Origin: an uncultured Erysipelothrix sp.
Lineage (GTDB): Bacteria > Bacillota_I > Bacilli_A > Erysipelotrichales > Erysipelotrichaceae
Length of the DNA stretch: 55,893 bases
Direction: 5' to 3'
Assembly (NCBI GenBank): GCA_947631935.1
Contig: CANRNG010000003.1
Location: 1-55,893, forward strand
The notes under the pieces are model-generated. The model was given only the letters and a program-made list of their open reading frames with translations. It had not been told where the DNA came from and made no database searches. Each line of letters starts with the position of its first letter. Position 1 is the first letter of the stretch. The position numbers were made by a program, and so were the translations under genes. Shown here one piece after another: positions 1 through 55,893 of this stretch.

Positions 1-348
1 ACCCTTATCAATAATGCGAAGTAAATACCGCACATCCAAAATCTCAACCACTTCATCTTGTACATTTCTAATATCTACCAAGAGATCATAATGATCCGCA
101 AAATCATCGTAATTTCCAAATTTTACAACCTCAGGAAATAGTCTTTTAAAATTATAACTATAATGCACCAAACGATCATGATCATCCACCACCAAAACAA
201 CCTTATCATCAATGATTGTTTCATAAAGCGCATCCTTAACACCCATACATTTTTTTACAGACAAGTAATACACAACAAAAAGTACTAGCACAATAATTAA
301 TACTACTACCAAACTATATTCATTCATTAATTTAATCAAATCCCCCAT
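1..348 (-). CDS. Membrane-anchored PAS-like sensor protein (C-terminus outside window)
   Basis: The frame is open from an ATG at 348 to the window edge, giving 116 N-terminal residues. Residues 13-31 form one hydrophobic membrane segment. Residues 43 onward read like a PAS fold: a helix followed by VVLVVDDHDRLVHYSYNF and then RLFPE. This layout (one membrane helix, then PAS) is common in sensory kinases and diguanylate cyclases, but the output domain is not in the window, so its function is open. The Shine-Dalgarno site is weak (GGGAT). It lies downstream of the pilin genes on the same strand, so a role in pilus control is possible but unproven. Confidence 0.6.
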   Translation of the reverse strand, partial: MGDLIKLMNEYSLVVVLIIVLVLFVVYYLSVKKCMGVKDALYETIIDDKVVLVVDDHDRLVHYSYNFKRLFPEVVKFGNYDDFADHYDLLVDIRNVQDEVVEILDVRYLLRIIDKG

Positions 349-432
349 ATACACATCCCAATCTATTTTTTATAAATAACACGTATATTAAACACCATTC
401 GCAAGCGCTTTACAAGCCAAAACTAAAAATCA

Positions 433-741
433 TTACGGATATCGATAAACCCCTTTATACGTCAAAACATACCGTTCATCAACCAATTCAACCACAAGCT
501 CCCCCTCATCCAAATCGTTCCTACCAACCAAAAGATCCTCAATCACACTCACACTCGACTCCCCATCATGAAGGATGACCATCATCTCAGAATAAAGTGC
601 CCGCGCATTCGCATCGTCTTTTTCAGCCGTCACACCCTCAATATGATTCACTAACTGCGGCACAATCAATAAAGCCAAGACCGCCAAAACCACCATCACC
701 ACCAACAACTCAACCATTGTAAACCCATGTCTTTTAAACAT
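433..741 (-). CDS. Type IV pilin-like protein (orphan prepilin)
   Basis: This 102-residue protein starts with a class III prepilin signal: a short basic leader (MFKRHG), then FTMVELLVVMVV, with the conserved Glu at mature position 5 and a hydrophobic helix to about residue 30. The rest is a short, acidic, mostly beta C-terminal part. A prepilin peptidase (encoded at 2987-3730) would be expected to cut after Gly6. The gene lies past the terminator at 838-861, so it probably has its own promoter or depends on read-through; I found no convincing promoter. It resembles the major pilin in its post-helix segment (DANARALYSEM against QANARAVYTTAM), which suggests an old duplication. Confidence 0.8.
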   Translation of the reverse strand: MFKRHGFTMVELLVVMVVLAVLALLIVPQLVNHIEGVTAEKDDANARALYSEMMVILHDGESSVSVIEDLLVGRNDLDEGELVVELVDERYVLTYKGVYRYP

Positions 742-830
742 ACCAATTATCCTTATCCAGTAGTACTATTTAACTACTTAAAACGCCTCTTTTCAAGTAT
801 TTGACAAAATCTTTTATAACTCACGAAATA

Positions 831-861
831 CAAAAAAATGCCAACAAATTAATGTTGGCAT
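831..861 (-). terminator. Rho-independent terminator after pilA
   Basis: A perfect 9-bp inverted repeat, ATGCCAACA (838-846) with TGTTGGCAT (853-861), is followed on the minus strand by seven T residues. It lies just past the stop codon of the major pilin gene and should end the pilB-pilA transcript. Confidence 0.9.
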
Positions 862-879
862 CTTGTTAAGCATTAAATA

Positions 880-1251
880 TTAAGGTGTTACTGTACCTTC
901 TGTAAACTCTTTACCATCAAAAGTGATACCATCGTAAGTTACTGATGCAACTGTTTTATCAGCTGCTAATGCAATTTCAAATTTACTGCCGTCTAATGTT
1001 TTATCAAACTCAAGTACTGCTGCCTTTAAAGTAGCATCATCATATGGTTCATCAGCATCAGCATTAACCAACATTGCTGTGGTATAAACTGCACGTGCGT
1101 TTGCTTGGTTCTTAGATTTGTTAGCTTTGCTTACATAACCAGTAATAGCTGGTACTAAGATAAGTGCTAGAATTGCTAAAATAGCAATTACTACGATAAG
1201 TTCTACAAGTGTAAAACCTTTTTTGTTATTTCTTCTCATTAATTTCAACAT
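880..1251 (-). CDS. pilA: Major type IV pilin (prepilin)
   Basis: This 123-residue prepilin has a basic leader (MLKLMRRNNKKG) and the motif FTLVELIVVIAI. Predicted cleavage is after Gly12, with Glu at mature position 5. The helix continues to about residue 45 and is followed by a small globular C-terminal domain rich in Ala, Asp, Thr and Val, with no cysteines. It sits directly downstream of the assembly ATPase pilB and directly upstream of a strong terminator, which fits an abundantly made subunit. A GGAG site precedes the start; the ATG four codons later is an alternative. Function follows from the family: polymerises into the pilus fibre. Confidence 0.9.
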   Translation of the reverse strand: MLKLMRRNNKKGFTLVELIVVIAILAILALILVPAITGYVSKANKSKNQANARAVYTTAMLVNADADEPYDDATLKAAVLEFDKTLDGSKFEIALAADKTVASVTYDGITFDGKEFTEGTVTP

Positions 1252-1290
1252 ATTATTCTTTCTCCATTTCTTTCTAATATATGTTTTATG

Positions 1291-2943
1291 CTAGTTAACA
1301 CTGAATAAAATTTTGCGAGCTTCTTCTGTTGTTGTTTTGCCTTCTTGAATGAGTCTAATGACGTCATCTTTTAGGAATTTTGTTCCCTTGGAAACAACAT
1401 AAGATTTTAACTCAGACATAGTTGCGCCATCCGAAATCATGTCTTGAAGTGTATCATCAATAAATACGATTTCGAAAACTGCTTGTCTGCCACTATAACC
1501 GGTGTGATTACAACGTTCGCATCCCCCCCCTTTCATTTCGTGTGTTAACCCATCCATATTAAACAGGATTTTATCCTCGTTTGCAAGTGGAACTTTTTGG
1601 CCACAGTGTGAGCAAACTTTCTTCACCAGTCTTTGTGCGATAACTGCCTTAATACTTGAGGCAACCATATAGGGTTCAACCCCCATATCAATGAGTCGTA
1701 CAATCGAACTGAGTGCGTCGTTTGTATGGAGTGTGGATAACACGAAGTGCCCTGTAATCGCAGCACGGATGGCAATAGATGCCGTTTCGCTATCACGGAT
1801 CTCTCCGAGCATAATGACGTCGGGATCCTGTCTTAATATCGATCTGAGTCCACTAGCAAATGTCAGACCGGCTTTAGCGTTAATTTGGACTTGCGTGATG
1901 CCTTCAAAGCTCTTTTCAACGGGGTCTTCTACGGTTACAATTGAAATTTCTGGTGTAGAGATTTCGTTGAGTAAAGAGTAGAGGGTGGTGGTTTTACCAC
2001 TCCCTGTGGGTCCCGTGAGAAGTAAGATTCCATGTGGAACCCTGGAGATTTCACGCAGTTGTTGTTTGGATTCATCTGAAATATCGATGGAATCCAAGTC
2101 GTATTTGATATTTTGGTCTGCTCCTAAGAGTCTGAGAACCAGTTTCTCTCCATCTGGAGTTGGAATGGAGCTCACCCGAATATCTACTTCTGTATATTCA
2201 GCTACATGTCTAAATGAGCCGTCTTGTGGTTTTCTTTTTTCTGCAATATTCATGCCTGAAACAATTTTAATACGCGTTGCGACCAGTTCGTGTAGGTCTT
2301 TATTTAAGACCATGTGTTCTGATAAGGTTCCATCAATTCTAAAGCGAATGCGTGTGGCATCTTTTCCAGGTTCAATATGAATATCAGATGCATTGACACT
2401 ATAGGCTGAGTTAATGATGTTATTGACCATCTTAACAACTGGGGCAGAGTCAACACGTTTAATCAGACTCTCTTCATCTTGATCAATCTCTGCACTGAGA
2501 CTTACAGTGACGTTATCAAGGTTATAGAGGACGTTTAAGCCGTGTTCTATGGCGCTCATGGGAGAGAGGATGGGTAAGGTATCAAAGCCTGTAATCATGC
2601 TCAAATCCTCCATGGTGACAAAGTCTAATGGATCATTGGTCGCAAAGAAAAGGGTTCCATTCTCAATAAAGAGTGGCAAAATTTTATGTTGTTGCGAGAA
2701 CTCATAAGTCACAAGATCACGCACAGATTTATCTAAATGTTTGATTGGGTTTTCTTCAAATTGAAACTTAAGTTTTCTAGATAAGGCAACTAACATTTCA
2801 TTTTCAGTTAAAAGACGCATATCAATCAAAATTTGACCCAACTTTTTGCGCACTGTTTTCTGACGCTTCAGTGCTTCCTGGAGTTCTGCTTCACTTATCA
2901 GTTGTTCCTCAACCAATATTTCTCCAAATTTCATTCTTCGCAT
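1291..2943 (-). CDS. pilB: Type IV pilus assembly ATPase PilB/GspE
   Basis: This 550-residue cytoplasmic ATPase would drive pilin polymerisation. Residues 4-60 form an MshEN/T2SSE N-terminal domain with two repeats of the FGEIL-type motif. The catalytic core has Walker A GPTGSGKT (311-318), the Asp and Walker B region DPDVIMLGEIRD (373-384), an His-box STLHT (403-407), and a zinc site with CxxC pairs at 444/447 and 475/478. I place the start at 2943 because AGAGGT lies just upstream there; the longer open frame to 3069 runs antisense into pilD. It is divergent from pilD and upstream of pilA. A G8 tract (1523-1530) encodes GGG just before the second CxxC. Confidence 0.95.
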   Translation of the reverse strand: MRRMKFGEILVEEQLISEAELQEALKRQKTVRKKLGQILIDMRLLTENEMLVALSRKLKFQFEENPIKHLDKSVRDLVTYEFSQQHKILPLFIENGTLFFATNDPLDFVTMEDLSMITGFDTLPILSPMSAIEHGLNVLYNLDNVTVSLSAEIDQDEESLIKRVDSAPVVKMVNNIINSAYSVNASDIHIEPGKDATRIRFRIDGTLSEHMVLNKDLHELVATRIKIVSGMNIAEKRKPQDGSFRHVAEYTEVDIRVSSIPTPDGEKLVLRLLGADQNIKYDLDSIDISDESKQQLREISRVPHGILLLTGPTGSGKTTTLYSLLNEISTPEISIVTVEDPVEKSFEGITQVQINAKAGLTFASGLRSILRQDPDVIMLGEIRDSETASIAIRAAITGHFVLSTLHTNDALSSIVRLIDMGVEPYMVASSIKAVIAQRLVKKVCSHCGQKVPLANEDKILFNMDGLTHEMKGGGCERCNHTGYSGRQAVFEIVFIDDTLQDMISDGATMSELKSYVVSKGTKFLKDDVIRLIQEGKTTTEEARKILFSVN

Positions 2944-2964
2944 AAAAACTACCTCTTTCTTTGC

Positions 2965-2970
2965 TATAAT
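2965..2970 (+). promoter_or_regulatory. Putative -10 box for pilD
   Basis: A consensus TATAAT lies 17 bases before the pilD start chosen here. Initiation about 7 bases downstream would begin the mRNA after the first ATG (2975) and before the second (2987). No good -35 is visible, so the call is tentative. Confidence 0.4.
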
Positions 2971-2986
2971 ATCCATGGTGATAGTA

Positions 2987-3730
2987 ATGGAACTAATATT
3001 TTTATATATTTTCGGATTAATCATGGGATCATTTTTAGGAGTTATCATTGATAGACTCCCAAAGAACATCTCAATTGCAAAGGGACGTTCACGATGTGAA
3101 TACTGCGAACGCGACCTCGCGGCCCTAGAATTGATACCCGTTTTAAGTTATGTTTTACAAAAAGGACAATGTCGTAAATGTAAAACAAAACTTTCTTTAA
3201 GATATCCACTGCTAGAAATTCTAACAGGACTAGCTTACGTTCTTGTCTACAATCACTTTGGATATACACTTCAAAGTATTCTTGGAATTGCTTTCGTATC
3301 CATTTTAATCGTTATTACATTTATAGACCTCGATACCATGATCATCAACGATCGCTTCCAAATAATGATATTAATCATTGGAATCATAGACGCCATCTTA
3401 CTTAAGAAAGATATTCTTAATATTGTAGGAGGTGCACTCATCATCTCAATTCCACTCCTCATCCTTGCCATGACAACAGGCGGTATTGGCGGTGGAGACA
3501 TCAAGCTCATGTTTGTATCTGGGATCTATCTTGGATTTTACAACATCATTGCAGCCTTTGTCTTTGGGGTTGTCGTAGGTGGCATCTATGGTATCGTTGT
3601 TTTAATTAAAAAATCAAAATCTCGAAAAGATGCCATTCCTTTTGGACCCTTCTTAGCCATTGGCTTGTTCTTTGGATTAGTCTATGGAACCCAATTTATA
3701 CAATGGTATGTATCACTTCTGTGGTCTTAA
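2987..3730 (+). CDS. pilD: Prepilin peptidase (A24 family)
   Basis: This is an integral membrane aspartic protease of about 247 residues that cleaves prepilin leaders and usually methylates the new N-terminus. The N-terminal helix with GSFLGVIIDRLP is typical. A cytoplasmic zinc-binding loop has CxxC pairs at residues 37/40 and 62/65. Catalytic aspartates lie in the FIDLDT region (114-116) and in GGGD (171), followed by further membrane helices. I prefer the ATG at 2987 over 2975 because GGTGAT precedes it and family members begin right at this helix. It is the only pilus gene on the plus strand; its 3' end overlaps the convergent pilO end by 18 bases. Confidence 0.92.
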   Translation: MELIFLYIFGLIMGSFLGVIIDRLPKNISIAKGRSRCEYCERDLAALELIPVLSYVLQKGQCRKCKTKLSLRYPLLEILTGLAYVLVYNHFGYTLQSILGIAFVSILIVITFIDLDTMIINDRFQIMILIIGIIDAILLKKDILNIVGGALIISIPLLILAMTTGGIGGGDIKLMFVSGIYLGFYNIIAAFVFGVVVGGIYGIVVLIKKSKSRKDAIPFGPFLAIGLFFGLVYGTQFIQWYVSLLWS

Positions 3731-4441
3731 ATCATCTGAAATTTCTTTATTCAAGAAATACACATCAACCGTAATGGTACTATTTTCAGCAGTCACCTCA
3801 TCATATACAACTGCTTCATCTGGACTGCTGGTAGGCAACATCGTTTGTGTTGTAATGCGTTCATATGAAATATCTTTTACATAATAAGTCAAACCCACAT
3901 TACTGAGGTCTCCCAACAATCTTTGAACACTGGCGTAAGAACCTTCTACTTCAAGGGTCACCGATTGTTTTAATATCTGATGTCCAGTTTCCTTTTGAAC
4001 TACTGTTTCACCACCAAATCCAAGGTAGGTATTGAGTAGTTCTTTTAAATTATATTCATAAGTATCAATGGGTCTTTCCATTGCGGTTGGCATCACTACT
4101 TCAACACCCCCATATTGAAGTTTATGAATCGTAATCTGACGCGACTTCGCAAGTGATCTTGTGATGTCATCAAACTTTTCAGCAACCAACGGATCCGATA
4201 AATGATCCATTAAATCATCCACTTCATCAATTAAATTATCTTTATTTTCCAATAATTTATCAGTTTGAGCAATGGTTGTCCTCATTTGAATCTCTTGAAT
4301 TTCTAAATCATCTTTAGTCATTTTAAGCGCATCAATATCCGCCATCAAAGGCATGATCCAATACATAATGCCAAACCCGAAAATAACCACAGCAGCCAAG
4401 AAAATTAAGAGAACTTGTTCACGTTTAGATAATTTCGTCAT
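3713..4441 (-). CDS. pilO: PilO-like pilus alignment protein
   Basis: This 242-residue protein has a short cytoplasmic N-terminus, one membrane helix (about residues 10-31), a coiled-coil stretch (about 35-85) and a C-terminal alpha/beta domain. That is the PilO/GspM arrangement. PilO pairs with PilN and links the PilM cytoplasmic ring to the pilus platform. It is the last gene of the pilus operon; its start codon overlaps the pilN stop by one base (TGATG), implying translational coupling. The name rests on position after pilM-pilN and topology more than on sequence motifs, as this family diverges fast. Confidence 0.75.
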   Translation of the reverse strand: MTKLSKREQVLLIFLAAVVIFGFGIMYWIMPLMADIDALKMTKDDLEIQEIQMRTTIAQTDKLLENKDNLIDEVDDLMDHLSDPLVAEKFDDITRSLAKSRQITIHKLQYGGVEVVMPTAMERPIDTYEYNLKELLNTYLGFGGETVVQKETGHQILKQSVTLEVEGSYASVQRLLGDLSNVGLTYYVKDISYERITTQTMLPTSSPDEAVVYDEVTAENSTITVDVYFLNKEISDDLRPQK

Positions 4442-5013
4442 CAGTAACTCCCCCTTAAGACTGCAGTAGCTGTCCCATTATAACGGACATTGTCTTCTCC
4501 GGCCAATACACGCTCATACCCCTCATAGCTGACATCTTTGAGAATGGATGTATCCTTTAGATTTCGAATAAACTCCGCACCAGAAGCAGCATTTTTACTA
4601 CTAAAAGAAATTTGAACTTCTGCCCCCACAATCACCAACGCATCAATTCTTAAATCATCGGGTGTTGCCACCAAAATCTCAGAAAGAATATAAGAATTAA
4701 TTGACTTCTTCTCATCAAAAACTTGATTAACCTCGTCAATAGAGTCTCGAAGTAACTTTAAATTCGCATTTTCTAAAGAAATTGCATTGGCTTTATTAAA
4801 ACTTTCAATGGTAGCAGGATTATTGACATAGTTTTCAAGTGTATTTATTTCACCCCTAATGAGCGATCTTTCAAATACCTTACTTAAGCCAAAGACCACC
4901 ATAATTAAAGCCAAAACAACCAAGAGCACAACCGCTGTACCCACAGACCCAAAAGAACGCTGTTTAACAGAATCATTTTGGTACATTTTATAGAGGTTCA
5001 TCGACTTTTTCAT
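4441..5013 (-). CDS. pilN: PilN-like pilus alignment protein
   Basis: This protein has 190 residues from the ATG at 5013, which overlaps the pilM stop as ATGA. A G-rich Shine-Dalgarno site (GGGGGTG) precedes it. The start at 5031 would lack such a site. It has a short basic cytoplasmic N-terminus, a membrane helix at about residues 24-45, a coiled-coil region and a small C-terminal ferredoxin-like domain, matching PilN/GspL-C. Classical PilN has an N-terminal INLLP-type motif that binds PilM; the MNLYKMYQ segment here may play that role (inference). Confidence 0.75.
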   Translation of the reverse strand: MKKSMNLYKMYQNDSVKQRSFGSVGTAVVLLVVLALIMVVFGLSKVFERSLIRGEINTLENYVNNPATIESFNKANAISLENANLKLLRDSIDEVNQVFDEKKSINSYILSEILVATPDDLRIDALVIVGAEVQISFSSKNAASGAEFIRNLKDTSILKDVSYEGYERVLAGEDNVRYNGTATAVLRGSY

Positions 5014-5894
5014 ACCAACACCCCCATACAATTCACAAAATCATAGAGATTTGCATCATCAGGCGTTACAACATCGAAAATATTGGGAACTTCAGATTCA
5101 AGTTGTAATCCCGAAGCCACAATCTTAGTCATCAAAGCAAAGCGCTTCTCAAATCCAAAGAGCAAGACTCTACTGATCGGCTTACCTGAATCACCAGCTT
5201 GAGATTGGTTCATCAATTCAAGCACATGATAGACACGCTTTGTGATTGTTTGCGGATCATCATCCACATGAATATAAATAGAACGCATAAACATGAAATG
5301 ACCATGATTGAATAAATAATAACGAATATAGGAGCTCGAAGCATCTACCACAATCACCGGTTCATAGACGTTTACCAATTCCAACTTACCCACAAAGTTT
5401 AAAAAGGAATTCGAAGTACTTTGGATTGAATTAATTTTCATTCCCAATTCTTCAAAAAACAGTTCCAACCCTTCAATGGTTGATTTACGCATGGCACTGG
5501 TCAAACAATGGACACGCTTATTTCCTTCAAATTCAGTTTCACCCAACACCGTATAATCCACAATAAAATCACGCGTAAGGTTAAACATCCCAATCATTTC
5601 ATTTGTGACCATAAAATCAAGTTTCTTACGATCCGTTTTAGGAACCGTTAACTCCTTCGTTAAGATAACACGATGGTTAATCACCAAATCAATTTTCTTA
5701 AAATTAATGTTATGCTCATCAAGCTTTTGCTTAATATGAGAAATCATTTCAGCATCAAAATTCACATCATGATTCGTAAACATCGAATCATTTAAGAAAA
5801 TTCTCAAAGACTGCGACACTTTAAGTTTCTTGGCACTCCCGGTACCCACCAAAACATAAATTTCACGATCCCTAATTTCTACTACACACGCCAT
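5010..5894 (-). CDS. pilM: PilM-like actin-fold pilus protein
   Basis: This 294-residue soluble protein sits at the PilM position before pilN-pilO. Its length is a little below usual PilM (about 350). The actin-like fold is suggested by the beta-rich N-terminus and the PVIVVDASSSYIRYYLF strand pair near residue 180, which corresponds to the second phosphate loop. The first phosphate loop, normally DIGSSSIK-like, reads EIRDREIYV here, so nucleotide binding may be altered. PilM proteins form a cytoplasmic ring under PilN-PilO. The identity rests on synteny plus weak sequence resemblance. Confidence 0.75.
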   Translation of the reverse strand: MACVVEIRDREIYVLVGTGSAKKLKVSQSLRIFLNDSMFTNHDVNFDAEMISHIKQKLDEHNINFKKIDLVINHRVILTKELTVPKTDRKKLDFMVTNEMIGMFNLTRDFIVDYTVLGETEFEGNKRVHCLTSAMRKSTIEGLELFFEELGMKINSIQSTSNSFLNFVGKLELVNVYEPVIVVDASSSYIRYYLFNHGHFMFMRSIYIHVDDDPQTITKRVYHVLELMNQSQAGDSGKPISRVLLFGFEKRFALMTKIVASGLQLESEVPNIFDVVTPDDANLYDFVNCMGVLV

Positions 5895-5905
5895 TTAACC
5901 ACCTC

Positions 5906-7093
5906 TTATCCAATATGTTCATACATCTTAAACATCGGTTGTAAGATTGAAATAACAATCAACGCAACCATAATACCCATCCAAACAATCATAACTGGTT
6001 CCACAAGCGCAACCAATCGCGTCAACGCACCTTCAGCCTCCTGGTCAAAGTACTCAGCAGTCTTATTAAGAATGCCCTCAAGATCCCCTGTTTCTTCACC
6101 CACATTTATCATGGCAGGCAACATTGAATCAAACTCCGCTATTTCTTCAATAGAACGAGAAATACTTTCACCCCGACTCACATTCACATACACTTTATCA
6201 AACTCATCTTCCAAATAAGTATTCCCCATAACACCCGCCGTTAACTCAATCATCTCAAGTGCATTCACACCATGAGAATAAAGCGACGCAAACGAACGCG
6301 CACAACGTGCAGAATACACAGTTCGAAGCAAACCCCCAATTTTGGGAATTTTCAATAAATAACGATCAATCACAATTCGCGTACTACGCGTATTCAACAA
6401 GAAATAAATACCCCCCACAAAAACACCCAAAATAACCAACAAAATATACCAACGATAAATAATGAAATTGGACAACCCAATCAAAATTCTCGTTAGAAAC
6501 GGTGTTTCCGCTTCAGGAAAAGAATTCATAATACCCGGCAACACAAAAGTCACCAAGATCAACACAACCAATATCGAAACAACAAATAAAACCATCGGAT
6601 AAATACTGGCCGTCTTCATTTTCTGATTAATCTTCTTATCACGATCATACTGATTCGCCATTGTTTGAAGACTCTCACCCAATGAACCACTCGACTCACC
6701 AGACTTAACCATACTAATCAATAAAGCATCAAAGGCACCACCCTGCTCCATCATCGCAACAGATAAGGAATTACCCTTTTGAACTTCCTCATACAAATTT
6801 CTATAAATTAAACGCTCAGACTCTTTCGCAGCCTTATTTTGAATCATACGAAGCGCATCAATAATATTCACACCCGCACTCAACATTGCGCTCAACTGAT
6901 ACGTAAATACCACCAACGCATTAATACTCAACTTACCCCTATTCTTAGAAATAGAAGTAACCTCTTCAAAATTCAATAAATAATTACCCTGAGATTTAAC
7001 ACTCGCCAATAAAACACTCTCATTATCCGCTGGAAGCGTCTCAGTCAAGGTCTTACCAGTTCTATCAATCATCGTAACTTTATAACTCTTCAT
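5906..7093 (-). CDS. pilC: Type IV pilus platform protein PilC/GspF
   Basis: This 395-residue inner-membrane platform protein has the duplicated GspF domain. The first copy is at about residues 70-190 (FTYQLSAMLSAGVNIIDAL) followed by two membrane segments. The second copy is at about 265-395 (SLYSHGVNALEMIELTAG) ending in a hydrophobic helix. The GEETGDLEGIL motif is typical. An N-terminal small domain (residues 1-60) carries an ATGK-like start sequence. PilC sits above the PilB hexamer and handles pilins during polymerisation. It follows the PilX-like gene with a one-base overlap and precedes pilM by 11 bases. Confidence 0.93.
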   Translation of the reverse strand: MKSYKVTMIDRTGKTLTETLPADNESVLLASVKSQGNYLLNFEEVTSISKNRGKLSINALVVFTYQLSAMLSAGVNIIDALRMIQNKAAKESERLIYRNLYEEVQKGNSLSVAMMEQGGAFDALLISMVKSGESSGSLGESLQTMANQYDRDKKINQKMKTASIYPMVLFVVSILVVLILVTFVLPGIMNSFPEAETPFLTRILIGLSNFIIYRWYILLVILGVFVGGIYFLLNTRSTRIVIDRYLLKIPKIGGLLRTVYSARCARSFASLYSHGVNALEMIELTAGVMGNTYLEDEFDKVYVNVSRGESISRSIEEIAEFDSMLPAMINVGEETGDLEGILNKTAEYFDQEAEGALTRLVALVEPVMIVWMGIMVALIVISILQPMFKMYEHIG

Positions 7094-9123
7094 TAATCCA
7101 CCTCTCGAATCGGAGAAATCGTAAACTCTCCAACACTTCCAGGACTACCAGGAGTACCAGGTGTACTACCACCAGAATCTCCCCCAGTACCTTCAATAAA
7201 AATAAAGTCCGCAAGAATTGTATCAACAAATGATTTATCTAATGTGGAATTAAAATCAATTTTTGCACCACCGGAAATACTTACGTTTTTTGCTACTACA
7301 GCTCCGGTAACATGGGCGGAACCAGAGATTGTTAAATCAGCTTGCGGTACAAATAGTAAAGGAAAATTATGGGTTCCGTAATCGGGTACTTTAACTGATG
7401 TTCCTTCAGCACTGACAAAAATTGAGTCAAAGGAACCTCCAATTTCTAAATTCATATTTTGAGTAAAGAAAGTTGCATAAAGTGGGTTGCTACCCCAGTT
7501 TGTAGTAGTTAAGGTTAATCCTTTACCGTTAGAATCCGTTGTTTCATAAACCACTATTTGTAATTTAGAAGGATCATTTGTATAACTACCATTCAAACTA
7601 TCCCTCGTATTAATAGATACAGGAACAATGTTGAGATTGCTGCTCGTAATTTTATCGCCATTACCAACTACATATATTCTCAAGGAACCAGTTCCTATAA
7701 TTTCAATATATCTATCTATATGTAGCGATTTTGTTACAATGGATATGTCTTTGTCACCTATAAAAATTCGTGTGGGATCACTCGAATTGTGCCCTCCTTC
7801 AAGATACATACTATTATATTTGAAATCACTATGTTCAGAAAATAAACCAGGATTTATAGGAAATACACTGGGCTTATTCCATACATTTGAAGTCTTATAG
7901 TTTAAATTCGCATCAACAATCGTATATTGGTTATTACTCGATCCTGTAATGGTAATAGGGGAAATTGTAGATACTAAGGGCTTAACATCTTCATAAATGG
8001 GGCGATCAGGCAATTTAACTTTTGGTACATAACTTTCGTAGTCTTCCACATTATCTAAAACAAAATCATCCTTAAAATAATCACGATAATCGTAGACAAT
8101 TGAAGACCCTTCCAACTCAGGATCTTGTCCAAATATCAAATGATTTTGAATAATCTGACCTTTATTACTTTGAAGTACATCCTCAAAAGGATCAAAATTG
8201 TTTGGATCATAGAAAATAATATGATCTATTGTAGTTCGGTTGCTAGTATCGATTAAATATTCTTTGTCCTTCATATCGTAGGGAACAAGTAGGTAATTTA
8301 CCTTGGTACTATTCGAAGGTTGAGTATTTATAAACGTTCCATTACCTTTTAAAACTATCGCATGAATGGTTACATCTTGACTAATAGTAACCAAAACGTT
8401 TCCTGAAGTAATAAATACAGGCTTTGGATTCCCACTAGTTATTTTTTTATTGAAGGTGATATTCTTATTCGTTACAATAGGACCCGACATAGTAGTCTGA
8501 GCTCCATTGCTTATATATATTGGACGGTTCGTAATTATTGGTCCACCAATGGAAGGAAAGTCACCAATATTTAGATTGCTTGGTGTTGCACTTTGATCAA
8601 GTAATAACACCGCATCAGGTTGATAATAAGTTCCTTCTGTTCCATCAGTTGGATCTGTTGCGACTCTTAATCTAATAAAAGTTTCAACACTTCTTGAAGT
8701 ATCTACCAGGTGTCCATTTGATGCAAGCCTAAAAAGCATGATGTCGCCGTCTGTTCCCTCATAGGAAAAAGCGGTATCTGCCCATGCTTCTTGGTTCATG
8801 ACATTTCCATATTCTATGCGTTTGGAATCATCTTCCATGGTGATTAAATTTTTAAATTCTGATTCAATTTCTAAGCCTGATTTAGGCGTGCTCAGTGATT
8901 CATAGTAAGCTTTAAAGTCATCAATCGTTTCGTTAAGTCCCGATTCTGCAACGTAGTAGGCAGAAGATAAGTTAGTTGTTTTTTGGGTACGCAAAAAGTT
9001 CGAGTGAGCCATCATGGTTGCGGCCACAACAACGATCACAAGCGTCAAGAAAACAACCATCACAGTAACGAGTGCGACGCCATCCTTTTTCTTAAGGATT
9101 TCTGAGATAGATCCTCTTTTCAT
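7093..9123 (-). CDS. Large PilX-like minor pilus protein
   Basis: This protein has 676 residues. The N-terminus (KKKDGVALVTVMVVFLTL, then AYYVAESGLNE) is of the PilX N-terminal type: pilin-like helix without Glu5. The body is extracytoplasmic, rich in Asn, Ser, Thr and Ile, with recurrent short beta-strand runs such as GGPIITNRPIYISNG and SGPIVTNKNI, suggesting a right-handed beta-helix or beta-sandwich passenger. Near the C-terminus is a Gly/Pro/Ser linker (GTPGSPGSVG). It has no cysteines I could find. It overlaps the upstream minor pilin by 32 bases. A role as tip or adhesin subunit is inference; no binding domain is recognisable. Confidence 0.75.
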   Translation of the reverse strand: MKRGSISEILKKKDGVALVTVMVVFLTLVIVVVAATMMAHSNFLRTQKTTNLSSAYYVAESGLNETIDDFKAYYESLSTPKSGLEIESEFKNLITMEDDSKRIEYGNVMNQEAWADTAFSYEGTDGDIMLFRLASNGHLVDTSRSVETFIRLRVATDPTDGTEGTYYQPDAVLLLDQSATPSNLNIGDFPSIGGPIITNRPIYISNGAQTTMSGPIVTNKNITFNKKITSGNPKPVFITSGNVLVTISQDVTIHAIVLKGNGTFINTQPSNSTKVNYLLVPYDMKDKEYLIDTSNRTTIDHIIFYDPNNFDPFEDVLQSNKGQIIQNHLIFGQDPELEGSSIVYDYRDYFKDDFVLDNVEDYESYVPKVKLPDRPIYEDVKPLVSTISPITITGSSNNQYTIVDANLNYKTSNVWNKPSVFPINPGLFSEHSDFKYNSMYLEGGHNSSDPTRIFIGDKDISIVTKSLHIDRYIEIIGTGSLRIYVVGNGDKITSSNLNIVPVSINTRDSLNGSYTNDPSKLQIVVYETTDSNGKGLTLTTTNWGSNPLYATFFTQNMNLEIGGSFDSIFVSAEGTSVKVPDYGTHNFPLLFVPQADLTISGSAHVTGAVVAKNVSISGGAKIDFNSTLDKSFVDTILADFIFIEGTGGDSGGSTPGTPGSPGSVGEFTISPIREVD

Positions 9124-9529
9124 GTTTAATTTCCTTCCCCTGATATTGACCGGTTATTTCAAAGCTCACATAGTTAATTTGATTGTCGAATTCTATAGAT
9201 TTAACGTGATCAATAAGCACGTTTCCATTTCTTATGAGTTTAGAGTCTTGGACACAATACTCAAATGTGTCATTTGTTATTGTATCAGTAATTGTTGTAC
9301 ACGTACCATTGGCTTCAGTTTCAATGGATTGACTTGATTTTCTAATATCTGATTCAATCATCAAAGCACTCGTACGAATGGCATCTTGTGCATTGATGAA
9401 TTCCGCTTGACCTTGACTCATTAGAAACGATTTAATAAAAACAAAATACACTGCCGATAGAATAATGCCTGTCACTAGCATGGCGACAATGACTTCAATC
9501 AGGGTGAATCCCTTTTTATTCTTAATCAT
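9092..9529 (-). CDS. Minor pilin (PilW/ComGF-like)
   Basis: This 145-residue prepilin has leader MIKNKKG, then FTLIEVIVAMLVTGIIL with Glu at mature position 5. The helix is followed by a segment with QDAIRTSALMIESDIRKSS, a pattern common in PilW and ComGF minor pilins, and a beta-rich tail. Two cysteines (CTTITDT and YCVQD) could form a disulfide. It overlaps the preceding minor pilin by 8 bases and the following PilX-like gene by 32 bases, so the three are probably made together as a priming or tip complex. Confidence 0.85.
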   Translation of the reverse strand: MIKNKKGFTLIEVIVAMLVTGIILSAVYFVFIKSFLMSQGQAEFINAQDAIRTSALMIESDIRKSSQSIETEANGTCTTITDTITNDTFEYCVQDSKLIRNGNVLIDHVKSIEFDNQINYVSFEITGQYQGKEIKHEKRIYLRNP

Positions 9530-9914
9530 ATCGAAGCCACTCTACCGTTTCGAAGACTTGTCTATCGGATTTTACAATGACCTTCACAAGATTGTCTGTG
9601 TCTGAAAATTCTAACTTAACTGAATAATCAGCATTGTTAATTTCATAGCTACTGGAGAACTGTGTCTCAAGACTCTCGAGGTCATTTTCAGTAATGTGGT
9701 ATTGAAGATTTTCTAACGAACCTTGGATTTTGGCTTCATGAAGCAGTTCTTCCACGACCAAAACCCCAATCTCTTGAGCATTGAGTTTGTGCCTGGATTG
9801 CACATTCATCAGCCCTGATTGGGTTAGAATAGGGAAGACCATTGTTACGAGAATCATAAAAACTGCCATTGCAACAACGACTTCGATTAGTGTTAAACCC
9901 CGTTTGTTCTTCAT
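9522..9914 (-). CDS. Minor pilin (PilV/GspI-like)
   Basis: This 130-residue prepilin has leader MKNKRG followed by LTLIEVVVAMAVFMILVTMVFPIL; Glu is at mature position 5. The C-terminal part is short and beta-rich (YSVKLEFSDTDNLVKVIVKS). I start it at the ATG at 9914, which has GGTGG four bases upstream; the frame extends four more codons to a TTG with no ribosome site. It is the first gene of the pilus operon, 27 bases behind the predicted transcription start. Confidence 0.82.
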   Translation of the reverse strand: MKNKRGLTLIEVVVAMAVFMILVTMVFPILTQSGLMNVQSRHKLNAQEIGVLVVEELLHEAKIQGSLENLQYHITENDLESLETQFSSSYEINNADYSVKLEFSDTDNLVKVIVKSDRQVFETVEWLRYD

Positions 9915-9947
9915 GTTTCCACCCAACTCTTAAATATTTACTCTCAT

Positions 9948-9976
9948 ATTATAATGTAAATCACTTTCATTTACAA
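9948..9976 (-). promoter_or_regulatory. Promoter of the minor pilin-pilC-pilMNO operon
   Basis: On the minus strand TTGTAA (9971-9976) and TATAAT (9948-9953) are separated by exactly 17 bases, a good sigma-70-type promoter. Initiation would fall near 9941, shortly before the first minor pilin. Confidence 0.8.
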
Positions 9977-10437
9977 TAAGGAATGCCCATATACCCTTTA
10001 TAGAGTGGTATATTGGTATTTTACAATGAAAAAAACGTTTTTTTAATGAAAACTCTGAAAAAAAATAAACCTGCCGTATTAATTTCAGAAATATTTCGTA
10101 AATGTGGACAATATTATAGTATTCCCTTTGTTTTGGATGAAGTATCCTTTGATAGAAATGGACCCCTTAAGAAATCGAATGGTCTCTTCTTAAATAAAAA
10201 TACCTTGAAGACATCGATATTCCAAGGTATACAATTTAATTATATTATCTCATTTTAAAATAAGTGGGAAGGCACGCTCAACAATCACTTCAATTCTGGC
10301 ATATTTTCAATACCCTTTTTATATGATTTTTATTGAGCCTTGAAACAGAATCACCTAAAGTTCAAAAGATATAAAAACGAATAGTAAAAGCATGAATCTA
10401 AAAATTATATGTATCAGTTACATAGTATTATGCGCTT
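9977..10437. other. Gene-poor intergenic stretch
   Basis: About 460 bases between the pilus promoter and the APH-like gene. I see no gene I can support. The plus-strand frame at 10013-10258 starts with TTG, lacks a ribosome site and contains the hairpin at 10200-10230. The rest is very AT-rich; a short minus-strand run near 10256-10300 encodes a peptide with VERAFP that could be a decayed gene end, but it is too short to assign. Confidence 0.5.
10190..10230 (-). terminator. Putative terminator downstream of APH-like gene
   Basis: ATACCTTG (10200-10207) pairs with CAAGGTAT (10223-10230), with inner GAA/TTC pairing. On the minus strand the hairpin is followed by TTTTTATTT. It lies about 200 bases past the stop of the APH-like gene. 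The stem is GC-poor, so the strength is uncertain. Confidence 0.55.
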
Positions 10438-11307
10438 TTACTTAATATACCAAGTTGGAATGGTTGTTTGCATATTATTATACCAACGCAACACATCTTT
10501 TGCTTGATCAAGCATGTTATTAACTTCACTTTCCCCAAAGTGAACAGCCCACGGTATAGACGAAAGCATATTACTGCTAATGTAAAGTGCCAACAAATCC
10601 CAAAATTCAGGTGGTACTTCATTATCAAAATAACCATTTATGATACCTGAAGCAAAAACAGGAGAAGCTTGAACACACCAAACAATACGATTGAATTCTT
10701 CCCATGGATCCCCAAAATCAAAACGATCAAAATCAATGATAACCAACTTATGATTTTCAATCATCATATTACCAATATGATAATCACCGTGTTGAAAAGT
10801 TTGTGGCCTGTTCGCAAGTAAATGACGGTTACATTTTAAATAGTTAATTAAATTTTCTGCACCATCAAATTTAACAGAACACGCCTCATACATTTTTATA
10901 TTACGATCAATTTTCGCATTAAATCGGGTTTCCCAATCAGGCTGATTATCTATATACGGAGTTGAATGAATTACTTTTAGTATTTTACCCGCTTCTAAAC
11001 CATAGGTGTATTGTTCAGATGCATCAAGAAGAGGGATAACAGCTTCAGCATCCGTCCCATCAATCCAAGTCTGAACAGTGTAAAAATCCCCATCACAGTT
11101 CCCAAACGCTACTGGTGAACACATAGGAACGCCAAGAGCGGCTATTTGATTCTGTATATGATATATCTCTTCGCGATTGGCGCTTTTTTCTTCTGGCGTA
11201 ACCCTTAAAAAGTACCGAATACCTTGAGCTGTTGTTACACAATATTTTTTATCGGATGACCAACCTCTGTTGATCGGTACTTTAGATATAAAACTTATTT
11301 GTGTCAT
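10438..11307 (-). CDS. APH-family small-molecule kinase
   Basis: This 289-residue protein has the aminoglycoside phosphotransferase/choline kinase fold. The catalytic loop is HGDYHIGN (173-180), with Asp175 as probable base, and the Mg-binding motif is IDFDRFDFGDPWEEF (191-205). The N-lobe has the nucleotide-binding Lys region before VTPEE. Family members phosphorylate aminoglycosides, other antibiotics, choline or sugars; the substrate cannot be read from sequence. GGAGG lies 13 bases before the ATG, longer than usual. It is a single gene between two poor-coding stretches, so recent gain is possible. Confidence 0.8.
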   Translation of the reverse strand: MTQISFISKVPINRGWSSDKKYCVTTAQGIRYFLRVTPEEKSANREEIYHIQNQIAALGVPMCSPVAFGNCDGDFYTVQTWIDGTDAEAVIPLLDASEQYTYGLEAGKILKVIHSTPYIDNQPDWETRFNAKIDRNIKMYEACSVKFDGAENLINYLKCNRHLLANRPQTFQHGDYHIGNMMIENHKLVIIDFDRFDFGDPWEEFNRIVWCVQASPVFASGIINGYFDNEVPPEFWDLLALYISSNMLSSIPWAVHFGESEVNNMLDQAKDVLRWYNNMQTTIPTWYIK

Positions 11308-11392
11308 TGCTCAATTTGCGCCTCCAAAATTTAGTCTTGATTATTTTGCCTCGATAATAAAACGATTACATCACAATATGAATTCTATTAAT

Positions 11393-13039
11393 TTATGATA
11401 TATATTGTTCAATGGCTAAAGAAATTCTTGGGATGATTTGGTTCTTACGACTGACCACATCTGAATAGAATGAAATGGTTTCATCCTTTTCATTGGGGAA
11501 GGCCTCTAGCACTGCCGGTTTTAATTCCCCAGCACCCAGAATAATGGAACCATTATCAGAAACAGAAGTAAAGACAACCACCAATAAATCTAAATAATGG
11601 GCCTTGACGTACTCTTCCATTCCCTTATAGAAGTCATCCACAATCTTTTTAACTTCACCAAATTCATAGACAACCACTTGAGAAACCATGACGTTTTGGC
11701 CTTTAATCATAAATTTCTTAACGTCTTGATTGATAATATCGGCATAACTCTTTTTCTTAAGTGAAGTTGTTACACCAAATATATCTCTCGCAAAAGCTTC
11801 TTGTTCAAGTTCCGCAATCTCTGCCAAACGTGCACCAATCTTATGATCTTGGTGGGTAGTAGTTGGAGATTTAAAGTTAAGTGTATCAGAAATTAAAGCA
11901 CCCAGTAAAAGTGCAGCCATATTTTTTGGAATATCAATACCCTGTTCCTCAAATATCTTTGTGATAATTGATGCAGTAGATCCAATAATCTCATTTCTAA
12001 ATAAGATGGGCTTAGAAGTAGAAACATCGCCAATACGATGATGATCAATGACTTCTAAAATATCGGCTTCTTCAATTCCCTCAACGGATTGAGAATATTC
12101 ATTGTGATCAACCAAAATTAAACGCTTATTTTGACGATTCAAAACATGGTATCTGGAAACGAATCCATAAATACGATTTTGGTCATCCACTACGGGATAA
12201 GAACGATAACGCGTTTTAAGCATTCGCTTACCCACATCTTCAACATACTCACTCTTATTAAAGAACACAAGGTCTTTGGTCATAACTTCCTTAACAGAAG
12301 CCGAGAAGAAGATAAAACGTGAAGTATTTAAGGTTCCCAATGAAGACATAATAACAGCTGTACCGTGTTCCTTAGCTTTTTCAATTACTGAAGGTGCAAT
12401 CATATCCGTCCAAACCGTAATAATACCTGCAGCCCCTTTTTCAATGGCTTCCAGTTGTGCTTCAGAATCGTTTCCGATAATGACCAAGCGATCTTTAACT
12501 TCATAATGTTGAAGCCGTGTCGCTGCAATCGCAACAATGCTCACCTTCCCATTAAAATTAAAATCCAAAGGAGCATATACCAACTTACCCTCAATGGTTT
12601 TTGTGATATTTTCAATACTGGTGCGACTCAACATATCGATGGTATGTGCCGTATCTCCCACCGCAACATAACTCAAATTAGAATTTGTAATAACACCCAG
12701 CAGTTGATTTTTCTCATTCACAACCGCCAATGCTTGACGCCCGGTTTCACCCATAATTTCCATGGCTTCACGAATGGTGGTATCAATCGTAATGGTTTTT
12801 ACATCATCCATTTCAATTTCTTCCAATGTTGCTCTGGCATCTTTTAATAAAAGCGGTTGATTGATGTTAAAACGTTCTAATAAATATTTGGTTTCATCAT
12901 TAATGGGACCCAGACGACTGGCCACCGCATTGACACCTTGACGCTGCTTAAGGTGTGCATACGCAAGGGCCGACACAATTGAGTCTGTATCTGGATATTT
13001 ATGTCCACACACATAGACAAGGTTTTTACTATTATCCAT
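11393..13039 (-). CDS. ppaC: Manganese-dependent inorganic pyrophosphatase with CBS and DRTGG domains
   Basis: This 548-residue family II pyrophosphatase hydrolyses PPi. The DHH phosphoesterase part has VCGHKYPDTDS near the N-terminus (His13, Asp17, Asp19) and VIDHHRIGD further on, followed by the DHHA2 domain to the C-terminus. Between residues about 70 and 305 an insertion holds two CBS motifs flanking a DRTGG domain. That architecture is known for nucleotide-regulated CBS-pyrophosphatases, in which AMP/ADP inhibit and ATP or diadenosine polyphosphates activate. The standard enzyme without the insert is about 310 residues. It has its own ribosome site (GGAG) and follows the phosphatase gene by 53 bases. 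Confidence 0.93.
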   Translation of the reverse strand: MDNSKNLVYVCGHKYPDTDSIVSALAYAHLKQRQGVNAVASRLGPINDETKYLLERFNINQPLLLKDARATLEEIEMDDVKTITIDTTIREAMEIMGETGRQALAVVNEKNQLLGVITNSNLSYVAVGDTAHTIDMLSRTSIENITKTIEGKLVYAPLDFNFNGKVSIVAIAATRLQHYEVKDRLVIIGNDSEAQLEAIEKGAAGIITVWTDMIAPSVIEKAKEHGTAVIMSSLGTLNTSRFIFFSASVKEVMTKDLVFFNKSEYVEDVGKRMLKTRYRSYPVVDDQNRIYGFVSRYHVLNRQNKRLILVDHNEYSQSVEGIEEADILEVIDHHRIGDVSTSKPILFRNEIIGSTASIITKIFEEQGIDIPKNMAALLLGALISDTLNFKSPTTTHQDHKIGARLAEIAELEQEAFARDIFGVTTSLKKKSYADIINQDVKKFMIKGQNVMVSQVVVYEFGEVKKIVDDFYKGMEEYVKAHYLDLLVVVFTSVSDNGSIILGAGELKPAVLEAFPNEKDETISFYSDVVSRKNQIIPRISLAIEQYIS

Positions 13040-13092
13040 CTCTTTATCTCCTCATTTCTACTCTATATTTTAGCACATAAAAACATGAATTG

Positions 13093-13734
13093 TTATATGA
13101 CTAATTGTATAATGTCATTCACATTTCTTGCAATATATGTGGCCCCACTTTCACGCAATTCAGTTTCACCGCGAAACCCCCATGCGACGCCACAGGATTT
13201 TAGCTTGGCGTTTTGTGCGGTTTGAATATCCACATTGGAATCTCCCACAAAAAGAATGACCTCTCTACTCAGATTCATTTTATTAATTAGTTGATTCACA
13301 TGGAATGGGTTGGGTTTTTGTTGTCCATCAAATTGATCCCCCACCACATCCACAAAATCATATTCTTTAAAGTAGGTTTCAAATATCTTGTTTGTTAAAG
13401 ACTGTTCCTTATTGGTGCATACTGCGATGGGGATTTTATGTTGATTCAACTTTTTCAACATAAGTTCAATCCCTTCATAAAAAAGAATTGCATCTGTAAT
13501 ATGATCACGATAATCTTCCATAAAATCTAAAAGAGCCATCTCAAGATGAACATAGTTTTTCGGAAAAGCACGTTCAACCAACTTCCGAATCCCATTTCCT
13601 ACAAATTGATTATACATATCCATTGGGTGGGGTTCTAAGCCATGTTTAATTAAAGTGCGATTGACAGAATTTCCCAAATCATTTCTAGAATCAATCAAAG
13701 TACCGTCCAAATCAAAGATAATACCTTTAAACAT
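13093..13734 (-). CDS. HAD-family phosphatase (phosphoglycolate phosphatase-like)
   Basis: This 213-residue HAD hydrolase has motif I DLDGTLIDS (8-16), a helical cap (residues about 16-80), motif II with VCTNK, the motif III lysine in QKPNPF, and motif IV VGDSNVDIQTA. The layout matches the Gph/PpaX group acting on phosphoglycolate, PPi or sugar phosphates. The neighbouring pyrophosphatase makes a PpaX-like role tempting, but the substrate is unknown. Its start overlaps the end of the MBL-like gene by 8 bases, so the two form an operon. Confidence 0.85.
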   Translation of the reverse strand: MFKGIIFDLDGTLIDSRNDLGNSVNRTLIKHGLEPHPMDMYNQFVGNGIRKLVERAFPKNYVHLEMALLDFMEDYRDHITDAILFYEGIELMLKKLNQHKIPIAVCTNKEQSLTNKIFETYFKEYDFVDVVGDQFDGQQKPNPFHVNQLINKMNLSREVILFVGDSNVDIQTAQNAKLKSCGVAWGFRGETELRESGATYIARNVNDIIQLVI

Positions 13735-14395
13735 TTTTCACCTCAAATTGATGGTTTGTGAATTTGGGTTGATAGAACTTAAATTTATTGTTTGTTTGAT
13801 GCCACGCAATAAACGGATCGAGCTCGTTAAAATTAGTTGGGAACACATGTCCCCCCTCAATCCGATCCAAAATATATTCAAGACCATCAATATGACGATC
13901 GCCAAGATCTGAATTCACTTCTAATATTGCGATATCAAAGGGCTCATATGCTTTAATCAACTTAACTGCATTAAAGAATAACTCTTTCTCATAAGCAGGT
14001 GTTAATTTATTTCGATCATCTAGCGCATACAAGCTAAGATGGGATGCATACAATAATGTCGTATCCACTTCTTTTATAATATAACTCAAACCACCACTGG
14101 GCACTTGAATGGCAAAGACCTTCGCAAAACCCAAGTGTAACATGTCATCATGTTTCATTTTAAACACCTTACTATATGGAATCACATCCACATCATAAGA
14201 CAAGACCACGGTTTTAGAATAACTGAAAACCGATTGCGAATAATGAGCATTATCTTTATTTGATACAAAAAACAAAAGCGGTTTACTGTTTCTTAAATAA
14301 GCAGCTGGAAGACGTCCATCTACATAGTCAAAAACATAAACCGCTCGTTTTGTTTCTACGATATATCCGTTTTTATTAATATACTCCACACGCAT
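13727..14395 (-). CDS. MBL-fold protein lacking metal ligands (probable pseudoenzyme)
   Basis: This 222-residue protein aligns by eye with UlaG-like metallo-beta-lactamase-fold hydrolases: MRVEYINKNGYIVE at the start, then FDYVDG, LFFVS and DIAILEVNSDLG. The expected HxHxDH box reads NKDNAH (46-51), the HAGD Asp region reads YASH (116-119), and the late P-x-His motif reads PTN (186-188). Nearly all metal ligands are gone while the fold-defining segments remain. I choose the ATG at 14395 because GGAGG lies 9 bases upstream; the ATG at 14404 abuts it. It is cotranscribed with the HAD phosphatase. Function unknown. Confidence 0.75.
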   Translation of the reverse strand: MRVEYINKNGYIVETKRAVYVFDYVDGRLPAAYLRNSKPLLFFVSNKDNAHYSQSVFSYSKTVVLSYDVDVIPYSKVFKMKHDDMLHLGFAKVFAIQVPSGGLSYIIKEVDTTLLYASHLSLYALDDRNKLTPAYEKELFFNAVKLIKAYEPFDIAILEVNSDLGDRHIDGLEYILDRIEGGHVFPTNFNELDPFIAWHQTNNKFKFYQPKFTNHQFEVKNV

Positions 14396-14419
14396 AGTAT
14401 TCATCCTCCATAGATAGAT

Positions 14420-14448
14420 TATACCATGAGTTTACTGAAGTTTTAAGT
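14420..14448 (-). promoter_or_regulatory. Promoter of the MBL-like/HAD operon
   Basis: Minus strand TTAAAA (14443-14448), a 17-base spacer and TATAAT (14420-14425) with an extended TGG before it. The -35 overlaps the stop codon of the ABC exporter gene upstream. A GGAGG site follows before the start at 14395. Confidence 0.65.
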
Positions 14449-16230
14449 TAATTCTGATTGGCCATAGTAAAGTGATGCATAACGGCCACCCAGATCCAAT
14501 AAAGCATCATGATCACCACGCTCAATAATTTGACCTTGCTCAAGCACAATAATGGCATCTGAGTTTCTAACAGTACTCAATCGGTGTGCAATAATAAAGG
14601 TAGTTCGACCTTCCATAAGTCGATCCATGCCCACCTCAATCAAGCGTTCCGTCCGTGTATCAATTGAAGAAGTCGCTTCATCCAAAATTAGGATAGAGGG
14701 ATTCGCAACTGCAGCCCTGGCAATATTAAGCAATTGTTTTTGGCCCTGAGATAAACTGTCTCCAGTACCATCAATCACCGTATCATAGCCATTTTCAAGT
14801 CTTTGAATAAAATGATGGGCATTGGCCAACTTCGCAGCATCAATACACTGCGCATCGGTGGCTTCAAGATTACCGTAACGAATGTTTTCCATAATGGTTC
14901 CTGTAAAAAGATGGGTATCTTGAAGTACAGAAGCAATATTTTTTCGCAAACTATACCGGTTGATATCATATACACTGATATCATCCAAAGTTACCAACCC
15001 TTCATTCACGTCATAAAAACGAGAAATCAAATTGGTAATGGTCGTTTTACCAGAACCCGTGGAACCGACAAAGGCAATCTTCTGGCCAGATTTAGCCCAA
15101 AACGAAACATCTTTCAGCACTTTTTGACCTGGTTCATATCCGAAATTAACATTTTTAAAGACCACGTCACCGCGCACATCTTCAAGCACGATTTCATTTT
15201 CTTTGCTGGGTTCCAATTCCCAATCCAAAAGCTCAAAGACACGTTCTGCCGCTGCCAATGAAGACTGCAAGATTGTATAGTGGTTTGCGAGCATATTAAT
15301 CGGGCGCCCCAATTGACGCGTCATATTAACATAAGCAGACAAGTTACCCAAGGATAAACCGCTAAATATGGATAGATATCCACCGACAATCCCAACCATC
15401 GCGTAGTTAATGTTATTTACATTTTGCATCAGTGGGAACATTAATGAAGAAAGAATTTGCGCAATACGCATTTTCTTACGGTAATCATCACTCAAATCAC
15501 GCATGGTTTCATAAGACTTGGGTTCATGATTAAAGAGTTGCATGACCACTTGTCCTTCCACACTCTCTTCAATATAACCATTCAATTTACCCAAAGCATT
15601 TTGTTGGAGTTTGGCATATTTTCTAGAATACTTCACAATGGTTCTTGAAAGCAATGATAATAATGGGATGACCAGGAGTGTGACTATGGATAGTGTTGGA
15701 CTGAGATATATCATATAGATCACAGTTCCGACTAAAGTCATGGCATTCACCACCATTGAGGCAGCTGCCGTAGACAAACCCTCTTGAATTAAATCCACAT
15801 CATTTGTAAAGCGACTCATCAAATCACCATGTGCATTTAAGTCATGGTACTTTACATCAAGGCGCAACATATGACCAAACATTTCTTCACGAATGGTATA
15901 AACCGTTCTTTGAGATATTTTAGTCATGAGCCTTGCAGCATAGTAGCTCATTGCGATTTCAATTACATAGATGAATGCCAAAAAGATCAGTTTATTGATC
16001 AAAGCAAGCGTTACTTGGTCTCTGGGCATCAATCCCTTAACACCCAATTCAATGATACTCACAACCGGTGAAATGGCATAAGCAGTATAAAGGCCTCCCA
16101 AGGTAGACAGTCCTGACAAGATGATAACCACCAATAACATGGTTTTATTTTGTCCCAGATATTTTAATAAGCGTAATAAAGTTCCTTTTTGGTCTTTGGG
16201 CTTACCACGCGCTATAATACGTCGACTCAT
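14443..16230 (-). CDS. ABC exporter, fused permease-ATPase (second half of a heterodimer)
   Basis: This 595-residue half-transporter has six membrane helices in residues about 30-320 and an ATPase domain at about 360-590. Motifs are Walker A GSTGSGKT, Q-loop LQDTHLF, signature DSLSQGQKQ, Walker B SILILDEATSS and the switch His in IIAHRLSTVR. The signature is LSQGQ rather than LSGGQ, while the catalytic Glu after Walker B is present. It overlaps its partner gene by 4 bases. With the MarR gene upstream this suggests a regulated drug or lipid exporter; substrate unknown. Confidence 0.9.
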   Translation of the reverse strand: MSRRIIARGKPKDQKGTLLRLLKYLGQNKTMLLVVIILSGLSTLGGLYTAYAISPVVSIIELGVKGLMPRDQVTLALINKLIFLAFIYVIEIAMSYYAARLMTKISQRTVYTIREEMFGHMLRLDVKYHDLNAHGDLMSRFTNDVDLIQEGLSTAAASMVVNAMTLVGTVIYMIYLSPTLSIVTLLVIPLLSLLSRTIVKYSRKYAKLQQNALGKLNGYIEESVEGQVVMQLFNHEPKSYETMRDLSDDYRKKMRIAQILSSLMFPLMQNVNNINYAMVGIVGGYLSIFSGLSLGNLSAYVNMTRQLGRPINMLANHYTILQSSLAAAERVFELLDWELEPSKENEIVLEDVRGDVVFKNVNFGYEPGQKVLKDVSFWAKSGQKIAFVGSTGSGKTTITNLISRFYDVNEGLVTLDDISVYDINRYSLRKNIASVLQDTHLFTGTIMENIRYGNLEATDAQCIDAAKLANAHHFIQRLENGYDTVIDGTGDSLSQGQKQLLNIARAAVANPSILILDEATSSIDTRTERLIEVGMDRLMEGRTTFIIAHRLSTVRNSDAIIVLEQGQIIERGDHDALLDLGGRYASLYYGQSELT

Positions 16231-17960
16231 GCTGTCACCCCATTTCTAATTTGAGATTCATAGATTTCTTGATAAACTTTTGAGGATTCTAACAATTTCT
16301 CGTGCGTATCATAGCCCACGATTTCACCCTCATTTAAAACGATAATTTTATCCATTCTTGACACAGATGATATCTTTTGTGCAATGGAAATTAAGGTCAT
16401 ATCTTTAAACTCTTGATCCAAAGCATCCATGACCTTACTTTCAGTTGCAGCATCCAGTGCTGAAGTTGAATCGTCTAGGATTAAAACTTTGGGGTTAATG
16501 GCCAAAGCCCTTGCGATACATAATCTCTGTTTTTGTCCACCGGAGAAATTCGCTCCCCCTTGTTGAACAGCCATATCATATCCATCGTTATCGTTCGCAA
16601 TGAAATCATATATTGAGGATGCTTGGGTTACTTTATCTAAAAGTGCATCATCAGCATCAGGATTACCCAGCTTTAGATTGGATCGAATGGTCCCAGAAAA
16701 TAAGATGTTTTTCTGTGGCACAAAGCCAAAATTACTGCGCAAACTTTCTAAATCAAACTTTTGAATGTTGACACCGTCAAATAAAATCTCACCCTCAGTA
16801 GGATCAATCAAACGTCCTAACAAGTTAATGAGTGTGGTTTTACCACTTCCTGTACTTCCAATAATACCCAATCGCTCACCTGGATGAATGGTGATGTTGA
16901 TATTGGAGAGTGTATTCTTAACATTTTCATCATCGAAATATTTAAATGAAACATTTTTAAACTCAATCTTACCTTCAAGTTTTGCTTCTATGGCATCAGC
17001 TTTGGTCTCAATATTGATATTTTCATCAAAAACTTCATTGATACGAATCAAAGACGCTTTAGATCGTGTCATCATCATGAAGACATGGGTCATCATCATC
17101 ATCGAGAACATGGTGAATCTTAAGTAATTCACAAACACCAGTAGGTCCCCTAGGGCCAGTGTTTGGGCATCAATGATTAAAAATGATGCAAAATACATTA
17201 TGAAGATGGTTGAAAAGTTAATGGCTGCCGTTAAGGCAGGATCAATCAACAACATTAAATAGTGCGCTCTAAGAGAAGCGTCATAGAAACCTTTATTGTC
17301 TTCTTTAAAGCGTACGTCTTCTAAATCTTCTCTTACAAATGATTTAATCACACGAATATTCATTAAAGATTCTTGAATTCTTTTATTCAATCGGTCCAAC
17401 TTTTCTTGGAGCACAATAAAGCGAGGGAAACCATGGGTTACCACATAGTACATAACCCCTGCCAACAGGACGACCGCTACCATAGGTATACGCGACAATT
17501 CTTTGTTGGTAATATAAGTAAGCGATACCGTACTCACAAGCAATACCGGTGCTCTAACCAGCATTCTCAGCGTCATCAACAAGGTTCTTTGAATAAAATC
17601 CACATCATTGGTTAGACGCGTAATCAAAGATGCGGTTTGAAACTTATTCACATTTTTCACAGAGAATTTTTGAATCTTCTCATAAAGTGCACTTCGTAGG
17701 CGATGTGAAAAGCGCGTCGTCACTGTTGCAGGGATGATCAATCCCAACACAGAAACAACAACCCCCAAAAGCGCAAGTCCCACCATTTGAGCCCCTACTT
17801 TTAAGATAAGATTCATGTCCGCATTTGCGATACCAACATCAATCACATTTCCCATCATACGGATTTGGTAAAGTTCAATCCATGCACTGGAAGCGACTAA
17901 GATGATACCCACAATGGTAATAAACATATCGGGTTTTAAAAACTTAAACAATCTTTTCAT
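16227..17960 (-). CDS. ABC exporter, fused permease-ATPase (first half of a heterodimer)
   Basis: This 577-residue half-transporter has six membrane helices (about residues 13-300) and an ATPase domain (about 335-570). It shows Walker A GSTGSGKTT, Q-loop VPQKNILF, signature NFSGGQKQR and Walker B KVLILDDSTSALD. The residue after Walker B is Asp, not the catalytic Glu, and the switch position is IAQKISSVS with Gln instead of His. It is therefore the degenerate-site half, and the partner supplies the complementary residues, as in BmrCD/TM287-288-type exporters. It overlaps the MarR gene by 17 bases. Confidence 0.9.
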   Translation of the reverse strand: MKRLFKFLKPDMFITIVGIILVASSAWIELYQIRMMGNVIDVGIANADMNLILKVGAQMVGLALLGVVVSVLGLIIPATVTTRFSHRLRSALYEKIQKFSVKNVNKFQTASLITRLTNDVDFIQRTLLMTLRMLVRAPVLLVSTVSLTYITNKELSRIPMVAVVLLAGVMYYVVTHGFPRFIVLQEKLDRLNKRIQESLMNIRVIKSFVREDLEDVRFKEDNKGFYDASLRAHYLMLLIDPALTAAINFSTIFIMYFASFLIIDAQTLALGDLLVFVNYLRFTMFSMMMMTHVFMMMTRSKASLIRINEVFDENINIETKADAIEAKLEGKIEFKNVSFKYFDDENVKNTLSNINITIHPGERLGIIGSTGSGKTTLINLLGRLIDPTEGEILFDGVNIQKFDLESLRSNFGFVPQKNILFSGTIRSNLKLGNPDADDALLDKVTQASSIYDFIANDNDGYDMAVQQGGANFSGGQKQRLCIARALAINPKVLILDDSTSALDAATESKVMDALDQEFKDMTLISIAQKISSVSRMDKIIVLNEGEIVGYDTHEKLLESSKVYQEIYESQIRNGVTA

Positions 17961-18384
17961 CTACGATCTCCTCCTCTAATCCCTTAATCATTTTTTCAAA
18001 TAAAAAAGACAAATTATTTTTCTCTTTGTCCGAAAAATCTTTAAACATATTTTCATTAATTTGGTCAATACCCAGTCGCACATGATTTGCGACAGCTTCA
18101 CCTTTTTCAGTTAAACTAAAAAGTATTTTACGTTTATCTTCCATGGACTGTTCCCGCAAAACCAACTCAGAATTTTCAAGTCTTTTAAGGCTGACCGATA
18201 AAGACTCCTTTGAAACTTCCAATTCATTGGCCAAGTCTGTCAACGTGATCCCTGGATTCTTTTGAAGCTTAAAAAGCGTACGATGTTGGCCAATGAAAAT
18301 ACCCTTCCCCTTAAGGTAACCAGAGATTACTTTTCTCTGTTTTTTAGCCAATTCTCTGAACATATCTACCAGTTCTACATGCAT
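17944..18384 (-). CDS. MarR-family transcriptional regulator
   Basis: This 146-residue winged-helix protein has the MarR pattern: N-terminal helix, then QHRTLFKLQKNPGITLTDLANELEVSKE (about residues 32-60) as the helix-turn-helix, the wing LRKLFSL-like EDKRKILFSLTEKG, and a C-terminal dimerisation helix. It is the first gene of an operon with two ABC exporter halves and has a perfect inverted repeat over its own start region, so it very likely represses itself and the exporter until a ligand binds. Confidence 0.9.
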   Translation of the reverse strand: MHVELVDMFRELAKKQRKVISGYLKGKGIFIGQHRTLFKLQKNPGITLTDLANELEVSKESLSVSLKRLENSELVLREQSMEDKRKILFSLTEKGEAVANHVRLGIDQINENMFKDFSDKEKNNLSFLFEKMIKGLEEEIVDEKIV

Positions 18385-18396
18385 CCTATCACTCCT

Positions 18397-18421
18397 TTAG
18401 TTAACCACCTAACTAATTATA
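18397..18421 (-). promoter_or_regulatory. MarR operator overlapping the operon promoter
   Basis: TTAGTTA (18397-18403) and TAACTAA (18410-18416) form a perfect 7-bp inverted repeat with a 6-base spacer. The -10 box TATAAT (18416-18421, minus strand, preceded by extended TGT) abuts it, so the repeat covers the transcription start. This is the usual geometry for an autorepressing MarR protein. Confidence 0.8.
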
Positions 18422-18452
18422 ACACACTCTATATAAAAAGAAAGTTATAGAC

Positions 18453-18492
18453 ATAAAAAAGCGATAACTTAATCTCAATTAAATCATCGCTT
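18453..18492 (-). terminator. Terminator of the opp operon
   Basis: AAGCGAT (18459-18465) pairs with ATCGCTT (18486-18492), extended by TTAA-type inner pairs, and is followed on the minus strand by TTTTTT. It lies 10 bases after the small membrane ORF, ending the opp transcript. Confidence 0.8.
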
Positions 18493-18502
18493 ATATATTC
18501 AT

Positions 18503-18682
18503 TTAAAATATTAACCAAATAATCAATACCAACGCACCCAGTAAAAGTAAAACAGCGGGTAGCAGCGTAATTAAAGCCGCTATGATCAAAGCCAGCGTAT
18601 CCCCTTTTTCCAAAGGTTCTTCCTTAAACTGTTTAATGTTGTCAGATTCATTATCTAATAGACGTTTTCTTTTTTTAAACAA
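18503..18682 (-). CDS. Small membrane protein at the end of the opp operon
   Basis: This is a 59-residue open frame beginning with TTG five bases past the oppD stop. Residues 1-29 are charged (MFKKRKRLLDNESDN, then KEEPLEKGDT); residues 30-59 form one or two closely packed hydrophobic segments (LALIIAALITLLPAV, then a second run ending WLIF). The ribosome site is weak, so it may rely on coupling to oppD. Its position between oppD and the operon terminator argues that it is real. I do not recognise the family; a regulatory or stabilising subunit of the transporter is a guess. Confidence 0.55.
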   Translation of the reverse strand: MFKKRKRLLDNESDNIKQFKEEPLEKGDTLALIIAALITLLPAVLLLLGALVLIIWLIF

Positions 18683-18686
18683 AATA

Positions 18687-19625
18687 CTACTTCAATCGAC
18701 AAGCCACAAAGTGTTGATCGCCCACTTGGACCCAATCTCCATCAGCCTCATTGTTGTCTCTAAAGTTTTTAAAATCAAACTGATCGTTTTCAGATGAGAA
18801 TAAATCCTCTTCCATCTCTTTTTCACCCTTACGACGTGAAATGTCTGTTTTAAGGAAAGCAGCCATCAAACGTTTGGTATAAGGATGCGTAGCATTGTCA
18901 AAGATGGAAAGAATTGGACCTGACTCAACTATTTTACCGCGATGCATAACAATTACATCGTCTGCCATCTGAGAGATAACACCCAAATCATGGGTAATAA
19001 ACATAATTGATGTATTAAAATCAGATTTCAAATCATTCATCAACTTCAAAATTTCAGCTTGAATAATAACATCCAGTGCCGTTGTAGGCTCATCAGCAAT
19101 CAAAAGCTTAGGATTACATGCAAGTGCCATCGCAATCATAACACGTTGACTCATCCCACCTGACAATTGGTGAGGATATTGTTTCATCACCGCATCAGGA
19201 TTCGTAATTTTTACTGATATCAACATTTCTTTTGTTTTTTCACTGGCTTGTTTTTTATTCATGTCTTGGTGTAACATCAAGACTTCATTCATTTGACGTT
19301 CAACTGTAAACACAGGGTTTAAGGAAGTCATCGGTTCTTGGAAAATCATAGAAATTTCATTACCACGAATGTCTTGTATATCTTTTTCAGGAAGTTGATT
19401 TAAAACTTTTCCATCAAAGATAATTTCACCATCAGCAATACGTTGATTGTGTTCAAACAATTTCAAGATACTCATGGCAGTTTGAGATTTACCAGATCCA
19501 CTCTCACCTACAATACCCAGTGTGCGTCCTTGTTCAACTTCAAAAGAGATGCCATTTACAGCTTTAACAATACCCCTTCTTGTATCAAAGTAAGTATGCA
19601 AATTTTTTATTTCTAATAAACTCAT
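18687..19625 (-). CDS. oppD: Oligopeptide ABC transporter ATPase OppD
   Basis: This 312-residue cytoplasmic ATPase has Walker [11 protein letters not shown]-loop [11 protein letters not shown], signature LSGGMSQR, Walker [14 protein letters not shown] and switch His in FITHDLG. The TSLNP and GGMSQR forms are typical of OppD/DppD. The C-terminal region ends with [11 protein letters not shown], the short motif with a conserved Cys seen in peptide-importer ATPases. It hydrolyses ATP together with OppF to drive import through OppBC. It follows oppF by one base. Confidence 0.92.
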
Positions 19626-19626
19626 A

Positions 19627-21102
19627 TTACAACTCCTCTACAATTAACTCAGGGTTTTTTAGGTTACAAGCCACAAAGTGACCTGGACTGACTTCAAACC
19701 AATCTTTATCCACTTCGCCTGTTTCTTTATATCTAAAATCATAAAGATCATTTTCAACATAAAGTGGCAAGGGTTCAACCACTTGACCTGGACGATTCAT
19801 TTTAGGAATCGCATTCAATAACTCTCTTGTATAAGGATGTTGCGGATTGCTAAAGATTTCTTCAGCAGGCGCAAGTTCAACCAAATTACCAAAGTACATA
19901 ACACCAATTCTATCCGAAATATAACGCACGACTCCCAAGTCATGGGTAATAAAGAGATATGTTAGGTTGTGATCATCTTTTAAGTCTTGTAATAAGTTAA
20001 TAATTTGAGATTGAATCGATACATCAAGTGCACTTACAGCTTCATCACAAACCACAAATTTAGGGTTGAGCGCCAAGGCACGGGCAATTCCAATACGTTG
20101 ACGTTGTCCACCAGAGAATTGGTGAGGATAGCGGTGCATATACTCTGCATCCAAACCGCATTTCTCCATGATATCAATAATATAATCTTGATACTCTTGA
20201 GAATCTGTATCATCAAATAAACCATGGGCAATCAAACCTTCACCAATGATGTTACCAACTGTAAAACGTGGGTCAAGGGATGAATAAGGGTCTTGGAAAA
20301 TGATTTGTAAATCATTTCTCAAACGACGCATTTCATGTTTATTCAAAGCACTTAAATCAATACCTTCATCTTTTTGAGACTCAAACTCTTCAAAGCGAGG
20401 ATGGCTTGAAAGTTCCGCTTTAAAAGCATCAACTTCCGCAACAATTTCATCTCTAGCGATTTCCTTTTTCGCCAAGTCAGCTTTCATATCCATGATTTTC
20501 GAAGACTTGGAAACATCCTGTCCACGAATAATCAATTTATTTTCTTCAAATTCAATCTTTTTAAGAAGTGTAGCAACAGCAGAACCCTTTTCATATTTTT
20601 CAATCAAGAGTTTTTGAACTTTGTTTAAATCACTAGAAACTAAAAGTCCACCTGCAAGCCTTACAATATTTCCATATTTATTTTCAAAATTAATACGTGC
20701 CAAACGCAAAGCTTCCACTTTTGGATCTGTTGAATCGTCAAGCAAATCAACTTCGTCGATAAGATAATTTAGAACAGATAAATCTGCATCATATCCTACG
20801 AAATTCTTAGCAAGACCTCTATAAGTTTCACCCACATATTCAGGCATCATTTCTTCAATGGTATTTCCATAGTATAAACTGATTCCTGCTGTTTGTTCAT
20901 AAAGTTGGATGAGTGTTCTACCAAATGTAGATTTACCACATCCACTTTCACCAACGATACCCAAAGTTTCACCTTCATAAATATCTAGTGAGATGTCTTT
21001 ATTAGCACGAACATATTCAATCTCTTTTTGAAAAATGTTTTTCTTTTTTAAAGGGAAATATTTTTGTAGGTGTTCTACCTTTAATAATATTTTTTCAGAC
21101 AT
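19627..21102 (-). CDS. oppF: Oligopeptide ABC transporter ATPase OppF with internal insertion
   Basis: This protein has 491 residues against about 310-330 for normal OppF. Walker A GESGCGKST lies near residue 54. The usual Q-loop segment (DLQIIFQDPYSSLDPR) does not come until about residue 265, followed by signature FSGGQRQR, Walker B FVVCDEAVSALD and FITHDLG. About 150 extra residues, largely helical and charged, separate the Walker A helix from the Q-loop. The C-terminus has the same GHFVACNLK motif as OppD. Catalytic motifs are intact, so the insert probably adds a helical arm rather than breaking the ATPase. Confidence 0.9.
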   Translation of the reverse strand: MSEKILLKVEHLQKYFPLKKKNIFQKEIEYVRANKDISLDIYEGETLGIVGESGCGKSTFGRTLIQLYEQTAGISLYYGNTIEEMMPEYVGETYRGLAKNFVGYDADLSVLNYLIDEVDLLDDSTDPKVEALRLARINFENKYGNIVRLAGGLLVSSDLNKVQKLLIEKYEKGSAVATLLKKIEFEENKLIIRGQDVSKSSKIMDMKADLAKKEIARDEIVAEVDAFKAELSSHPRFEEFESQKDEGIDLSALNKHEMRRLRNDLQIIFQDPYSSLDPRFTVGNIIGEGLIAHGLFDDTDSQEYQDYIIDIMEKCGLDAEYMHRYPHQFSGGQRQRIGIARALALNPKFVVCDEAVSALDVSIQSQIINLLQDLKDDHNLTYLFITHDLGVVRYISDRIGVMYFGNLVELAPAEEIFSNPQHPYTRELLNAIPKMNRPGQVVEPLPLYVENDLYDFRYKETGEVDKDWFEVSPGHFVACNLKNPELIVEEL

Positions 21103-21119
21103 AATTTCCTCCTATCTAT

Positions 21120-22967
21120 CTATTTTTGGTTTGAACGAGGGTCCATAGCATCCCTTAGCGCATCACCAATTAAGTTGACACTCAATGCTGCCAATAAAAC
21201 AGCACCTGCAGGCAAGAGCCATTGCCACCAATAGCGTTCAATAACAATGGAGTTAACAACACCATTTAACATATTTCCCCATGAAGGTGACGGTGATTTA
21301 ACACCAAATCCTAAGAAAGAAAGACCCGCTTCAGTGAGTAAACTTGAAGCATAACCCAATGTCATATTAACAATGATTAAGTTAAAGACAGAAGGTAAAA
21401 TATGTTTAATGATGATTGTAGATTCTTTTAATCCCAATGCTCGCGCAGCAAGCACAAAATCTTTTTCTCTTTCAGCCAAAATTTGACCACGAACCAATCG
21501 GGCAACACCCGGCCAAGAAATAACTCCCAGAACCACCATAATCATTAACAGTCTGGTATTTTGAGATGTATCAACCGGTAATAAAGCAGACAAAGTAATC
21601 GCCAATGGCATAAATGGAAAGGCCGAAATAACCTCTGCAAAACGCATAAGGAGATTGTCGATTATACCGCCATAGAAACCAGCAATTAATCCAACAGTAA
21701 CTCCGATGAATACAGAAATAATGATCGCAACGGCACCAATAATTAAGGATACACGACCACCATGAAGCAATCGAGTGGCAACATCACGGCCAAAGCCATC
21801 TGATCCAAGTCTAAATCCTTTTAGTCCCCAACCATTGACACTGCCATCTTCACTTACAGCAAAGGAATTATAGTAAGCACTAAAGATGTTGCTTACGTCG
21901 CTATTGTTTACTTTCGTAGGTACTTCTGTTAAACCATATTTTCCAGTACCCACTGAATGAACTGTGCCGTCTTCTGTTAAGAAGTTAAAAGATTTTAGTG
22001 TAGAGCTTATTTTAACAATCTTACTATCATATTGTGGTAAATCGCTCATACTTACCCCAGAAATACGTCCCCATCCATGTAAATTACCTTGGTCATCCAA
22101 AGCAATCACAGCCGTTTCTGAAGCCGTTACTTGCACAATATTGGTAGAACCGTCTTGGAGATGTTCAGGTAGGTTCGTATAAACTTCCGAACCACGAATA
22201 CCTGCTACCGCAACCGTACCATCATCTAAAATCAAGATTAGGTTAAATGGAGCCACTGCAAAATCAACAATTCTACCCTGATAGTCTCTAGAAATAGAAC
22301 TTAAGTTATTTGCATTTGTACTACCCCAAACATAAACGTTTCCATTTTCTGTGAGTACTAAAGAATAACTTGAATGGGCACCAATTTTTACAATTTTATC
22401 ACCCACAAGACGTTGTTTCACTTCACTTGGAAACTCGGATTGATTAAAGTTATTCCAACCCGCTCCAATAATATCACCCGTATTGGTTAATGCAATCACA
22501 TGTCTTGCACCTGAGGCAACAGAAACAATGTTTTTGCCTTCTGTTTTCTCTACAATTTCAGATGGATACATCATATGTCCAGGATCTTTACCCCAAAAGT
22601 ATAATTCGCCATCTTCATCCAATCCAACTGAGTAAGAAACACCTGTTGCAATTTCAACAGGGTTGTTTAATTTTTTACTTACTTTTAAGTAATTCATAGA
22701 AGGACCAATATTTTGCAGTGCTGTATCATGATCATACTCATTATAAGCAGGACCAACAGCTGTACCAACAAATACAACCGCAAAAATTAAAATAAATGTA
22801 ACAAGTCCAACAATTCCCATTTTATTTTCAAAAAAGTTACGTTTAATTTGCTGACTCGGACTTAATAAAGCATCATTATCGATTTCTTTATTTTTATTAG
22901 TGAACAGTCTGGCTATCATACTGGTAAAACTTTTACCTACGGAGGTTTTATTATTTTTTTCTTTCAT
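21120..22967 (-). CDS. oppC: Oligopeptide permease OppC with inserted RCC1-like beta-propeller
   Basis: This 615-residue protein is about twice the usual OppC length. Residues 1-80 hold a cytoplasmic tail and the first membrane helix. Residues about 95-375 contain seven RCC1-like repeats, each with a pattern like VGLDEDGELYFWG, VLTENGNVYVWG or ALDDQGNLHGWG. The sequence then returns to canonical OppC at RLGSDGFGRDVATRLLHGGR, followed by five membrane helices and the EAA-type loop with ARALGLKESTIIIKHILPS. By OppC topology the propeller lies outside the membrane, near the substrate-binding protein. It follows oppB by 14 bases. Confidence 0.92.
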   Translation of the reverse strand: MKEKNNKTSVGKSFTSMIARLFTNKNKEIDNDALLSPSQQIKRNFFENKMGIVGLVTFILIFAVVFVGTAVGPAYNEYDHDTALQNIGPSMNYLKVSKKLNNPVEIATGVSYSVGLDEDGELYFWGKDPGHMMYPSEIVEKTEGKNIVSVASGARHVIALTNTGDIIGAGWNNFNQSEFPSEVKQRLVGDKIVKIGAHSSYSLVLTENGNVYVWGSTNANNLSSISRDYQGRIVDFAVAPFNLILILDDGTVAVAGIRGSEVYTNLPEHLQDGSTNIVQVTASETAVIALDDQGNLHGWGRISGVSMSDLPQYDSKIVKISSTLKSFNFLTEDGTVHSVGTGKYGLTEVPTKVNNSDVSNIFSAYYNSFAVSEDGSVNGWGLKGFRLGSDGFGRDVATRLLHGGRVSLIIGAVAIIISVFIGVTVGLIAGFYGGIIDNLLMRFAEVISAFPFMPLAITLSALLPVDTSQNTRLLMIMVVLGVISWPGVARLVRGQILAEREKDFVLAARALGLKESTIIIKHILPSVFNLIIVNMTLGYASSLLTEAGLSFLGFGVKSPSPSWGNMLNGVVNSIVIERYWWQWLLPAGAVLLAALSVNLIGDALRDAMDPRSNQK

Positions 22968-22981
22968 ATATAAATTTCCTC

Positions 22982-23965
22982 CTAATCTAATTTAACGCGT
23001 GGATCAACTAACGCGTAACTTACGTCCATTAATATATTTGATACTAAAGATAAAATTGCATAGAACATGTTCATCGCAAGCACTAAGTTAAGGTCAGCTG
23101 AGTTAACTGCATCAATAAGTACTTTACCAATCCCATTCCAAGCAAAAATTTGTTCAGTAATTGCAGCGCCACCAAAAATTCCTGGTAAAGAACCGGCAAC
23201 AACTGTTACAACAGGGATTAAAGCGTTTCTAAAAGCATGTGAGTAAATCACAACTTTTTCATTCAAACCCTTAGCCCGTGCTGTTCGAATATAATCACTG
23301 CTTAACACCTCAAGCATCGCATTACGTACATAACGAATCATACCCGCAAAACTACCTAAGGTCAGCGTAATCAGTGGCAAAGTCATATATGGTAACAACG
23401 CCACATAATACTTCAAACTGCCATCATCAATCATTGAGGGCATCCCACCAATGGGAAGCCAATTTAACTTAATTGAAAAAACATATATGAGTAAAACCGA
23501 AATCAACAAAGTCGGCATAGAAACACCCACGATAGAAGTTACTTGCCATGACTTATCATAAAATGAACCTTGTTTCACTGCGGAACGAATTCCAACAACA
23601 ATAGAAACAACAAATGAGATTATAATTGACACTACGTTTATGACAACTGTATTTTTCATAGGTCTCGAAATAACATTCACTACCGGTTTATTATGGGATG
23701 TTGAATAACCAAGGTTTCCTGAAGCGGTCGTCGCTACCCAGCGAACATATTGCTCAGGTAAACTCTTATCAAGTCCCAATCGAACGTAAAGTTCATCATA
23801 GACTTTCTCATATTGTGCGGGATCTTTAATAGATGTCCCACTTCCCCCAAGCATTATTTTAACCGGATCACCAGGCATCATCTTTACAAATGAAAAAAGC
23901 ATTATTGAAATAATAATGATAACTGGTATCAGAGATAATAATCTTTTTATTAAATACTTAAACAT
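22982..23965 (-). CDS. oppB: Oligopeptide permease OppB
   Basis: This 327-residue permease has six membrane helices. It starts with the typical FKYLIKRLLSLIPV and MMPGDPVK segments, has the EAA loop TARAKGLNEKVVIYSHAFRNALIPV, and ends ILMDVSYALVDPRVKL. It forms the translocation pore with OppC. It has normal length and no insertion, in contrast to its partner. A GGGAGG site lies before its start, immediately after a strong hairpin. Confidence 0.94.
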   Translation of the reverse strand: MFKYLIKRLLSLIPVIIIISIMLFSFVKMMPGDPVKIMLGGSGTSIKDPAQYEKVYDELYVRLGLDKSLPEQYVRWVATTASGNLGYSTSHNKPVVNVISRPMKNTVVINVVSIIISFVVSIVVGIRSAVKQGSFYDKSWQVTSIVGVSMPTLLISVLLIYVFSIKLNWLPIGGMPSMIDDGSLKYYVALLPYMTLPLITLTLGSFAGMIRYVRNAMLEVLSSDYIRTARAKGLNEKVVIYSHAFRNALIPVVTVVAGSLPGIFGGAAITEQIFAWNGIGKVLIDAVNSADLNLVLAMNMFYAILSLVSNILMDVSYALVDPRVKLD

Positions 23966-23988
23966 GATTTCCTCCCTTTACACAGTTA

Positions 23989-24013
23989 TAGGAAGTGGCG
24001 AGGCCACTTCCTA
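23989..24013 (-). promoter_or_regulatory. Strong intercistronic hairpin between oppA and oppB
   Basis: TAGGAAGTGGC (23989-23999) and GCCACTTCCTA (24003-24013) form a perfect 11-bp stem with a 3-base loop. No T run follows on the minus strand, so it is not a classic terminator. It is placed to protect the oppA message 3' end and lower oppBCFD expression relative to the binding protein (inference). Confidence 0.75.
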
Positions 24014-24085
24014 AGTTCAACCGTGTTATTAAGTATACACTATTTACCCAAAAATTAATAGACTATTTGTAAACTAAACTATTAA

Positions 24086-25882
24086 TTAAGGATTGACAAT
24101 TCTCATGTATTCAATGTTTTGTGAGAAGTCAGAAAGTGTTGTAACTGTATCTTCGTATCCTGTTACACGTGCAGTCATAAAGTCGTGATATTCGTTAGAG
24201 TATAGTGGAATTTGTGGCAATAAGTCATTCCATACTTTTACATATTCAACGAAAGCATCAGCAAATTCATCACGTTGTGTACCCTCTAATTCACGCATAG
24301 TCATAATCCATTTGTCTAGTTCAGGATCAGCAATTTGTGAATTGTTATAACCTGGGTTATTAGCAAAATCAGAGTGTTCTGCATTGTAACGGTCATAGAC
24401 AGCTGTAAATCCTGTAGCCAAGTTCAAGATTGTATGATCAGAATCAGCAGTTCCATAAAGTACTTCTAGAAGTGCGGTAAATGGACCATCATCAACGATA
24501 TATTCCATACCAACTGCTTTAGCATTAACTGGTAATTGAGTTCTAAGAAGCTCAGTTACGGCATTGTTTTCACTACCGAAGTGTAGAACACGTAGTCTAT
24601 TTCCTTCAGCATCATGACGCCAGCCTTCGCCGTCCCATGGTGTAACACCATCTTCTTTATATTTGTATGGTGATGCATCAAGACGTGCATTGGCTTCATC
24701 TTCGTTATGTGTATATTGTGTAACTGATGATTCAATTTCTTCCTTACGATCTAGGAAGAACCATTGTGAAAGTCCATAAGGTCCGTCAACAGTGTTTGCG
24801 TATCCACCAGAAATTTCTTGCACGAATTCGTTACGGTCTAGTAAGAATGCGATAGCTTGACGCACTTCTTTATATTGTGTAGCACCTTTATTTGTCTTAA
24901 GAACAAGCATTCCGTAACCATTACGTGGGTACATATGCCATTTTAAGTTTTCATCAGCTTTAACTTCATCAATTGGGCCACCTTCAATAACACCCATAAC
25001 AACGTCTACTTCACCTTTTTTGAGTGAGTCAACTTGTTGTGCAGAGTTTACTTGACGCAATACAATAGTACCAATTTCAGCTTTAACACCTTCATGGTTA
25101 CCAACATATTTGTCATTCAATGTTAATGTAACAACGTTATCTTGGAAACTTACAAAGTTATAGGCTCCAGAAGTAACTTTTGGTCCATATTGAACTTCAT
25201 CTTGAACACGTTGCGCTGCAGCAGCAATCTCAGCTGAAGAGTTTGTAAATCCATTTCCATCAGCGTTAAATTCTCCTGTTGGGAACCAGTCATGCATTGG
25301 TTCTGGTGATGCAGCAACAAGTGAACGTTCGAAGAAGTAAGGCAACCAAACGTTTGAAATTGTTAGTGAGAATGTATAATCATCAACTAATTTTACACCT
25401 TCAAAGGCGCCACCATTTGTATTATATTCTTCCCAACCTACAAGTTCATAACCTGTAGAATCTTGTGGTGCGTTTGTTGTATGTTCAGCAGTCGCACGAT
25501 ATAAGATTGAAAAGACATAATCTTTAGCAGTGATCGGAGTGTCATCATTCCAAACTAAACCTTCTTTAATTGTAAAGGTATAAGTTTTATCACCAGCATC
25601 ATTTTCAACAACATCCATTTTTTCTAATACTGTTGGGTTTTCTTTATATTCACCAGTGTCACGGTCTACATAGAAAACACTATATGACCAAATCATGTTA
25701 CGAACCCAAACGTCGTATGAACTATTCGTCCAACCAGCGATAAATGCACCGGATTGATCTGACGGAACACCAATAGTAAGTGTTTCAGCACCTTGGTCTT
25801 CTACCAATGATGGACCTTTATTTCCACCACAAGCAGTAAGAGCCAATAATGCAACAACTACTAATACTAATAATTTTTTCAT
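24086..25882 (-). CDS. oppA: Oligopeptide-binding lipoprotein OppA
   Basis: This 598-residue extracellular solute-binding protein of family 5 starts with a lipoprotein signal peptide (MKKLLVLVVVALLALTACGG); Cys18 would be lipidated. The mature part shows the family's segments: YTFTIKEGLVWNDDTPITAKDYVFS, VVTLTLNDKY, VNSAQQVDSLKKGEVDVVMG and KEVRQAIAFLLDRNEF. It would capture peptides and deliver them to OppBC. It is the first gene of the operon, with a consensus promoter and a GGAGG site, and precedes oppB by 120 bases including a strong hairpin. Confidence 0.94.
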   Translation of the reverse strand: MKKLLVLVVVALLALTACGGNKGPSLVEDQGAETLTIGVPSDQSGAFIAGWTNSSYDVWVRNMIWSYSVFYVDRDTGEYKENPTVLEKMDVVENDAGDKTYTFTIKEGLVWNDDTPITAKDYVFSILYRATAEHTTNAPQDSTGYELVGWEEYNTNGGAFEGVKLVDDYTFSLTISNVWLPYFFERSLVAASPEPMHDWFPTGEFNADGNGFTNSSAEIAAAAQRVQDEVQYGPKVTSGAYNFVSFQDNVVTLTLNDKYVGNHEGVKAEIGTIVLRQVNSAQQVDSLKKGEVDVVMGVIEGGPIDEVKADENLKWHMYPRNGYGMLVLKTNKGATQYKEVRQAIAFLLDRNEFVQEISGGYANTVDGPYGLSQWFFLDRKEEIESSVTQYTHNEDEANARLDASPYKYKEDGVTPWDGEGWRHDAEGNRLRVLHFGSENNAVTELLRTQLPVNAKAVGMEYIVDDGPFTALLEVLYGTADSDHTILNLATGFTAVYDRYNAEHSDFANNPGYNNSQIADPELDKWIMTMRELEGTQRDEFADAFVEYVKVWNDLLPQIPLYSNEYHDFMTARVTGYEDTVTTLSDFSQNIEYMRIVNP

Positions 25883-25935
25883 TATTTCTCCTCCTTATGA
25901 AAAATTATACAGTTGTCATGTTTCTGTATACGACT

Positions 25936-25963
25936 ATTATATCTCAATGAAATTAATTGTCAA
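25936..25963 (-). promoter_or_regulatory. Consensus promoter of the opp operon
   Basis: Minus strand TTGACA (25958-25963), 16-base spacer, TATAAT (25936-25941). Both boxes match consensus exactly, implying high basal strength. Initiation would be near 25929, leaving a leader of about 45 bases before oppA. Confidence 0.9.
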
Positions 25964-26173
25964 TCAATTTTACATTCAAATTCATATTTTATGAAAATTA
26001 ATCAAAATTGAATGAAACAACTTTCATCGAGAACTTTGAAAACAACCTAGTTAAGCCATATTCTCCATTTTTACAATCAGTTTTGTCACTGAAACAAGCT
26101 TTCATTTCATATATTTAAAATGTGTGAGATTGTGGGATTGGTGTGAAATGCACATGAACTGAAGCATAAAAAA
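25964..26173. other. Intergenic region with two TGAAA-TTTCA palindromes
   Basis: This stretch lies between the opp promoter and the pdh terminator and holds no gene. It contains ATGAAA-CAAC-TTTCAT (26012-26027) and TGAAA-CAAGC-TTTCA (26090-26104), both upstream of the opp promoter. They resemble the outer arms of a catabolite-repression site but lack the central CG. They may be regulator sites for opp. Confidence 0.45.
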
Positions 26174-26194
26174 AACCGAGAAATCCCGGTTAAT
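26168..26194 (-). terminator. Terminator of the pdh operon
   Basis: AACCG (26174-26178) pairs with CGGTT (26187-26191), and the minus strand continues into a run of eight T. It lies a few bases beyond the pdhD stop. Confidence 0.85.
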
Positions 26195-26198
26195 TTTA

Positions 26199-27605
26199 TT
26201 AAATATGAATGGGTAAACCAAGCGATAATTCACTGGCATCCATAATTGTTTCAGAAAGCGTTGGATGCGCGTGAATGGTCAAGGAAAGATCCTCAATATT
26301 CATACGTGCTTCAACTGCAAGTGCAATTTCAGCAATGATATCTGATGCACCCACACCCGCTACTTGTCCACCAAGCACGAGCCCTGATTCCTTTTCAGTC
26401 ACCAAACGCACAAATCCTTCAGTTTGATTCAAGGAAAGCGCACGTCCATTGCCACCAAATGGGAACTTGGATACTTTAACAGAAACACCTACCGCTTTGG
26501 CTTCTTTTTCTGTCATACCCACTGAAGCAAGTTCAGGGTCTGTGAAACAAACAGCTGGAATTGCAACATAGTCAACCGCAACATTTTTACCAGAAATGGC
26601 TTCTGCTGCTACTTTTGCTTCATATGAAGCCTTATGTGCCAATGGAGGTCCTGCAACGATATCTCCAATTGCGAAGATATGTTTTTGAGAAGTACGGCCT
26701 TGGTTATCAACTTCAACCAAACCACGATCCCCTACTTTAACACGTGCAGATTCCAAACCAAGATCGTCAGTATTTGGACGACGTCCAACTGTAACCAACA
26801 CATAGTCAGCTTCAACTACTTCAGTTTTTCCATCCACTTCATAAGTAACTTTAACACCATTTTCAGTTTCTTGAACAGACTTTGCCATCGCTGAAGTTAC
26901 AATATTAACATCTTTTGATTTAAAATTGTCCTCAACCAATTTGACCATATCTTTGTCAAATGCAGCCAAGATAGAAGGCAAACCTTCCAAGATGGTTAAA
27001 TCTGTACCTAAGTTCGCAAAAACACCTGCCAACTCAGTACCAATATAACCCCCACCAATCACAACAAGTTTCTTAGGCACTTCTGGTAAGTTTAAAGCAC
27101 CGGTTGAATCTAAGATACGACCACCAAATTTGAATCCAGGGATTTCAATAGGACGGCTACCTGTTGCCAAAATAGCGTTCTTGAAAGTGTAGCTTTGCGC
27201 TTCATCTCCATTAATTACACGTAGTTGATGGGTATCGTTAAAGAAAGCCTCTCCACGGATAATCTGAACTTTATTTTTCTTAAGCAACATTTCAACACCT
27301 GATGTAAGTGTTTTAACGACTTTGTCATCTTTCCATTTTTGAGTCAATGACCAATCTAGTGAAACATCCTTTGTAATAACACCAAATTGTGATGAGTTTT
27401 TTGCTTCTTGGTAGCGGTGTCCTGCATTAATTAATGCTTTAGAAGGAATACATCCCACATTAAGACAAACACCACCAATATATTCTCTTTCAATTACGGC
27501 AACTTTTTGACCCATTTGGGCAGCACGAATGGCTGCGACATATCCACCAGGTCCGGCACCGATAACAACTGTATCAAGCTCTAAGGCTAAATCTCCAACA
27601 ACCAT
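26199..27605 (-). CDS. pdhD: Dihydrolipoamide dehydrogenase (E3)
   Basis: This 468-residue flavoenzyme reoxidises dihydrolipoamide on E2, passing electrons to NAD. The FAD-binding motif [16 protein letters not shown] is at residues 15-30, the redox disulfide is [13 protein letters not shown], the NAD-binding motif is [16 protein letters not shown], the second FAD site is IFAIGDI, and the C-terminal His-Glu dyad is in HAHPTLSE. All catalytic residues are present. It follows pdhC by two bases and is the last gene of the operon. No lipoyl domain is fused to it, unlike some mycoplasma E3 proteins. Confidence 0.96.
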
Positions 27606-27607
27606 TC

Positions 27608-29203
27608 TTATACCTCCATTAATAATAGATCAGGATTATTTAATAAACGTTTCAATTCATTCATTGCAAGTTGTGCAGTCATACCATCGATGATTCTGTG
27701 GTCAAAACTCAATGACAATGCCATCATGTTACCCACACCAATGGATCCATCATTTAATACCACTGGTTTCTTGTCGATACGACCGATACCAAAGATACCC
27801 ACTTCTGGATAATTGATAATAGGTGTAAACCATAGACCTTTAGCAGAACCAATATTTGAGATGGTAATTGTACCTTCACGCATATCAGGTCCCGTTAATT
27901 TACCTTCATTGGCCAATCCAGCCAATTCAGATATTTCTTTCGCAATCGCAAAGATTGATTTTGTATCAGCATTCTTAATGTTTGGAACATAAAGACCTGA
28001 GTCAGTATCAACCGCAATACCCACATTGATAAAATGTTTGTGAATAATTTCGTCGGTTGCATCATCAATACTTGCATTGAGTAATGGATACTTACGCATT
28101 ACACCCGTTACTGCTTTAACCACATAAGCCAAGAAAGTTAAGCGAACTTCTTGTTCAGCTGCAATATCCTTGAAGCGTTTTCTATGTGCCATTAATTCAG
28201 TGACATCAACTTCATCAAATAGTGTTACATGAGGTGCTTTAGACTTAGAGTTAACCATTGCTTTCGCAATTGCTTTACGAGTCATCGTCATCTTCTCACG
28301 CGTTGTTTCACCCTTAACAACCACAGGTGCTGCTTTAGGTGCTTCTTTTGCAGGTGCAGGTGCAGCATCCACTGTTTCACTTACTTCTGCTGGTGTAACA
28401 GTTGTTGCCCCACCACTTAAGAATGCATCCACATCATTCACGGTAACATGACCATGACGACCTGTCGCCATAACACGGGTCAAATCAACCCCTTTATCAC
28501 GCGCATATTGACGTACAGATGGCAATGCCAAGATACGTCCAGCAATGGTGTTATCTGCATAAACAACGCCTGCTGTTTCTGTTTGAACAGGAGCTACAGG
28601 AGCTGCAGGTGTAACAGCGGCAGCTACAGGTGCAGCAGCAGGTGCTGCGCCACCACCATCAAATTCAACCAATGCATCACCCACAACAGCCACTGTTCCA
28701 GCATCAGCCATGATTGCAGTAACAGTACCACCCACAGGTGAAGGCACTTCTTGAACCATTTTATCATTTTGAACTTCTAATAAAGGTGCATCTGCCTCAA
28801 TTGTATCGCCAACCTTAACAAACCATTGTACGATTTCTCCTTCAAGGATTCCTTCACCAAGGTCTGGCATATTGAAGACAAAGCCACTACTTGCAGCTGC
28901 TGCTACAGGTGCTGCTTCTGCTTTAGGCGCTTCAGCTTTAGGTGCCTCAGCTACAGGTGATGAACCATCACCATCAAATTCAACAAGAATATCACCAACA
29001 CTGGCAACCGTTCCTGCTTCAATCAAAATATTGGTAATTTTACCTGATACTGGGGATGGCACTTCTTGTACCATTTTATCGTTTTGAACTTCCAGCAAAG
29101 GTGCATCGGCTTCAATTGTATCGCCTACTTTAACGAACCATTGTACGATTTCGCCTTCTACGATTCCTTCACCAAGATCTGGCATTTTAAATACAAATGA
29201 CAT
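27608..29203 (-). CDS. pdhC: Dihydrolipoamide acetyltransferase (E2) with two lipoyl domains
   Basis: This 531-residue core subunit of pyruvate dehydrogenase has two lipoyl domains (about 1-78 and 109-186), each with the lipoylation site [14 protein letters not shown]. Ala/Pro/Val-rich linkers follow, then the peripheral-subunit-binding domain (about 225-262, [18 protein letters not shown]) and the catalytic domain (about 305-531) with the active-site SFDHRIIDG. The two lipoyl domains are nearly identical in protein and DNA, pointing to a recent duplication or gene conversion. It transfers acetyl groups to CoA. It follows pdhB by 9 bases. Confidence 0.96.
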
Positions 29204-29212
29204 ATTTCCTCC

Positions 29213-30193
29213 TTAGTCAAAGTTCATAACTTCTTGAACTTTTGCAATAATATCTTCTTCATTTGGAAGCCAATCATTTTCAGCCATACCAAATGGATAA
29301 ACTGTATCAGGAGCAGCAACACGACCAATCGGTGCTTTAAGGTTTAAAATTGCACGTTCTGCAATTTCAGCCATGACTGTGGCACCAACACCCGCTTGAC
29401 GTTGTGCTTCTTGAACCACGACCAAACGACCTGTTTTTGAAACAGATGCAACAATCGTGTCAATATCAATAGGAGAAACAGTTCGTAAGTCAATCACTTC
29501 AACACTCACACCTTGTTCTTTAAGGGTGTCAGCAGCTTTAAGTGCTTCACGCACCATATAACCATAAGTTACAATCGTTACGTCATTTCCCTCGTTGGCT
29601 ACATTTGCTTTATCAAGTGGCAATGTGTAGTATCCTTCTGGAACTTCTTGTCTAAATGAGCGATATAATTTCATATGCTCTAAAAAGACAACTGGATCAT
29701 TATTTTCAATCGATGCCAAGAGTAAACCTTTTGCATCATAGGGGTTACTTGGAATCACAACACGAATACCAGGTGTGTGAGCAATCAAACTCTCAAGTGA
29801 GTCCGCATGCAACTCAGGTGTATGAACACCCCCTCCAAAAGGAGAACGAATTGTAATTGGCATTTGGCGTGTGCCACCCAAACGGTAACGCATGCGCGCC
29901 ATTTGAACTACGATTGAATCCATAACCTCAAACACAAATCCAAAGAATTGGATTTCAGGAATGGGACGGAATTTTTCCAACGCAAGTCCAATTGCCAAAC
30001 CACCGATACCAGATTCTGCTAAAGGTGTATCAAAAACACGGTCTTCACCATATTTTGCTTGTAATCCATCCGTAGCACGGAAAACACCACCATTCACACC
30101 GACATCTTCACCAAAGATTAACGTATTTTCATCACGTTCTAAAGCGATATCAAGTGCTTCTGTAATGGCTTGAATCATTGTTAAATTTGCCAT
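29213..30193 (-). CDS. pdhB: Pyruvate dehydrogenase E1 beta subunit
   Basis: This 326-residue protein has the transketolase pyrimidine-binding domain ([18 protein letters not shown], then EIQFFGFVF) and the C-terminal transketolase domain ([19 protein letters not shown], then [12 protein letters not shown]). It forms the alpha2beta2 E1 that decarboxylates pyruvate with thiamine diphosphate and acetylates the E2 lipoyl groups. Length and motifs are normal. Its start overlaps the pdhA stop by one base. Confidence 0.96.
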
Positions 30194-31308
30194 TATTGTC
30201 CCTCCTTAGCTTTAAACTCTTTAATTTGTTCACGCACTGTAACAGTAGGTTCCTCATACATTACTTCTAAGAATTCAGAAACGTTTTGTTTTGGAGCCTG
30301 ATCCGCTAATTTAACAGCTTCTTTTAGTTCATCATCAATTTTACTCATAAGCGCAACTTCTTTATCTTCATTCCAAATTCCTTTTTCAGTTAAGTAATTA
30401 CGGAAACGAATAAGCGGATCTTTTTTATCCCATGCGTCAAATGAAGCTTGGTCACGATAACGTTTTGGATCATCACCTGATAATGAGTGAGGACCAAAGC
30501 GAGATGTGATGGTTTCAATCACAACAGGACCATTTCCAGCAATCGCCCAATCACGTGCTGCTTTTGACACTGCATAAACCGCAAGTGCATCCATACCATC
30601 TACTTGAATTCCTGGTACACCCGCTGCTGCTGCTTTTTGAGCCAAAGTTGTTGCGGCTGTTTGTTTGTGGCGAGGCGTTGAAATCGCATAACCATTATTT
30701 TGAATATAGAATACAACATTTGCCTTAAAAGCACCCGCAAAGTTAATTCCTTCATAAACGTCACCTTGTGATGAACCGCCATCACCTGTATACGTAAAGG
30801 CTACGTTTTGCTTACCGCGTTTTTTAAGTCCCAAACCAACACCGGCAGCTTGCACATATTGTGCACCAATGATGATTTGAGGCGGAACTGCATGAAGGTC
30901 TTCAGAATATTTATTTCCTTCAATATGACCTCTACTCCATAAAAAAGCTTTATCAACAGATAAACCATGTTTGATCAGTTGTGGGATATCACGATATCCA
31001 GGTAAGAGCACATCTTCTTTCTCAAATGCATAGTGACTTGCCAATTGGCTTGCCTCTTGTCCAGCAGTTGGTGCAAAAAAGCCTAAGCGACCTTGTCTTG
31101 CCAATGTTGTTGATCTATCATTCAACGCTCTTGACCAAAGCATGTCTGAGAACAATTCAACCAATTGATCATCAGTTAAATCTGGTACCAAATCTTCATT
31201 TACGATTTTACCAGTTTCATCCATAACTTGGACGAACGGATATTGAGCATCTACATTTTTAAGATGTTTCTCAAAATCCAATGGATTAAAATTCTTACGT
31301 TTTGTCAT
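30193..31308 (-). CDS. pdhA: Pyruvate dehydrogenase E1 alpha subunit
   Basis: This 371-residue thiamine diphosphate-binding subunit has the TPP motif [19 protein letters not shown] continuing to QNNGYAIST. The loop around [17 protein letters not shown] corresponds to the segment that is phosphorylated in mitochondrial E1. It opens the pdhABCD operon. A GGAAGGG site precedes the start, and a GC-rich hairpin (31328-31341) lies in the short leader. In related fermentative bacteria this complex makes acetyl-CoA for ATP production through phosphotransacetylase and acetate kinase (established elsewhere; not in the window). Confidence 0.96.
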
Positions 31309-31343
31309 TTTTCCATTCCCTTCCTATTGGGCATTGCCCTACC

Positions 31344-31372
31344 AATATACTTTACCAAGAAAACCGGTTTCA
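31344..31372 (-). promoter_or_regulatory. Putative pdh promoter with a cre-like site
   Basis: A -10-like TATATT (31344-31349, minus strand) lies 36 bases before pdhA. The place expected for the -35 is covered by GAAAACCGGTTTCA (31359-31372), which fits 12 of 14 positions of the catabolite-responsive element TGWAANCGNTNWCA. A regulator bound there would block the promoter. No CcpA gene is in the window, so this is inference. Confidence 0.45.
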
Positions 31373-31394
31373 TTCAAGAAAATCACCCCAAATG

Positions 31395-31409
31395 TGAAAA
31401 AAACTTTCA
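31395..31409. promoter_or_regulatory. TGAAA-N5-TTTCA palindrome upstream of pdhA
   Basis: TGAAA and TTTCA flank five bases, and a further TTTCAC follows. It has the same arms as the two sites before oppA. It could be an operator for pdhA or part of a weak hairpin after lplA. Confidence 0.35.
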
Positions 31410-31418
31410 TTTTCACAA

Positions 31419-32405
31419 CTAGTGAAATATTACACCAATTATCTCATCCAAAATGATACTTCCAAAGTATAATTTAAGGTTAAACTCACTCAAAACACGT
31501 CTCACTTCATCCTCTTTAAAGCGAATACCTACAAGCTTGTTTTCAATCTCAACAACATCCCTAAGACCTAAGTAGTCCCCCATAAAACGAATCGACTGAA
31601 TGATCCCCTCCTTAACATCCATCAAGACATCAATACGACCTCCAGTAAAACGCTTAGAGTTTTTTAAATTAAACTCAGGTGAAGCACCATAAACCCAATC
31701 CCAAGTAGAAAACTTAGTTTGTGCAGCCAATGTCACTTCATCCAAATCATTCTGGGTAACTTCAATTTCTGTATCCTGATTCTTATTGGACAAGTAATAG
31801 TGCAACTCTCCCATAAAATCATCCAATGTTGTTCCCTTTGGTAAATGTTCCTTAATCGTAGTGACACGACTGCGAACTGATTTAACCCCCTTGGAAACAA
31901 TCTTAGCAGGATCCACGTTTAAAGCTTGAACCATATCTTCAATATTCACATCAAAAATCAAAGTTCCATGATGCATGAGTTTCCCTTTAGCCATCCGTTG
32001 CGCATTACCAGAAATCTTAAGTCCATTAATTAAGATATCATTTCTACCAGAAGCCTCAGCTTCAATATCCATGACCTTAAGTGCATTGATTATGGGTTGC
32101 ACATATTTTTTATAATTTACCTTACCTGGATCATCTACACCGATAATAAAGGTAAAATTTATATTTCCGAAATCATGGTAAACCGCACCACCTCCAGACA
32201 CACGCCTTGCGACATGAATCTTTCTTTCATCCACAAAAGCCTGATTCACTTCTTCTACTGCATTTTGGTTTTTACCAATAATAATAGAAGGCTCATTTTG
32301 CCACAAGAAAAAATAATCCTCACCCACATCAATATGTTCCATCGCATATTCATCCAATGCAAGGTTCATATATGGATTGGTTCTCTTATTAATTAAATAA
32401 CGCAT
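31419..32405 (-). CDS. lplA: Lipoate-protein ligase A
   Basis: This 328-residue enzyme attaches lipoate to the lysines of lipoyl domains. Key motifs are RRVSGGGAVYHD (lipoyl-AMP binding), GNINFTFI, the KISGNAQR region (Lys and Asn-Ala) and HHGTLIFD. The C-terminal accessory domain is present. It lies directly upstream of the pdh operon on the same strand but is separated by about 110 bases with its own signals. Together they suggest lipoate is scavenged for the E2 subunit; no lipoate synthase is visible here. Confidence 0.94.
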   Translation of the reverse strand: MRYLINKRTNPYMNLALDEYAMEHIDVGEDYFFLWQNEPSIIIGKNQNAVEEVNQAFVDERKIHVARRVSGGGAVYHDFGNINFTFIIGVDDPGKVNYKKYVQPIINALKVMDIEAEASGRNDILINGLKISGNAQRMAKGKLMHHGTLIFDVNIEDMVQALNVDPAKIVSKGVKSVRSRVTTIKEHLPKGTTLDDFMGELHYYLSNKNQDTEIEVTQNDLDEVTLAAQTKFSTWDWVYGASPEFNLKNSKRFTGGRIDVLMDVKEGIIQSIRFMGDYLGLRDVVEIENKLVGIRFKEDEVRRVLSEFNLKLYFGSIILDEIIGVIFH

Positions 32406-32416
32406 ACTTCAACTCC

Positions 32417-32445
32417 TTTATATCCATCTATATTTTAGGTATAAT
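32417..32445 (+). promoter_or_regulatory. Promoter of the DUF2721 gene
   Basis: TTTATA (32417-32422), 17-base spacer and TATAAT (32440-32445) lie in the divergent region between lplA and the plus-strand membrane protein gene. Confidence 0.6.
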
Positions 32446-32486
32446 AAAGAAGAATTACAATAGTAACGATAGGAAAGGGACAGAAT

Positions 32487-32897
32487 ATGAATATAGATAT
32501 CCAAACACCCTCGCTGGTATTCTCGGCGACTTCACTTTTAATGCTTGCCTACACCAATCGCTTTTTAACGATTGCAGGTTTGGTCCGAGATTTAATCAAC
32601 CTCCACCATACCCAAGAAGACGCTGTTATCAAGAATCAAATCGATAATTTACAGAAAAGACTCAAATGGATCAGACTCATGCAACTTTGGGGTGCCACTT
32701 CGTTTTTTACAGCCATCACTTCGATGTTGCTACAAATGTTTGAGGCCATTCCAAATATCATCCCCACCATTATCTTCATCATTTCACTGATAACCATGCT
32801 CATTTCATTAAGCTATCTGATTTTAGAACTGTTACTCTCAAACGATGCATTATCCTACCAACTGGATACCATAAAAAAAGAGAACATACATCCGTAA
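32487..32897 (+). CDS. DUF2721-family membrane protein
   Basis: This 136-residue protein has three hydrophobic segments (about residues 8-30, 65-90 and 95-120) and the hallmark N-terminal pattern with LLMLAYTNRFLTIAGLVRDL, which I associate with DUF2721. A charged helix (NQIDNLQKRLKWIR) lies between the first and second membrane segments. The function of the family is unknown. It is transcribed alone, divergent from lplA. Its last codons contain the A tract and left arm of the terminator serving the opposite gene. Confidence 0.7.
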   Translation: MNIDIQTPSLVFSATSLLMLAYTNRFLTIAGLVRDLINLHHTQEDAVIKNQIDNLQKRLKWIRLMQLWGATSFFTAITSMLLQMFEAIPNIIPTIIFIISLITMLISLSYLILELLLSNDALSYQLDTIKKENIHP

Positions 32898-32904
32898 TTC
32901 TCTT
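32871..32904 (-). terminator. Terminator of the gene at 32906-33259
   Basis: AAGAGAA (32878-32884) pairs perfectly with TTCTCTT (32898-32904), followed on the minus strand by seven T. It lies within the end of the convergent DUF2721 gene. Confidence 0.8.
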
Positions 32905-32905
32905 C

Positions 32906-33259
32906 TTAGTGCATAGGCCGATTTTCATCAGTTGCTTTCTCTATAAAATCATCCAACACATCAAATACATCTTGGATTTGATTGAAATCGACTTCATTAC
33001 CGTGATTTATCATAAAATAATAAACCAAGGGATCAGAATTCTTCTCTTCCAAAGCATCTTTAAATGCCTGCATAAATAAAATCATTTGGTCCATAAACTC
33101 AACATCCCCATTGTCTTCCTCGATTTCTCTCATGAGGTTATCAAAATCATCCTCAATTTCATAAAGACTGATGGGTCGAAAAAATGGAAACACAATTTGC
33201 GGACCATAAGGCAATTCGCCATTCACAATAATCACTTGTCTATATTTTGAAGTATCCAC
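32906..33259 (-). CDS. Hypothetical acidic protein
   Basis: This protein has about 117 residues. It has a short beta start (QVIIVNGELPYGPQIVFPFF), then a long acidic helical region (YEIEDDFDNLMREIEEDNGDVEF) and helices to the end. It has no signal peptide, membrane segment or cysteines. GGAGG abuts the ATG at 33265 and is six bases before the in-frame GTG at 33259, so I prefer GTG. I do not recognise the family. It is a single-gene unit with its own TATAAT (33289-33294) and terminator. Confidence 0.6.
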   Translation of the reverse strand: MDTSKYRQVIIVNGELPYGPQIVFPFFRPISLYEIEDDFDNLMREIEEDNGDVEFMDQMILFMQAFKDALEEKNSDPLVYYFMINHGNEVDFNQIQDVFDVLDDFIEKATDENRPMH

Positions 33260-33344
33260 TTGCATCCTCCTTTTCTTTCTATGGTAATATTATATCATGA
33301 ATGAAAAGAAATACCACGAATCAACACCAGAAAGGACTTAACCC

Positions 33345-34385
33345 ATGCAAAAACTACAGACACAACTCCACCAAAAATCACTCATTGTTTCAGACCCAGT
33401 ATCCATTAAATACCTCACCGGTTATGAGAATGATCCAGGAGAAAGAATGATGGTTTTATTGGTACACGAAGACGATGCGCTTTTTATTTTAAACGCCATG
33501 TTCCCAAAACCAGAATCCATTCAAGCCATCTATTATCAAGATTCTGATAATCCACTTGAGATACTATCTAACAACCTAAGATACAACGATGTTTATGTGG
33601 ATGGGAATCTACCCAGTCGTTTTTTAATCCCACTGATGAACAATCACAGAACCTTCAAAAATGGATCTTATTTGATTGAAAACTTAAGACGGATTAAAAC
33701 ATTGGAAGAAAGAGAAATCATGAAAACAGCATCCAAACACAATGATCGCATTATGGAAGAATTGGTGGATGCAATTTACGAAGGCATGACTGAGATTGAA
33801 CTCGCTAACTTAATCAACCAAAAACAATCAACCCATCCCTTAACAGGTGTGTCATTTAATCCCATCTCAGTCTTTACAGAAAACATTGCCAATCCCCATG
33901 CCATCCCATCCAATCGCACATTAAAAGATGGAGATGTGATTCTCATTGATATGGGTGGAATCTATAACGGATATCACTCCGATATGACCCGAACCTTCTT
34001 CTTTGGCGAAAATAAAGAAATCGAAAAACTCTATGACATTGTCTTAGAAGCAAACTTAATGGCCATCAAAGCCATTAAAATAGGGGAACCCTTAAGTACT
34101 GTGGATAAAGCAGCACGGGATGTCATCACAAAGGCAGGTTATGGTGAATACTTCACCCACCGAACCGGTCATGGCATTGGCTTAGAAACCCATGAAAACC
34201 TAGATGTATCCAGCACCAACCACACACCCATAGAAGTGGGAATGTGTTTTTCTATTGAACCTGGCATTTATATTGAAGGGGTGGGAGGCGTTCGTATAGA
34301 AGACCTCATCATCATTGAAGAAACAGGACCCAGCGTCATCAACCACTATCCAAAAGTAAAACAGGATATAAAAAAACGCGATTAA
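33345..34385 (+). CDS. M24-family Xaa-Pro peptidase
   Basis: This 346-residue metallopeptidase has an N-terminal creatinase-like domain (residues 1-120) and the pita-bread catalytic domain. Metal ligands are visible in LIDMGG and HSDMTRTFFFG (two Asp), HRTGHGIGLETHE (His), FSIEPGIYIEG (Glu) and GGVRIEDL (Glu). This is the PepQ/PepP pattern, cleaving peptides with proline at the second position. With Opp in the window, it would process imported peptides. An AGGA site precedes the start; a strong terminator overlaps the stop codon. Confidence 0.92.
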   Translation: MQKLQTQLHQKSLIVSDPVSIKYLTGYENDPGERMMVLLVHEDDALFILNAMFPKPESIQAIYYQDSDNPLEILSNNLRYNDVYVDGNLPSRFLIPLMNNHRTFKNGSYLIENLRRIKTLEEREIMKTASKHNDRIMEELVDAIYEGMTEIELANLINQKQSTHPLTGVSFNPISVFTENIANPHAIPSNRTLKDGDVILIDMGGIYNGYHSDMTRTFFFGENKEIEKLYDIVLEANLMAIKAIKIGEPLSTVDKAARDVITKAGYGEYFTHRTGHGIGLETHENLDVSSTNHTPIEVGMCFSIEPGIYIEGVGGVRIEDLIIIEETGPSVINHYPKVKQDIKKRD

Positions 34386-34398
34386 CAAATCGCGTTTT
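34373..34398. terminator. Bidirectional terminator
   Basis: AAAACGCGAT (34373-34382) and ATCGCGTTTT (34389-34398) form a perfect 10-bp stem with A and T runs on both sides. The peptidase stop codon lies in the loop. It can end transcripts from both the plus-strand peptidase and the minus-strand pspC remnant. Confidence 0.92.
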
Positions 34399-34400
34399 TA

Positions 34401-34607
34401 TTAGTAAACTTCACTTTTATCGGGTAAGAAAATCCAAAGAACAAGGTATAACCCCAAGCCTGTGCCGTACAAGAACACAAGAATCGCCGCAATAACGCGA
34501 AGCACGGTAACATCTATCTTAAAATAATCAGACAATCCAGCACAGACACCGCCGACTTTACCTTCAGCCTTGTCTCTTTATAATTTCTTTTCACTATGAT
34601 ATGCCAT
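34401..34607 (-). pseudogene. PspC-domain gene interrupted by a nonsense codon
   Basis: The reading frame from the ATG at 34607 to the stop at 34401 spells a 68-residue PspC protein: KKL, then RDKAEGKVGGVCAGLSDYF, DVTVLRVIAAI, a membrane helix and LPDKSEVY. Codon 10 (34578-34580) is TAA where the family has Tyr (KKLYRD), so a single base change from TAT or TAC would cause it. The GGAGG ribosome site is intact and overlaps the end of ppiB. No other damage is seen, so it is either a very recent mutation or a sequencing error. Confidence 0.8.
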
Positions 34608-34609
34608 TA

Positions 34610-35089
34610 CTATACCCTCCTAATGGTTTTAATCACTACATCTTCCAGTGGTTTATCACTGAAGTTTGTTTTTACATTTGCAATCTTATCTACCACTTCA
34701 ATGCCCTCAACAACTTCACCAAAGGCAGCATATTGACCATCTAAATGTGGTGAATCTGCATGCATGATGAAGAATTGACTTCCAGCAGAATTGGGATCCA
34801 TTGCACGCGCCATGGATAAGACCCCACGCGTATGCTTAAGCGGGTTATCAAATCCATTGGATTCAAACTCCCCGTCGATATGGTGTCCCGGACCACCGGT
34901 CCCTGTTCCAAGTGGGCAACCCCCTTGAATCATAAATCCAGGAATAACACGGTGAAATGTTAAACCATCATAAAAATTCTTATCTACCAAATCCAAGAAA
35001 TTAGCTACTGTTTTAGGGGCAACTTCTCCATCTAAGACTGCCAATATTTTTGAGTCATCTTGCATTGTTATTTCTAATTTCGTTTTCAT
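34610..35089 (-). CDS. ppiB: Cyclophilin-type peptidyl-prolyl isomerase
   Basis: This 159-residue cyclophilin has no signal peptide, so it is cytoplasmic. Active-site segments are FHRVIPGFMIQGG (Arg and Phe of the catalytic site), MARAMDPNSAGSQFFI and LDGQYAAFGEV. It catalyses proline isomerisation during folding. The length is short but normal for bacterial single-domain forms. Its stop overlaps the ribosome site of the pspC remnant. Confidence 0.95.
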   Translation of the reverse strand: MKTKLEITMQDDSKILAVLDGEVAPKTVANFLDLVDKNFYDGLTFHRVIPGFMIQGGCPLGTGTGGPGHHIDGEFESNGFDNPLKHTRGVLSMARAMDPNSAGSQFFIMHADSPHLDGQYAAFGEVVEGIEVVDKIANVKTNFSDKPLEDVVIKTIRRV

Positions 35090-35115
35090 GAATATCCTCC
35101 AATATGTACCATCAT

Positions 35116-35143
35116 ATCATAAATCATATTTCAAATAAATCAA
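35116..35143 (-). promoter_or_regulatory. Promoter of ppiB
   Basis: Minus strand TTGATT (35138-35143), 16-base spacer and TATGAT (35116-35121), 27 bases before the ppiB start with its GGAGG site. Confidence 0.6.
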
Positions 35144-35148
35144 CTTAC

Positions 35149-35625
35149 TTAGGTATTTCTAGATTTAAGATTTAAGACATATTTAAACTCATACACATCG
35201 GTTTTTCCATAAGGAAGCAATCGCTTATCCTCTGCGATTTCAAAATCATTTTTCTCCAAGAAACGTCTTGCCCGAGCATTGTCTGCAATATCCCATAGCA
35301 CCGCTTCTTCATATCCACGCTCTTCCAATTCAATTGCCATTGCATTTAAAAGTAAAGAGCCAAAACCTTGATCAACATAATCAAATCGCAAATAGATACG
35401 TTCAATCACATTGTCTTTAAGTGATGCAATACCAATGACTTGATCCTTATCAATCAACAAGAAAAAGTTACGGAAATCCTCAGTCACTTCGCGCCAATTT
35501 ACACGCATCATGAGTTCCAAGATTTCTTGATCCAAATAAGCTCGATATGCATTTAAATAACTATCATTGAACACCTTAGCAATCTCATCAATATTATCAT
35601 TCTTATTAATATTTCTCACACGCAT
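35149..35625 (-). CDS. GNAT-family N-acetyltransferase
   Basis: This 158-residue protein has the GNAT pattern: N-terminal RNINKNDNIDEIAKVFNDSY, central strand pair with LIDKDQVIGIASL, the acetyl-CoA loop FDYVDQGFGSLLLNAM (QxxGxG/A), then EAVLWDIADNARARRFLEKNDF in motif B. The substrate cannot be read from sequence. It stands alone between ppiB and corC. Confidence 0.88.
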   Translation of the reverse strand: MRVRNINKNDNIDEIAKVFNDSYLNAYRAYLDQEILELMMRVNWREVTEDFRNFFLLIDKDQVIGIASLKDNVIERIYLRFDYVDQGFGSLLLNAMAIELEERGYEEAVLWDIADNARARRFLEKNDFEIAEDKRLLPYGKTDVYEFKYVLNLKSRNT

Positions 35626-35667
35626 AAATTACACATCCCTTCAAAAGAATTATACCACCGATACACA

Positions 35668-35700
35668 AAAAAAAGAAGACAGGGCCTGCCTAATCTTCTT
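35668..35700 (-). terminator. Terminator of the corC-like gene
   Basis: AAGAAGA and TCTTCTT flank an inner AGGCAG/CTGTCT-type pairing, and eight T residues follow on the minus strand. The stop codon of the gene lies inside the hairpin. Confidence 0.85.
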
Positions 35701-37021
35701 TCTCATCTGTATCGAGTTTGGTAATACGCAGTTTTGAAATAACTTTTTCATCAACATCCACAATGGAAAAATGATAGCCATTGAAATCAAAGTCTGCTTC
35801 ATTCCCTTCAATGTCTTCAAGATGGGGCAATCTGCCAATCTCACCCACCGCAAAACCACTGACTGTATCATAATCATCAATCGGTAAATCAATATTTAAA
35901 ACTTTCTCAAGCTCATCCAAATAAGACGAACCTTCTACCAAATATTCATTTTCATGAACTTCTTGAATGAAGACAGCTTCTTCCTCATCATACTCATCCA
36001 TAATATTACCCATAACCTCTTCAATTAAGTCTTCCAGTGTAACAATACCAGCAGTACCACCGTATTCATCAATTACAACCGCGATATGCGTCTTATTACG
36101 GGTAAGCTCTGCAAACAGAACATCCGTTCTTTTTGACTCAGGCACAAAGTAAGGTTTACGAATAAAGTTCCTTAAATCAAAGGCTTCTGCAGTTTTATTG
36201 TGTTGAAGATATTTCAAAATATCTCTTAAATGAAAAATACCAATAATATTATCAATATTATTTTCATAAACTGGGTAACGGGTAAATCGCTCATCAGAGA
36301 GCTGTGCCATCAAACTATCAAAGTCTGTATCAATATCAATGGCAACAATATCAGTTCTATGAGTCATGATATCCCCAACTTCGAGGTTATCAAACTCAAA
36401 TATATTTTGAATCATTTCTTTTTCGCTTAAATCAATTTCACCCGCTTCAACCAGTAATCTAATTTCTTCCTCTGTCACCTCATCATGCTTGTTGGGATCA
36501 ATACCCAACAACTTAAGACATAGATTGGTGATTAAAGATAAAAGTCTAACCAAAGGCAAAAACACGGTCGCCATTGCCGTGATTGGATGAATAACCAATA
36601 ATGAAAACTTCTCAGAATGGGCCATCGCAATTCTCTTAGGAACCAATTCACCAAAAATTAACATCATGAACATGGTGATAAAGGTAATTAAAATCATCGC
36701 AATGGGTCTAAAGAATGCAAAATTCACTGCGCCATTGGTGATAGAAACAATCCAATAGGATAAACCATCCGCAAATGCATCCGCCGCGAAGGCACCCGAT
36801 AACATACTGGATAGCGATACACCAATTTGAATTGCTGATAAAAAATCTGTAGGTGATTCTACCAATTTTAATACTTTCTTTGCACGACGGTGTCCTTTAC
36901 CGGCCATCGCCTTAAGCTTCATTTGATTTACAGAAACAAAAGCCATTTCTGATCCCGCAAAAAATGCGTTCATAATAATTAAAAAGATTAAAATCAATAT
37001 TTGAATACCGGTACTATCCAT
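35690..37021 (-). CDS. CNNM/CorC-family (HlyC/CorC) membrane transporter
   Basis: This 443-residue protein has an N-terminal DUF21/CNNM membrane domain (about 1-190, four hydrophobic helices with FFAGSEMAFVSVNQMKLKAM), a CBS pair (about 210-330, with MTHRTDIVAI and HIAVVIDEYGGTAGIVTLEDLIEEVMG) and a C-terminal CorC_HlyC domain (about 345-435). Relatives in Bacillus and Staphylococcus act in magnesium efflux, with ATP-Mg binding at CBS. The start ATG overlaps the stop of a short upstream ORF, so translation is probably coupled. Confidence 0.92.
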   Translation of the reverse strand: MDSTGIQILILIFLIIMNAFFAGSEMAFVSVNQMKLKAMAGKGHRRAKKVLKLVESPTDFLSAIQIGVSLSSMLSGAFAADAFADGLSYWIVSITNGAVNFAFFRPIAMILITFITMFMMLIFGELVPKRIAMAHSEKFSLLVIHPITAMATVFLPLVRLLSLITNLCLKLLGIDPNKHDEVTEEEIRLLVEAGEIDLSEKEMIQNIFEFDNLEVGDIMTHRTDIVAIDIDTDFDSLMAQLSDERFTRYPVYENNIDNIIGIFHLRDILKYLQHNKTAEAFDLRNFIRKPYFVPESKRTDVLFAELTRNKTHIAVVIDEYGGTAGIVTLEDLIEEVMGNIMDEYDEEEAVFIQEVHENEYLVEGSSYLDELEKVLNIDLPIDDYDTVSGFAVGEIGRLPHLEDIEGNEADFDFNGYHFSIVDVDEKVISKLRITKLDTDEKED

Positions 37022-37070
37022 TGAAAAGTACCTCCAAATTCAAACACCTATCTCGATCTGATTCTTCCAC
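37014..37070 (-). CDS. Short acidic leader ORF upstream of the corC-like gene
   Basis: GGAGG (37078-37082) is followed after seven bases by GTG at 37070 (an ATG at 37076 in the same frame is too close). The frame encodes 18 residues, MEESDRDRCLNLEVLFNG, and its TAG stop lies four bases inside the corC start (ATGGATAG). The corC ribosome site lies within the ORF. Acidic N-terminal runs are known to destabilise ribosomes at low magnesium in E. coli MgtL; a similar sensor role here is inference. Confidence 0.5.
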   Translation of the reverse strand: MEESDRDRCLNLEVLFNG

Positions 37071-37092
37071 AAACATTCCTCCATTTTCTATT

Positions 37093-37121
37093 ATATTAGT
37101 GTATTTATTTCTCAATGTCAA
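37093..37121 (-). promoter_or_regulatory. Promoter of the corC leader transcript
   Basis: Minus strand TTGACA (37116-37121), exactly 17 bases, TAATAT (37093-37098). Initiation near 37086 would put the leader GGAGG site within a few bases of the mRNA 5' end. Confidence 0.7.
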
Positions 37122-37648
37122 ATACTCAGATTGACTTCTTGAATCGCAGCTTTATCAAATTGCAATAACGGCTGCTTGGTTGCATTCAATTGATTGGCCA
37201 CCATATTCCCTGGAAAAGTTTCAATGCGACTGTTAAAATGCGTCACATTTGAATTATACAAACGTCTCGCTGCCGACAGATGTTCTTCTGTATCTCTAAT
37301 GGCATCTTGAAGCCCCAAAAACTGCTCACTGGCCTTTAAATCAGGATACCCCTCAACTAAGACATTAATTCTACTAAAATCAGATTCAACAGAAGTCATT
37401 GCTTTTTCTTTCATTTCAATGGGCATGCCTCTACGTATTTCAACAATTGATAATAGAGTCTCTTTTTCGTGTTTAGCATATCCTTTAACCACTTCAACCA
37501 ATTGCGTTAAAACAGAATAACGCTTGGCCAAAGCCACATCAATATTCGCAAAAGCTTCTTCAACCTTTAAATTGGTACGCTTAATATCGTTAAACACCGA
37601 TACATACCATATGATAGGTAAAACCACTATTAATAAAATCCAAATCAT
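37118..37648 (-). CDS. lemA: LemA-family protein
   Basis: This 176-residue protein has an N-terminal membrane helix (about residues 1-18) followed by a long helical bundle with the family signature VEEAFANIDVALAKRYSVL and EVVKGYAKHEKETL. LemA proteins are anchored with most of the chain on one side of the membrane; their molecular function is not settled. Here it is cotranscribed with a DUF3137 protein (2 bases apart), a pairing also seen in other Firmicutes-like genomes. Confidence 0.9.
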   Translation of the reverse strand: MIWILLIVVLPIIWYVSVFNDIKRTNLKVEEAFANIDVALAKRYSVLTQLVEVVKGYAKHEKETLLSIVEIRRGMPIEMKEKAMTSVESDFSRINVLVEGYPDLKASEQFLGLQDAIRDTEEHLSAARRLYNSNVTHFNSRIETFPGNMVANQLNATKQPLLQFDKAAIQEVNLSI

Positions 37649-37650
37649 AC

Positions 37651-38391
37651 TTACAATTCCCTCTCCACTTCAAACACCTTGGCATACTCTAAAACCTTTA
37701 AAATTGAAGATTTAATTTCCTCTTGATAATTTTCTTTTTTTATTTCACCAAAAAATTTTGGCTCAAACATATCTTTATTGGAATATATCGCAATATGAAG
37801 TTCATCATTATCAAAATAAAACGAAACATTTTTATCACTTATCTCTAATAGTTTAAGCAATTTGGTTGGATTTAACATATAAAATGCTTCATGACCACTT
37901 TCTGTATAAATTCTAAATTCCTTATTAAACGCAATACTTTCAAGTTCAATTTTTTCCAAACTGTGATCTTTCCCAAAAAGAAATCCCTTAGGATTGGAAT
38001 GTGCGAAGTTACGATCAATAACGTAAAGTCTTCCATCAATCTTACGTTTCGGCTTCACAATAATCCATTGCCCTCTAAAGTAGGTTGTCGTAACGGTAGA
38101 ATCTTTCGTTTTCGTTACATTTTGAATCAGTACATCCGAGAATTCAAATGAAACACCCTCGTAAGTCGCCTTAAGATAATCTTCTGATCGATAAGTATTT
38201 CCACTTGAAACAAGTTTTGTTTGATAAATACGATCTCTTTGAAACCCTTGAGTATGACCATATTCCACTTCACCAAAAATTTCTTTTAAAACAGGATAAA
38301 CAACATCACGCTTAAAAGCCTTTTTTCTTTGATGCGTGTAAATCGACACCCCAATCACAATTATGAATATTAGAAAAAACAATCCAAACAT
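37651..38391 (-). CDS. DUF3137-like membrane protein
   Basis: This 246-residue protein has a single N-terminal membrane helix (about residues 2-19) and a soluble domain of alternating beta-strands: VSFEFSDVLIQNV, TTTYFRGQWIIVKPKR, SIAFNKEFRIYTESGHEAFYML, ELHIAIYSNKDMFEP. This matches DUF3137 as I remember it; no catalytic motif is visible. It sits between lemA and the MacB-like permease on the same strand. Confidence 0.7.
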   Translation of the reverse strand: MFGLFFLIFIIVIGVSIYTHQRKKAFKRDVVYPVLKEIFGEVEYGHTQGFQRDRIYQTKLVSSGNTYRSEDYLKATYEGVSFEFSDVLIQNVTKTKDSTVTTTYFRGQWIIVKPKRKIDGRLYVIDRNFAHSNPKGFLFGKDHSLEKIELESIAFNKEFRIYTESGHEAFYMLNPTKLLKLLEISDKNVSFYFDNDELHIAIYSNKDMFEPKFFGEIKKENYQEEIKSSILKVLEYAKVFEVEREL

Positions 38392-38400
38392 AAAAGCCTC

Positions 38401-41265
38401 CTAGCCATCAAACGTCTTCAACGCTTCACTCATATTGACACGATTAGTCCGTCGGGTCATGACATAATTAATGAGAACAGATAGACCCATCGTAAACACA
38501 AACGCCCAAGCATAGCTTGTCCATAAGAGATCATAATTAAACATCACCAAATCTATTTCCGCTTGTGTAACCACAAAGTAGTGTAAAAACTTCCCAAATA
38601 TAAACCCAAAGATTGAGGCCATCATCGTCAAGATGATATTCTCACGCAAGATATAGGTCGCCAACTCTTGTTTATTAAAGCCCAATACTTTGAGTGTTGC
38701 GAGTTCCTTCTTTCTTTCGCTCATATTCATAGAAATTAAGTTGACCAAAACCAAGACCTCAAGTGCCAATGCAGCCCCCAATACCACCCATAGCACAATG
38801 TCAAAGTTCTCAGTCATGCTACGGTATGTTTGAGAAATCTCATCCACAAACTGAACCGTTACGACTGACTCATTTTTCAACAGATTTTCAGCCAAAGTAT
38901 CATTTTCAACATCACCTTTTTTAAATAAAATCATATTACTATCCGGCGCAGAACCCAAAATGGATTCAATGGTATCCTGACTCATATAGATATTATGTCC
39001 CGTATAGTTTTCAGTAATGGCACCCACCGTGAGTGAAATATTTTTATTATCCACACGAATATTAAAGGCATCCCCCACCTTCAAATTCGATAACTTCGCA
39101 ATTTTTTCTGTTAAAACTACATCCTCATAGTCATATTCTAAAACTTGATTTGATTTACGATCTGAGAATGAAATAAATTCATTGAATAGTTTCATATCTT
39201 CTGCAACATAAAGTGAAACTTCATGATTGCCAAGGGTAATCCCCTCTACATAAACAGGCACATAAGACTCAAAGACAGAAGTGTCAAAATCAATGGCTTC
39301 AACATAGGCCAAACCATCATAATGAATGATTTCCATAAACTGTTTATCCGTAATAGAGTTAATCGAATAGGATAAGCCAAATCCGACAATCAAAATGCCC
39401 GTTGTGCCCCCAATACCCAATATCGTCATGAGGAAGCGTGTCTTATTTCTAAATAAATTCCTAAAACTCACTTTATACAAAAATGAAAGTCGTTTCCAAA
39501 TAAATGGCACCCGTTCCAACATGATACGTTGACCCTTCTTTGGTGCGACTGGTCTGAGAAGATTGGCGGTTGTTTCTTTAGAAACACGCATACTCTTCAC
39601 ATAGGTAACACCCACTGAACTTAAAAAGCTTACAACAACTGGAACAATCGCATAGCTTAAAACAATACCATCAACCAGTTCTGGTGTTTGGTACATGATG
39701 CGATATGCATCATATATAATGCCTGGAATAAAGTAAAACCCAAAGTATAGACCCAATCCCATTCCCACTAACCAAGAGATTCCTGAGAATAAAATATATT
39801 TTAGGGCCGTTTTGATAGGAGAATACCCCAGTGCTTTATAAACACCCATTTCCATTCTGTTTTCTTCAATTAAACGCGTTACGGTGCTAAGTGTTATTAA
39901 AACCGCTACAAAGAAGAAGATAATGGGGAACACTTGACCAATTTTCTCAATACGGTTGGAATCATCATAGAATTCACGGTATCCAATGATAGACCCAGCC
40001 CGATCAAATATATATAAGACACCATGGTCCGCGTTTTCGATCTCTTCATACCCTTTATCAATTTTACTTTGAGCATCTTCGAGATCCGCTAAAATACTGG
40101 CTTTTTCCGATTCAAATAACGCACGATTTTTTTCAAGTTCCGCAACACCTGCTTGGTATTGTTTCAAGCCTGCGTCCAATTGGTTAATCCCCACCTCGTA
40201 TTGCTGATTCATAGCGTCAAGCTCAATCAAACCCGCATCAAGCTCTTTTTGCAAGACTTCTTTAACCATTTCATTTTCAGTTTCAGCAATCCGTTGTTTT
40301 AAACCATCAATCGTACTTTCCATCAAGTTTTTCATGGTTTGATAATTTAATTTAACCAAATTAAGGCGTTCTTCAACAGTACCTGATAATACGATGCCAC
40401 CCGAAAGCTGATTTAGCCCATCTTCAAGTTGTTTATAGGCATCATCCAATTGTGCCTGGGCTTTATCCATTTCTCTTTCAGCATCCGCAAAACCCAGCTC
40501 AGCCTCTTTTTTCCCCGCATCCAAATCACTTTGTGCTTGTGATAATTTATCTAACTCAGGCACAATCAAACGGTCGAAACGATTTTGAGAGAGGGTTTCT
40601 GCATGCTTTTCTAAAGTATAGTTTACATCATCCACTTCGGCATCTTTAACCCTTGCCGCCGTATACAGGATTTCATCAGACTGCATCTGTAGTTCCATCC
40701 CATAAACAAATCCGGATATTCTCCCCACCCCAAGTTGAGATTGTCCCCGTTCTAAATTTAAGTAAAGACTGGATTCCACAAAACCCACAACTTTTACTTC
40801 TTGGGTTTCAAAAATCTGATTTCCAAAAATGGTAAAAGTATCCCCTAACTCAAAATGATATAGGGCCTTCATGACATGATCAATCACAACTTCACCTTGT
40901 TGATTTGGATTTCGACCCTCAATCACCGTCAGGTCTTCCTTGGTTGCATCAGTATATAAATAGACTTTTACCACATCATCCAAATTGCCGCCACGCGCGA
41001 AACTATCGTCATCGATAATACCACTCACATTGCCACCAATGATATCTTGAATTTCATCTATCATTTCTTGATCCATACCCATGGAGTGACGTAAGGTAAA
41101 ATCCATCACTGACTTTTCAACCATGTAGGCATCTGCCGTTTGGCGCATGTCGTATCCAGTGACTTGAATTCCAACATAAAAACCGACACCCAGCATGGTA
41201 ATCAAGGTGATCGCAGTAAATTGAAGCCACTTTCTTTTAATTTCGCGTAGTAAATCTTTTACCAT
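38401..41265 (-). CDS. FtsX/MacB-type ABC permease with coiled-coil domain
   Basis: This 954-residue permease has an N-terminal membrane helix, an extracytoplasmic MacB-like domain (about 45-225), a long coiled coil (about 235-425, rich in Glu, Gln and Lys with repeats such as LDAGLKQYQAGVAELE), three helices (about 450-570), a central helix near 625, a second extracytoplasmic domain (about 655-810) and three terminal helices. The layout resembles the large bacitracin-type or lipid-related FtsX permeases. It overlaps the ATPase gene by 7 bases. Substrate unknown; a mechanotransmission or peptide/lipid role is possible. Confidence 0.85.
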   Translation of the reverse strand: MVKDLLREIKRKWLQFTAITLITMLGVGFYVGIQVTGYDMRQTADAYMVEKSVMDFTLRHSMGMDQEMIDEIQDIIGGNVSGIIDDDSFARGGNLDDVVKVYLYTDATKEDLTVIEGRNPNQQGEVVIDHVMKALYHFELGDTFTIFGNQIFETQEVKVVGFVESSLYLNLERGQSQLGVGRISGFVYGMELQMQSDEILYTAARVKDAEVDDVNYTLEKHAETLSQNRFDRLIVPELDKLSQAQSDLDAGKKEAELGFADAEREMDKAQAQLDDAYKQLEDGLNQLSGGIVLSGTVEERLNLVKLNYQTMKNLMESTIDGLKQRIAETENEMVKEVLQKELDAGLIELDAMNQQYEVGINQLDAGLKQYQAGVAELEKNRALFESEKASILADLEDAQSKIDKGYEEIENADHGVLYIFDRAGSIIGYREFYDDSNRIEKIGQVFPIIFFFVAVLITLSTVTRLIEENRMEMGVYKALGYSPIKTALKYILFSGISWLVGMGLGLYFGFYFIPGIIYDAYRIMYQTPELVDGIVLSYAIVPVVVSFLSSVGVTYVKSMRVSKETTANLLRPVAPKKGQRIMLERVPFIWKRLSFLYKVSFRNLFRNKTRFLMTILGIGGTTGILIVGFGLSYSINSITDKQFMEIIHYDGLAYVEAIDFDTSVFESYVPVYVEGITLGNHEVSLYVAEDMKLFNEFISFSDRKSNQVLEYDYEDVVLTEKIAKLSNLKVGDAFNIRVDNKNISLTVGAITENYTGHNIYMSQDTIESILGSAPDSNMILFKKGDVENDTLAENLLKNESVVTVQFVDEISQTYRSMTENFDIVLWVVLGAALALEVLVLVNLISMNMSERKKELATLKVLGFNKQELATYILRENIILTMMASIFGFIFGKFLHYFVVTQAEIDLVMFNYDLLWTSYAWAFVFTMGLSVLINYVMTRRTNRVNMSEALKTFDG

Positions 41266-41960
41266 GCGATTTCATCCACCGACATCACTTCTTTGTTTAA
41301 AACATTTTGTTTGACACGACCATTTTTTATTTCAATGATTTGATCTGCCATATATGTAATTGCGCGATTATGGGTAATAATTACCACTGTCATGCCATAT
41401 TCACGACTACATTGATGCAGTACTTCTAGAATTTGTTTTCCAGTTTCTGTATCTAAAGCACCGGTTGGTTCATCACATAAAAGTAATTTTGGATTCTTAG
41501 CGATGGCACGCGCAATCGCAACACGTTGTTGTTCCCCACCTGAAAGTTGGGCAGGAAAGTTATCTTTTCGCGCTTCCAATCCCACTTGTCTTAAAGTCTC
41601 AAGGGGATCTTTTGCGTCTTCACAAATTTGTGTAGCAACTTCAACATTTTCCAATGCTGTCAGATTGGATATCAAATTATAGGATTGAAACACAAAACCC
41701 ACATCATCTCTACGATAATAGGTCATTTCTTTATCAGACAAACTTGAAATTTCACGATCATCAACCTTAATCGAACCAGAGGTAGGCATATCCATCCCAC
41801 CCAATATATTCATGACCGTTGTCTTTCCAGCACCAGAAGGCCCAACAATGACTGTAAAGGACCCTTCTTCAATGGAAAAATTAACGCCATCTGCAGCCTT
41901 AATCTCAGTATCTCCCACTTTATAAATTTTACGAATATCATCAACGGTTATATACCCCAT
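41259..41960 (-). CDS. MacB/LolD-type ABC ATPase
   Basis: This 233-residue ATPase has Walker [11 protein letters not shown]-loop VFQSYNLIS, signature LSGGEQQR, Walker [14 protein letters not shown] and switch His in IITHNRAI. The segments after Walker A ([15 protein letters not shown]) are of the MacB/LolD subgroup that pairs with FtsX-type permeases, here the next gene. Its start overlaps the cca end by 13 bases. Confidence 0.93.
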
Positions 41961-43258
41961 CGTTTCACCTCTTCTAATAACTCAATTTTACTGTTGGTAA
42001 TTTTCTCTTCAATCACCAGCGTCAACAATTTTTGCAATACTTCACTACGTTTCAAAGGATCAATATCCAGCATATCACCCTTAATATCCAAGGCTTGTAG
42101 ATGCAATACAGGTTTTTCTACTTCAATTCTATCTAGAAAACCATGATAGGTTGTACATTTATCAACCTGATACAAAGCGGCTTCAGATTTAGAAAGATTG
42201 TCTGCTTTCTTAAAAGTAATTAAATCCTTCATAAATTCAAATCCATGTACAGCCACCAATTTTTTCATCTCAATATAATCAACTGGAATGGATAAATCAT
42301 GGTATTCAATAATTTTTAAAATGTAATTCTTATTTACATATGAGTTGTCTAAGTACTTATGCGCAATTTTGGCACTTTCTTTAGCGTGGCCTGGATACCC
42401 ATATTCCCCATTCTCTTTGGTAATGCGGGTCTTCAATTTGCCCAAATCATGAAAGAGGCCTGCCAACCGCAATTCTACCCCATCCAAATGATCGATAACC
42501 CTTAAGGTGTGCTCATAAAGACTGTATTTATGGTAATGATTGTTTTGGTCATAATCAAATGACATATGCATTTCCACAAATAAAGACCCCAAGATAAACG
42601 GATATTTTAAGCACGTCTTGGTGAAACGATCCAATTCAATAAACTTAATAAATTCTGGCAACAGTTGCGACCAAGGAAGTTTAGCTACTTTATAAAAGTT
42701 ATCTTTACAAACCTCAAAGGTTTCATTCTCAATATCAAAATTTAATTTTGCTTTAAAGCGCATTAATCTTAGCATTCTTAAATAATCTTCATTAAATGAA
42801 CCTTCAGGATCTTGGATGGTCCTTAAGATACGATTTTTTATGTCATCAAGCCCCCCCACATAATCCACCAAGCCTTTGGAAGGCGCATAGAGTAATCCAT
42901 TAATGGTAAAGTCTCTACGCATAACATCATCCAATAAACTGGCTTCAAACTCTAAAGTAGAAGGATGGCGGTGATTCAAGTAAGGCCCTTCTTTTCTAAA
43001 TCGCGTAATTTCAAAATGATAACCCCCTATCTCAAAAGCCATTCCTCCAAATCTTTCAAAAGATGTAGGATGGTATTTCGAGAATAAAACTTTCAGTGAC
43101 TCAAACGACATATCTGTACAAATATCGATATCTTTTGTTTCCATATTTAAAATAGCATCACGGACACAACCACCCACAAAGTAAGCATCACTGCCTGTAC
43201 ATTCGATGGCTTCAATCAAATCAACCGCAACCTTTGGAAACTCCAACATCGATATCAC
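41948..43258 (-). CDS. cca: CCA tRNA nucleotidyltransferase
   Basis: This 436-residue enzyme adds or repairs the CCA end of tRNAs. The head domain has FVGGCVRDAILN, the catalytic DIDICTD (two Asp), then RRDFTINGLLY and DYVGGLDDIKNRILRTI. The neck has EDYLRMLRLMRFKAKL. The C-terminal part carries an HD domain (FHDLGKL and HAKESAKIAH), found in many bacterial forms. It lacks a CBS region. A G7 tract encodes part of YVGGLDD. It is the first gene of a run with the ABC pair, DUF3137 and lemA. Confidence 0.94.
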   Translation of the reverse strand: MISMLEFPKVAVDLIEAIECTGSDAYFVGGCVRDAILNMETKDIDICTDMSFESLKVLFSKYHPTSFERFGGMAFEIGGYHFEITRFRKEGPYLNHRHPSTLEFEASLLDDVMRRDFTINGLLYAPSKGLVDYVGGLDDIKNRILRTIQDPEGSFNEDYLRMLRLMRFKAKLNFDIENETFEVCKDNFYKVAKLPWSQLLPEFIKFIELDRFTKTCLKYPFILGSLFVEMHMSFDYDQNNHYHKYSLYEHTLRVIDHLDGVELRLAGLFHDLGKLKTRITKENGEYGYPGHAKESAKIAHKYLDNSYVNKNYILKIIEYHDLSIPVDYIEMKKLVAVHGFEFMKDLITFKKADNLSKSEAALYQVDKCTTYHGFLDRIEVEKPVLHLQALDIKGDMLDIDPLKRSEVLQKLLTLVIEEKITNSKIELLEEVKRWGI

Positions 43259-43284
43259 CTCTACTTATTATAACATTATTGCAT

Positions 43285-43317
43285 AAAAAAAAGATGAGAA
43301 GCTTACATCTTCCCATC
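43285..43317 (-). terminator. Terminator of the hsp20 gene
   Basis: GATGAGAAG (43293-43301) pairs with CTTCCCATC (43309-43317) with one mismatch, followed on the minus strand by eight T. Confidence 0.85.
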
Positions 43318-43329
43318 ATTTTCTGACAA

Positions 43330-43701
43330 TTAAACAACTTCGATCCGTTTTACAGCATCTTCTTCTTTAAGTTTGGCAGGTAAAGTAACCTTTAGCACAC
43401 CATTTTCATAGGATGCACCAATATTTTCACCATCGACATCTTTGAAGCGCACTTGTTTTTCAAAGTGACGTGAAGTTCTTGAACGGTAGAAATAATTCTT
43501 ATTTGAGGAATCTTCTACTGTTTCATTGAGTTGGGCTTTAATGGATAAAACATCACCCTTGAATTCAATCTCAATATCTTCTTTATCAAATCCTGGTAAA
43601 TCTGCTTCTACCACATATTGATTTTCTTCTCGATAAATATCGATGTCACTTCCATAAGTAAAGTTATTAAATAAATCGTCGTTAAAGAAGCTGTCGAACA
43701 A
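43330..43701 (-). CDS. Small heat-shock protein (Hsp20/alpha-crystallin)
   Basis: This protein has about 123 residues. The alpha-crystallin domain covers about residues 20-110: YVVEADLPGFDKEDIEIEF, LSIKAQLNE, then the conserved A-S-YENGVLKVTLPA motif. The C-terminus lacks a clear IXI motif but ends KRIEVV. It is an ATP-independent holdase. The start is doubtful: the frame opens with TTG only three bases from the CIRCE box, with no ribosome site, and a stop lies immediately upstream. The N-terminal arm is short compared with relatives, so the true start may be elsewhere or the 5' end may be lost. Confidence 0.85.
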   Translation of the reverse strand: MFDSFFNDDLFNNFTYGSDIDIYREENQYVVEADLPGFDKEDIEIEFKGDVLSIKAQLNETVEDSSNKNYFYRSRTSRHFEKQVRFKDVDGENIGASYENGVLKVTLPAKLKEEDAVKRIEVV

Positions 43702-43704
43702 TAT

Positions 43705-43731
43705 TTAGCACTGTCAAGGGTTGAGTGCCAA
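43705..43731. promoter_or_regulatory. CIRCE element (HrcA operator)
   Basis: TTAGCACTG (43705-43713), nine bases, then GAGTGCCAA (43723-43731): this differs from the CIRCE consensus TTAGCACTC-N9-GAGTGCTAA at two positions. It implies HrcA control of hsp20. On the minus strand TTGGCA (43726-43731) and TAAATA (43702-43707), 18 bases apart, could be -35 and -10 boxes built into the operator arms. Confidence 0.85.
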
Positions 43732-43754
43732 AAAAAAGACAGAAGGCCTGTCTT
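43731..43754 (-). terminator. Terminator of the J-protein gene
   Basis: AAGACAG (43736-43742) and CTGTCTT (43748-43754) form a perfect 7-bp stem followed on the minus strand by TTTTTT. It abuts the CIRCE element, leaving no room for a separate hsp20 promoter. Confidence 0.88.
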
Positions 43755-44082
43755 AATTTAAGTTTAGTAGTATCATCATGAGTTGCATTAATCCCAAAAT
43801 AATGAGAATCATCACAACAGGTAGCCACACCGTGTTTGGTTTTGAGTAAGGGGGTCTTGGCTCAGAATACTCAGGCCTCACAACCACTTTTTTACCTTTT
43901 GGCTTTGCGTGATGGTGTTTCAGAAGTTCATTATAAGCTTGATTGATACGTTTCATCTTAGCATCATCTTGGTTGACGTCTGGGTGATATTTCTTAGCCA
44001 ATTTACGATAAGCAACTTTTATCTCTTTAATAGAATCGGTTTCTGAAACACCCAAGATATCGTAATAATCTTTCAAAATCAT
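43753..44082 (-). CDS. Membrane-anchored J-domain protein
   Basis: This 109-residue protein has a J-domain at residues 4-60 (DYYDILGV, then [13 protein letters not shown] with the HPD motif, and NQAYNELL). A short basic/proline linker follows, and a hydrophobic C-terminal helix (about 86-108) is likely a tail anchor. It lacks the G/F, zinc and substrate domains of full DnaJ, so it probably recruits DnaK to the membrane for one task. It overlaps the lipoprotein gene upstream by four bases (ATGA), hinting that its client may be linked to that operon. Confidence 0.88.
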
Positions 44083-44663
44083 CCAAACAATCCCGCATCA
44101 TAAATTGTATAGTCAGCGCGATAAATAAATAGGTAGTAACCATCAATGATGATCCCTGTACTTTTCGGAACATCTGTACTATAGAGTGAGACATTGTTTC
44201 CAATAAAGGTTGCTAAAGGAACCCCTTGTTGGGAGCGAATGAGAATGATCTTTGATTTACCCGTGAAACTGTTGCGATAGGTGTTGAAGAATCGGTTCAC
44301 AAATGGAATCGCACGATCCATGTTTTCTAAATCAACCTTTTGTGCAAAGTCTTCAAAATAGTTCGTTAAGCCAACTTCATGGGCAATTAAAGTAGAACCA
44401 ACATGATGCATCTCATAACTACCAACGGTAATATTGAGTACCTGGGAATCAGATTCAGTATCAGAGTCAAACTTATCATCACGTTTGATGCTGACAGAAT
44501 TTCCCTCAATACGATCAATTAACTGACTTTGAACATCATAGGTTTGAACAACCATATCCAAACCCCGCCAACTTTGTTCAAACCCTTTAAAGAAGTAGCG
44601 AATGTCCTGACATCCACTTAAAACTAACATACTCACCAATATTATCATCAATTTCTTTTTCAT
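44079..44663 (-). CDS. Lipoprotein (DUF5052-like)
   Basis: This 194-residue protein has a lipoprotein signal peptide with lipobox LVLSGC (Cys18). The mature part has [23 protein letters not shown] and strands up to a C-terminal [14 protein letters not shown]. It resembles DUF5052 lipoproteins by memory; the function of that family is unknown. It is the middle gene of a three-gene operon (membrane protein, lipoprotein, J-protein) with 4-base overlaps on both sides. Confidence 0.65.
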
Positions 44664-45025
44664 TTTTTCACATCCTTTTTAATACGATCTGCAACAATTA
44701 CAATATTTAATATTGAAAGCCCGAAAATAAGGACCAAAATAATTCTATAGGAAAGCAACCATCCACGCCACATCTTTAGTAAAATCAGGATACTCAAAGC
44801 AATCACCACTGAAAGCATCAATTCCTTTTTAAGGATTTCATTTTCCAAGTCCATCAATTGTGTGGGCCTGTATTTAATCATAAGAAATCCAAAGAGGAAT
44901 AAAGCCACAAATAATGGATAAAATACAATGAGATAGTAGTCCTCAGTTCTTGCGATGAGGGCCAAACCTAAAAGTAAGGTACAAATTACAAGTATGGGTG
45001 TGTAAAGTTTTATATTTTCTTTCAT
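44660..45025 (-). CDS. Hypothetical four-helix membrane protein
   Basis: This 121-residue protein has four hydrophobic segments (about 7-25, 30-50, 70-85 and 92-112), separated by short charged loops such as KYRPTQLMDLENEILKKEL. No family is recognised. It is the first gene of the operon with the lipoprotein and J-protein, joined by ATGA overlap. Confidence 0.7.
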   Translation of the reverse strand: MKENIKLYTPILVICTLLLGLALIARTEDYYLIVFYPLFVALFLFGFLMIKYRPTQLMDLENEILKKELMLSVVIALSILILLKMWRGWLLSYRIILVLIFGLSILNIVIVADRIKKDVKK

Positions 45026-45049
45026 TTATATATTTTACCACATCAAACA

Positions 45050-45075
45050 TAAAAAAACTCAGGAATACCTGAGTC
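45050..45075 (-). terminator. Terminator of the nitroreductase gene
   Basis: ACTCAGG (45057-45063) and CCTGAGT (45068-45074) form a perfect 7-bp stem with a 4-base loop, followed on the minus strand by TTTTTTT. Confidence 0.92.
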
Positions 45076-45080
45076 TTGAA

Positions 45081-45671
45081 TTATTTAAAGGATTTTACAC
45101 GTTCATTCACATTAATTTTTTCTTTCAATGAGATTTCACCATCAGATCCACCAAAGGGCATTTGTGCAACCAATTCCCAGTTACGATCAATCCCAAAGGT
45201 TTCATAAACAGCTTCGTCCACAACTGGATTATAGTGTTGTAGACTGGCACCCAAGCCACTCTCACTGAGCGCTGACCAAATCACGAGTTGTAACATCGCA
45301 TTTTCTTGGACTGCCCATGGATAAAAGTTATCTTTGTAAAGTTCAAATTGCGCTTCAAGCTTTTTAACTGTATCCATTTCAACAAAGAATAGGATGGTTC
45401 CCTGACCTTTAAATTTATTCAATTTATCGACAGTTTTTTCAAAACCTTCCTTGGGAGCCACTGCTTTGAGTGCATCACGGGTTAAATCCCAAAATTTGTC
45501 GGACTCCTTACCAAAGAGTACGGCGACGCGTTGGGATTGTGAGTTAAAGGATGAGGGCGTTAGTATAACAGCCTCTTTCACCAGTTCCAAAACCCCTTCA
45601 TCTGAGAGCTTGGAAACTTTACTTAATTCATAGGCTGAACTACGCTTTTTTAATGATTCAAATATTTTCAT
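45081..45671 (-). CDS. Nitroreductase-family protein (Frm2/Hbn1-like)
   Basis: This 196-residue flavoprotein has the start KKRSSAYELSKVSKLSDEG, the FMN-binding TPSSFNSQSQRVAVLFG, WAVQENAMLQLVIWSALSESGLGASLQHYNP and the end QMPFGG. These segments match the compact Hbn1/Frm2 branch of nitroreductases, which use NAD(P)H and FMN to reduce nitro compounds or quinones; yeast members affect fatty-acid signalling. It is a single-gene unit with promoter and terminator. Confidence 0.88.
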   Translation of the reverse strand: MKIFESLKKRSSAYELSKVSKLSDEGVLELVKEAVILTPSSFNSQSQRVAVLFGKESDKFWDLTRDALKAVAPKEGFEKTVDKLNKFKGQGTILFFVEMDTVKKLEAQFELYKDNFYPWAVQENAMLQLVIWSALSESGLGASLQHYNPVVDEAVYETFGIDRNWELVAQMPFGGSDGEISLKEKINVNERVKSFK

Positions 45672-45702
45672 GTTTACATTCCTTTCACTTTTAAGTAGCT
45701 GT

Positions 45703-45711
45703 ATTATAACA
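45703..45711 (-). promoter_or_regulatory. Extended -10 promoter of the nitroreductase gene
   Basis: The minus strand reads TGTTATAAT, a full extended -10, 32 bases before the start; no clear -35 is seen, as is common for extended -10 promoters. Confidence 0.6.
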
Positions 45712-45715
45712 CAGA

Positions 45716-46423
45716 CTACTTCCTCAACGCATATAAAATGATTCCAGAAGCAACGGCCACATTTAAGGATTCAAATTGAGAGGTCTCCACGAAAAGGGTT
45801 TGGTCAGCCCATCCCAGGGTAACCTCACTAACCCCACTTCCCTCTGATCCCATCACCACCGCAAGGTCTTCATTTATATTTACGTTTGTGAGAGTATGAG
45901 ATTTTTCATCCACATGGGTTGCATATATTTTTATATTCCAATTTTTTAAAGTCTCATAGAGTTCATTTAAGTCCATCGTTAAAACAGGAATGGAGAAAAG
46001 GGCACCTTGGGTTGCACGGATTGTTTTATCATTGAATAAATCTGCACAATCCGGCGACAAAACGACCATATCAAACCCAAAGCTATAGGCAGATCGAATC
46101 ATCGTACCCACATTGCCTGGATCTTGAACCCCATCACAAACTAAGATACGGGATACTTTTTGAAGGGTATAGACTGGTTTATTTATCAGCGCAAAAACAG
46201 ACGAACCGCTTTTGGTGGTGGATAGCTTTTGAGATACTTTTTCATCAATCTCAATATCAACATCCTCAAAACCCAGGGTCTTTTTTACAAGGCCCAAAGC
46301 TTTGGCTTCTTCAACCAAATGCGCACCTTCAATTAAAACCTCACCATATTCATCTCGATACTTTTTTTGATTTAATTTCGATAAATGTTTGATCAGTTCA
46401 TTTTGGGTTGATGTGATTTTCAT
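45716..46423 (-). CDS. SpoU/TrmH-family RNA 2'-O-methyltransferase
   Basis: This 235-residue protein has an N-terminal RNA-binding domain (residues 1-80, with STQNELIKHLSKLNQKKYRDE and VLIEGAHLVEEA) and the knotted SPOUT domain with motif 1 CDGVQDPGNVGTMIRSA, motif 2 VVMGSEGSGVSE and motif 3 ESLNVAVASGIILYAL. The methyl donor is S-adenosylmethionine. The exact rRNA target is unknown. It follows ileS by four bases and would share its T-box-controlled transcript. Confidence 0.92.
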   Translation of the reverse strand: MKITSTQNELIKHLSKLNQKKYRDEYGEVLIEGAHLVEEAKALGLVKKTLGFEDVDIEIDEKVSQKLSTTKSGSSVFALINKPVYTLQKVSRILVCDGVQDPGNVGTMIRSAYSFGFDMVVLSPDCADLFNDKTIRATQGALFSIPVLTMDLNELYETLKNWNIKIYATHVDEKSHTLTNVNINEDLAVVMGSEGSGVSEVTLGWADQTLFVETSQFESLNVAVASGIILYALRK

Positions 46424-46427
46424 CGTA

Positions 46428-49145
46428 TTAGCCCTTCATTACGTCATGACAACGATCACAAAGACCGTCTTCATGAGCATGATCCACAACATTCCAGCAC
46501 CGTGGACAAATAACACCGTCATTAAAGACAACATCCACTTCAAAACCTAAAACTTCAGGCAGTGTTTCTTCCACAAAACTGACTTTAGATACGATGAGCC
46601 ATTGGGCTAAGCGTGATCCTAAAAGCTGGTCGACTAAAGCTTTATCTTCACTATTTAGGTTAAGTCTTACATGTCCTTCCAATGATTTACCAATCACTTT
46701 GGCAGCCCGTTTTTCTTCAAGTGCTTTAAACACGGCATCTCTTAATTCAAATAAACGCGTAAAGCCTTTTACTTCTGCTTCGGATAATAAATCATCATAA
46801 ACAGCCGCAAAACGATCTAAGTGAACACTTTCATCTTCGGGTCTGAAGATGCTGTTAAATTCCTCAGTAGTATGAACCAAGATGGGTGCCATCAGTCTTG
46901 AATAAACCATCAAAGCTTCATAAAGCACGGTTTGGATTTCACGGCGTGAGACTGAATCTGATTTCTCAATGTAAAGGATGTCCTTGGTGTAATCTAAATA
47001 GTAGGCACTCATGAGGTTGGTAAGTGCGGTACTGACCGTCGTGGTTACACGTTGGAAATCATAGGCCGTATAGGCATCTTGGGCAATCTTATTGTGTTTG
47101 TTGACTTCATTTAAAACATAACGATTCAATGGGCTCATGGCTTCATGAGATACTTTATCACTTTCGTAATCAAAATCAGCCAAGTTACCATGCATAAATC
47201 TGAATGTATTTCTAATTTTACGGTAGTTTTCAGACACTTGTTTTAAAATATTTTCGGAGAAAGGTGCATCGGATTGATAATCGACTGAAGCAACCCAAAG
47301 TCTAAGGATATCTGCACCCAAAGTATCAAAGATTGCTTTAGGACTTAGCGCGTCCCCTTTTGACTTACTCATTTTTTCCTTACCATCTTCTTGCATCACA
47401 AATCCATGACTTAACACCGCTTTATAAGGTGCGTGGTCATACACGGCAGATGAGATGATGAGTGACGAGTTAAACCAACCACGGTATTGGTCACTACCCT
47501 CTAAGTAAAGATCGACTGGAAGGGGTGCATTTTGCCCTGCAGTATGGGATGATCCAGAATCAAACCAAACATCCATGATGTCCTTCTCTTTTTTAAACTG
47601 ACCATTGGGACTGCCTGGGTGGGTAAATCCTTCCGGTAATAAATCTTTGGCTTCTCTTTCAAACCAAACATTGGAACCATATGCTTCAATTAAAGACACA
47701 ATATGTTTAAAGACCGCTTCATCCACAATCGGTGTTTCATCTTCAGCATAGATAATTGGAATGGGCACACCCCAAGCACGTTGGCGGGAAATGGTCCAAT
47801 CGCCCCGATCCTTAATCATGTTATACATTCTACGTTGACCCCATGCTGGCATCCAAGATACCTCATTATCAATGATTTCTAAAACACGTTCTCTAACTTG
47901 GTCAATGGACGCAAACCATTGGGTGGTTGCACGGTAAATAATAGGTTTTTTCGTACGCCAGTCGTGGGCATAGGAGTGGGTAATCCAACCTTGTTTTAAA
48001 AGTGCTCCCACTTCATGGAGGGCAATTGAAACTTCTTTATTGGCTTTCTCAAAAAACATGCCTTCAAAAGGTCCTGTAACGGCTTTTAAATGGCCCTTAT
48101 CATCCACAGGTTCAATCGGTTGAATACCATACTTCTTACATACCTCAAAGTCATCTACCCCATGGTCAGGTGCCGTATGGACACATCCAGTTCCTGCTTC
48201 TTCAGTAACATGGTCCCCACAAAGAATGGGACTCAAACGATCATAGAGTGGATGTTGGGTGGTAATGCCTTCTAAATCAGATCCTTTAAATGTTTTTAAA
48301 ACAGTATGATCCTCAATTTCGAGAACCTTTAAAACATTTTCATAAAGGGATTTACCCAACACAAGATTTCCCTTATCTGTTTTAACCAAAACATAATCCA
48401 TCTCTGGATTAACTGAAATGGCTAAGTTAGCAGGAATGGTCCAAGGTGTGGTGGTCCAAATCACGAAATAGTCCGATTCACTTAAGATATCTTTACCATC
48501 CACAACTTTAAATCTAACATAGATTTCCGGGTCTTTTCTGTCTTTATATTCAATCTCAGCTTCTGCCAAGGCTGTTTCACTGGAAGGTGACCAGTGTACC
48601 GGGCGAAGTCCTTTATAAATCATGCCGCGCAATGCCATCTTCGCAAAAATTTCGACTTGTTTGGCTTCATAACTTTTATTTAAAGTAATGTAGGGATTTT
48701 TATAGTCAGCAACTGTTCCCAGTGCTTTAAAATCCGCAATTTGAATTTTAACTTGTTCACGTGCATAGGCTTCACAAAGTTTTCTAAATTCAGCTACCGA
48801 CATTGATTTACGATCAACCCCTTGTTTTTGAATTTCAACTTCAATGGGAAGTCCATGCGTATCCCAACCAGGAATATAGGGCGTCTTATAACCTGCCATA
48901 AATTTAGAACGCACAATAAAGTCTTTTAAAGACTTATTTAAAGCGTGTCCAATATGGATATTACCATTGGCATAGGGTGGGCCATCATGAAAAGCGAAAG
49001 TTTTAGCACCTTCACGTTTGGCTACCATCTTTTCATAAAGTTCCATTGTATCCCAATCTTTTTGGATGAGATGTTCTTTCTTATTCAAATTACCGCGCAT
49101 CTCAAAATCAGATTTTGGTAGATGCAGTGTGTCCTTATAGTCCAT
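46428..49145 (-). CDS. ileS: Isoleucyl-tRNA synthetase
   Basis: This class I synthetase has about 905 residues. It has the HIGH motif in PYANGNIHIGHALNKS (about residue 64), the editing domain with TTTPWTIPAN and the GTGCVHTAPDHG site, KMSKS in EKMSKSKGD (about 600), an anticodon-binding domain, and a C-terminal zinc ribbon with CPRCW and CDRC. I take the ATG at 49145, about ten bases after AAGGAG; the ATG at 49154 is only one or two bases from it. Expression is governed by the T-box at 49170-49365. Confidence 0.96.
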   Translation of the reverse strand: MDYKDTLHLPKSDFEMRGNLNKKEHLIQKDWDTMELYEKMVAKREGAKTFAFHDGPPYANGNIHIGHALNKSLKDFIVRSKFMAGYKTPYIPGWDTHGLPIEVEIQKQGVDRKSMSVAEFRKLCEAYAREQVKIQIADFKALGTVADYKNPYITLNKSYEAKQVEIFAKMALRGMIYKGLRPVHWSPSSETALAEAEIEYKDRKDPEIYVRFKVVDGKDILSESDYFVIWTTTPWTIPANLAISVNPEMDYVLVKTDKGNLVLGKSLYENVLKVLEIEDHTVLKTFKGSDLEGITTQHPLYDRLSPILCGDHVTEEAGTGCVHTAPDHGVDDFEVCKKYGIQPIEPVDDKGHLKAVTGPFEGMFFEKANKEVSIALHEVGALLKQGWITHSYAHDWRTKKPIIYRATTQWFASIDQVRERVLEIIDNEVSWMPAWGQRRMYNMIKDRGDWTISRQRAWGVPIPIIYAEDETPIVDEAVFKHIVSLIEAYGSNVWFEREAKDLLPEGFTHPGSPNGQFKKEKDIMDVWFDSGSSHTAGQNAPLPVDLYLEGSDQYRGWFNSSLIISSAVYDHAPYKAVLSHGFVMQEDGKEKMSKSKGDALSPKAIFDTLGADILRLWVASVDYQSDAPFSENILKQVSENYRKIRNTFRFMHGNLADFDYESDKVSHEAMSPLNRYVLNEVNKHNKIAQDAYTAYDFQRVTTTVSTALTNLMSAYYLDYTKDILYIEKSDSVSRREIQTVLYEALMVYSRLMAPILVHTTEEFNSIFRPEDESVHLDRFAAVYDDLLSEAEVKGFTRLFELRDAVFKALEEKRAAKVIGKSLEGHVRLNLNSEDKALVDQLLGSRLAQWLIVSKVSFVEETLPEVLGFEVDVVFNDGVICPRCWNVVDHAHEDGLCDRCHDVMKG

Positions 49146-49169
49146 GTATTTCATTCTCCTTTTTTTGTA

Positions 49170-49365
49170 TATAAAAGGCGCCCTAAAGAATAGGACGCCT
49201 GAAGCGTGGTACCACCTAAATTCATGGTTAAACTACCATGCACTCATATGAACCTTAACGCGATTCTAACGGTATTCTTACTACTATTTCAGAAAATACA
49301 AACTCCCACGTGATATCAAAATCTGTAAACTCCTCAGTTTCACCCTACCTGAGGTCTCTATAAGT
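49170..49365 (-). ncRNA. T-box leader (isoleucine) with terminator
   Basis: On the minus strand the conserved T-box core AGGTGGTACCACG (49206-49218) is followed by the terminator hairpin formed by AGGCGTCCT and AGGGCGCCTTTT (49174-49200). Upstream, stem I begins just after the divIVA-like stop. An ATC triplet (49312-49314) sits in the region expected for the specifier loop, fitting Ile tRNA with a GAU anticodon. Uncharged tRNA-Ile binding should favour the antiterminator and switch on ileS. Confidence 0.92.
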
Positions 49366-49366
49366 T

Positions 49367-49840
49367 TTACATGCGATCTGATGTGTCGTGTTCTTCGTTT
49401 AATAATTTTGAATTTGGTGCCCCTGGAAGATCTAAACCTTCTAGGATTGACTCCATTTTTTTGAGTTTAACACCCAATTTGCCTTTTAGCTCGTGGGACT
49501 CATTTGAAATTCTTGATATTTCAATCAAGACCTCTCTTGCACTGGATAAAGCCTCTCTTATAATAATATCCGCATTAACATGCGCCGTATTAATTATAGC
49601 ATTTGCGTCTTTCATTGCAAGTCGCGAAACTTCATCACTGGCACGTTCACGATTTCCCATTTCACGAAGCAGTAAATCATAACGTCTTTTAGAATGATCA
49701 AGTTCAGAAATTACGGTCTCAAGTTGTTTTTTGAGCACCTCATTTTTATTTATTAAGGATGCAATATCTGATTCTAATTTTTGGCGATTGGATTCACTAT
49801 CCAATAATTGTTGTTGGGTTTTACGTGTACGACTGAACAT
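49367..49840 (-). CDS. DivIVA-like coiled-coil protein
   Basis: This 157-residue, largely helical protein has heptads at about residues 8-70 (LESDIASLINKNEVLKKQLE) and a second helical part (ANAIINTAHVNADIIIREAL, about 85-115) of the kind found in the DivIVA C-terminal domain. The canonical N-terminal membrane-curvature domain of DivIVA (with LTPxDI and Phe/Arg residues) is not visible. Its position between sepF and ileS is the normal place of divIVA in Firmicutes, so a role in division or wall-site positioning is inferred. Confidence 0.7.
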   Translation of the reverse strand: MFSRTRKTQQQLLDSESNRQKLESDIASLINKNEVLKKQLETVISELDHSKRRYDLLLREMGNRERASDEVSRLAMKDANAIINTAHVNADIIIREALSSAREVLIEISRISNESHELKGKLGVKLKKMESILEGLDLPGAPNSKLLNEEHDTSDRM

Positions 49841-50259
49841 TACTCTTCAAAATCTTCAATACTCATACTGATAGTACCTTCAACCAAAATAGATTGAGGT
49901 GTACAAAGAATCACATCATGACCAATTTTTTGAATGGTTCCATCCAGTGCGAAAACCACGCCAGTAAGAAAATCAATGGTACGCTGGGCATAATCACGTT
50001 GTAAACGATGCAAGTTAACCACAGCCGCTTTTCTTTGTTTTAAATATCTACCGACATCTTCGGATTCTTCAAAACTTCTGGGTTCAAAAAGAACCATTTG
50101 TGTATCACTTGGAAAACTCATACGTCCACTCCCTTTTGTGCTCTCATACTCACTTACACGCTCAACTGGAATTTCTTGCAACTCATCTGGATCTAGTTCT
50201 AGATAATCGCCATCATCAATTGGATTCAGTATATTTTTTAATTTTTCTTTAAAACTCAT
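49840..50259 (-). CDS. sepF: Cell-division protein SepF
   Basis: This 139-residue protein starts with an amphipathic helix (MSFKEKLKNIL) that binds membrane, then an acidic linker, and the SepF domain (about 50-130): VLFEPRSFEESEDVGRYLKQ, AAVVNLHRL, RTIDFLTGVVFALDG and DVILCTP. It bundles FtsZ filaments and ties them to the membrane. The ATG at 50259 has GGAGG at the right distance; the frame extends four codons upstream. Its stop overlaps the divIVA-like start by one base. Confidence 0.94.
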   Translation of the reverse strand: MSFKEKLKNILNPIDDGDYLELDPDELQEIPVERVSEYESTKGSGRMSFPSDTQMVLFEPRSFEESEDVGRYLKQRKAAVVNLHRLQRDYAQRTIDFLTGVVFALDGTIQKIGHDVILCTPQSILVEGTISMSIEDFEE

Positions 50260-50284
50260 AATTGCCTCCATTTATTTCGTTATG

Positions 50285-50293
50285 ATTATACCA
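50285..50293 (-). promoter_or_regulatory. Extended -10 promoter of sepF
   Basis: The minus strand reads TGGTATAAT in the 43-base gap between hpf and sepF, 26 bases from the sepF start. No clear -35 is seen. Confidence 0.5.
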
Positions 50294-50314
50294 TAAACTC
50301 AAAGAATATGTTTA

Positions 50315-50848
50315 CTATTTTTCAACCTCAAGTAATCCATAGTTACCATCAAGGCGTTTATAGACTACCGCAATTTCATCAGTTTCATCATCGGTATAGA
50401 TGAAGAATGTATGACCCAAAAGCTCCATACTCAAGATTGCATCATTGAGATCCATTTTTTCAGCATGGACAGTTTTGGTTCTTACCAACTTAGATTCATC
50501 GTCCGGCGCATCCTTCTCAATCATATTTAAGAAAGTTTCAGTGAGACTATCCTTATTACGTTTGGATAATTTCGTTTTTTGTCGACGAATTTGTGTTTCG
50601 AGTTTGTCAACTGACAAATCCAAGGCAGCATAGAAATCTTGATGTTCTACTTCCGCTCTAAGGATTCCAAATTTTGTATGGATTGTAATTTCTACTTTGG
50701 CCATATTGGAATGTGTACTTACCACAACATTGGCACGGTACGAATCATCCAACTCAAAGTACTTATTCATAAATGATAATTTGTCTTCTACTCTTGCATG
50801 CATTGCATCTGTAATATCTAAGTTTTTACCATGAATATATATCAACAT
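50315..50848 (-). CDS. hpf: Ribosome hibernation-promoting factor, long form
   Basis: This 177-residue protein has the N-terminal HPF/YfiA domain (1-100, with MLIYIHGKNLDITDAMHARV and the basic IRRQKTKLSKR) and the C-terminal dimerisation domain (about 120-177, with KTVHAEKMDLNDAILSMELLGHTFFIY). Long HPF makes 100S ribosome dimers in stationary phase in Gram-positive bacteria. Length and motifs are normal. Confidence 0.95.
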   Translation of the reverse strand: MLIYIHGKNLDITDAMHARVEDKLSFMNKYFELDDSYRANVVVSTHSNMAKVEITIHTKFGILRAEVEHQDFYAALDLSVDKLETQIRRQKTKLSKRNKDSLTETFLNMIEKDAPDDESKLVRTKTVHAEKMDLNDAILSMELLGHTFFIYTDDETDEIAVVYKRLDGNYGLLEVEK

Positions 50849-50863
50849 AAATTATTCCTCCAT

Positions 50864-51847
50864 CTATCTGTTATTTTTTAAGTATATACTATCAAAATAC
50901 TTCATCTCAACGCCTTCTTGACGCCCTGTGTCATAGCGTTGGCCTTTAAGGTAAGCATCAAATTCACGCCGTTTACCTTCCAGCACTTCATTCAAGACAT
51001 CAATCCCTTCAATCCCCAATCCTATGGATTCATTATATAAATCCACAAAACTTTGGGTCGAAGTATCATTAATATCGGTTGGATTTGACCAAACTTCATG
51101 TTTTAAGTTCAATACATCATATTTGGCGTCAATTTTCGAACTTACCACATGGCTTGAAAATGCCCAAGGTTTATTAATCGCTTTTTCATAAGCCTTAATC
51201 AAAGGCAATTTCACAATATGAGGATCGTATAAATAGTTCAGGACAGCTTTAGAAGAGGCAATGGCTGACTCAATCACTTCCTGATTTTCAACGATACCAA
51301 AGACTTTTTGGAGAATCCTTTGGTAAAACGAGGCTATCACACGTCTTTCTTCCAAACTGACGTCCACAAATCTTTTGGCTTGTGTATCCGTAAGTTTGCG
51401 ACCCTTCACATACATCAACATCAATGCATCCAACATTGACTCGTATCGATAATGATCATAGCGTGTTTCACCCTTTAATTCACCTGAACGGTAGAACACA
51501 AAGGGATGCGCTAAAGTATCCAACGCCCAGTGTTGTAGATGCCCTGCAAGATATGAAATCAGTATTTCCTGTCTTGTTTCATCTTGAATTCTCAAAATAA
51601 ATTCAGCAGCTACATTGTAGAACGCATTGATCTTAGTCTCATGTATGATATGACCATAATCGGCAACTTTTTGGTTTAATTTTTGGTTTTGCCATGGGAA
51701 CACGTTGTAATAAAAAAGAATATCAGGCCCATTGCTTCCAAGCAGATATGCCTTAGGAAACTTATGTATTGCTGATTTCACTCGAGATTGCTCTAATTGA
51801 TTATATACATCGAGTGCCATTAACCCATGCGCCACTACATTTGGCAT
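50864..51847 (-). CDS. Zinc-dependent phospholipase C-like protein
   Basis: This protein has about 327 residues. It shows the helical Zn_dep_PLPC pattern: MPNVVAHGLMALDVY, LLGSNGPDILFYYNVFP (Asp), DYGHIIHETK (two His), SYLAGHLQHWALDTLAHPFVFY (His and Asp) and YDHYRYESMLDALML (Glu). These residues could bind zinc in the catalytic site. There is no signal peptide, unlike secreted phospholipases, so a cytoplasmic role is likely. GGAGG lies eight bases before the ATG at 51847; the GTG at 51856 overlaps it. Confidence 0.8.
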   Translation of the reverse strand: MPNVVAHGLMALDVYNQLEQSRVKSAIHKFPKAYLLGSNGPDILFYYNVFPWQNQKLNQKVADYGHIIHETKINAFYNVAAEFILRIQDETRQEILISYLAGHLQHWALDTLAHPFVFYRSGELKGETRYDHYRYESMLDALMLMYVKGRKLTDTQAKRFVDVSLEERRVIASFYQRILQKVFGIVENQEVIESAIASSKAVLNYLYDPHIVKLPLIKAYEKAINKPWAFSSHVVSSKIDAKYDVLNLKHEVWSNPTDINDTSTQSFVDLYNESIGLGIEGIDVLNEVLEGKRREFDAYLKGQRYDTGRQEGVEMKYFDSIYLKNNR

Positions 51848-51901
51848 GATGGCCACCTCCCTTGATATTTATATTGTAACAATTTCTTAAGAACATTTCA
51901 T

Positions 51902-53017
51902 CTATTTATCTTCATTTTCATAAGGCTTACACACTTTTTCAAGTGCAGAGGCAACTTGAGGGTGTGTAATGTGCCCATTATAGACATTTAATCCATTTAA
52001 AAGTCCCGGATCTTTTTCAAAAGATTGCTTAAGACCATGGTTCGCTAAAGCAAGCCCATATGGCAAGGTTGCATTACCCAAAGCTTGGGTTGCAGTCATG
52101 GGAACGGCCCCTGGCATATTGCCAACACAATAATGGACAATGCCCTCTTCAATATAAATTGGATTATCATGGGTTGTAGGACGGCTGGTTTCCGCAAAGC
52201 CACCCTGGTCAATAGAAACATCCACAATAACCGATCCAGGCTGCATCATTTTTAAATGATCGCGCATGATTAATTTTGGCGTTCTTGCACCCGGTACGTT
52301 AACTGACCCAATTACCAAATCTGCGGTCTTGAGTTCTTTTTCAATATTTTTGGTATCACTATACACAGTCTGAATTTGACCCCCAAAAACATCACTTAAA
52401 TAATCCAATCTCGATAAATCCTGGCTCATAACAGTCACATTGGCACCCAAACCAAGGGCTGCTTTACAAGCATTCATGCCCACAACACCCGAACCAATAA
52501 TGACCACATTACCACCCCGTACTCCGGCAACCCCAGACAGTAAAGTACCTTTACCACCATAGGTTTTTTCTAAATACTTAGCCCCTTGTTGCACTGCCAA
52601 GCGTCCTGCAATTTCTGACATTGGCTTTAAAAGCGGAAGATGACCATAGGAATTGGTGATGGTCTCATACGCAACGGCACTGACCTTCTTTTCCATTAGA
52701 ACCTCTGCCAAATCAGGATGACTGGCAAGGTGGAAATAACAAAAAACAATCTGGTTTTCACGCATATAAGGATACTCACTCACTTGGGGTTCTTTTACTT
52801 TGATAACCATGTCACAGGTTTCCCAAACTGTTTCTACATCAACCAAGCGTGCCCCCACTTCTTCATAATCACTATCCAAAAAGCCACTCCCCACACCCGA
52901 ACCTTTTTCCACAAAGACTGCGTGTCCAGCTTGAATATATTCATAAGCATGTGATGGAATAATACCCACCCGATTCTCAAATGAGGTGCGTTCTTTTACG
53001 GTTCCTATTTTCATCAT
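51902..53017 (-). CDS. ald: Alanine dehydrogenase
   Basis: This 371-residue enzyme converts L-alanine to pyruvate with NAD. Segments are MKIGTVKERTSFENRVGIIP (Arg/Lys substrate site), the MSEIAGRLAVQQGAKYLE region, NAD-binding VIIGSGVVGMNACKAALGLGANVTV, and HYCVGNMPGAVPMTATQAL. All conserved parts are present. Its product would feed the pyruvate dehydrogenase encoded in this window. The start overlaps the upstream HAD gene stop by one base. Confidence 0.95.
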   Translation of the reverse strand: MMKIGTVKERTSFENRVGIIPSHAYEYIQAGHAVFVEKGSGVGSGFLDSDYEEVGARLVDVETVWETCDMVIKVKEPQVSEYPYMRENQIVFCYFHLASHPDLAEVLMEKKVSAVAYETITNSYGHLPLLKPMSEIAGRLAVQQGAKYLEKTYGGKGTLLSGVAGVRGGNVVIIGSGVVGMNACKAALGLGANVTVMSQDLSRLDYLSDVFGGQIQTVYSDTKNIEKELKTADLVIGSVNVPGARTPKLIMRDHLKMMQPGSVIVDVSIDQGGFAETSRPTTHDNPIYIEEGIVHYCVGNMPGAVPMTATQALGNATLPYGLALANHGLKQSFEKDPGLLNGLNVYNGHITHPQVASALEKVCKPYENEDK

Positions 53018-53724
53018 TAAAACACTTCCTTTAATTTGTCTAAAAACTCAGCTCTGGATCCAATCCAGTCAGCTTCTTTTGTGTAATCTGTTTCGATGAG
53101 ATATTCATTGAGCAGCCAAGCATCCATCCCCAACTCCTTAACCACCACATCTTCATGAGAGTCATTACCAATCATCAAACAATCTTCTGCCTTTAATCCA
53201 TTAAAATCCAGTACTTCTTGGTAATAATTTAGATTGGGTTTACATGCCGAATGAATGGAATAGTTGGATATAAAATCAAAGTCATCAACCCTAAATCCAG
53301 AGTATCCAAGGCGACTGTGGACCGCCACTTCTGGAAACATGGGGTTGGTTGCAATAATGAGTTTATAGCCCTTGTCTTTTAGGTAATCGACCGCTTTAAC
53401 CATGGTCGTATTGTCTCCAATTTGTGTTTTTAAGATTTCAAAATCAGTTTGATAATAATTCAAAAATAATGGTTCCATTTCTTTCACCAAGTCATGACCC
53501 AAGATATCACCAAAGGATTTAAAGAATACTGTTTCGTTTGTTTCTTGGGTTTCATCTTTTAACATATCATCCAAAGATGACCACATTGCTTTAAATAAAT
53601 GATTGGGATCTACGTAATCTTTTAAGTGATTTCCCAAAGTGGGTAAATATGTATTCATAAAAGTTTCATTACTCATTGGCATCAAAGTACCATCTAAATC
53701 AAATAATATCGCTTTATATTTCAT
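53017..53724 (-). CDS. HAD-family hydrolase
   Basis: This 235-residue protein has HAD motif I ILFDLDGTLMPMSNETF, a helical cap, motif II IIATNPMFP, motif III lysine in CKPNLNYY and motif IV MIGNDSHEDVVVKELGM. The substrate is unknown. It is the first gene of a pair with ald, divergent from the mgtA leader. Confidence 0.85.
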   Translation of the reverse strand: MKYKAILFDLDGTLMPMSNETFMNTYLPTLGNHLKDYVDPNHLFKAMWSSLDDMLKDETQETNETVFFKSFGDILGHDLVKEMEPLFLNYYQTDFEILKTQIGDNTTMVKAVDYLKDKGYKLIIATNPMFPEVAVHSRLGYSGFRVDDFDFISNYSIHSACKPNLNYYQEVLDFNGLKAEDCLMIGNDSHEDVVVKELGMDAWLLNEYLIETDYTKEADWIGSRAEFLDKLKEVF

Positions 53725-53799
53725 CCTCGGTCTCCTCTATAAATATTTCGTTTATTATATCACAGTGAACCTATATTTTCATTTGTATTTTAGAATCAA

Positions 53800-53828
53800 T
53801 TGCGCTCTAGGTATGAAATTGGTACAAT
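53800..53828 (+). promoter_or_regulatory. Promoter of the mgtA leader transcript
   Basis: TTGCGC (53800-53805), 17-base spacer and TACAAT (53823-53828). Initiation near 53835 places the GGGAGG element at the very 5' end of the mRNA. Confidence 0.6.
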
Positions 53829-53839
53829 GGATATTGAAA

Positions 53840-53963
53840 GGGAGGTGGTTTGTTTGAAATCTCGAAGTTTGAATTCAGTAGCGTGTGGACAAAAGATGGA
53901 TGAAGACCCCGGGTCGCAAACCTCCCGTACTTTAATCTGTCTTCTGTAAATTAATTATAGAAG
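53840..53963 (+). promoter_or_regulatory. Structured mgtA leader
   Basis: GGGAGG and TTTG (53840-53845 and 53849-53852) pair with CAAACCTCCC (53917-53926), closing a roughly 90-base domain that contains GACC-CCG-GGTC (53905-53915). A second hairpin, CTTCT (53941-53945) with AGAAG (53959-53963), runs into the mgtA ribosome site. It looks like a regulatory leader. It does not match the M-box or yybP-ykoY consensus as I recall them. Confidence 0.5.
53854..53949 (+). CDS. Leader ORF upstream of mgtA
   Basis: A TTG eight bases after GGAGG opens a 31-codon frame ending at TAA 53947-53949, 25 bases before mgtA. Its middle reads QKMDEDPGSQTSRTLICLL. The internal Met followed by Asp-Glu-Asp-Pro resembles E. 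coli MgtL, whose Glu-Pro-Asp-Pro start destabilises ribosomes when Mg is low. The stop falls in the hairpin that shields the mgtA ribosome site. A competing TTG frame (53850-53903) exists. Real translation is untested. Confidence 0.45.
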   Translation: MKSRSLNSVACGQKMDEDPGSQTSRTLICLL

Positions 53964-53974
53964 GAGAGAATATT

Positions 53975-55893
53975 ATGAAATTTGATATTAAAACGATTCT
54001 AAAGTTGCAACATGATGCACTTTATAAAACGTTCAATGCTAAAGAAAAAGGCTTCACACAGGAAGAAGCTGAAGATCTACTAGAAGAAACAGGACCCAAT
54101 GAAATTACCAAACAATCAAAACCACATCCCATTATTGGGTTTGTGAATGTCTTGGTCAACCCCTTCAACCTCGTCTTGATGGTCGTCATTGCCATTACCT
54201 TTATCAATGATATTCTCATTGAAAAATCTGGTGATTACTTAACACTCATTATATTATCCGTGGTCGTACTATTTTCAACCTTGGCATCATTCATTCAAGA
54301 TGAAAGAGCCAGTGCTGCTGGAGAAAAACTTTTGGATATGGTATCCAATACCACCGCAGTCTTAAGAGATGGAAAATTTGTAGAAACCGCCATCAGTGAT
54401 ATCGTTTTGGGTGATATTATTCGTTTGTCTGCTGGAGATATTATCCCTGCTGATTTACGAATCGTGTCTGCTAAAGACCTCTTTCTTTCCCAAGCAACCT
54501 TAACTGGAGAATCACTCCCCATTGAAAAGTTTGTCTATCTTGATGAAGAAAATATGGACCAAGAAACAGACTACACCAACTTGGCCCTCATGGGAACCAA
54601 CGTAGTGTCCGGTTCAGGCAGTGCCATCGTCATCAGACGGGGCGACAATTCTTACTTGGGTAATATGGCCAAATCCATGCGTAACATTAAAGTAGTGAAT
54701 CGCTTTGAGGCCAGTATTTCAACCATTTCAAAACTATTACTCAAATTAATGTTTCTCATGTTACCGATCATCTTTATTATCAACGGTATCCTCAAACAAA
54801 ATTTTGTGGATGCATTCCTCTTTGCTTTAACAGTGGCAGTGGGTTTAACCCCTGAAATGTTGCCCGTGGTCTTAACCAGTGGCTTAAGTCGGGGTGCCAT
54901 CAATATGGCCCGCCACCAAACCATCGTTAAATCACAAGCATCGATTTCAACCTTTGGTGAAATGGACATTCTTTGTACAGATAAAACAGGAACCATTACC
55001 CAAGATGAAATTATCTTAGAACGCTATATGGATGTTAAAGGTGACGACGATATGCGCATTTTGCGTCATGCCTACCTTAACTCCTATTTCCAAAGTGGCC
55101 TTAAAAACTTAATTGACTTGGCAATCATTACCCGAGCTGAAAGCTATAATATGCATGACTTGATCAATTACTATGATGTTGTCGATGAAATTCCATTTGA
55201 CTTCGCAAGAAGAAGAATGTCAGTCATTCTTGAAGATGATTCTGGCAAACGCCAACTCATCACCAAGGGTGCTGTAGAAGAAATTGTGACAAACTCAAAA
55301 TATATTGACCGTGATGGTGAAGTCTTCCTACTGGATGATGCAACCCGTGAAGAAGCCATGGAAGTGTATACCCAACACAATAACGATGGTTTACGTATGA
55401 TTGCGGTCGCTCAGAAAAACAACGTTCCAGACACCCATGAATTTGCGGTAGAAGATGAATCCGACCTCGTATTGATTGGATTTATTGGGTTCTTAGATCC
55501 GCCTAAAGAAAGCGCAAAACCCACCATCGAAAGTCTTCACGATCATGGTGTGGATGTGGTCGTCATTACCGGAGACTCCTTGGGCGTGGCTAAAAAAGTA
55601 TGTTCAAAAGTGGGGATTAATACTGACATTACTTATTTGGGAAATGATATTGACGCCATGAGTGATGAAGAACTTGAAAATATTGTGGATACATGTAACC
55701 TCTTCGCTAAAATATCCCCCACTCAAAAACAACGCATTGTTCAAGCGTTCCAAAATAAAAATCATACGGTAGGATTTTTAGGAGATGGCATCAATGATGC
55801 CTTGGCACTCCAACAAGCAGACGTGGGTATCTCAGTGGATACTGCGGTTGATATTGCGAAAGAATCTGCCGACATTATTCTACCCAAAAAAGA
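53975..55893 (+). CDS. mgtA: Magnesium-translocating P-type ATPase (C-terminus outside window)
   Basis: The first 639 residues of a P3B-type ATPase are present. There is an N-terminal cytoplasmic part with QEEAEDLLEETGPNEI, two membrane helices, the actuator domain with SQATLTGESLPIEK, helices M3-M4 with VAVGLTPEMLPVV, the phosphorylation motif CTDKTGTITQDEI, the nucleotide domain with FDFARRRMSV-type segment, and VVVITGDSLGVAKKV and GFLGDGINDALAL. The PEMLP helix is typical of MgtA/MgtB. It imports Mg at low supply. AGGAG precedes the ATG. Confidence 0.94.
   Translation, partial: MKFDIKTILKLQHDALYKTFNAKEKGFTQEEAEDLLEETGPNEITKQSKPHPIIGFVNVLVNPFNLVLMVVIAITFINDILIEKSGDYLTLIILSVVVLFSTLASFIQDERASAAGEKLLDMVSNTTAVLRDGKFVETAISDIVLGDIIRLSAGDIIPADLRIVSAKDLFLSQATLTGESLPIEKFVYLDEENMDQETDYTNLALMGTNVVSGSGSAIVIRRGDNSYLGNMAKSMRNIKVVNRFEASISTISKLLLKLMFLMLPIIFIINGILKQNFVDAFLFALTVAVGLTPEMLPVVLTSGLSRGAINMARHQTIVKSQASISTFGEMDILCTDKTGTITQDEIILERYMDVKGDDDMRILRHAYLNSYFQSGLKNLIDLAIITRAESYNMHDLINYYDVVDEIPFDFARRRMSVILEDDSGKRQLITKGAVEEIVTNSKYIDRDGEVFLLDDATREEAMEVYTQHNNDGLRMIAVAQKNNVPDTHEFAVEDESDLVLIGFIGFLDPPKESAKPTIESLHDHGVDVVVITGDSLGVAKKVCSKVGINTDITYLGNDIDAMSDEELENIVDTCNLFAKISPTQKQRIVQAFQNKNHTVGFLGDGINDALALQQADVGISVDTAVDIAKESADIILPKK

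Follow-up and report, generated by a model that had tools for sequence, protein, structure and literature searches.

An oligopeptide permease OppC with an RCC1-type beta-propeller inserted in its outer loop in Erysipelotrichaceae

The window, a stretch of 55,893 nucleotides from an uncultured Erysipelothrix sp. (contig CANRNG010000003.1), contains a gene for an OppC-type oligopeptide permease, in whose outer loop a seven-bladed RCC1-type beta-propeller is inserted. This anatomy, a permease with a propeller in the outer loop, is regarded as practically certain. Among transporters of this known type, the propeller OppC constitutes a new variant with a wide distribution. It is encoded in an operon with the order oppA-oppB-oppC-oppF-oppD, whose products form a type I ABC importer for oligopeptides (OppABCFD). 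The following features were annotated for the operon:

25936..25963, minus strand: promoter-like TTGACA-16-TATAAT ahead of oppA, 12/12 consensus (consensus scan; function only predicted)
24086..25882, minus strand: oppA, family-5 substrate-binding lipoprotein of 598 aa (Pfam SBP_bac_5 4.7e-39, lipobox ...LTAC, subfamily alignment)
22982..23965, minus strand: oppB, ordinary permease partner of 327 aa without a large insert (Pfam BPD_transp_1, BPD_transp_1_N)
21120..22967, minus strand: oppC, propeller-inserted permease (uninterrupted ORF, Pfam, AlphaFold2 model, structure match)
19627..21102, minus strand: oppF, ATPase of 491 aa whose Walker A and Q-loop are separated by a helical insert (Pfam ABC_tran, oligo_HPY; AlphaFold2)
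18687..19625, minus strand: oppD, ATPase of 312 aa (Pfam ABC_tran)
18459..18492, minus strand: terminator-like hairpin after oppD, 15 pairs with a T tail (consensus scan)

The oppC gene is a single ORF of 615 aa, running on the minus strand from an ATG at 22967 to a stop codon at 21120. In the Pfam search, the domain order OppC_N, RCC1 repeats and BPD_transp_1 was found, with OppC_N at residues 36-81 (28.7 bits, cut-off 23.9), RCC1_2 in five stretches (89.2 bits, cut-off 22) and BPD_transp_1 at residues 422-611 (100 bits, cut-off 26.4). The RCC1-like domain model WD40_RLD matched with an E-value of 4.7e-36 and 125 bits, which is below its own cut-off of 150, and the top NCBIfam model was Opp4C (NF045476) with 299.9 bits, missing the equivalog cut-off of 350. 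Sequence matches in the PDB were divided in the same way, to OppC/DppC permeases for residues 384-612 and to the propellers of UVR8, HERC2 and RCC1 for residues of about 103-226. The assignment as an OppC-type oligopeptide permease is based on these domains, a six-helix fold with an EAA helix and the operon partners. Neither chance nor an assembly error can account for the gene, given the E-values and the identical architecture of OppCs from independent genomes, among them those of the isolate Dielma fastidiosa JC13 and of Erysipelothrix inopinata DSM 15511, the latter being complete.

The structure of OppC was predicted with AlphaFold2 using 25 homologues (mean pLDDT of the whole chain 87.9, pTM 0.80). 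The propeller reached a pLDDT of about 94, with blocks mostly at 90-97, and the high pTM suggests that its placement relative to the permease is fairly certain, too. Within residues 105-381, DSSP assigned 21 strands in seven triplets, i.e., seven three-stranded blades. In structure comparisons (VIA-align), E. coli DppC (8z1w_B) aligned over its full length of 282 residues to residues 36-612 of the model (Z 31.0, rmsd 2.2) and 258 residues of BLIP-II (3qhy_B) to residues 90-373 (Z 30.9, rmsd 2.1). As modeled, this is a clean domain insertion that leaves the six-helix permease fold intact. With RCC1_2 above its cut-off and a closed seven-bladed fold in the predicted structure, the insert belongs to the RCC1/BLIP-II propellers. 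BLIP-II (3qhy, 1jtd), RCC1 and UVR8 share the seven-bladed RCC1-type propeller but are soluble proteins, whereas the propeller in the window is a domain inside an ABC permease. The E. coli permeases DppC and OppC (8z1w, 8z21; PMC12136057) share the complete permease fold and the operon partners; their TM1-TM2 loop is short, whereas that of the OppC in the window holds the propeller.

The insertion site was determined by comparison with plain OppCs of the same bacterial family, in which the loop after TM1 reads NIAPNSQH-LLGTDEQGRD, while the OppC in the window reads NIGPSMNY-[LKV ... WGLKGFR]-LGSDGFGRD. The insert therefore covers 293 aa, residues 94-386, of the TM1-TM2 loop. N86 and P89, strongly conserved OppC loop residues preceding the insert, are, on sequence grounds, part of the ancestral loop and not of the insert. 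The features relevant to site and membrane side are:

22755..22823, minus strand: OppC TM1, residues 49-71 (AlphaFold2 helix 49-71; hydropathy peak 50-68)
21810..22688, minus strand: RCC1/BLIP-II propeller insert, OppC residues 94-386 (comparison with plain OppC, AlphaFold2/DSSP strands, Pfam RCC1_2)
21432..21473, minus strand: EAA-type coupling motif EREKDFVLAARALG, OppC residues 499-512 (alignment, model helix 503-510)

The motif EREKDFVLAARALG is mostly invariant in the OppC alignment and forms helix 503-510 in the model; it is the contact to the cytoplasmic ATPases, which the coupling helix of OppC must face. In the model, TM1 (49-71) is followed by the propeller, three membrane helices and the EAA coupling helix. 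Since an odd number of crossings separates the insert from the cytoplasmic coupling helix, the propeller lies outside the cell, and the extracytoplasmic placement holds by the modeled helix count and by homology. A basic N-terminal tail of OppC and an acidic insert (21 K + R vs. 35 D + E) without cysteine agree with it. The preliminary description had proposed an RCC1-like propeller with seven blades, located after the first membrane helix and on the outer face, all of which is borne out by Pfam RCC1_2, the AlphaFold2 strands, the BLIP-II match and the topology; the insert is somewhat longer than the proposed length of about 280 residues.

A search for the architecture across genomes showed that it recurs. 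Based on full-length matches, at least 50 genomes of the order, out of 294 sampled, encode a propeller OppC; all of them belong to the same family as the window, and this number is a lower bound as the best candidates alone were scored. Named carriers include Erysipelothrix inopinata, Dielma fastidiosa, three Anaerococcus genomes and Peloplasma aerotolerans; MAGs labeled Oscillospiraceae, Ruminococcus and Clostridia were found in addition. Two genomes of the window's genus have only plain OppC, beside a long-OppF pair. No relatives of the propeller OppC were found in the viral contigs searched, and no plasmid record covered at least 80% of the OppC query, the best of them matching the permease core only. 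Searches of the open-access literature yielded no description of an Opp or ABC permease bearing an RCC1 domain or propeller, most subscription papers and bioRxiv preprints being outside this coverage. The view that a propeller in an ABC importer permease is highly unusual thus stands with regard to published descriptions, but the architecture is not unique and is fixed in a whole OppC lineage. The closest reported parallel is AztD of AztABCD, likewise a beta-propeller, which works with the binding protein of an ABC importer; AztD is a separate eight-bladed zinc chaperone outside the permease, which binds zinc and hands it to AztC (PMC6689063). An AztD-type zinc chaperone (eight blades, two zinc sites, disulfide) was ruled out for OppC by the seven blades and the insert without cysteine.

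Several variants were observed among the carriers. In Anaerococcus, up to three consecutive oppA genes are located ahead of one propeller OppBCDF (L079, 206-6495). The MAG G223 has a second propeller Opp operon (L042/L083, G223:C53) that is closest to Peloplasma and whose OppF is split into two ORFs; this contig is possibly misbinned. Two class-level relatives have propeller OppCs of 756 aa (L186, 4197-6467) and 1144 aa (L185, 3857-7291), the latter with a long helical, coiled-coil-like stretch between blades. Furthermore, proteins of about 565-690 aa with an XRE-type HTH, one TM, an extracellular RCC1 propeller and further domains were detected in Erysipelotrichaceae (L216-L219, L221, L223, L229), which judging by their domains are possible membrane-bound regulators.

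Besides the operon in the window, the source genome assembly (1.56 Mb, 103 contigs) encodes a single other Opp system, which is located on other contigs and has a plain OppC; the family-5 binding proteins of the genome total two. The search for other RCC1 proteins in this genome returned only this oppC, so no propeller donor is visible there. Both Opp systems have a long OppF (window, 19627-21102, minus strand; L203, 12645-14117). The insert of the OppF in the window consists of four long helices (residues 97-230) with a pLDDT mostly at 80-97 in the AlphaFold2 model, and OppF reaches up to 711 aa in genome G478. A long OppF is present in nearly every complete propeller-carrier operon. A strict link between propeller and long OppF was rejected, since long OppFs also occur beside plain OppC, namely in the second Opp operon of the source genome, in two congeners and in the second system of one carrier contig (L084). 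A [4Fe-4S] motif is a known feature of DppD and DppF. OppD (18687-19625) and OppF (19627-21102) of the window have a single cysteine at the C-terminal end and, from their sequences, seem to have lost this motif, while the OppD/OppF of L185 and L186 retain a Cys-rich motif.

For the evolutionary history, a maximum-likelihood tree was calculated from the OppC permease core with the insert removed. All 58 propeller OppCs lie on one side of a single branch (SH-aLRT 88); their sister sequences are the plain OppCs of two Mollicutes/class relatives, and the propeller is kept in 58 of 58 clade members from several classes, with no loss seen. The sampled tree thus shows a single gain of the propeller in this OppC lineage, followed by inheritance together with the operon. 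Apart from one very long branch, the partner OppBs give the same picture in their own tree; this branch is a plain OppB inside the partner clade of the propeller OppCs (L114) and was discounted for its length. Anaerococcus falls inside the diversity of Erysipelotrichaceae, which suggests, from the tree topology, a transfer of the Opp operon.

These data bear on the possibility that the insert is near-neutral, tolerated in the loop and kept by chance or for stability alone. The two ends of the propeller are adjacent, which makes insertion easy, and in blades 3-6 conservation is poor in several loops. However, one gain with retention in every sampled descendant across several classes argues against it, as does the conservation of structural glycines, tryptophans and inter-blade prolines in the propeller, and only a low probability is assigned to it.

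Among 29 non-redundant sequences, the mean pairwise identity was 0.35 for the propeller vs. 0.60 for the core. The loops between the first and second strands are more conserved in blades 7, 1 and 2 than in blades 3-6, an asymmetry in the alignment that could mark an interface. After two outliers with expanded inserts were dropped, a mirror-tree test gave a weak correlation of propeller and OppA (partial r 0.20-0.23, p 0.06-0.02). For the cytoplasmic ATPases, which are out of the propeller's reach, the correlation with it was at least as strong, and the test did not discriminate between the partners.

The propeller may be a docking platform for OppA, a reading to which we give even chances. Of the three roles named in the preliminary description, namely docking of the binding lipoprotein, holding of peptides and contact with the cell surface, analogies (PMC11192437, PMC12136057) make OppA docking the most plausible. 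In this reading, the likeliest of those considered, the propeller would act as a fixed platform by which OppA, the lipoprotein, is caught or held at the permease during peptide release. The idea is modeled on the extracellular domains of pneumococcal AmiC, for which such a role is proposed, and on the P2 loop of MalF, for which it is known. P2 belongs to a maltose importer and differs from the OppC propeller in loop and fold. As a folded insert in the periplasm, it is part of a type I importer permease and moves around the binding protein (PMC8134467). AmiC, a subunit of an oligopeptide permease, likewise has a large insert outside the cell directly behind TM1 (ECD1/ECD2), and ECD2 is described as an additional platform for the binding protein; these domains are in an OppB-type subunit and not described as a propeller, and their docking is itself an AlphaFold prediction (PMC11192437). 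The holding of OppA is inferred from the location of the loop, the permease parts of DppABCDF and MalF, the repeated gain of domains and the protein binding by RCC1/BLIP-II propellers, some of which are established protein binders (PMC9218822). For AmiD, a subunit of the OppC type, a contact of the TM1-TM2 loop with lobe 2 of the binding protein is predicted (PMC11192437), and by site, helix count and homology to this loop the insert lies outside the membrane in the permease loop facing the binding protein. In E. coli, the TM1-TM2 periplasmic parts of DppB and DppC differ, and a scoop motif of DppB after TM1 contacts DppA (PMC12136057).

Further points for OppA docking are the retention in the whole clade and the independent enlargement of the same OppC loop by about 210 aa in another lineage. 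OppB was never enlarged in the operons of propeller carriers, and genome G111 of the window's genus has an enlarged OppB instead. This OppB is AmiC-like (494 aa, L202, 5333-6817) with a large extracellular part and stands beside a plain OppC. Against docking, the second Opp system of the source genome has a plain OppC, so the propeller is not needed for peptide import as such, and an OppA docked as in DppABCDF could leave the propeller free for another partner.

Such a partner might be a peptide or protein in free form, a peptidase, secreted or on the surface, that feeds the importer, or the surface of another cell. RCC1/BLIP-II propellers are versatile binders, and BLIP-II, the closest fold, is a secreted protein binder; sequence divergence is faster in the propeller than in the core, which might be expected of a domain facing a partner, and the HTH-TM-RCC1 proteins of the family carry propellers outside the membrane with no link to OppA. 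A partner other than OppA is nevertheless considered rather unlikely, as no gene beyond oppA, B, C, D and F is conserved in the operon and the insertion loop is predicted to face the binding protein (PMC11192437). It is improbable that the propeller acts as a lid or regulator which blocks or orders OppA docking, or limits the access of large peptides, rather than holding OppA: it is located on the mouth side of the permease with both ends tethered beside the conserved LG(S/T)D..GRD segment, but there is no genetic or regulatory hint and no switch-like gene in the operon. The binding of a cell-wall polymer, anchoring the transporter to the wall, would fit a propeller outside the membrane in Gram-positive relatives; as Peloplasma aerotolerans (Mycoplasmatota, a wall-less group) keeps the same domain, this role is very improbable, and the suggested contact with the cell surface is, as far as the wall is concerned, unlikely as a general role.

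In a separate OppC clade (L053-L066, 14 rows, SH-aLRT 99), the TM1-TM2 loop holds a different insert of about 210 residues, for which Pfam gave no match in the four sequences tested. This insert precedes the PSxEH motif, while the propeller is located on the other side of PSxEH. The OppC loop has therefore taken up unrelated domains at least twice. Tentatively, and with less than even confidence, the extracytoplasmic loop of OppC may be seen as an evolutionary slot in which unrelated domains were placed independently and recruit partners to the mouth of the importer. Examples would be the RCC1 propeller, the 210-residue domain and the elaborated propeller with a long helical stretch in the OppC of 1144 aa.

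Opp importers feed amino-acid-requiring Gram-positive bacteria and also import peptide signals and some antibiotics. How the binding lipoprotein stays at the permease is poorly understood beyond a few model systems. Whether permease loops are docking platforms could be tested directly with a permease that has a propeller of a protein-binding type built in, which is present in cultured isolates and accompanied in the same genome by an Opp system lacking the propeller. If the reading of the loop as a slot is true, the propeller lineage would be a new class of importers with a built-in receptor for the binding protein or for a peptide-supplying enzyme.

Follow-up and report, generated by a model that had tools for sequence, protein, structure and literature searches.

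Upstream of a gene for a CNNM/CorC-family transporter, in the 55,893 nucleotides of an uncultured Erysipelothrix sp. that we have analysed (here called the window), there is a short leader ORF with an acidic start, the stop codon of which overlaps the start of the transporter gene. That this ORF exists, is conserved, is constrained at the level of the peptide and has this overlap geometry is well supported. The explanation that we favour, and that we consider probable, is that the leader peptide is coupled to the CNNM gene, a Mg2+ exporter, and that its early acidic residues make the ribosome sensitive to Mg2+, i.e., intrinsic ribosome destabilisation (IRD). Leader expression, translational coupling, ribosome drop-off and Mg2+ as the signal are all inferred, and this organism has not been the subject of experiments.

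The leader ORF in the window and in its relatives

The CNNM gene (35690-37021, minus strand, like all the features of this locus) codes for 443 aa with CNNM, two CBS and CorC_HlyC domains (Pfam), and the closest solved structures by PDB similarity are those of archaeal CorB (7m1t/7m1u). Both Mg2+ as the ion and the direction of export are inferred from the family. A sigma-A-like promoter (37121-37093, 10 of 12 consensus matches) consists of a TTGACA -35 box (37116-37121) and, after a 17-nt spacer, a TAATAT -10 box (37093-37098). It is followed by a Shine-Dalgarno (SD) sequence, GGAGG (37078-37082), 7 nt before the GTG (37070) of the leader ORF VEESDRDRCLNLEVLFNG (37014-37070), which has 18 codons and ends with a TAG at 37016-37014. 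The peptide, V/M-EESDRDRCLNLEVLFNG as read directly from the sequence, carries its acidic segment EESDRDR in codons 2-8 (37047-37067), where most relatives have ENSDQDS. The TAG overlaps the CNNM ATG at 37021 (ATGGATAG), and the SD of CNNM, GGAGGT (37035-37030), 8 nt before the ATG, lies within the codons of the leader. Direct reading thus confirmed what the first-pass annotation had described, namely the promoter, the GGAGG, the 18-codon ORF with its TAG over the CNNM start and the ribosome site of CNNM inside this ORF. The span that it gave, 37014-37121, is right when counted from the -35 box, but the ORF itself covers only 37014-37070. No terminator was found near the window leader. Upstream of CNNM there are a lemA-like and a DUF3137 gene (37118-38391, minus strand), the stop codon of the former falling inside the TTGACA of the leader promoter, and read-through transcription from the lemA-like gene is not excluded.

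All 13 Erysipelothrix genomes examined had the CNNM gene, each time behind a GTG-started uORF that has an SD and whose end touches or overlaps the CNNM start. Absence or frameshift of the ORF in close relatives, which the first-pass annotation had named as a result that would refute its interpretation, was looked for and not met, the uORF, its acidic start and its overlap or abutment with CNNM being kept in 13/13 genomes. The first nine residues are conserved, mostly as VENSDQDSC or VENSDQDSY, with VEESDRDRC, VKDKDDCCS, VEHNEEDSC and VVNSDGDSC as the divergent starts. The tails vary in sequence and in length (in total from 18 codons up to 44 in one count and up to 52 in another), and despite this variation no stop codon interrupts the frame before the CNNM start, where it ends. 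The conserved N-terminus and the tight linkage to CNNM might suggest a small functional protein or an exporter subunit, but we regard this as very improbable, since conservation is limited to some nine residues and the tails differ so much.

Within codons 2-9 the acidic residues persist while their codons change (GAC/GAT), and the acidity is found also in starts such as VKDKDD, VEHNEEDS and VEESDRDR. The in-frame pS was 0.47 against a pN of 0.21, a contrast that was absent or weaker in the two other frames (pS/pN of 0.24/0.26 and 0.33/0.22). Given the short stretch compared, this is only a modest test. The acidity itself could be judged against a control that was blind to it. We applied a rule requiring an SD of at least 5 nt, 12-60 codons and a stop at the gene start to 365 genes, those of the window together with a 400-kb part of a second, closed Erysipelothrix chromosome (G002). 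It returned 12 coupled uORFs, of which just two had at least three D/E in codons 2-8, the window CNNM uORF and its G002 orthologue. The acidic coupled uORF before CNNM is not a chance occurrence, because of this control result and because both the uORF and its acidic start are found in 13/13 genomes.

A cis-acting RNA element, riboswitch-like and open in one frame only by accident, would fit the high nucleotide identity seen in part of the genus, but it is hardly credible in view of the in-frame excess of pS over pN and of the structure searches. Rfam returned no leader element in the window plus 20 homologous loci, no covariance model of a metal riboswitch (M-box, yybP-ykoY) matched the CNNM leader (only a T-box appeared elsewhere in the window), and consensus folding of the CNNM leaders gave neither a consensus fold nor covariation. 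The mgtA leaders gave nothing by consensus folding either. The single-sequence fold of the window in the region of the CNNM start had a GGUACU/AGUACC stem, which was discarded (z = 0.19), the matching bases being absent from the nearest relative. There was neither a regulatory codon run nor a terminator/antiterminator at the window leader, as would be found in an amino-acid attenuator of the trp type. Likewise, alternative RNA structures or a terminator under leader control, of the mgtL/mgtQ type, were not found for the window leader, which has the start/stop overlap instead.

Acidic starts of CNNM genes beyond the genus

A rule of the same acidity-blind kind identified a coupled uORF in 28 of 90 CNNM loci of the family and order, belonging to 8 genera; within the family, SD-led uORFs that stop at the start of CNNM occurred in 7 genera besides Erysipelothrix. 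At least two D/E were present in codons 2-8 of 27 of these 28 uORFs, e.g., MDEDSSGII, MTEDSEGCD, MNDDPGDED, MNDDTGCDQR, MSDSSDLSR and VEETDPSS. In the exception (L054) the rule had chosen an upstream start, and the downstream one gives MSDEGSG.

Acidic leaders in other arrangements were found in the wider class, in named Clostridia and in Acholeplasma-type genomes. One of them, MEDSSSGQRTT... (L113), ends at the CNNM start, and a leader of the form MEDCSSRIDDP...FFGVFFCC... crosses an intrinsic terminator before ending there (e.g., L122, L124, L130, L134, L228). Among those of the MDDNPGDRRSS...KRP type, five stop 7 nt into the stem of an intrinsic terminator (L178, L179, L180, L185, L202), and the leader of L098 also ends in or at the 5' arm of one. 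Judging from the geometry, in these two terminator-linked arrangements the terminator would be covered or melted by a ribosome that reaches the end of the leader. Several clostridial CNNM leaders (L178, L179, L180, L185, L202, L176, L181, L190, L196) end with GRP, KRP, RRP or YYPRP (or KRL) just before the stop, an ending on which selection may act through the peptide or merely through the sequence of the stem.

Where there is no leader, it is often the CNNM protein itself that starts acidic and frequently D-P-rich, following the pattern MDDPxP/MDxDP (MDDPQGSS, MDVDPEPS, MDTDPAGTS, MDDPGPAT, MDIDPDLF). With one representative per genus in the family and order, residues 2-8 of CNNM contained 0.23 D/E when a leader was present versus 1.42 when it was not (one-sided P = 5e-5). 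For this comparison, the terminator-type leaders and the representatives were assigned by eye with the acidity visible, which introduces some selection bias. In the leaders, codons 2-8 had on average 2.75 D/E and 0.41 K/R (one per genus), compared to 0.54 D/E in the control genes. This enrichment and its P values carry a selection bias too, as leaders outside the genus were partly recognised by their acidity; the unbiased evidence is that of the 365-gene control and of the acidity-blind scan of the 90 loci.

The feature is not universal. Some CNNM homologues (e.g., L028, L047, L060, L092) have neither a uORF nor an acidic N-terminus. A CNNM paralogue, with about 33-38% identity to the window protein, had no ATG- or GTG-started acidic leader in 19 loci, some of them with a mildly acidic start, and is a useful negative control. 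In a sister order, four loci (L018, L020, L022, L023) have a conserved leader upstream of CNNM, AAAGGGAGTAGTTAGCATC...ATCGTCATCACGC...CCGG...AACGAGACTTTTATT. By eye these resemble yybP-ykoY, an assignment that we rejected for lack of an Rfam match even at lax thresholds, and they may represent an unrecognised metal riboswitch of CNNM genes.

Proposed Mg2+ sensing by the ribosome and its alternatives

Acidic residues near the N-terminus of the nascent chain destabilise the ribosome, an effect that Mg2+ counteracts and for which MgtL is the example, with EttA and bL31 as modulators (PMC11282234, PMC11552253); early acidic residues in mgtL and mgtQ control Mg2+ transporters (PMC11282234, PMC8092293). 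The window leader has sequence traits of this type, being an SD-led short ORF directly upstream of a predicted Mg2+ transport gene, conserved in relatives, and carrying among its first ~30 residues acidic ones that stand side by side or are separated by one residue (EE and DRD in the window, ENSDQDS in the genus) and that are kept at the peptide level, although without the proline that such leaders often have. It also resembles the coupled YoaL-mgpA pair, in that its stop overlaps or abuts the CNNM start in 13/13 genus genomes.

If IRD operates here, at high cytoplasmic Mg2+ ribosomes would get through the acidic stretch to the stop codon overlapping the CNNM start, where handover by termination-reinitiation and unmasking of the CNNM SD would turn the exporter on. 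At low Mg2+ they would drop off within the acidic stretch, so that translation of CNNM would fall and the exporter would be off. For an exporter the useful sign is to be on at high Mg2+, and every architecture seen would give it, the ribosomes that pass the acidic stretch either reaching the CNNM start, blocking the formation of the terminator or continuing into CNNM. We infer that completed translation means CNNM on, because the coupled uORF, the terminator-linked uORF and the acidic N-terminus of the protein itself all imply the same sign. There are weak points. Drop-off may be weak at the window uORF, which lacks proline and in which EE is the longest acidic run, and the strong SD of CNNM could allow independent initiation.

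Among the closest known systems is YoaL-MgpA (YoaE) of Salmonella and E. coli, where the gene for a CorC-domain exporter has a short leader ORF that overlaps its upstream region. Loss of YoaL or mutation of its start lowers MgpA, and both mgpA and corC are induced by high Mg2+ in Enterobacteria (PMC12421838). However, MgpA is a TerC-CorC protein, unlike CNNM, and that YoaL takes part in the response to Mg2+ has only been suggested (PMC12421838). The N-terminus of E. coli CorC (YbeX) contains an IRD sequence, for which a lowering of CorC synthesis at low Mg2+ has been proposed (in work cited by PMC12421838). The logic is the one of the acidic-N-terminus CNNM genes, with the difference that the IRD is in the protein itself, whereas in Erysipelothrix it would be in a separate overlapping ORF. 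MgtL-mgtA of E. coli and Salmonella (EPDP motif) is alike in having early acidic residues in the leader of a Mg2+ transporter gene and Mg2+-dependent drop-off (PMC11282234), but there drop-off turns an importer on through control of Rho termination; for CNNM the predicted sign is the opposite and no such switch was found. In MgtQ-mgtB of Salmonella an intergenic acidic small ORF (Asp2, Glu5) also controls translation of a Mg2+ transporter (PMC8092293). It does so through alternative stem-loops, abort freeing the RBS, while the CNNM leader has no conserved stems.

Two other explanations cannot be excluded. One would be plain translational coupling, in which the uORF would do no more than open the start of CNNM and maintain stoichiometry or efficiency, its purine-rich acidic codons aiding initiation without any sensing. 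The overlap geometry alone would suffice for this, and initiation can benefit from GA-rich codons that follow the start. Nevertheless, we consider it unlikely, given the 2.75 D/E against 0.41 K/R in codons 2-8 although AAA and AGA are equally purine-rich (with the caveat on selection given above), and the terminator-based versions would not need acidic codons for initiation. The other alternative is that the leader responds to a different signal (amino-acid supply, pH, a polyamine, an arrest ligand or another metal, e.g., Mn2+ or Co2+), and that it might do so by stalling and not by drop-off. For some CorC/CNNM proteins, transport of other ions or an effect on them has been described (PMC12421838), and S with a later R or C recurs beside the acidity (SSGQR, SDQDSC). 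That Ser, Arg and Cys keep appearing close to the acidic positions may point to selection for more than charge. Yet the letters of the motif vary while the acidity stays, there is no run of a single residue as in amino-acid attenuators, and the same acidic feature precedes mgtA and is found in known Mg2+ genes, all of which makes another signal quite unlikely in our opinion.

Mg2+ control in Gram-positives is usually ascribed to the M-box riboswitch. In the literature searched, IRD-based Mg2+ sensing was found only for Enterobacteria and no report of such leaders in Bacillota was found, which is weak evidence, most subscription journals being outside the search. The principle is known from Enterobacteria, and what appears to be new is the coupled CNNM leader, the variants tied to terminators and the way in which the acidic stretch changes place between a leader and the N-terminus of CNNM itself. 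If the Mg2+-sensing interpretation is true, the Mg2+ dependence of the ribosome itself would be a general sensor in Bacillota too, with opposite sign for an exporter (CNNM) and an importer (mgtA), and the exporter genes would provide natural tests of acidic nascent chains acting through translation coupling versus transcription antitermination. We see evenly balanced prospects for a broader proposal, in which the CNNM exporters of Bacillota are widely controlled by an acidic "Mg2+ fuse" in the nascent chain, a mode of control that may be ancestral. The fuse would be movable between the own N-terminus, a coupled leader and terminator-tied leaders, one rule with several architectures. Leader ORFs of this kind are below the usual gene-calling size, which points to gaps in annotation.

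The mgtA leader and other features of the window

The window contains a second acidic leader ORF, LKSRSLNSVACGQKMDEDPGSQTSRTLICLL (53854-53949, plus strand), with a TTG start and the motif DEDPGS, 25 nt before an mgtA-type P-type ATPase gene (53975-55893, plus strand) that runs off the window end. An equivalent ORF with a DDDPLG/DEDP motif was found in 11 Erysipelothrix genomes; it was not seen in genome L040, and G001 had no close mgtA match. The motif is DDDPLG in 9 of the 11, where each of the three Asp codons varies between GAT and GAC, and the leaders stop 23-45 nt before mgtA without overlap. The suggestion of the first-pass annotation that the two Mg-type genes share a ribosome-based principle of control holds at the sequence level, the mgtA leaders keeping DDDPLG (DEDP in the window) through synonymous GAT/GAC changes. 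For both genes, Mg2+ as the signal and ribosome abort as the mechanism remain an inference, with no ribosome profiling or reporter data. As for other Mg2+ transporters, no acidic leader ORF was found at CorA in the 8 genus loci inspected, and MgtE was not found in the genus Erysipelothrix.

Some genomes have an mgtA SD that could pair with the leader codons GAC-CCC-TTG. Outside the genus, the mgtA leader of L136 starts MEDSPRR... and is followed by a terminator. Elsewhere in the window, an ordinary T-box leader (RF00230, 49188-49404, minus strand, 112.9 bits) precedes the gene for a class I aminoacyl-tRNA synthetase (46428-49154). Besides, an oligopeptide-permease-like protein (21120-22967, minus strand) has an unusual mix of domains, BPD_transp_1 and OppC_N with RCC1-type repeats between the permease parts.

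Follow-up and report, generated by a model that had tools for sequence, protein, structure and literature searches.

The mgtA gene and its leader

The window, by which we mean the whole stretch of 55,893 nucleotides that was analysed, ends within a gene for a type IIIB P-type ATPase that imports Mg2+ (Table 1). The product matches the TIGR01524 profile at 696.6 bits (cut-off 610.75) and, judged from its sequence, the gene downstream of the leader ORF is a true mgtA. A preliminary description of this DNA had placed in front of mgtA a GGGAGG ribosome site serving a TTG-initiated ORF of 31 codons, with Asp-Glu-Asp-Pro codons inside the ORF and its stop within a second hairpin that leads into the mgtA ribosome site. 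These elements are all present at the positions given in Table 1. The region also holds an overlapping, frame-shifted TTG ORF of 17 codons, but the conserved ORF is that of 31 codons.

The mRNA is predicted to start near position 53835, a few bases 5′ of the leader ribosome site; this start, which agrees with the earlier proposal, follows from a −35/−10 pair read by eye. A strict consensus promoter scan did not pick up the TTGCGC-N17-TACAAT pair. In the nearest orthologue (L009), TTGCAC-N17-TACAAT is likewise found upstream of the leader. No intrinsic terminator was found in the window leader, and its fold energy alone is unremarkable (z = −1.7, with 8 of 200 shuffles equally stable). The preliminary description had called for a search of Rfam and would have been refuted by a clean match to a known riboswitch without the ORF. 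No riboswitch or leader of Rfam 15 matched the window leader at the gathering score, and a permissive threshold gave chance matches only. The M-box (RF00380) is absent from both the window leader and the window genome.

Two further features on the minus strand were also recorded. A divergent gene for a HAD-type hydrolase lies at 53017-53724, and similar sequence is found divergently upstream of mgtA in most members of the genus. A T-box leader (RF00230, 112.9 bits) at 49188-49404 precedes an apparent ileS (46428-49154) and is ordinary.

Table 1. Positions of mgtA, its predicted promoter and the parts of its leader in the window
Feature	Position	Strand	Remarks
Predicted promoter: −35 TTGCGC (53800-53805), N17, −10 TACAAT (53823-53828)	53800-53828	+	Read by eye
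Leader Shine-Dalgarno GGGAGG (region 1)	53840-53845	+	Duplex with anti-SD, −16.0 kcal/mol
Hairpin H1, closing stem 53840-53846/53920-53926 (GGGAGGU/ACCUCCC)	53840-53926	+	Covers the leader's own ribosome site
Leader ORF, TTG start, 31 codons, MKSRSLNSVACGQKMDEDPGSQTSRTLICLL, stop TAA at 53947-53949	53854-53949	+	
Acidic-proline codons GAT GAA GAC CCC (D16-E17-D18-P19)	53899-53910	+	Conserved as D-[DE]-D-P
Region 2, GAAGAC (Glu17-Asp18 codons)	53902-53907	+	Can pair with region 3 as antisequestor
CAAACCTCCC	53917-53926	+	From sequence
Hairpin H2 (sequestor)	53936-53967	+	Leader stop in 5′ arm, mgtA ribosome site in 3′ arm
Region 3, GUCUUC	53939-53944	+	In 5′ arm of H2; partner of region 2
mgtA Shine-Dalgarno AGGAGA	53962-53967	+	From sequence
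mgtA, Mg2+-importing P-type ATPase (type IIIB)	53975-55893	+	3′ end cut by contig end

Conservation of the leader peptide in the genus

A DNA search of 60 relatives with the window leader gave no match except itself, and homologous leaders surfaced only through the regions upstream of mgtA orthologues. Eleven other members of the genus carry an mgtA orthologue 73-81% identical to that of the window. Of the 11 orthologues, 10 are preceded by a leader ORF that has a ribosome site of its own and a D-[DE]-D-P motif (for example MEGQSCMNDSISERSLDDDPLGTPQESHR and MEDQSCIFKSCTECSLDDDPLGFTSWIVSN; in the nearest relative, MNPRSCYSNICGQILDEDPCNTTDFNLIIYCPYNS). A lack of conservation of the ORF or the pairing among relatives, which would have refuted the earlier proposal, was not encountered. 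The remaining genus member, L017 (genome G012), has no leader ORF before its mgtA. A second mgtA in that genome is preceded by an M-box.

In all leader-bearing members of the genus the D[DE]DP motif falls at codons 16-20, and most also have Glu2. The spacing between start and motif is constant, with 16 codons before the motif in one clade and 15 in the clade of the window, and the sequence in the middle of the ORF drifts while its length is kept in whole codons. Within the D[DE]DP codons the first and second positions are invariant and the third positions vary; the sole amino-acid exchange is between Asp and Glu. Codons that differ among genus members have a mean BLOSUM score of 1.74 in frame, compared with −0.47 expected, and score below expectation in both other frames. 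Variable codon positions are distributed as 17 third, 8 first and 9 second. Using column shuffles, we found coding constraint at p=0.0005 across five lineages of the genus, at p=0.0015 when only the conserved parts were used and the window lineage was included, and at p=0.019 when the window was compared with its nearest relative alone. The conserved ORF, its motif and the coding constraint are thus computed observations. The leader fulfils the description of a short ORF that has a ribosome site, lies immediately 5′ of a Mg2+ P-type ATPase gene and is selected as a peptide. It also has the acidic or acidic-proline stretch within the first 30 residues that is expected of a leader of the MgtL/mgtQ type.

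We place the leader above chance because relatives share the ORF and its reading frame, the D[DE]DP motif, the pairing of SD with anti-SD and a hairpin over the mgtA ribosome site. The only mild stability of the window fold (z −1.7) could be taken to point to a chance ORF in a structured 5′ UTR. However, the conservation of ORF, frame, motif and pairing, together with the absence of a comparable ORF from all 40 control upstream regions, makes this explanation very unlikely, and we hardly entertain it. That the leader peptide is functional and acts on mgtA in some way is an inference in which we have high confidence.

Pairing in the leader and the position of the ribosome

The preliminary description had noted that GGGAGG pairs with a downstream segment that would hide the leader's own ribosome site. 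An equivalent pairing was found in all nine distinct leader sequences, where the stretch straight after the Pro codon is the partner of the leader ribosome site. The arms of H1 co-vary (GAGGUG/CACCUC, GAGGUA/UACCUC, GUGGUA/UACCAC and GGGAGGU/ACCUCCC). Since the 3′ arm lies in different reading frames, the pairing is not a by-product of the codons. When H1 was compared with shuffles of its own 3′ arm, significance was reached for some members only; its weight comes from the recurrence of the pairing in nine sequences. Folding placed a hairpin over the mgtA ribosome site in the orthologues as well.

The effect of ribosome position was computed by folding the leaders with the ribosome-covered bases kept single-stranded and determining how much energy is needed to open the mgtA ribosome site. 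For the window leader this cost was 6.6 kcal/mol either with a ribosome at DEDP or for the RNA alone, and 1.0 kcal/mol when the leader start alone was occupied, as would be expected once a ribosome has aborted at DEDP. No switch as large arose in 120 codon-shuffled leaders, and the result was independent of the footprint chosen. The same direction was obtained in eight of the nine leaders, window included; for the other seven, p ranged from 0.02 to 0.05 (40 shuffles each, larger footprint). Orthologue L013 showed no switch in this ribosome-mask folding. With that exception, the folding gives mutually exclusive structures set by the position of the ribosome, as is required of an mgtQ-type attenuator. 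Like the SD/anti-SD pairing and the hairpin over the mgtA site, this exposure of the mgtA site according to ribosome position is a computed result.

The switch in the window leader arises because GAAGAC (region 2) can pair with GUCUUC (region 3) in the 5′ arm of H2. On its own, the pairing of regions 2 and 3 is weak when compared with shuffles (combined p=0.035; window alone p=0.43). That codons 12-18 pair with the H2 arm in all members is a pattern seen by eye and only weakly better than shuffles. Consequently, the claim of a switch rests on the ensemble calculation.

Leaders of other kinds occupy the same position in two other genera of the window's family, Erysipelotrichaceae. One genus (loci L053-L072) has leaders of the type MEA[TSG]E[VI]PLSC, in which GGCGGC can pair with GCCGCC, a segment whose partner is otherwise the mgtA ribosome site GGAGGC. 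Conservation of GGCGGC is at the level of RNA, since it occurs in three reading frames, whereas in the MEAxExPLS part it is the peptide that is conserved. The other genus has leaders containing [DN]DYHSR, with the same logic. In these two genera a ribosome in the middle of the ORF closes the mgtA site more than an initiating one does, on average by 5.2 and 5.0 kcal/mol, and as far as the folding model goes the switch is clearer and of larger amplitude there than in the genus of the window. As a separate observation, codons 7-9 of the L053-L072 leaders, CCT TTA TCG (Pro-Leu-Ser), are invariant in eleven leaders, silent positions included. This invariance suggests a nucleotide-level constraint beyond the peptide.

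An unclassified riboswitch had been left as an alternative in the preliminary description. H1 might define a new class that binds Mg2+ or another ligand, with the ORF being incidental; the conservation of H1 with compensating changes in its arms would fit such a class, as would the silent-position invariance of CCT TTA TCG in the MEAxExPLS leaders of the related genus. However, Rfam gave no useful match, and the substitutions follow codons (17 third positions versus 8 and 9; coding p=0.0005). The middle of the ORF drifts yet keeps a whole-codon length, and elsewhere mgtA is preceded by unrelated acidic leader ORFs without an H1-type structure. The riboswitch is thus the less favoured of the two readings offered at the time, and we regard it as improbable.

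The other reading, a translation-linked Mg sensor resembling MgtL, is favoured by the in-frame conservation of the motif, the SD pairing and the predicted switch, in the absence of any Mg data. In the mechanism that we propose, the mRNA would begin just 5′ of the strong ribosome site and the 31-codon ORF. When Mg2+ is ample, ribosomes would read through Asp-Glu-Asp-Pro; a ribosome on DEDP would cover bases able to pair with the 5′ arm of H2, and H2 would hide the mgtA ribosome site. Under Mg2+ shortage, ribosomes would be destabilized on the acidic-proline stretch and drop off. The next ribosome would occupy the leader start, leaving the DEDP codons free to pair with the H2 5′ arm and thereby to expose the mgtA ribosome site. 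Translation of the leader ORF, Mg-dependent abortion at the motif and a resulting rise in mgtA expression are all inferred. We believe it probable, though well short of assured, that mgtA is controlled by a leader peptide switch of the MgtL/mgtQ kind that acts in cis and responds to Mg2+.

Folding does not settle the direction of the response. According to the folding model, a ribosome at codons 25-31, towards the end of the window ORF, disrupts H2 and likewise frees the mgtA site, and in most orthologues a ribosome at the leader stop does so too. Completed translation might therefore activate mgtA as well. Translational coupling would make mgtA translation possible only once a ribosome finishes the leader ORF and opens H2; the sensor would then be H1, for example through Mg-dependent folding, and the acidic-proline motif would set ribosome spacing or reduce mgtA. 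In most orthologues, opening the mgtA site costs only about 1-3 kcal/mol when a ribosome is at the leader stop, compared with 4-9 kcal/mol otherwise, and the stop lies in or beside the 5′ arm of H2, 23-45 bases from the mgtA start. Coupling is difficult to reconcile with the motif, since at low Mg2+ D[DE]DP should reduce the flux of ribosomes to the stop and so lower the Mg importer, which makes little adaptive sense. Moreover, a ribosome bound at the window stop would sit no more than 25 bases from the mgtA start, and in the related genus with DDYHS-type leaders most leaders stay closed at the mgtA site with a ribosome at the stop. We consider coupling unlikely, although it deserves to be kept in view.

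Acidic leaders across Bacillota and known Mg2+ leader systems

We also examined a wider set of mgtA loci, selecting leaders without regard to amino acids; the criteria were an ATG start, a strong ribosome site, a length of 12-45 codons and an end 8-130 bases upstream. Such a leader was found at 65 of 155 mgtA loci and at none of 40 control P-type ATPases of the same family (Fisher p about 1e-8). After removal of near-identical peptides, 31 of 45 distinct mgtA leaders had Asp or Glu at codon 2, compared with 2 of 42 window genes and 27 of 197 main genes; against a 20% background this gives p=2e-12. Proline is not concentrated at one place across the distinct leaders, and leaders without proline exist. 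Acidic leaders precede mgtA in other Erysipelotrichaceae, in Clostridia, in Lactococcus and in others. Examples are those of Clostridium gallinarum (MEEGSSKVINSLEE), Lactococcus cremoris (MESQSINSPEPERPQ), Lacrimispora (METGSQCGPDPDGR), Streptococcus (MIQIDDHPEPHR), Trichococcus (MDEGSSTGIG) and Tissierellia (MEDPDTDG). Few leaders were found in the phylum-level genomes, many of which read through TGA.

These data bear on a further explanation, that the leader peptide senses a signal other than Mg2+, such as charged tRNA-Pro, EF-P or ABC-F activity or translation stress, and adjusts mgtA accordingly. The motif does contain Pro, ribosomes of Bacillus subtilis stall on Asp-Pro repeats and are relieved by EF-P or YfmR (PMC11381351), and EttA affects MgtL (PMC11282234). 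However, the feature common to mgtA leaders is an early acidic residue (codon 2, 31 of 45) and not a fixed proline, and we give this explanation little credence. The same data suggest that the acidic leaders elsewhere in Gram-positive bacteria also use the ribosome as a magnesium gauge.

Many of the acidic leader ORFs in Bacillota sit between an M-box and mgtA. The order M-box, SD-led ORF (mostly acidic) and mgtA was recorded at L108-L110, L114, L119, L127, L132, L134, L136, L154 and L160. This arrangement occurs in Clostridia, Lactococcus, Streptococcus and Trichococcus and places two candidate Mg2+ sensors on one mRNA. Seven members of the window's genus have a second mgtA paralogue (40-48% identical), which in six lies behind an M-box (L020-L026, L028-L031, L038). 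At some of these second loci another short ORF is found between M-box and gene, for example MQETTDAIDDDDWIYTHNF, with four consecutive Asp. Among nine M-box genes of Erysipelotrichales that resemble mgtE by eye, seven have no such leader and two have an acidic leader ORF (L241 and L248; MENAKPGGMETDR... and MEASVPDRRWTAEE...).

A broader proposal is that acidic, ribosome-destabilizing leaders are a general Mg2+ sensor for mgtA in Bacillota, with unrelated peptides in different lineages, often behind an M-box, which would give a single mRNA two independent Mg2+ gauges, and that in the species of the window the leader is the sole recognizable gauge. On this we find the arguments evenly balanced. 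If true, the nascent-peptide principle of Mg2+ sensing would be common to enteric and distant Gram-positive bacteria, and the many unrelated peptides would amount to a natural mutagenesis set for nascent chains that destabilize ribosomes at low Mg2+. Messenger RNAs that carry both an M-box and an acidic ORF (Lactococcus, Streptococcus, Clostridium, Trichococcus and others) raise the question, which can be tested, of why Mg2+ should be read twice, by RNA folding and by ribosome stability.

Mg2+ sensing through destabilization of the ribosome by a nascent peptide is so far known from enteric bacteria (MgtL, mgtQ). The kind of system is therefore not new; what is new is that it is predicted in Erysipelotrichaceae and, judged by the shared signature, elsewhere across Bacillota, together with the use of unrelated peptides that share an acidic start and the stacking with M-boxes. 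We found no paper describing mgtA leader peptides in Gram-positive bacteria, but subscription journals were mostly outside the search and priority is unproven.

Several known leaders can be compared with that of the window. The M-box (ykoK, RF00380) exerts Mg2+ control on the same transporter genes and precedes the second mgtA of several genus members as well as acidic leader ORFs in many Bacillota, whereas neither the window leader nor its genome contains one. The M-box leader of pe20 in Mycobacterium tuberculosis also has a conserved small ORF, uORF2 (Rv1805A), in a Mg2+-controlled leader (PMC12810186). There, the M-box controls uORF2 and the role of the peptide is unknown (PMC12810186), while in the window, without an M-box, the ORF itself is the proposed sensor.

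Escherichia coli MgtL is likewise a leader ORF directly before mgtA with an acidic-proline motif (EPDP); when Mg2+ is low, ribosomes drop off at this motif, Rho-dependent termination ahead of mgtA is averted and the gene is switched on (PMC11282234). MgtL thus acts through termination, whereas the predicted output of the window leader is access to the mgtA ribosome site. The motif also differs in position, being at codons 2-5 in MgtL; the window leader has K-S-R-S at these codons and DEDP at 16-19, and so does not satisfy a requirement for EPDP-like placement.

The leader mgtQ of Salmonella is also a short ORF with a strong ribosome site and destabilizing Asp and Glu codons before a Mg2+ P-type ATPase (PMC8092293). 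Its alternative stems 1:2, 2:3 and 3:4 decide access to the transporter ribosome site and free that of mgtB, which is control at the level of translation (PMC8092293). mgtQ lies inside the mgtCBRU operon and has 8 codons, with the acidic residues at Asp2 and Glu5, whereas the window ORF stands at the predicted 5′ end of its mRNA in a Gram-positive bacterium and has 31 codons with the motif at codons 16-19. Common descent is not claimed. The window leader nevertheless shares the logic of mgtQ: an acidic motif, a need for occupancy of the leader start, stems that exclude one another and an output at the ribosome site of the transporter.
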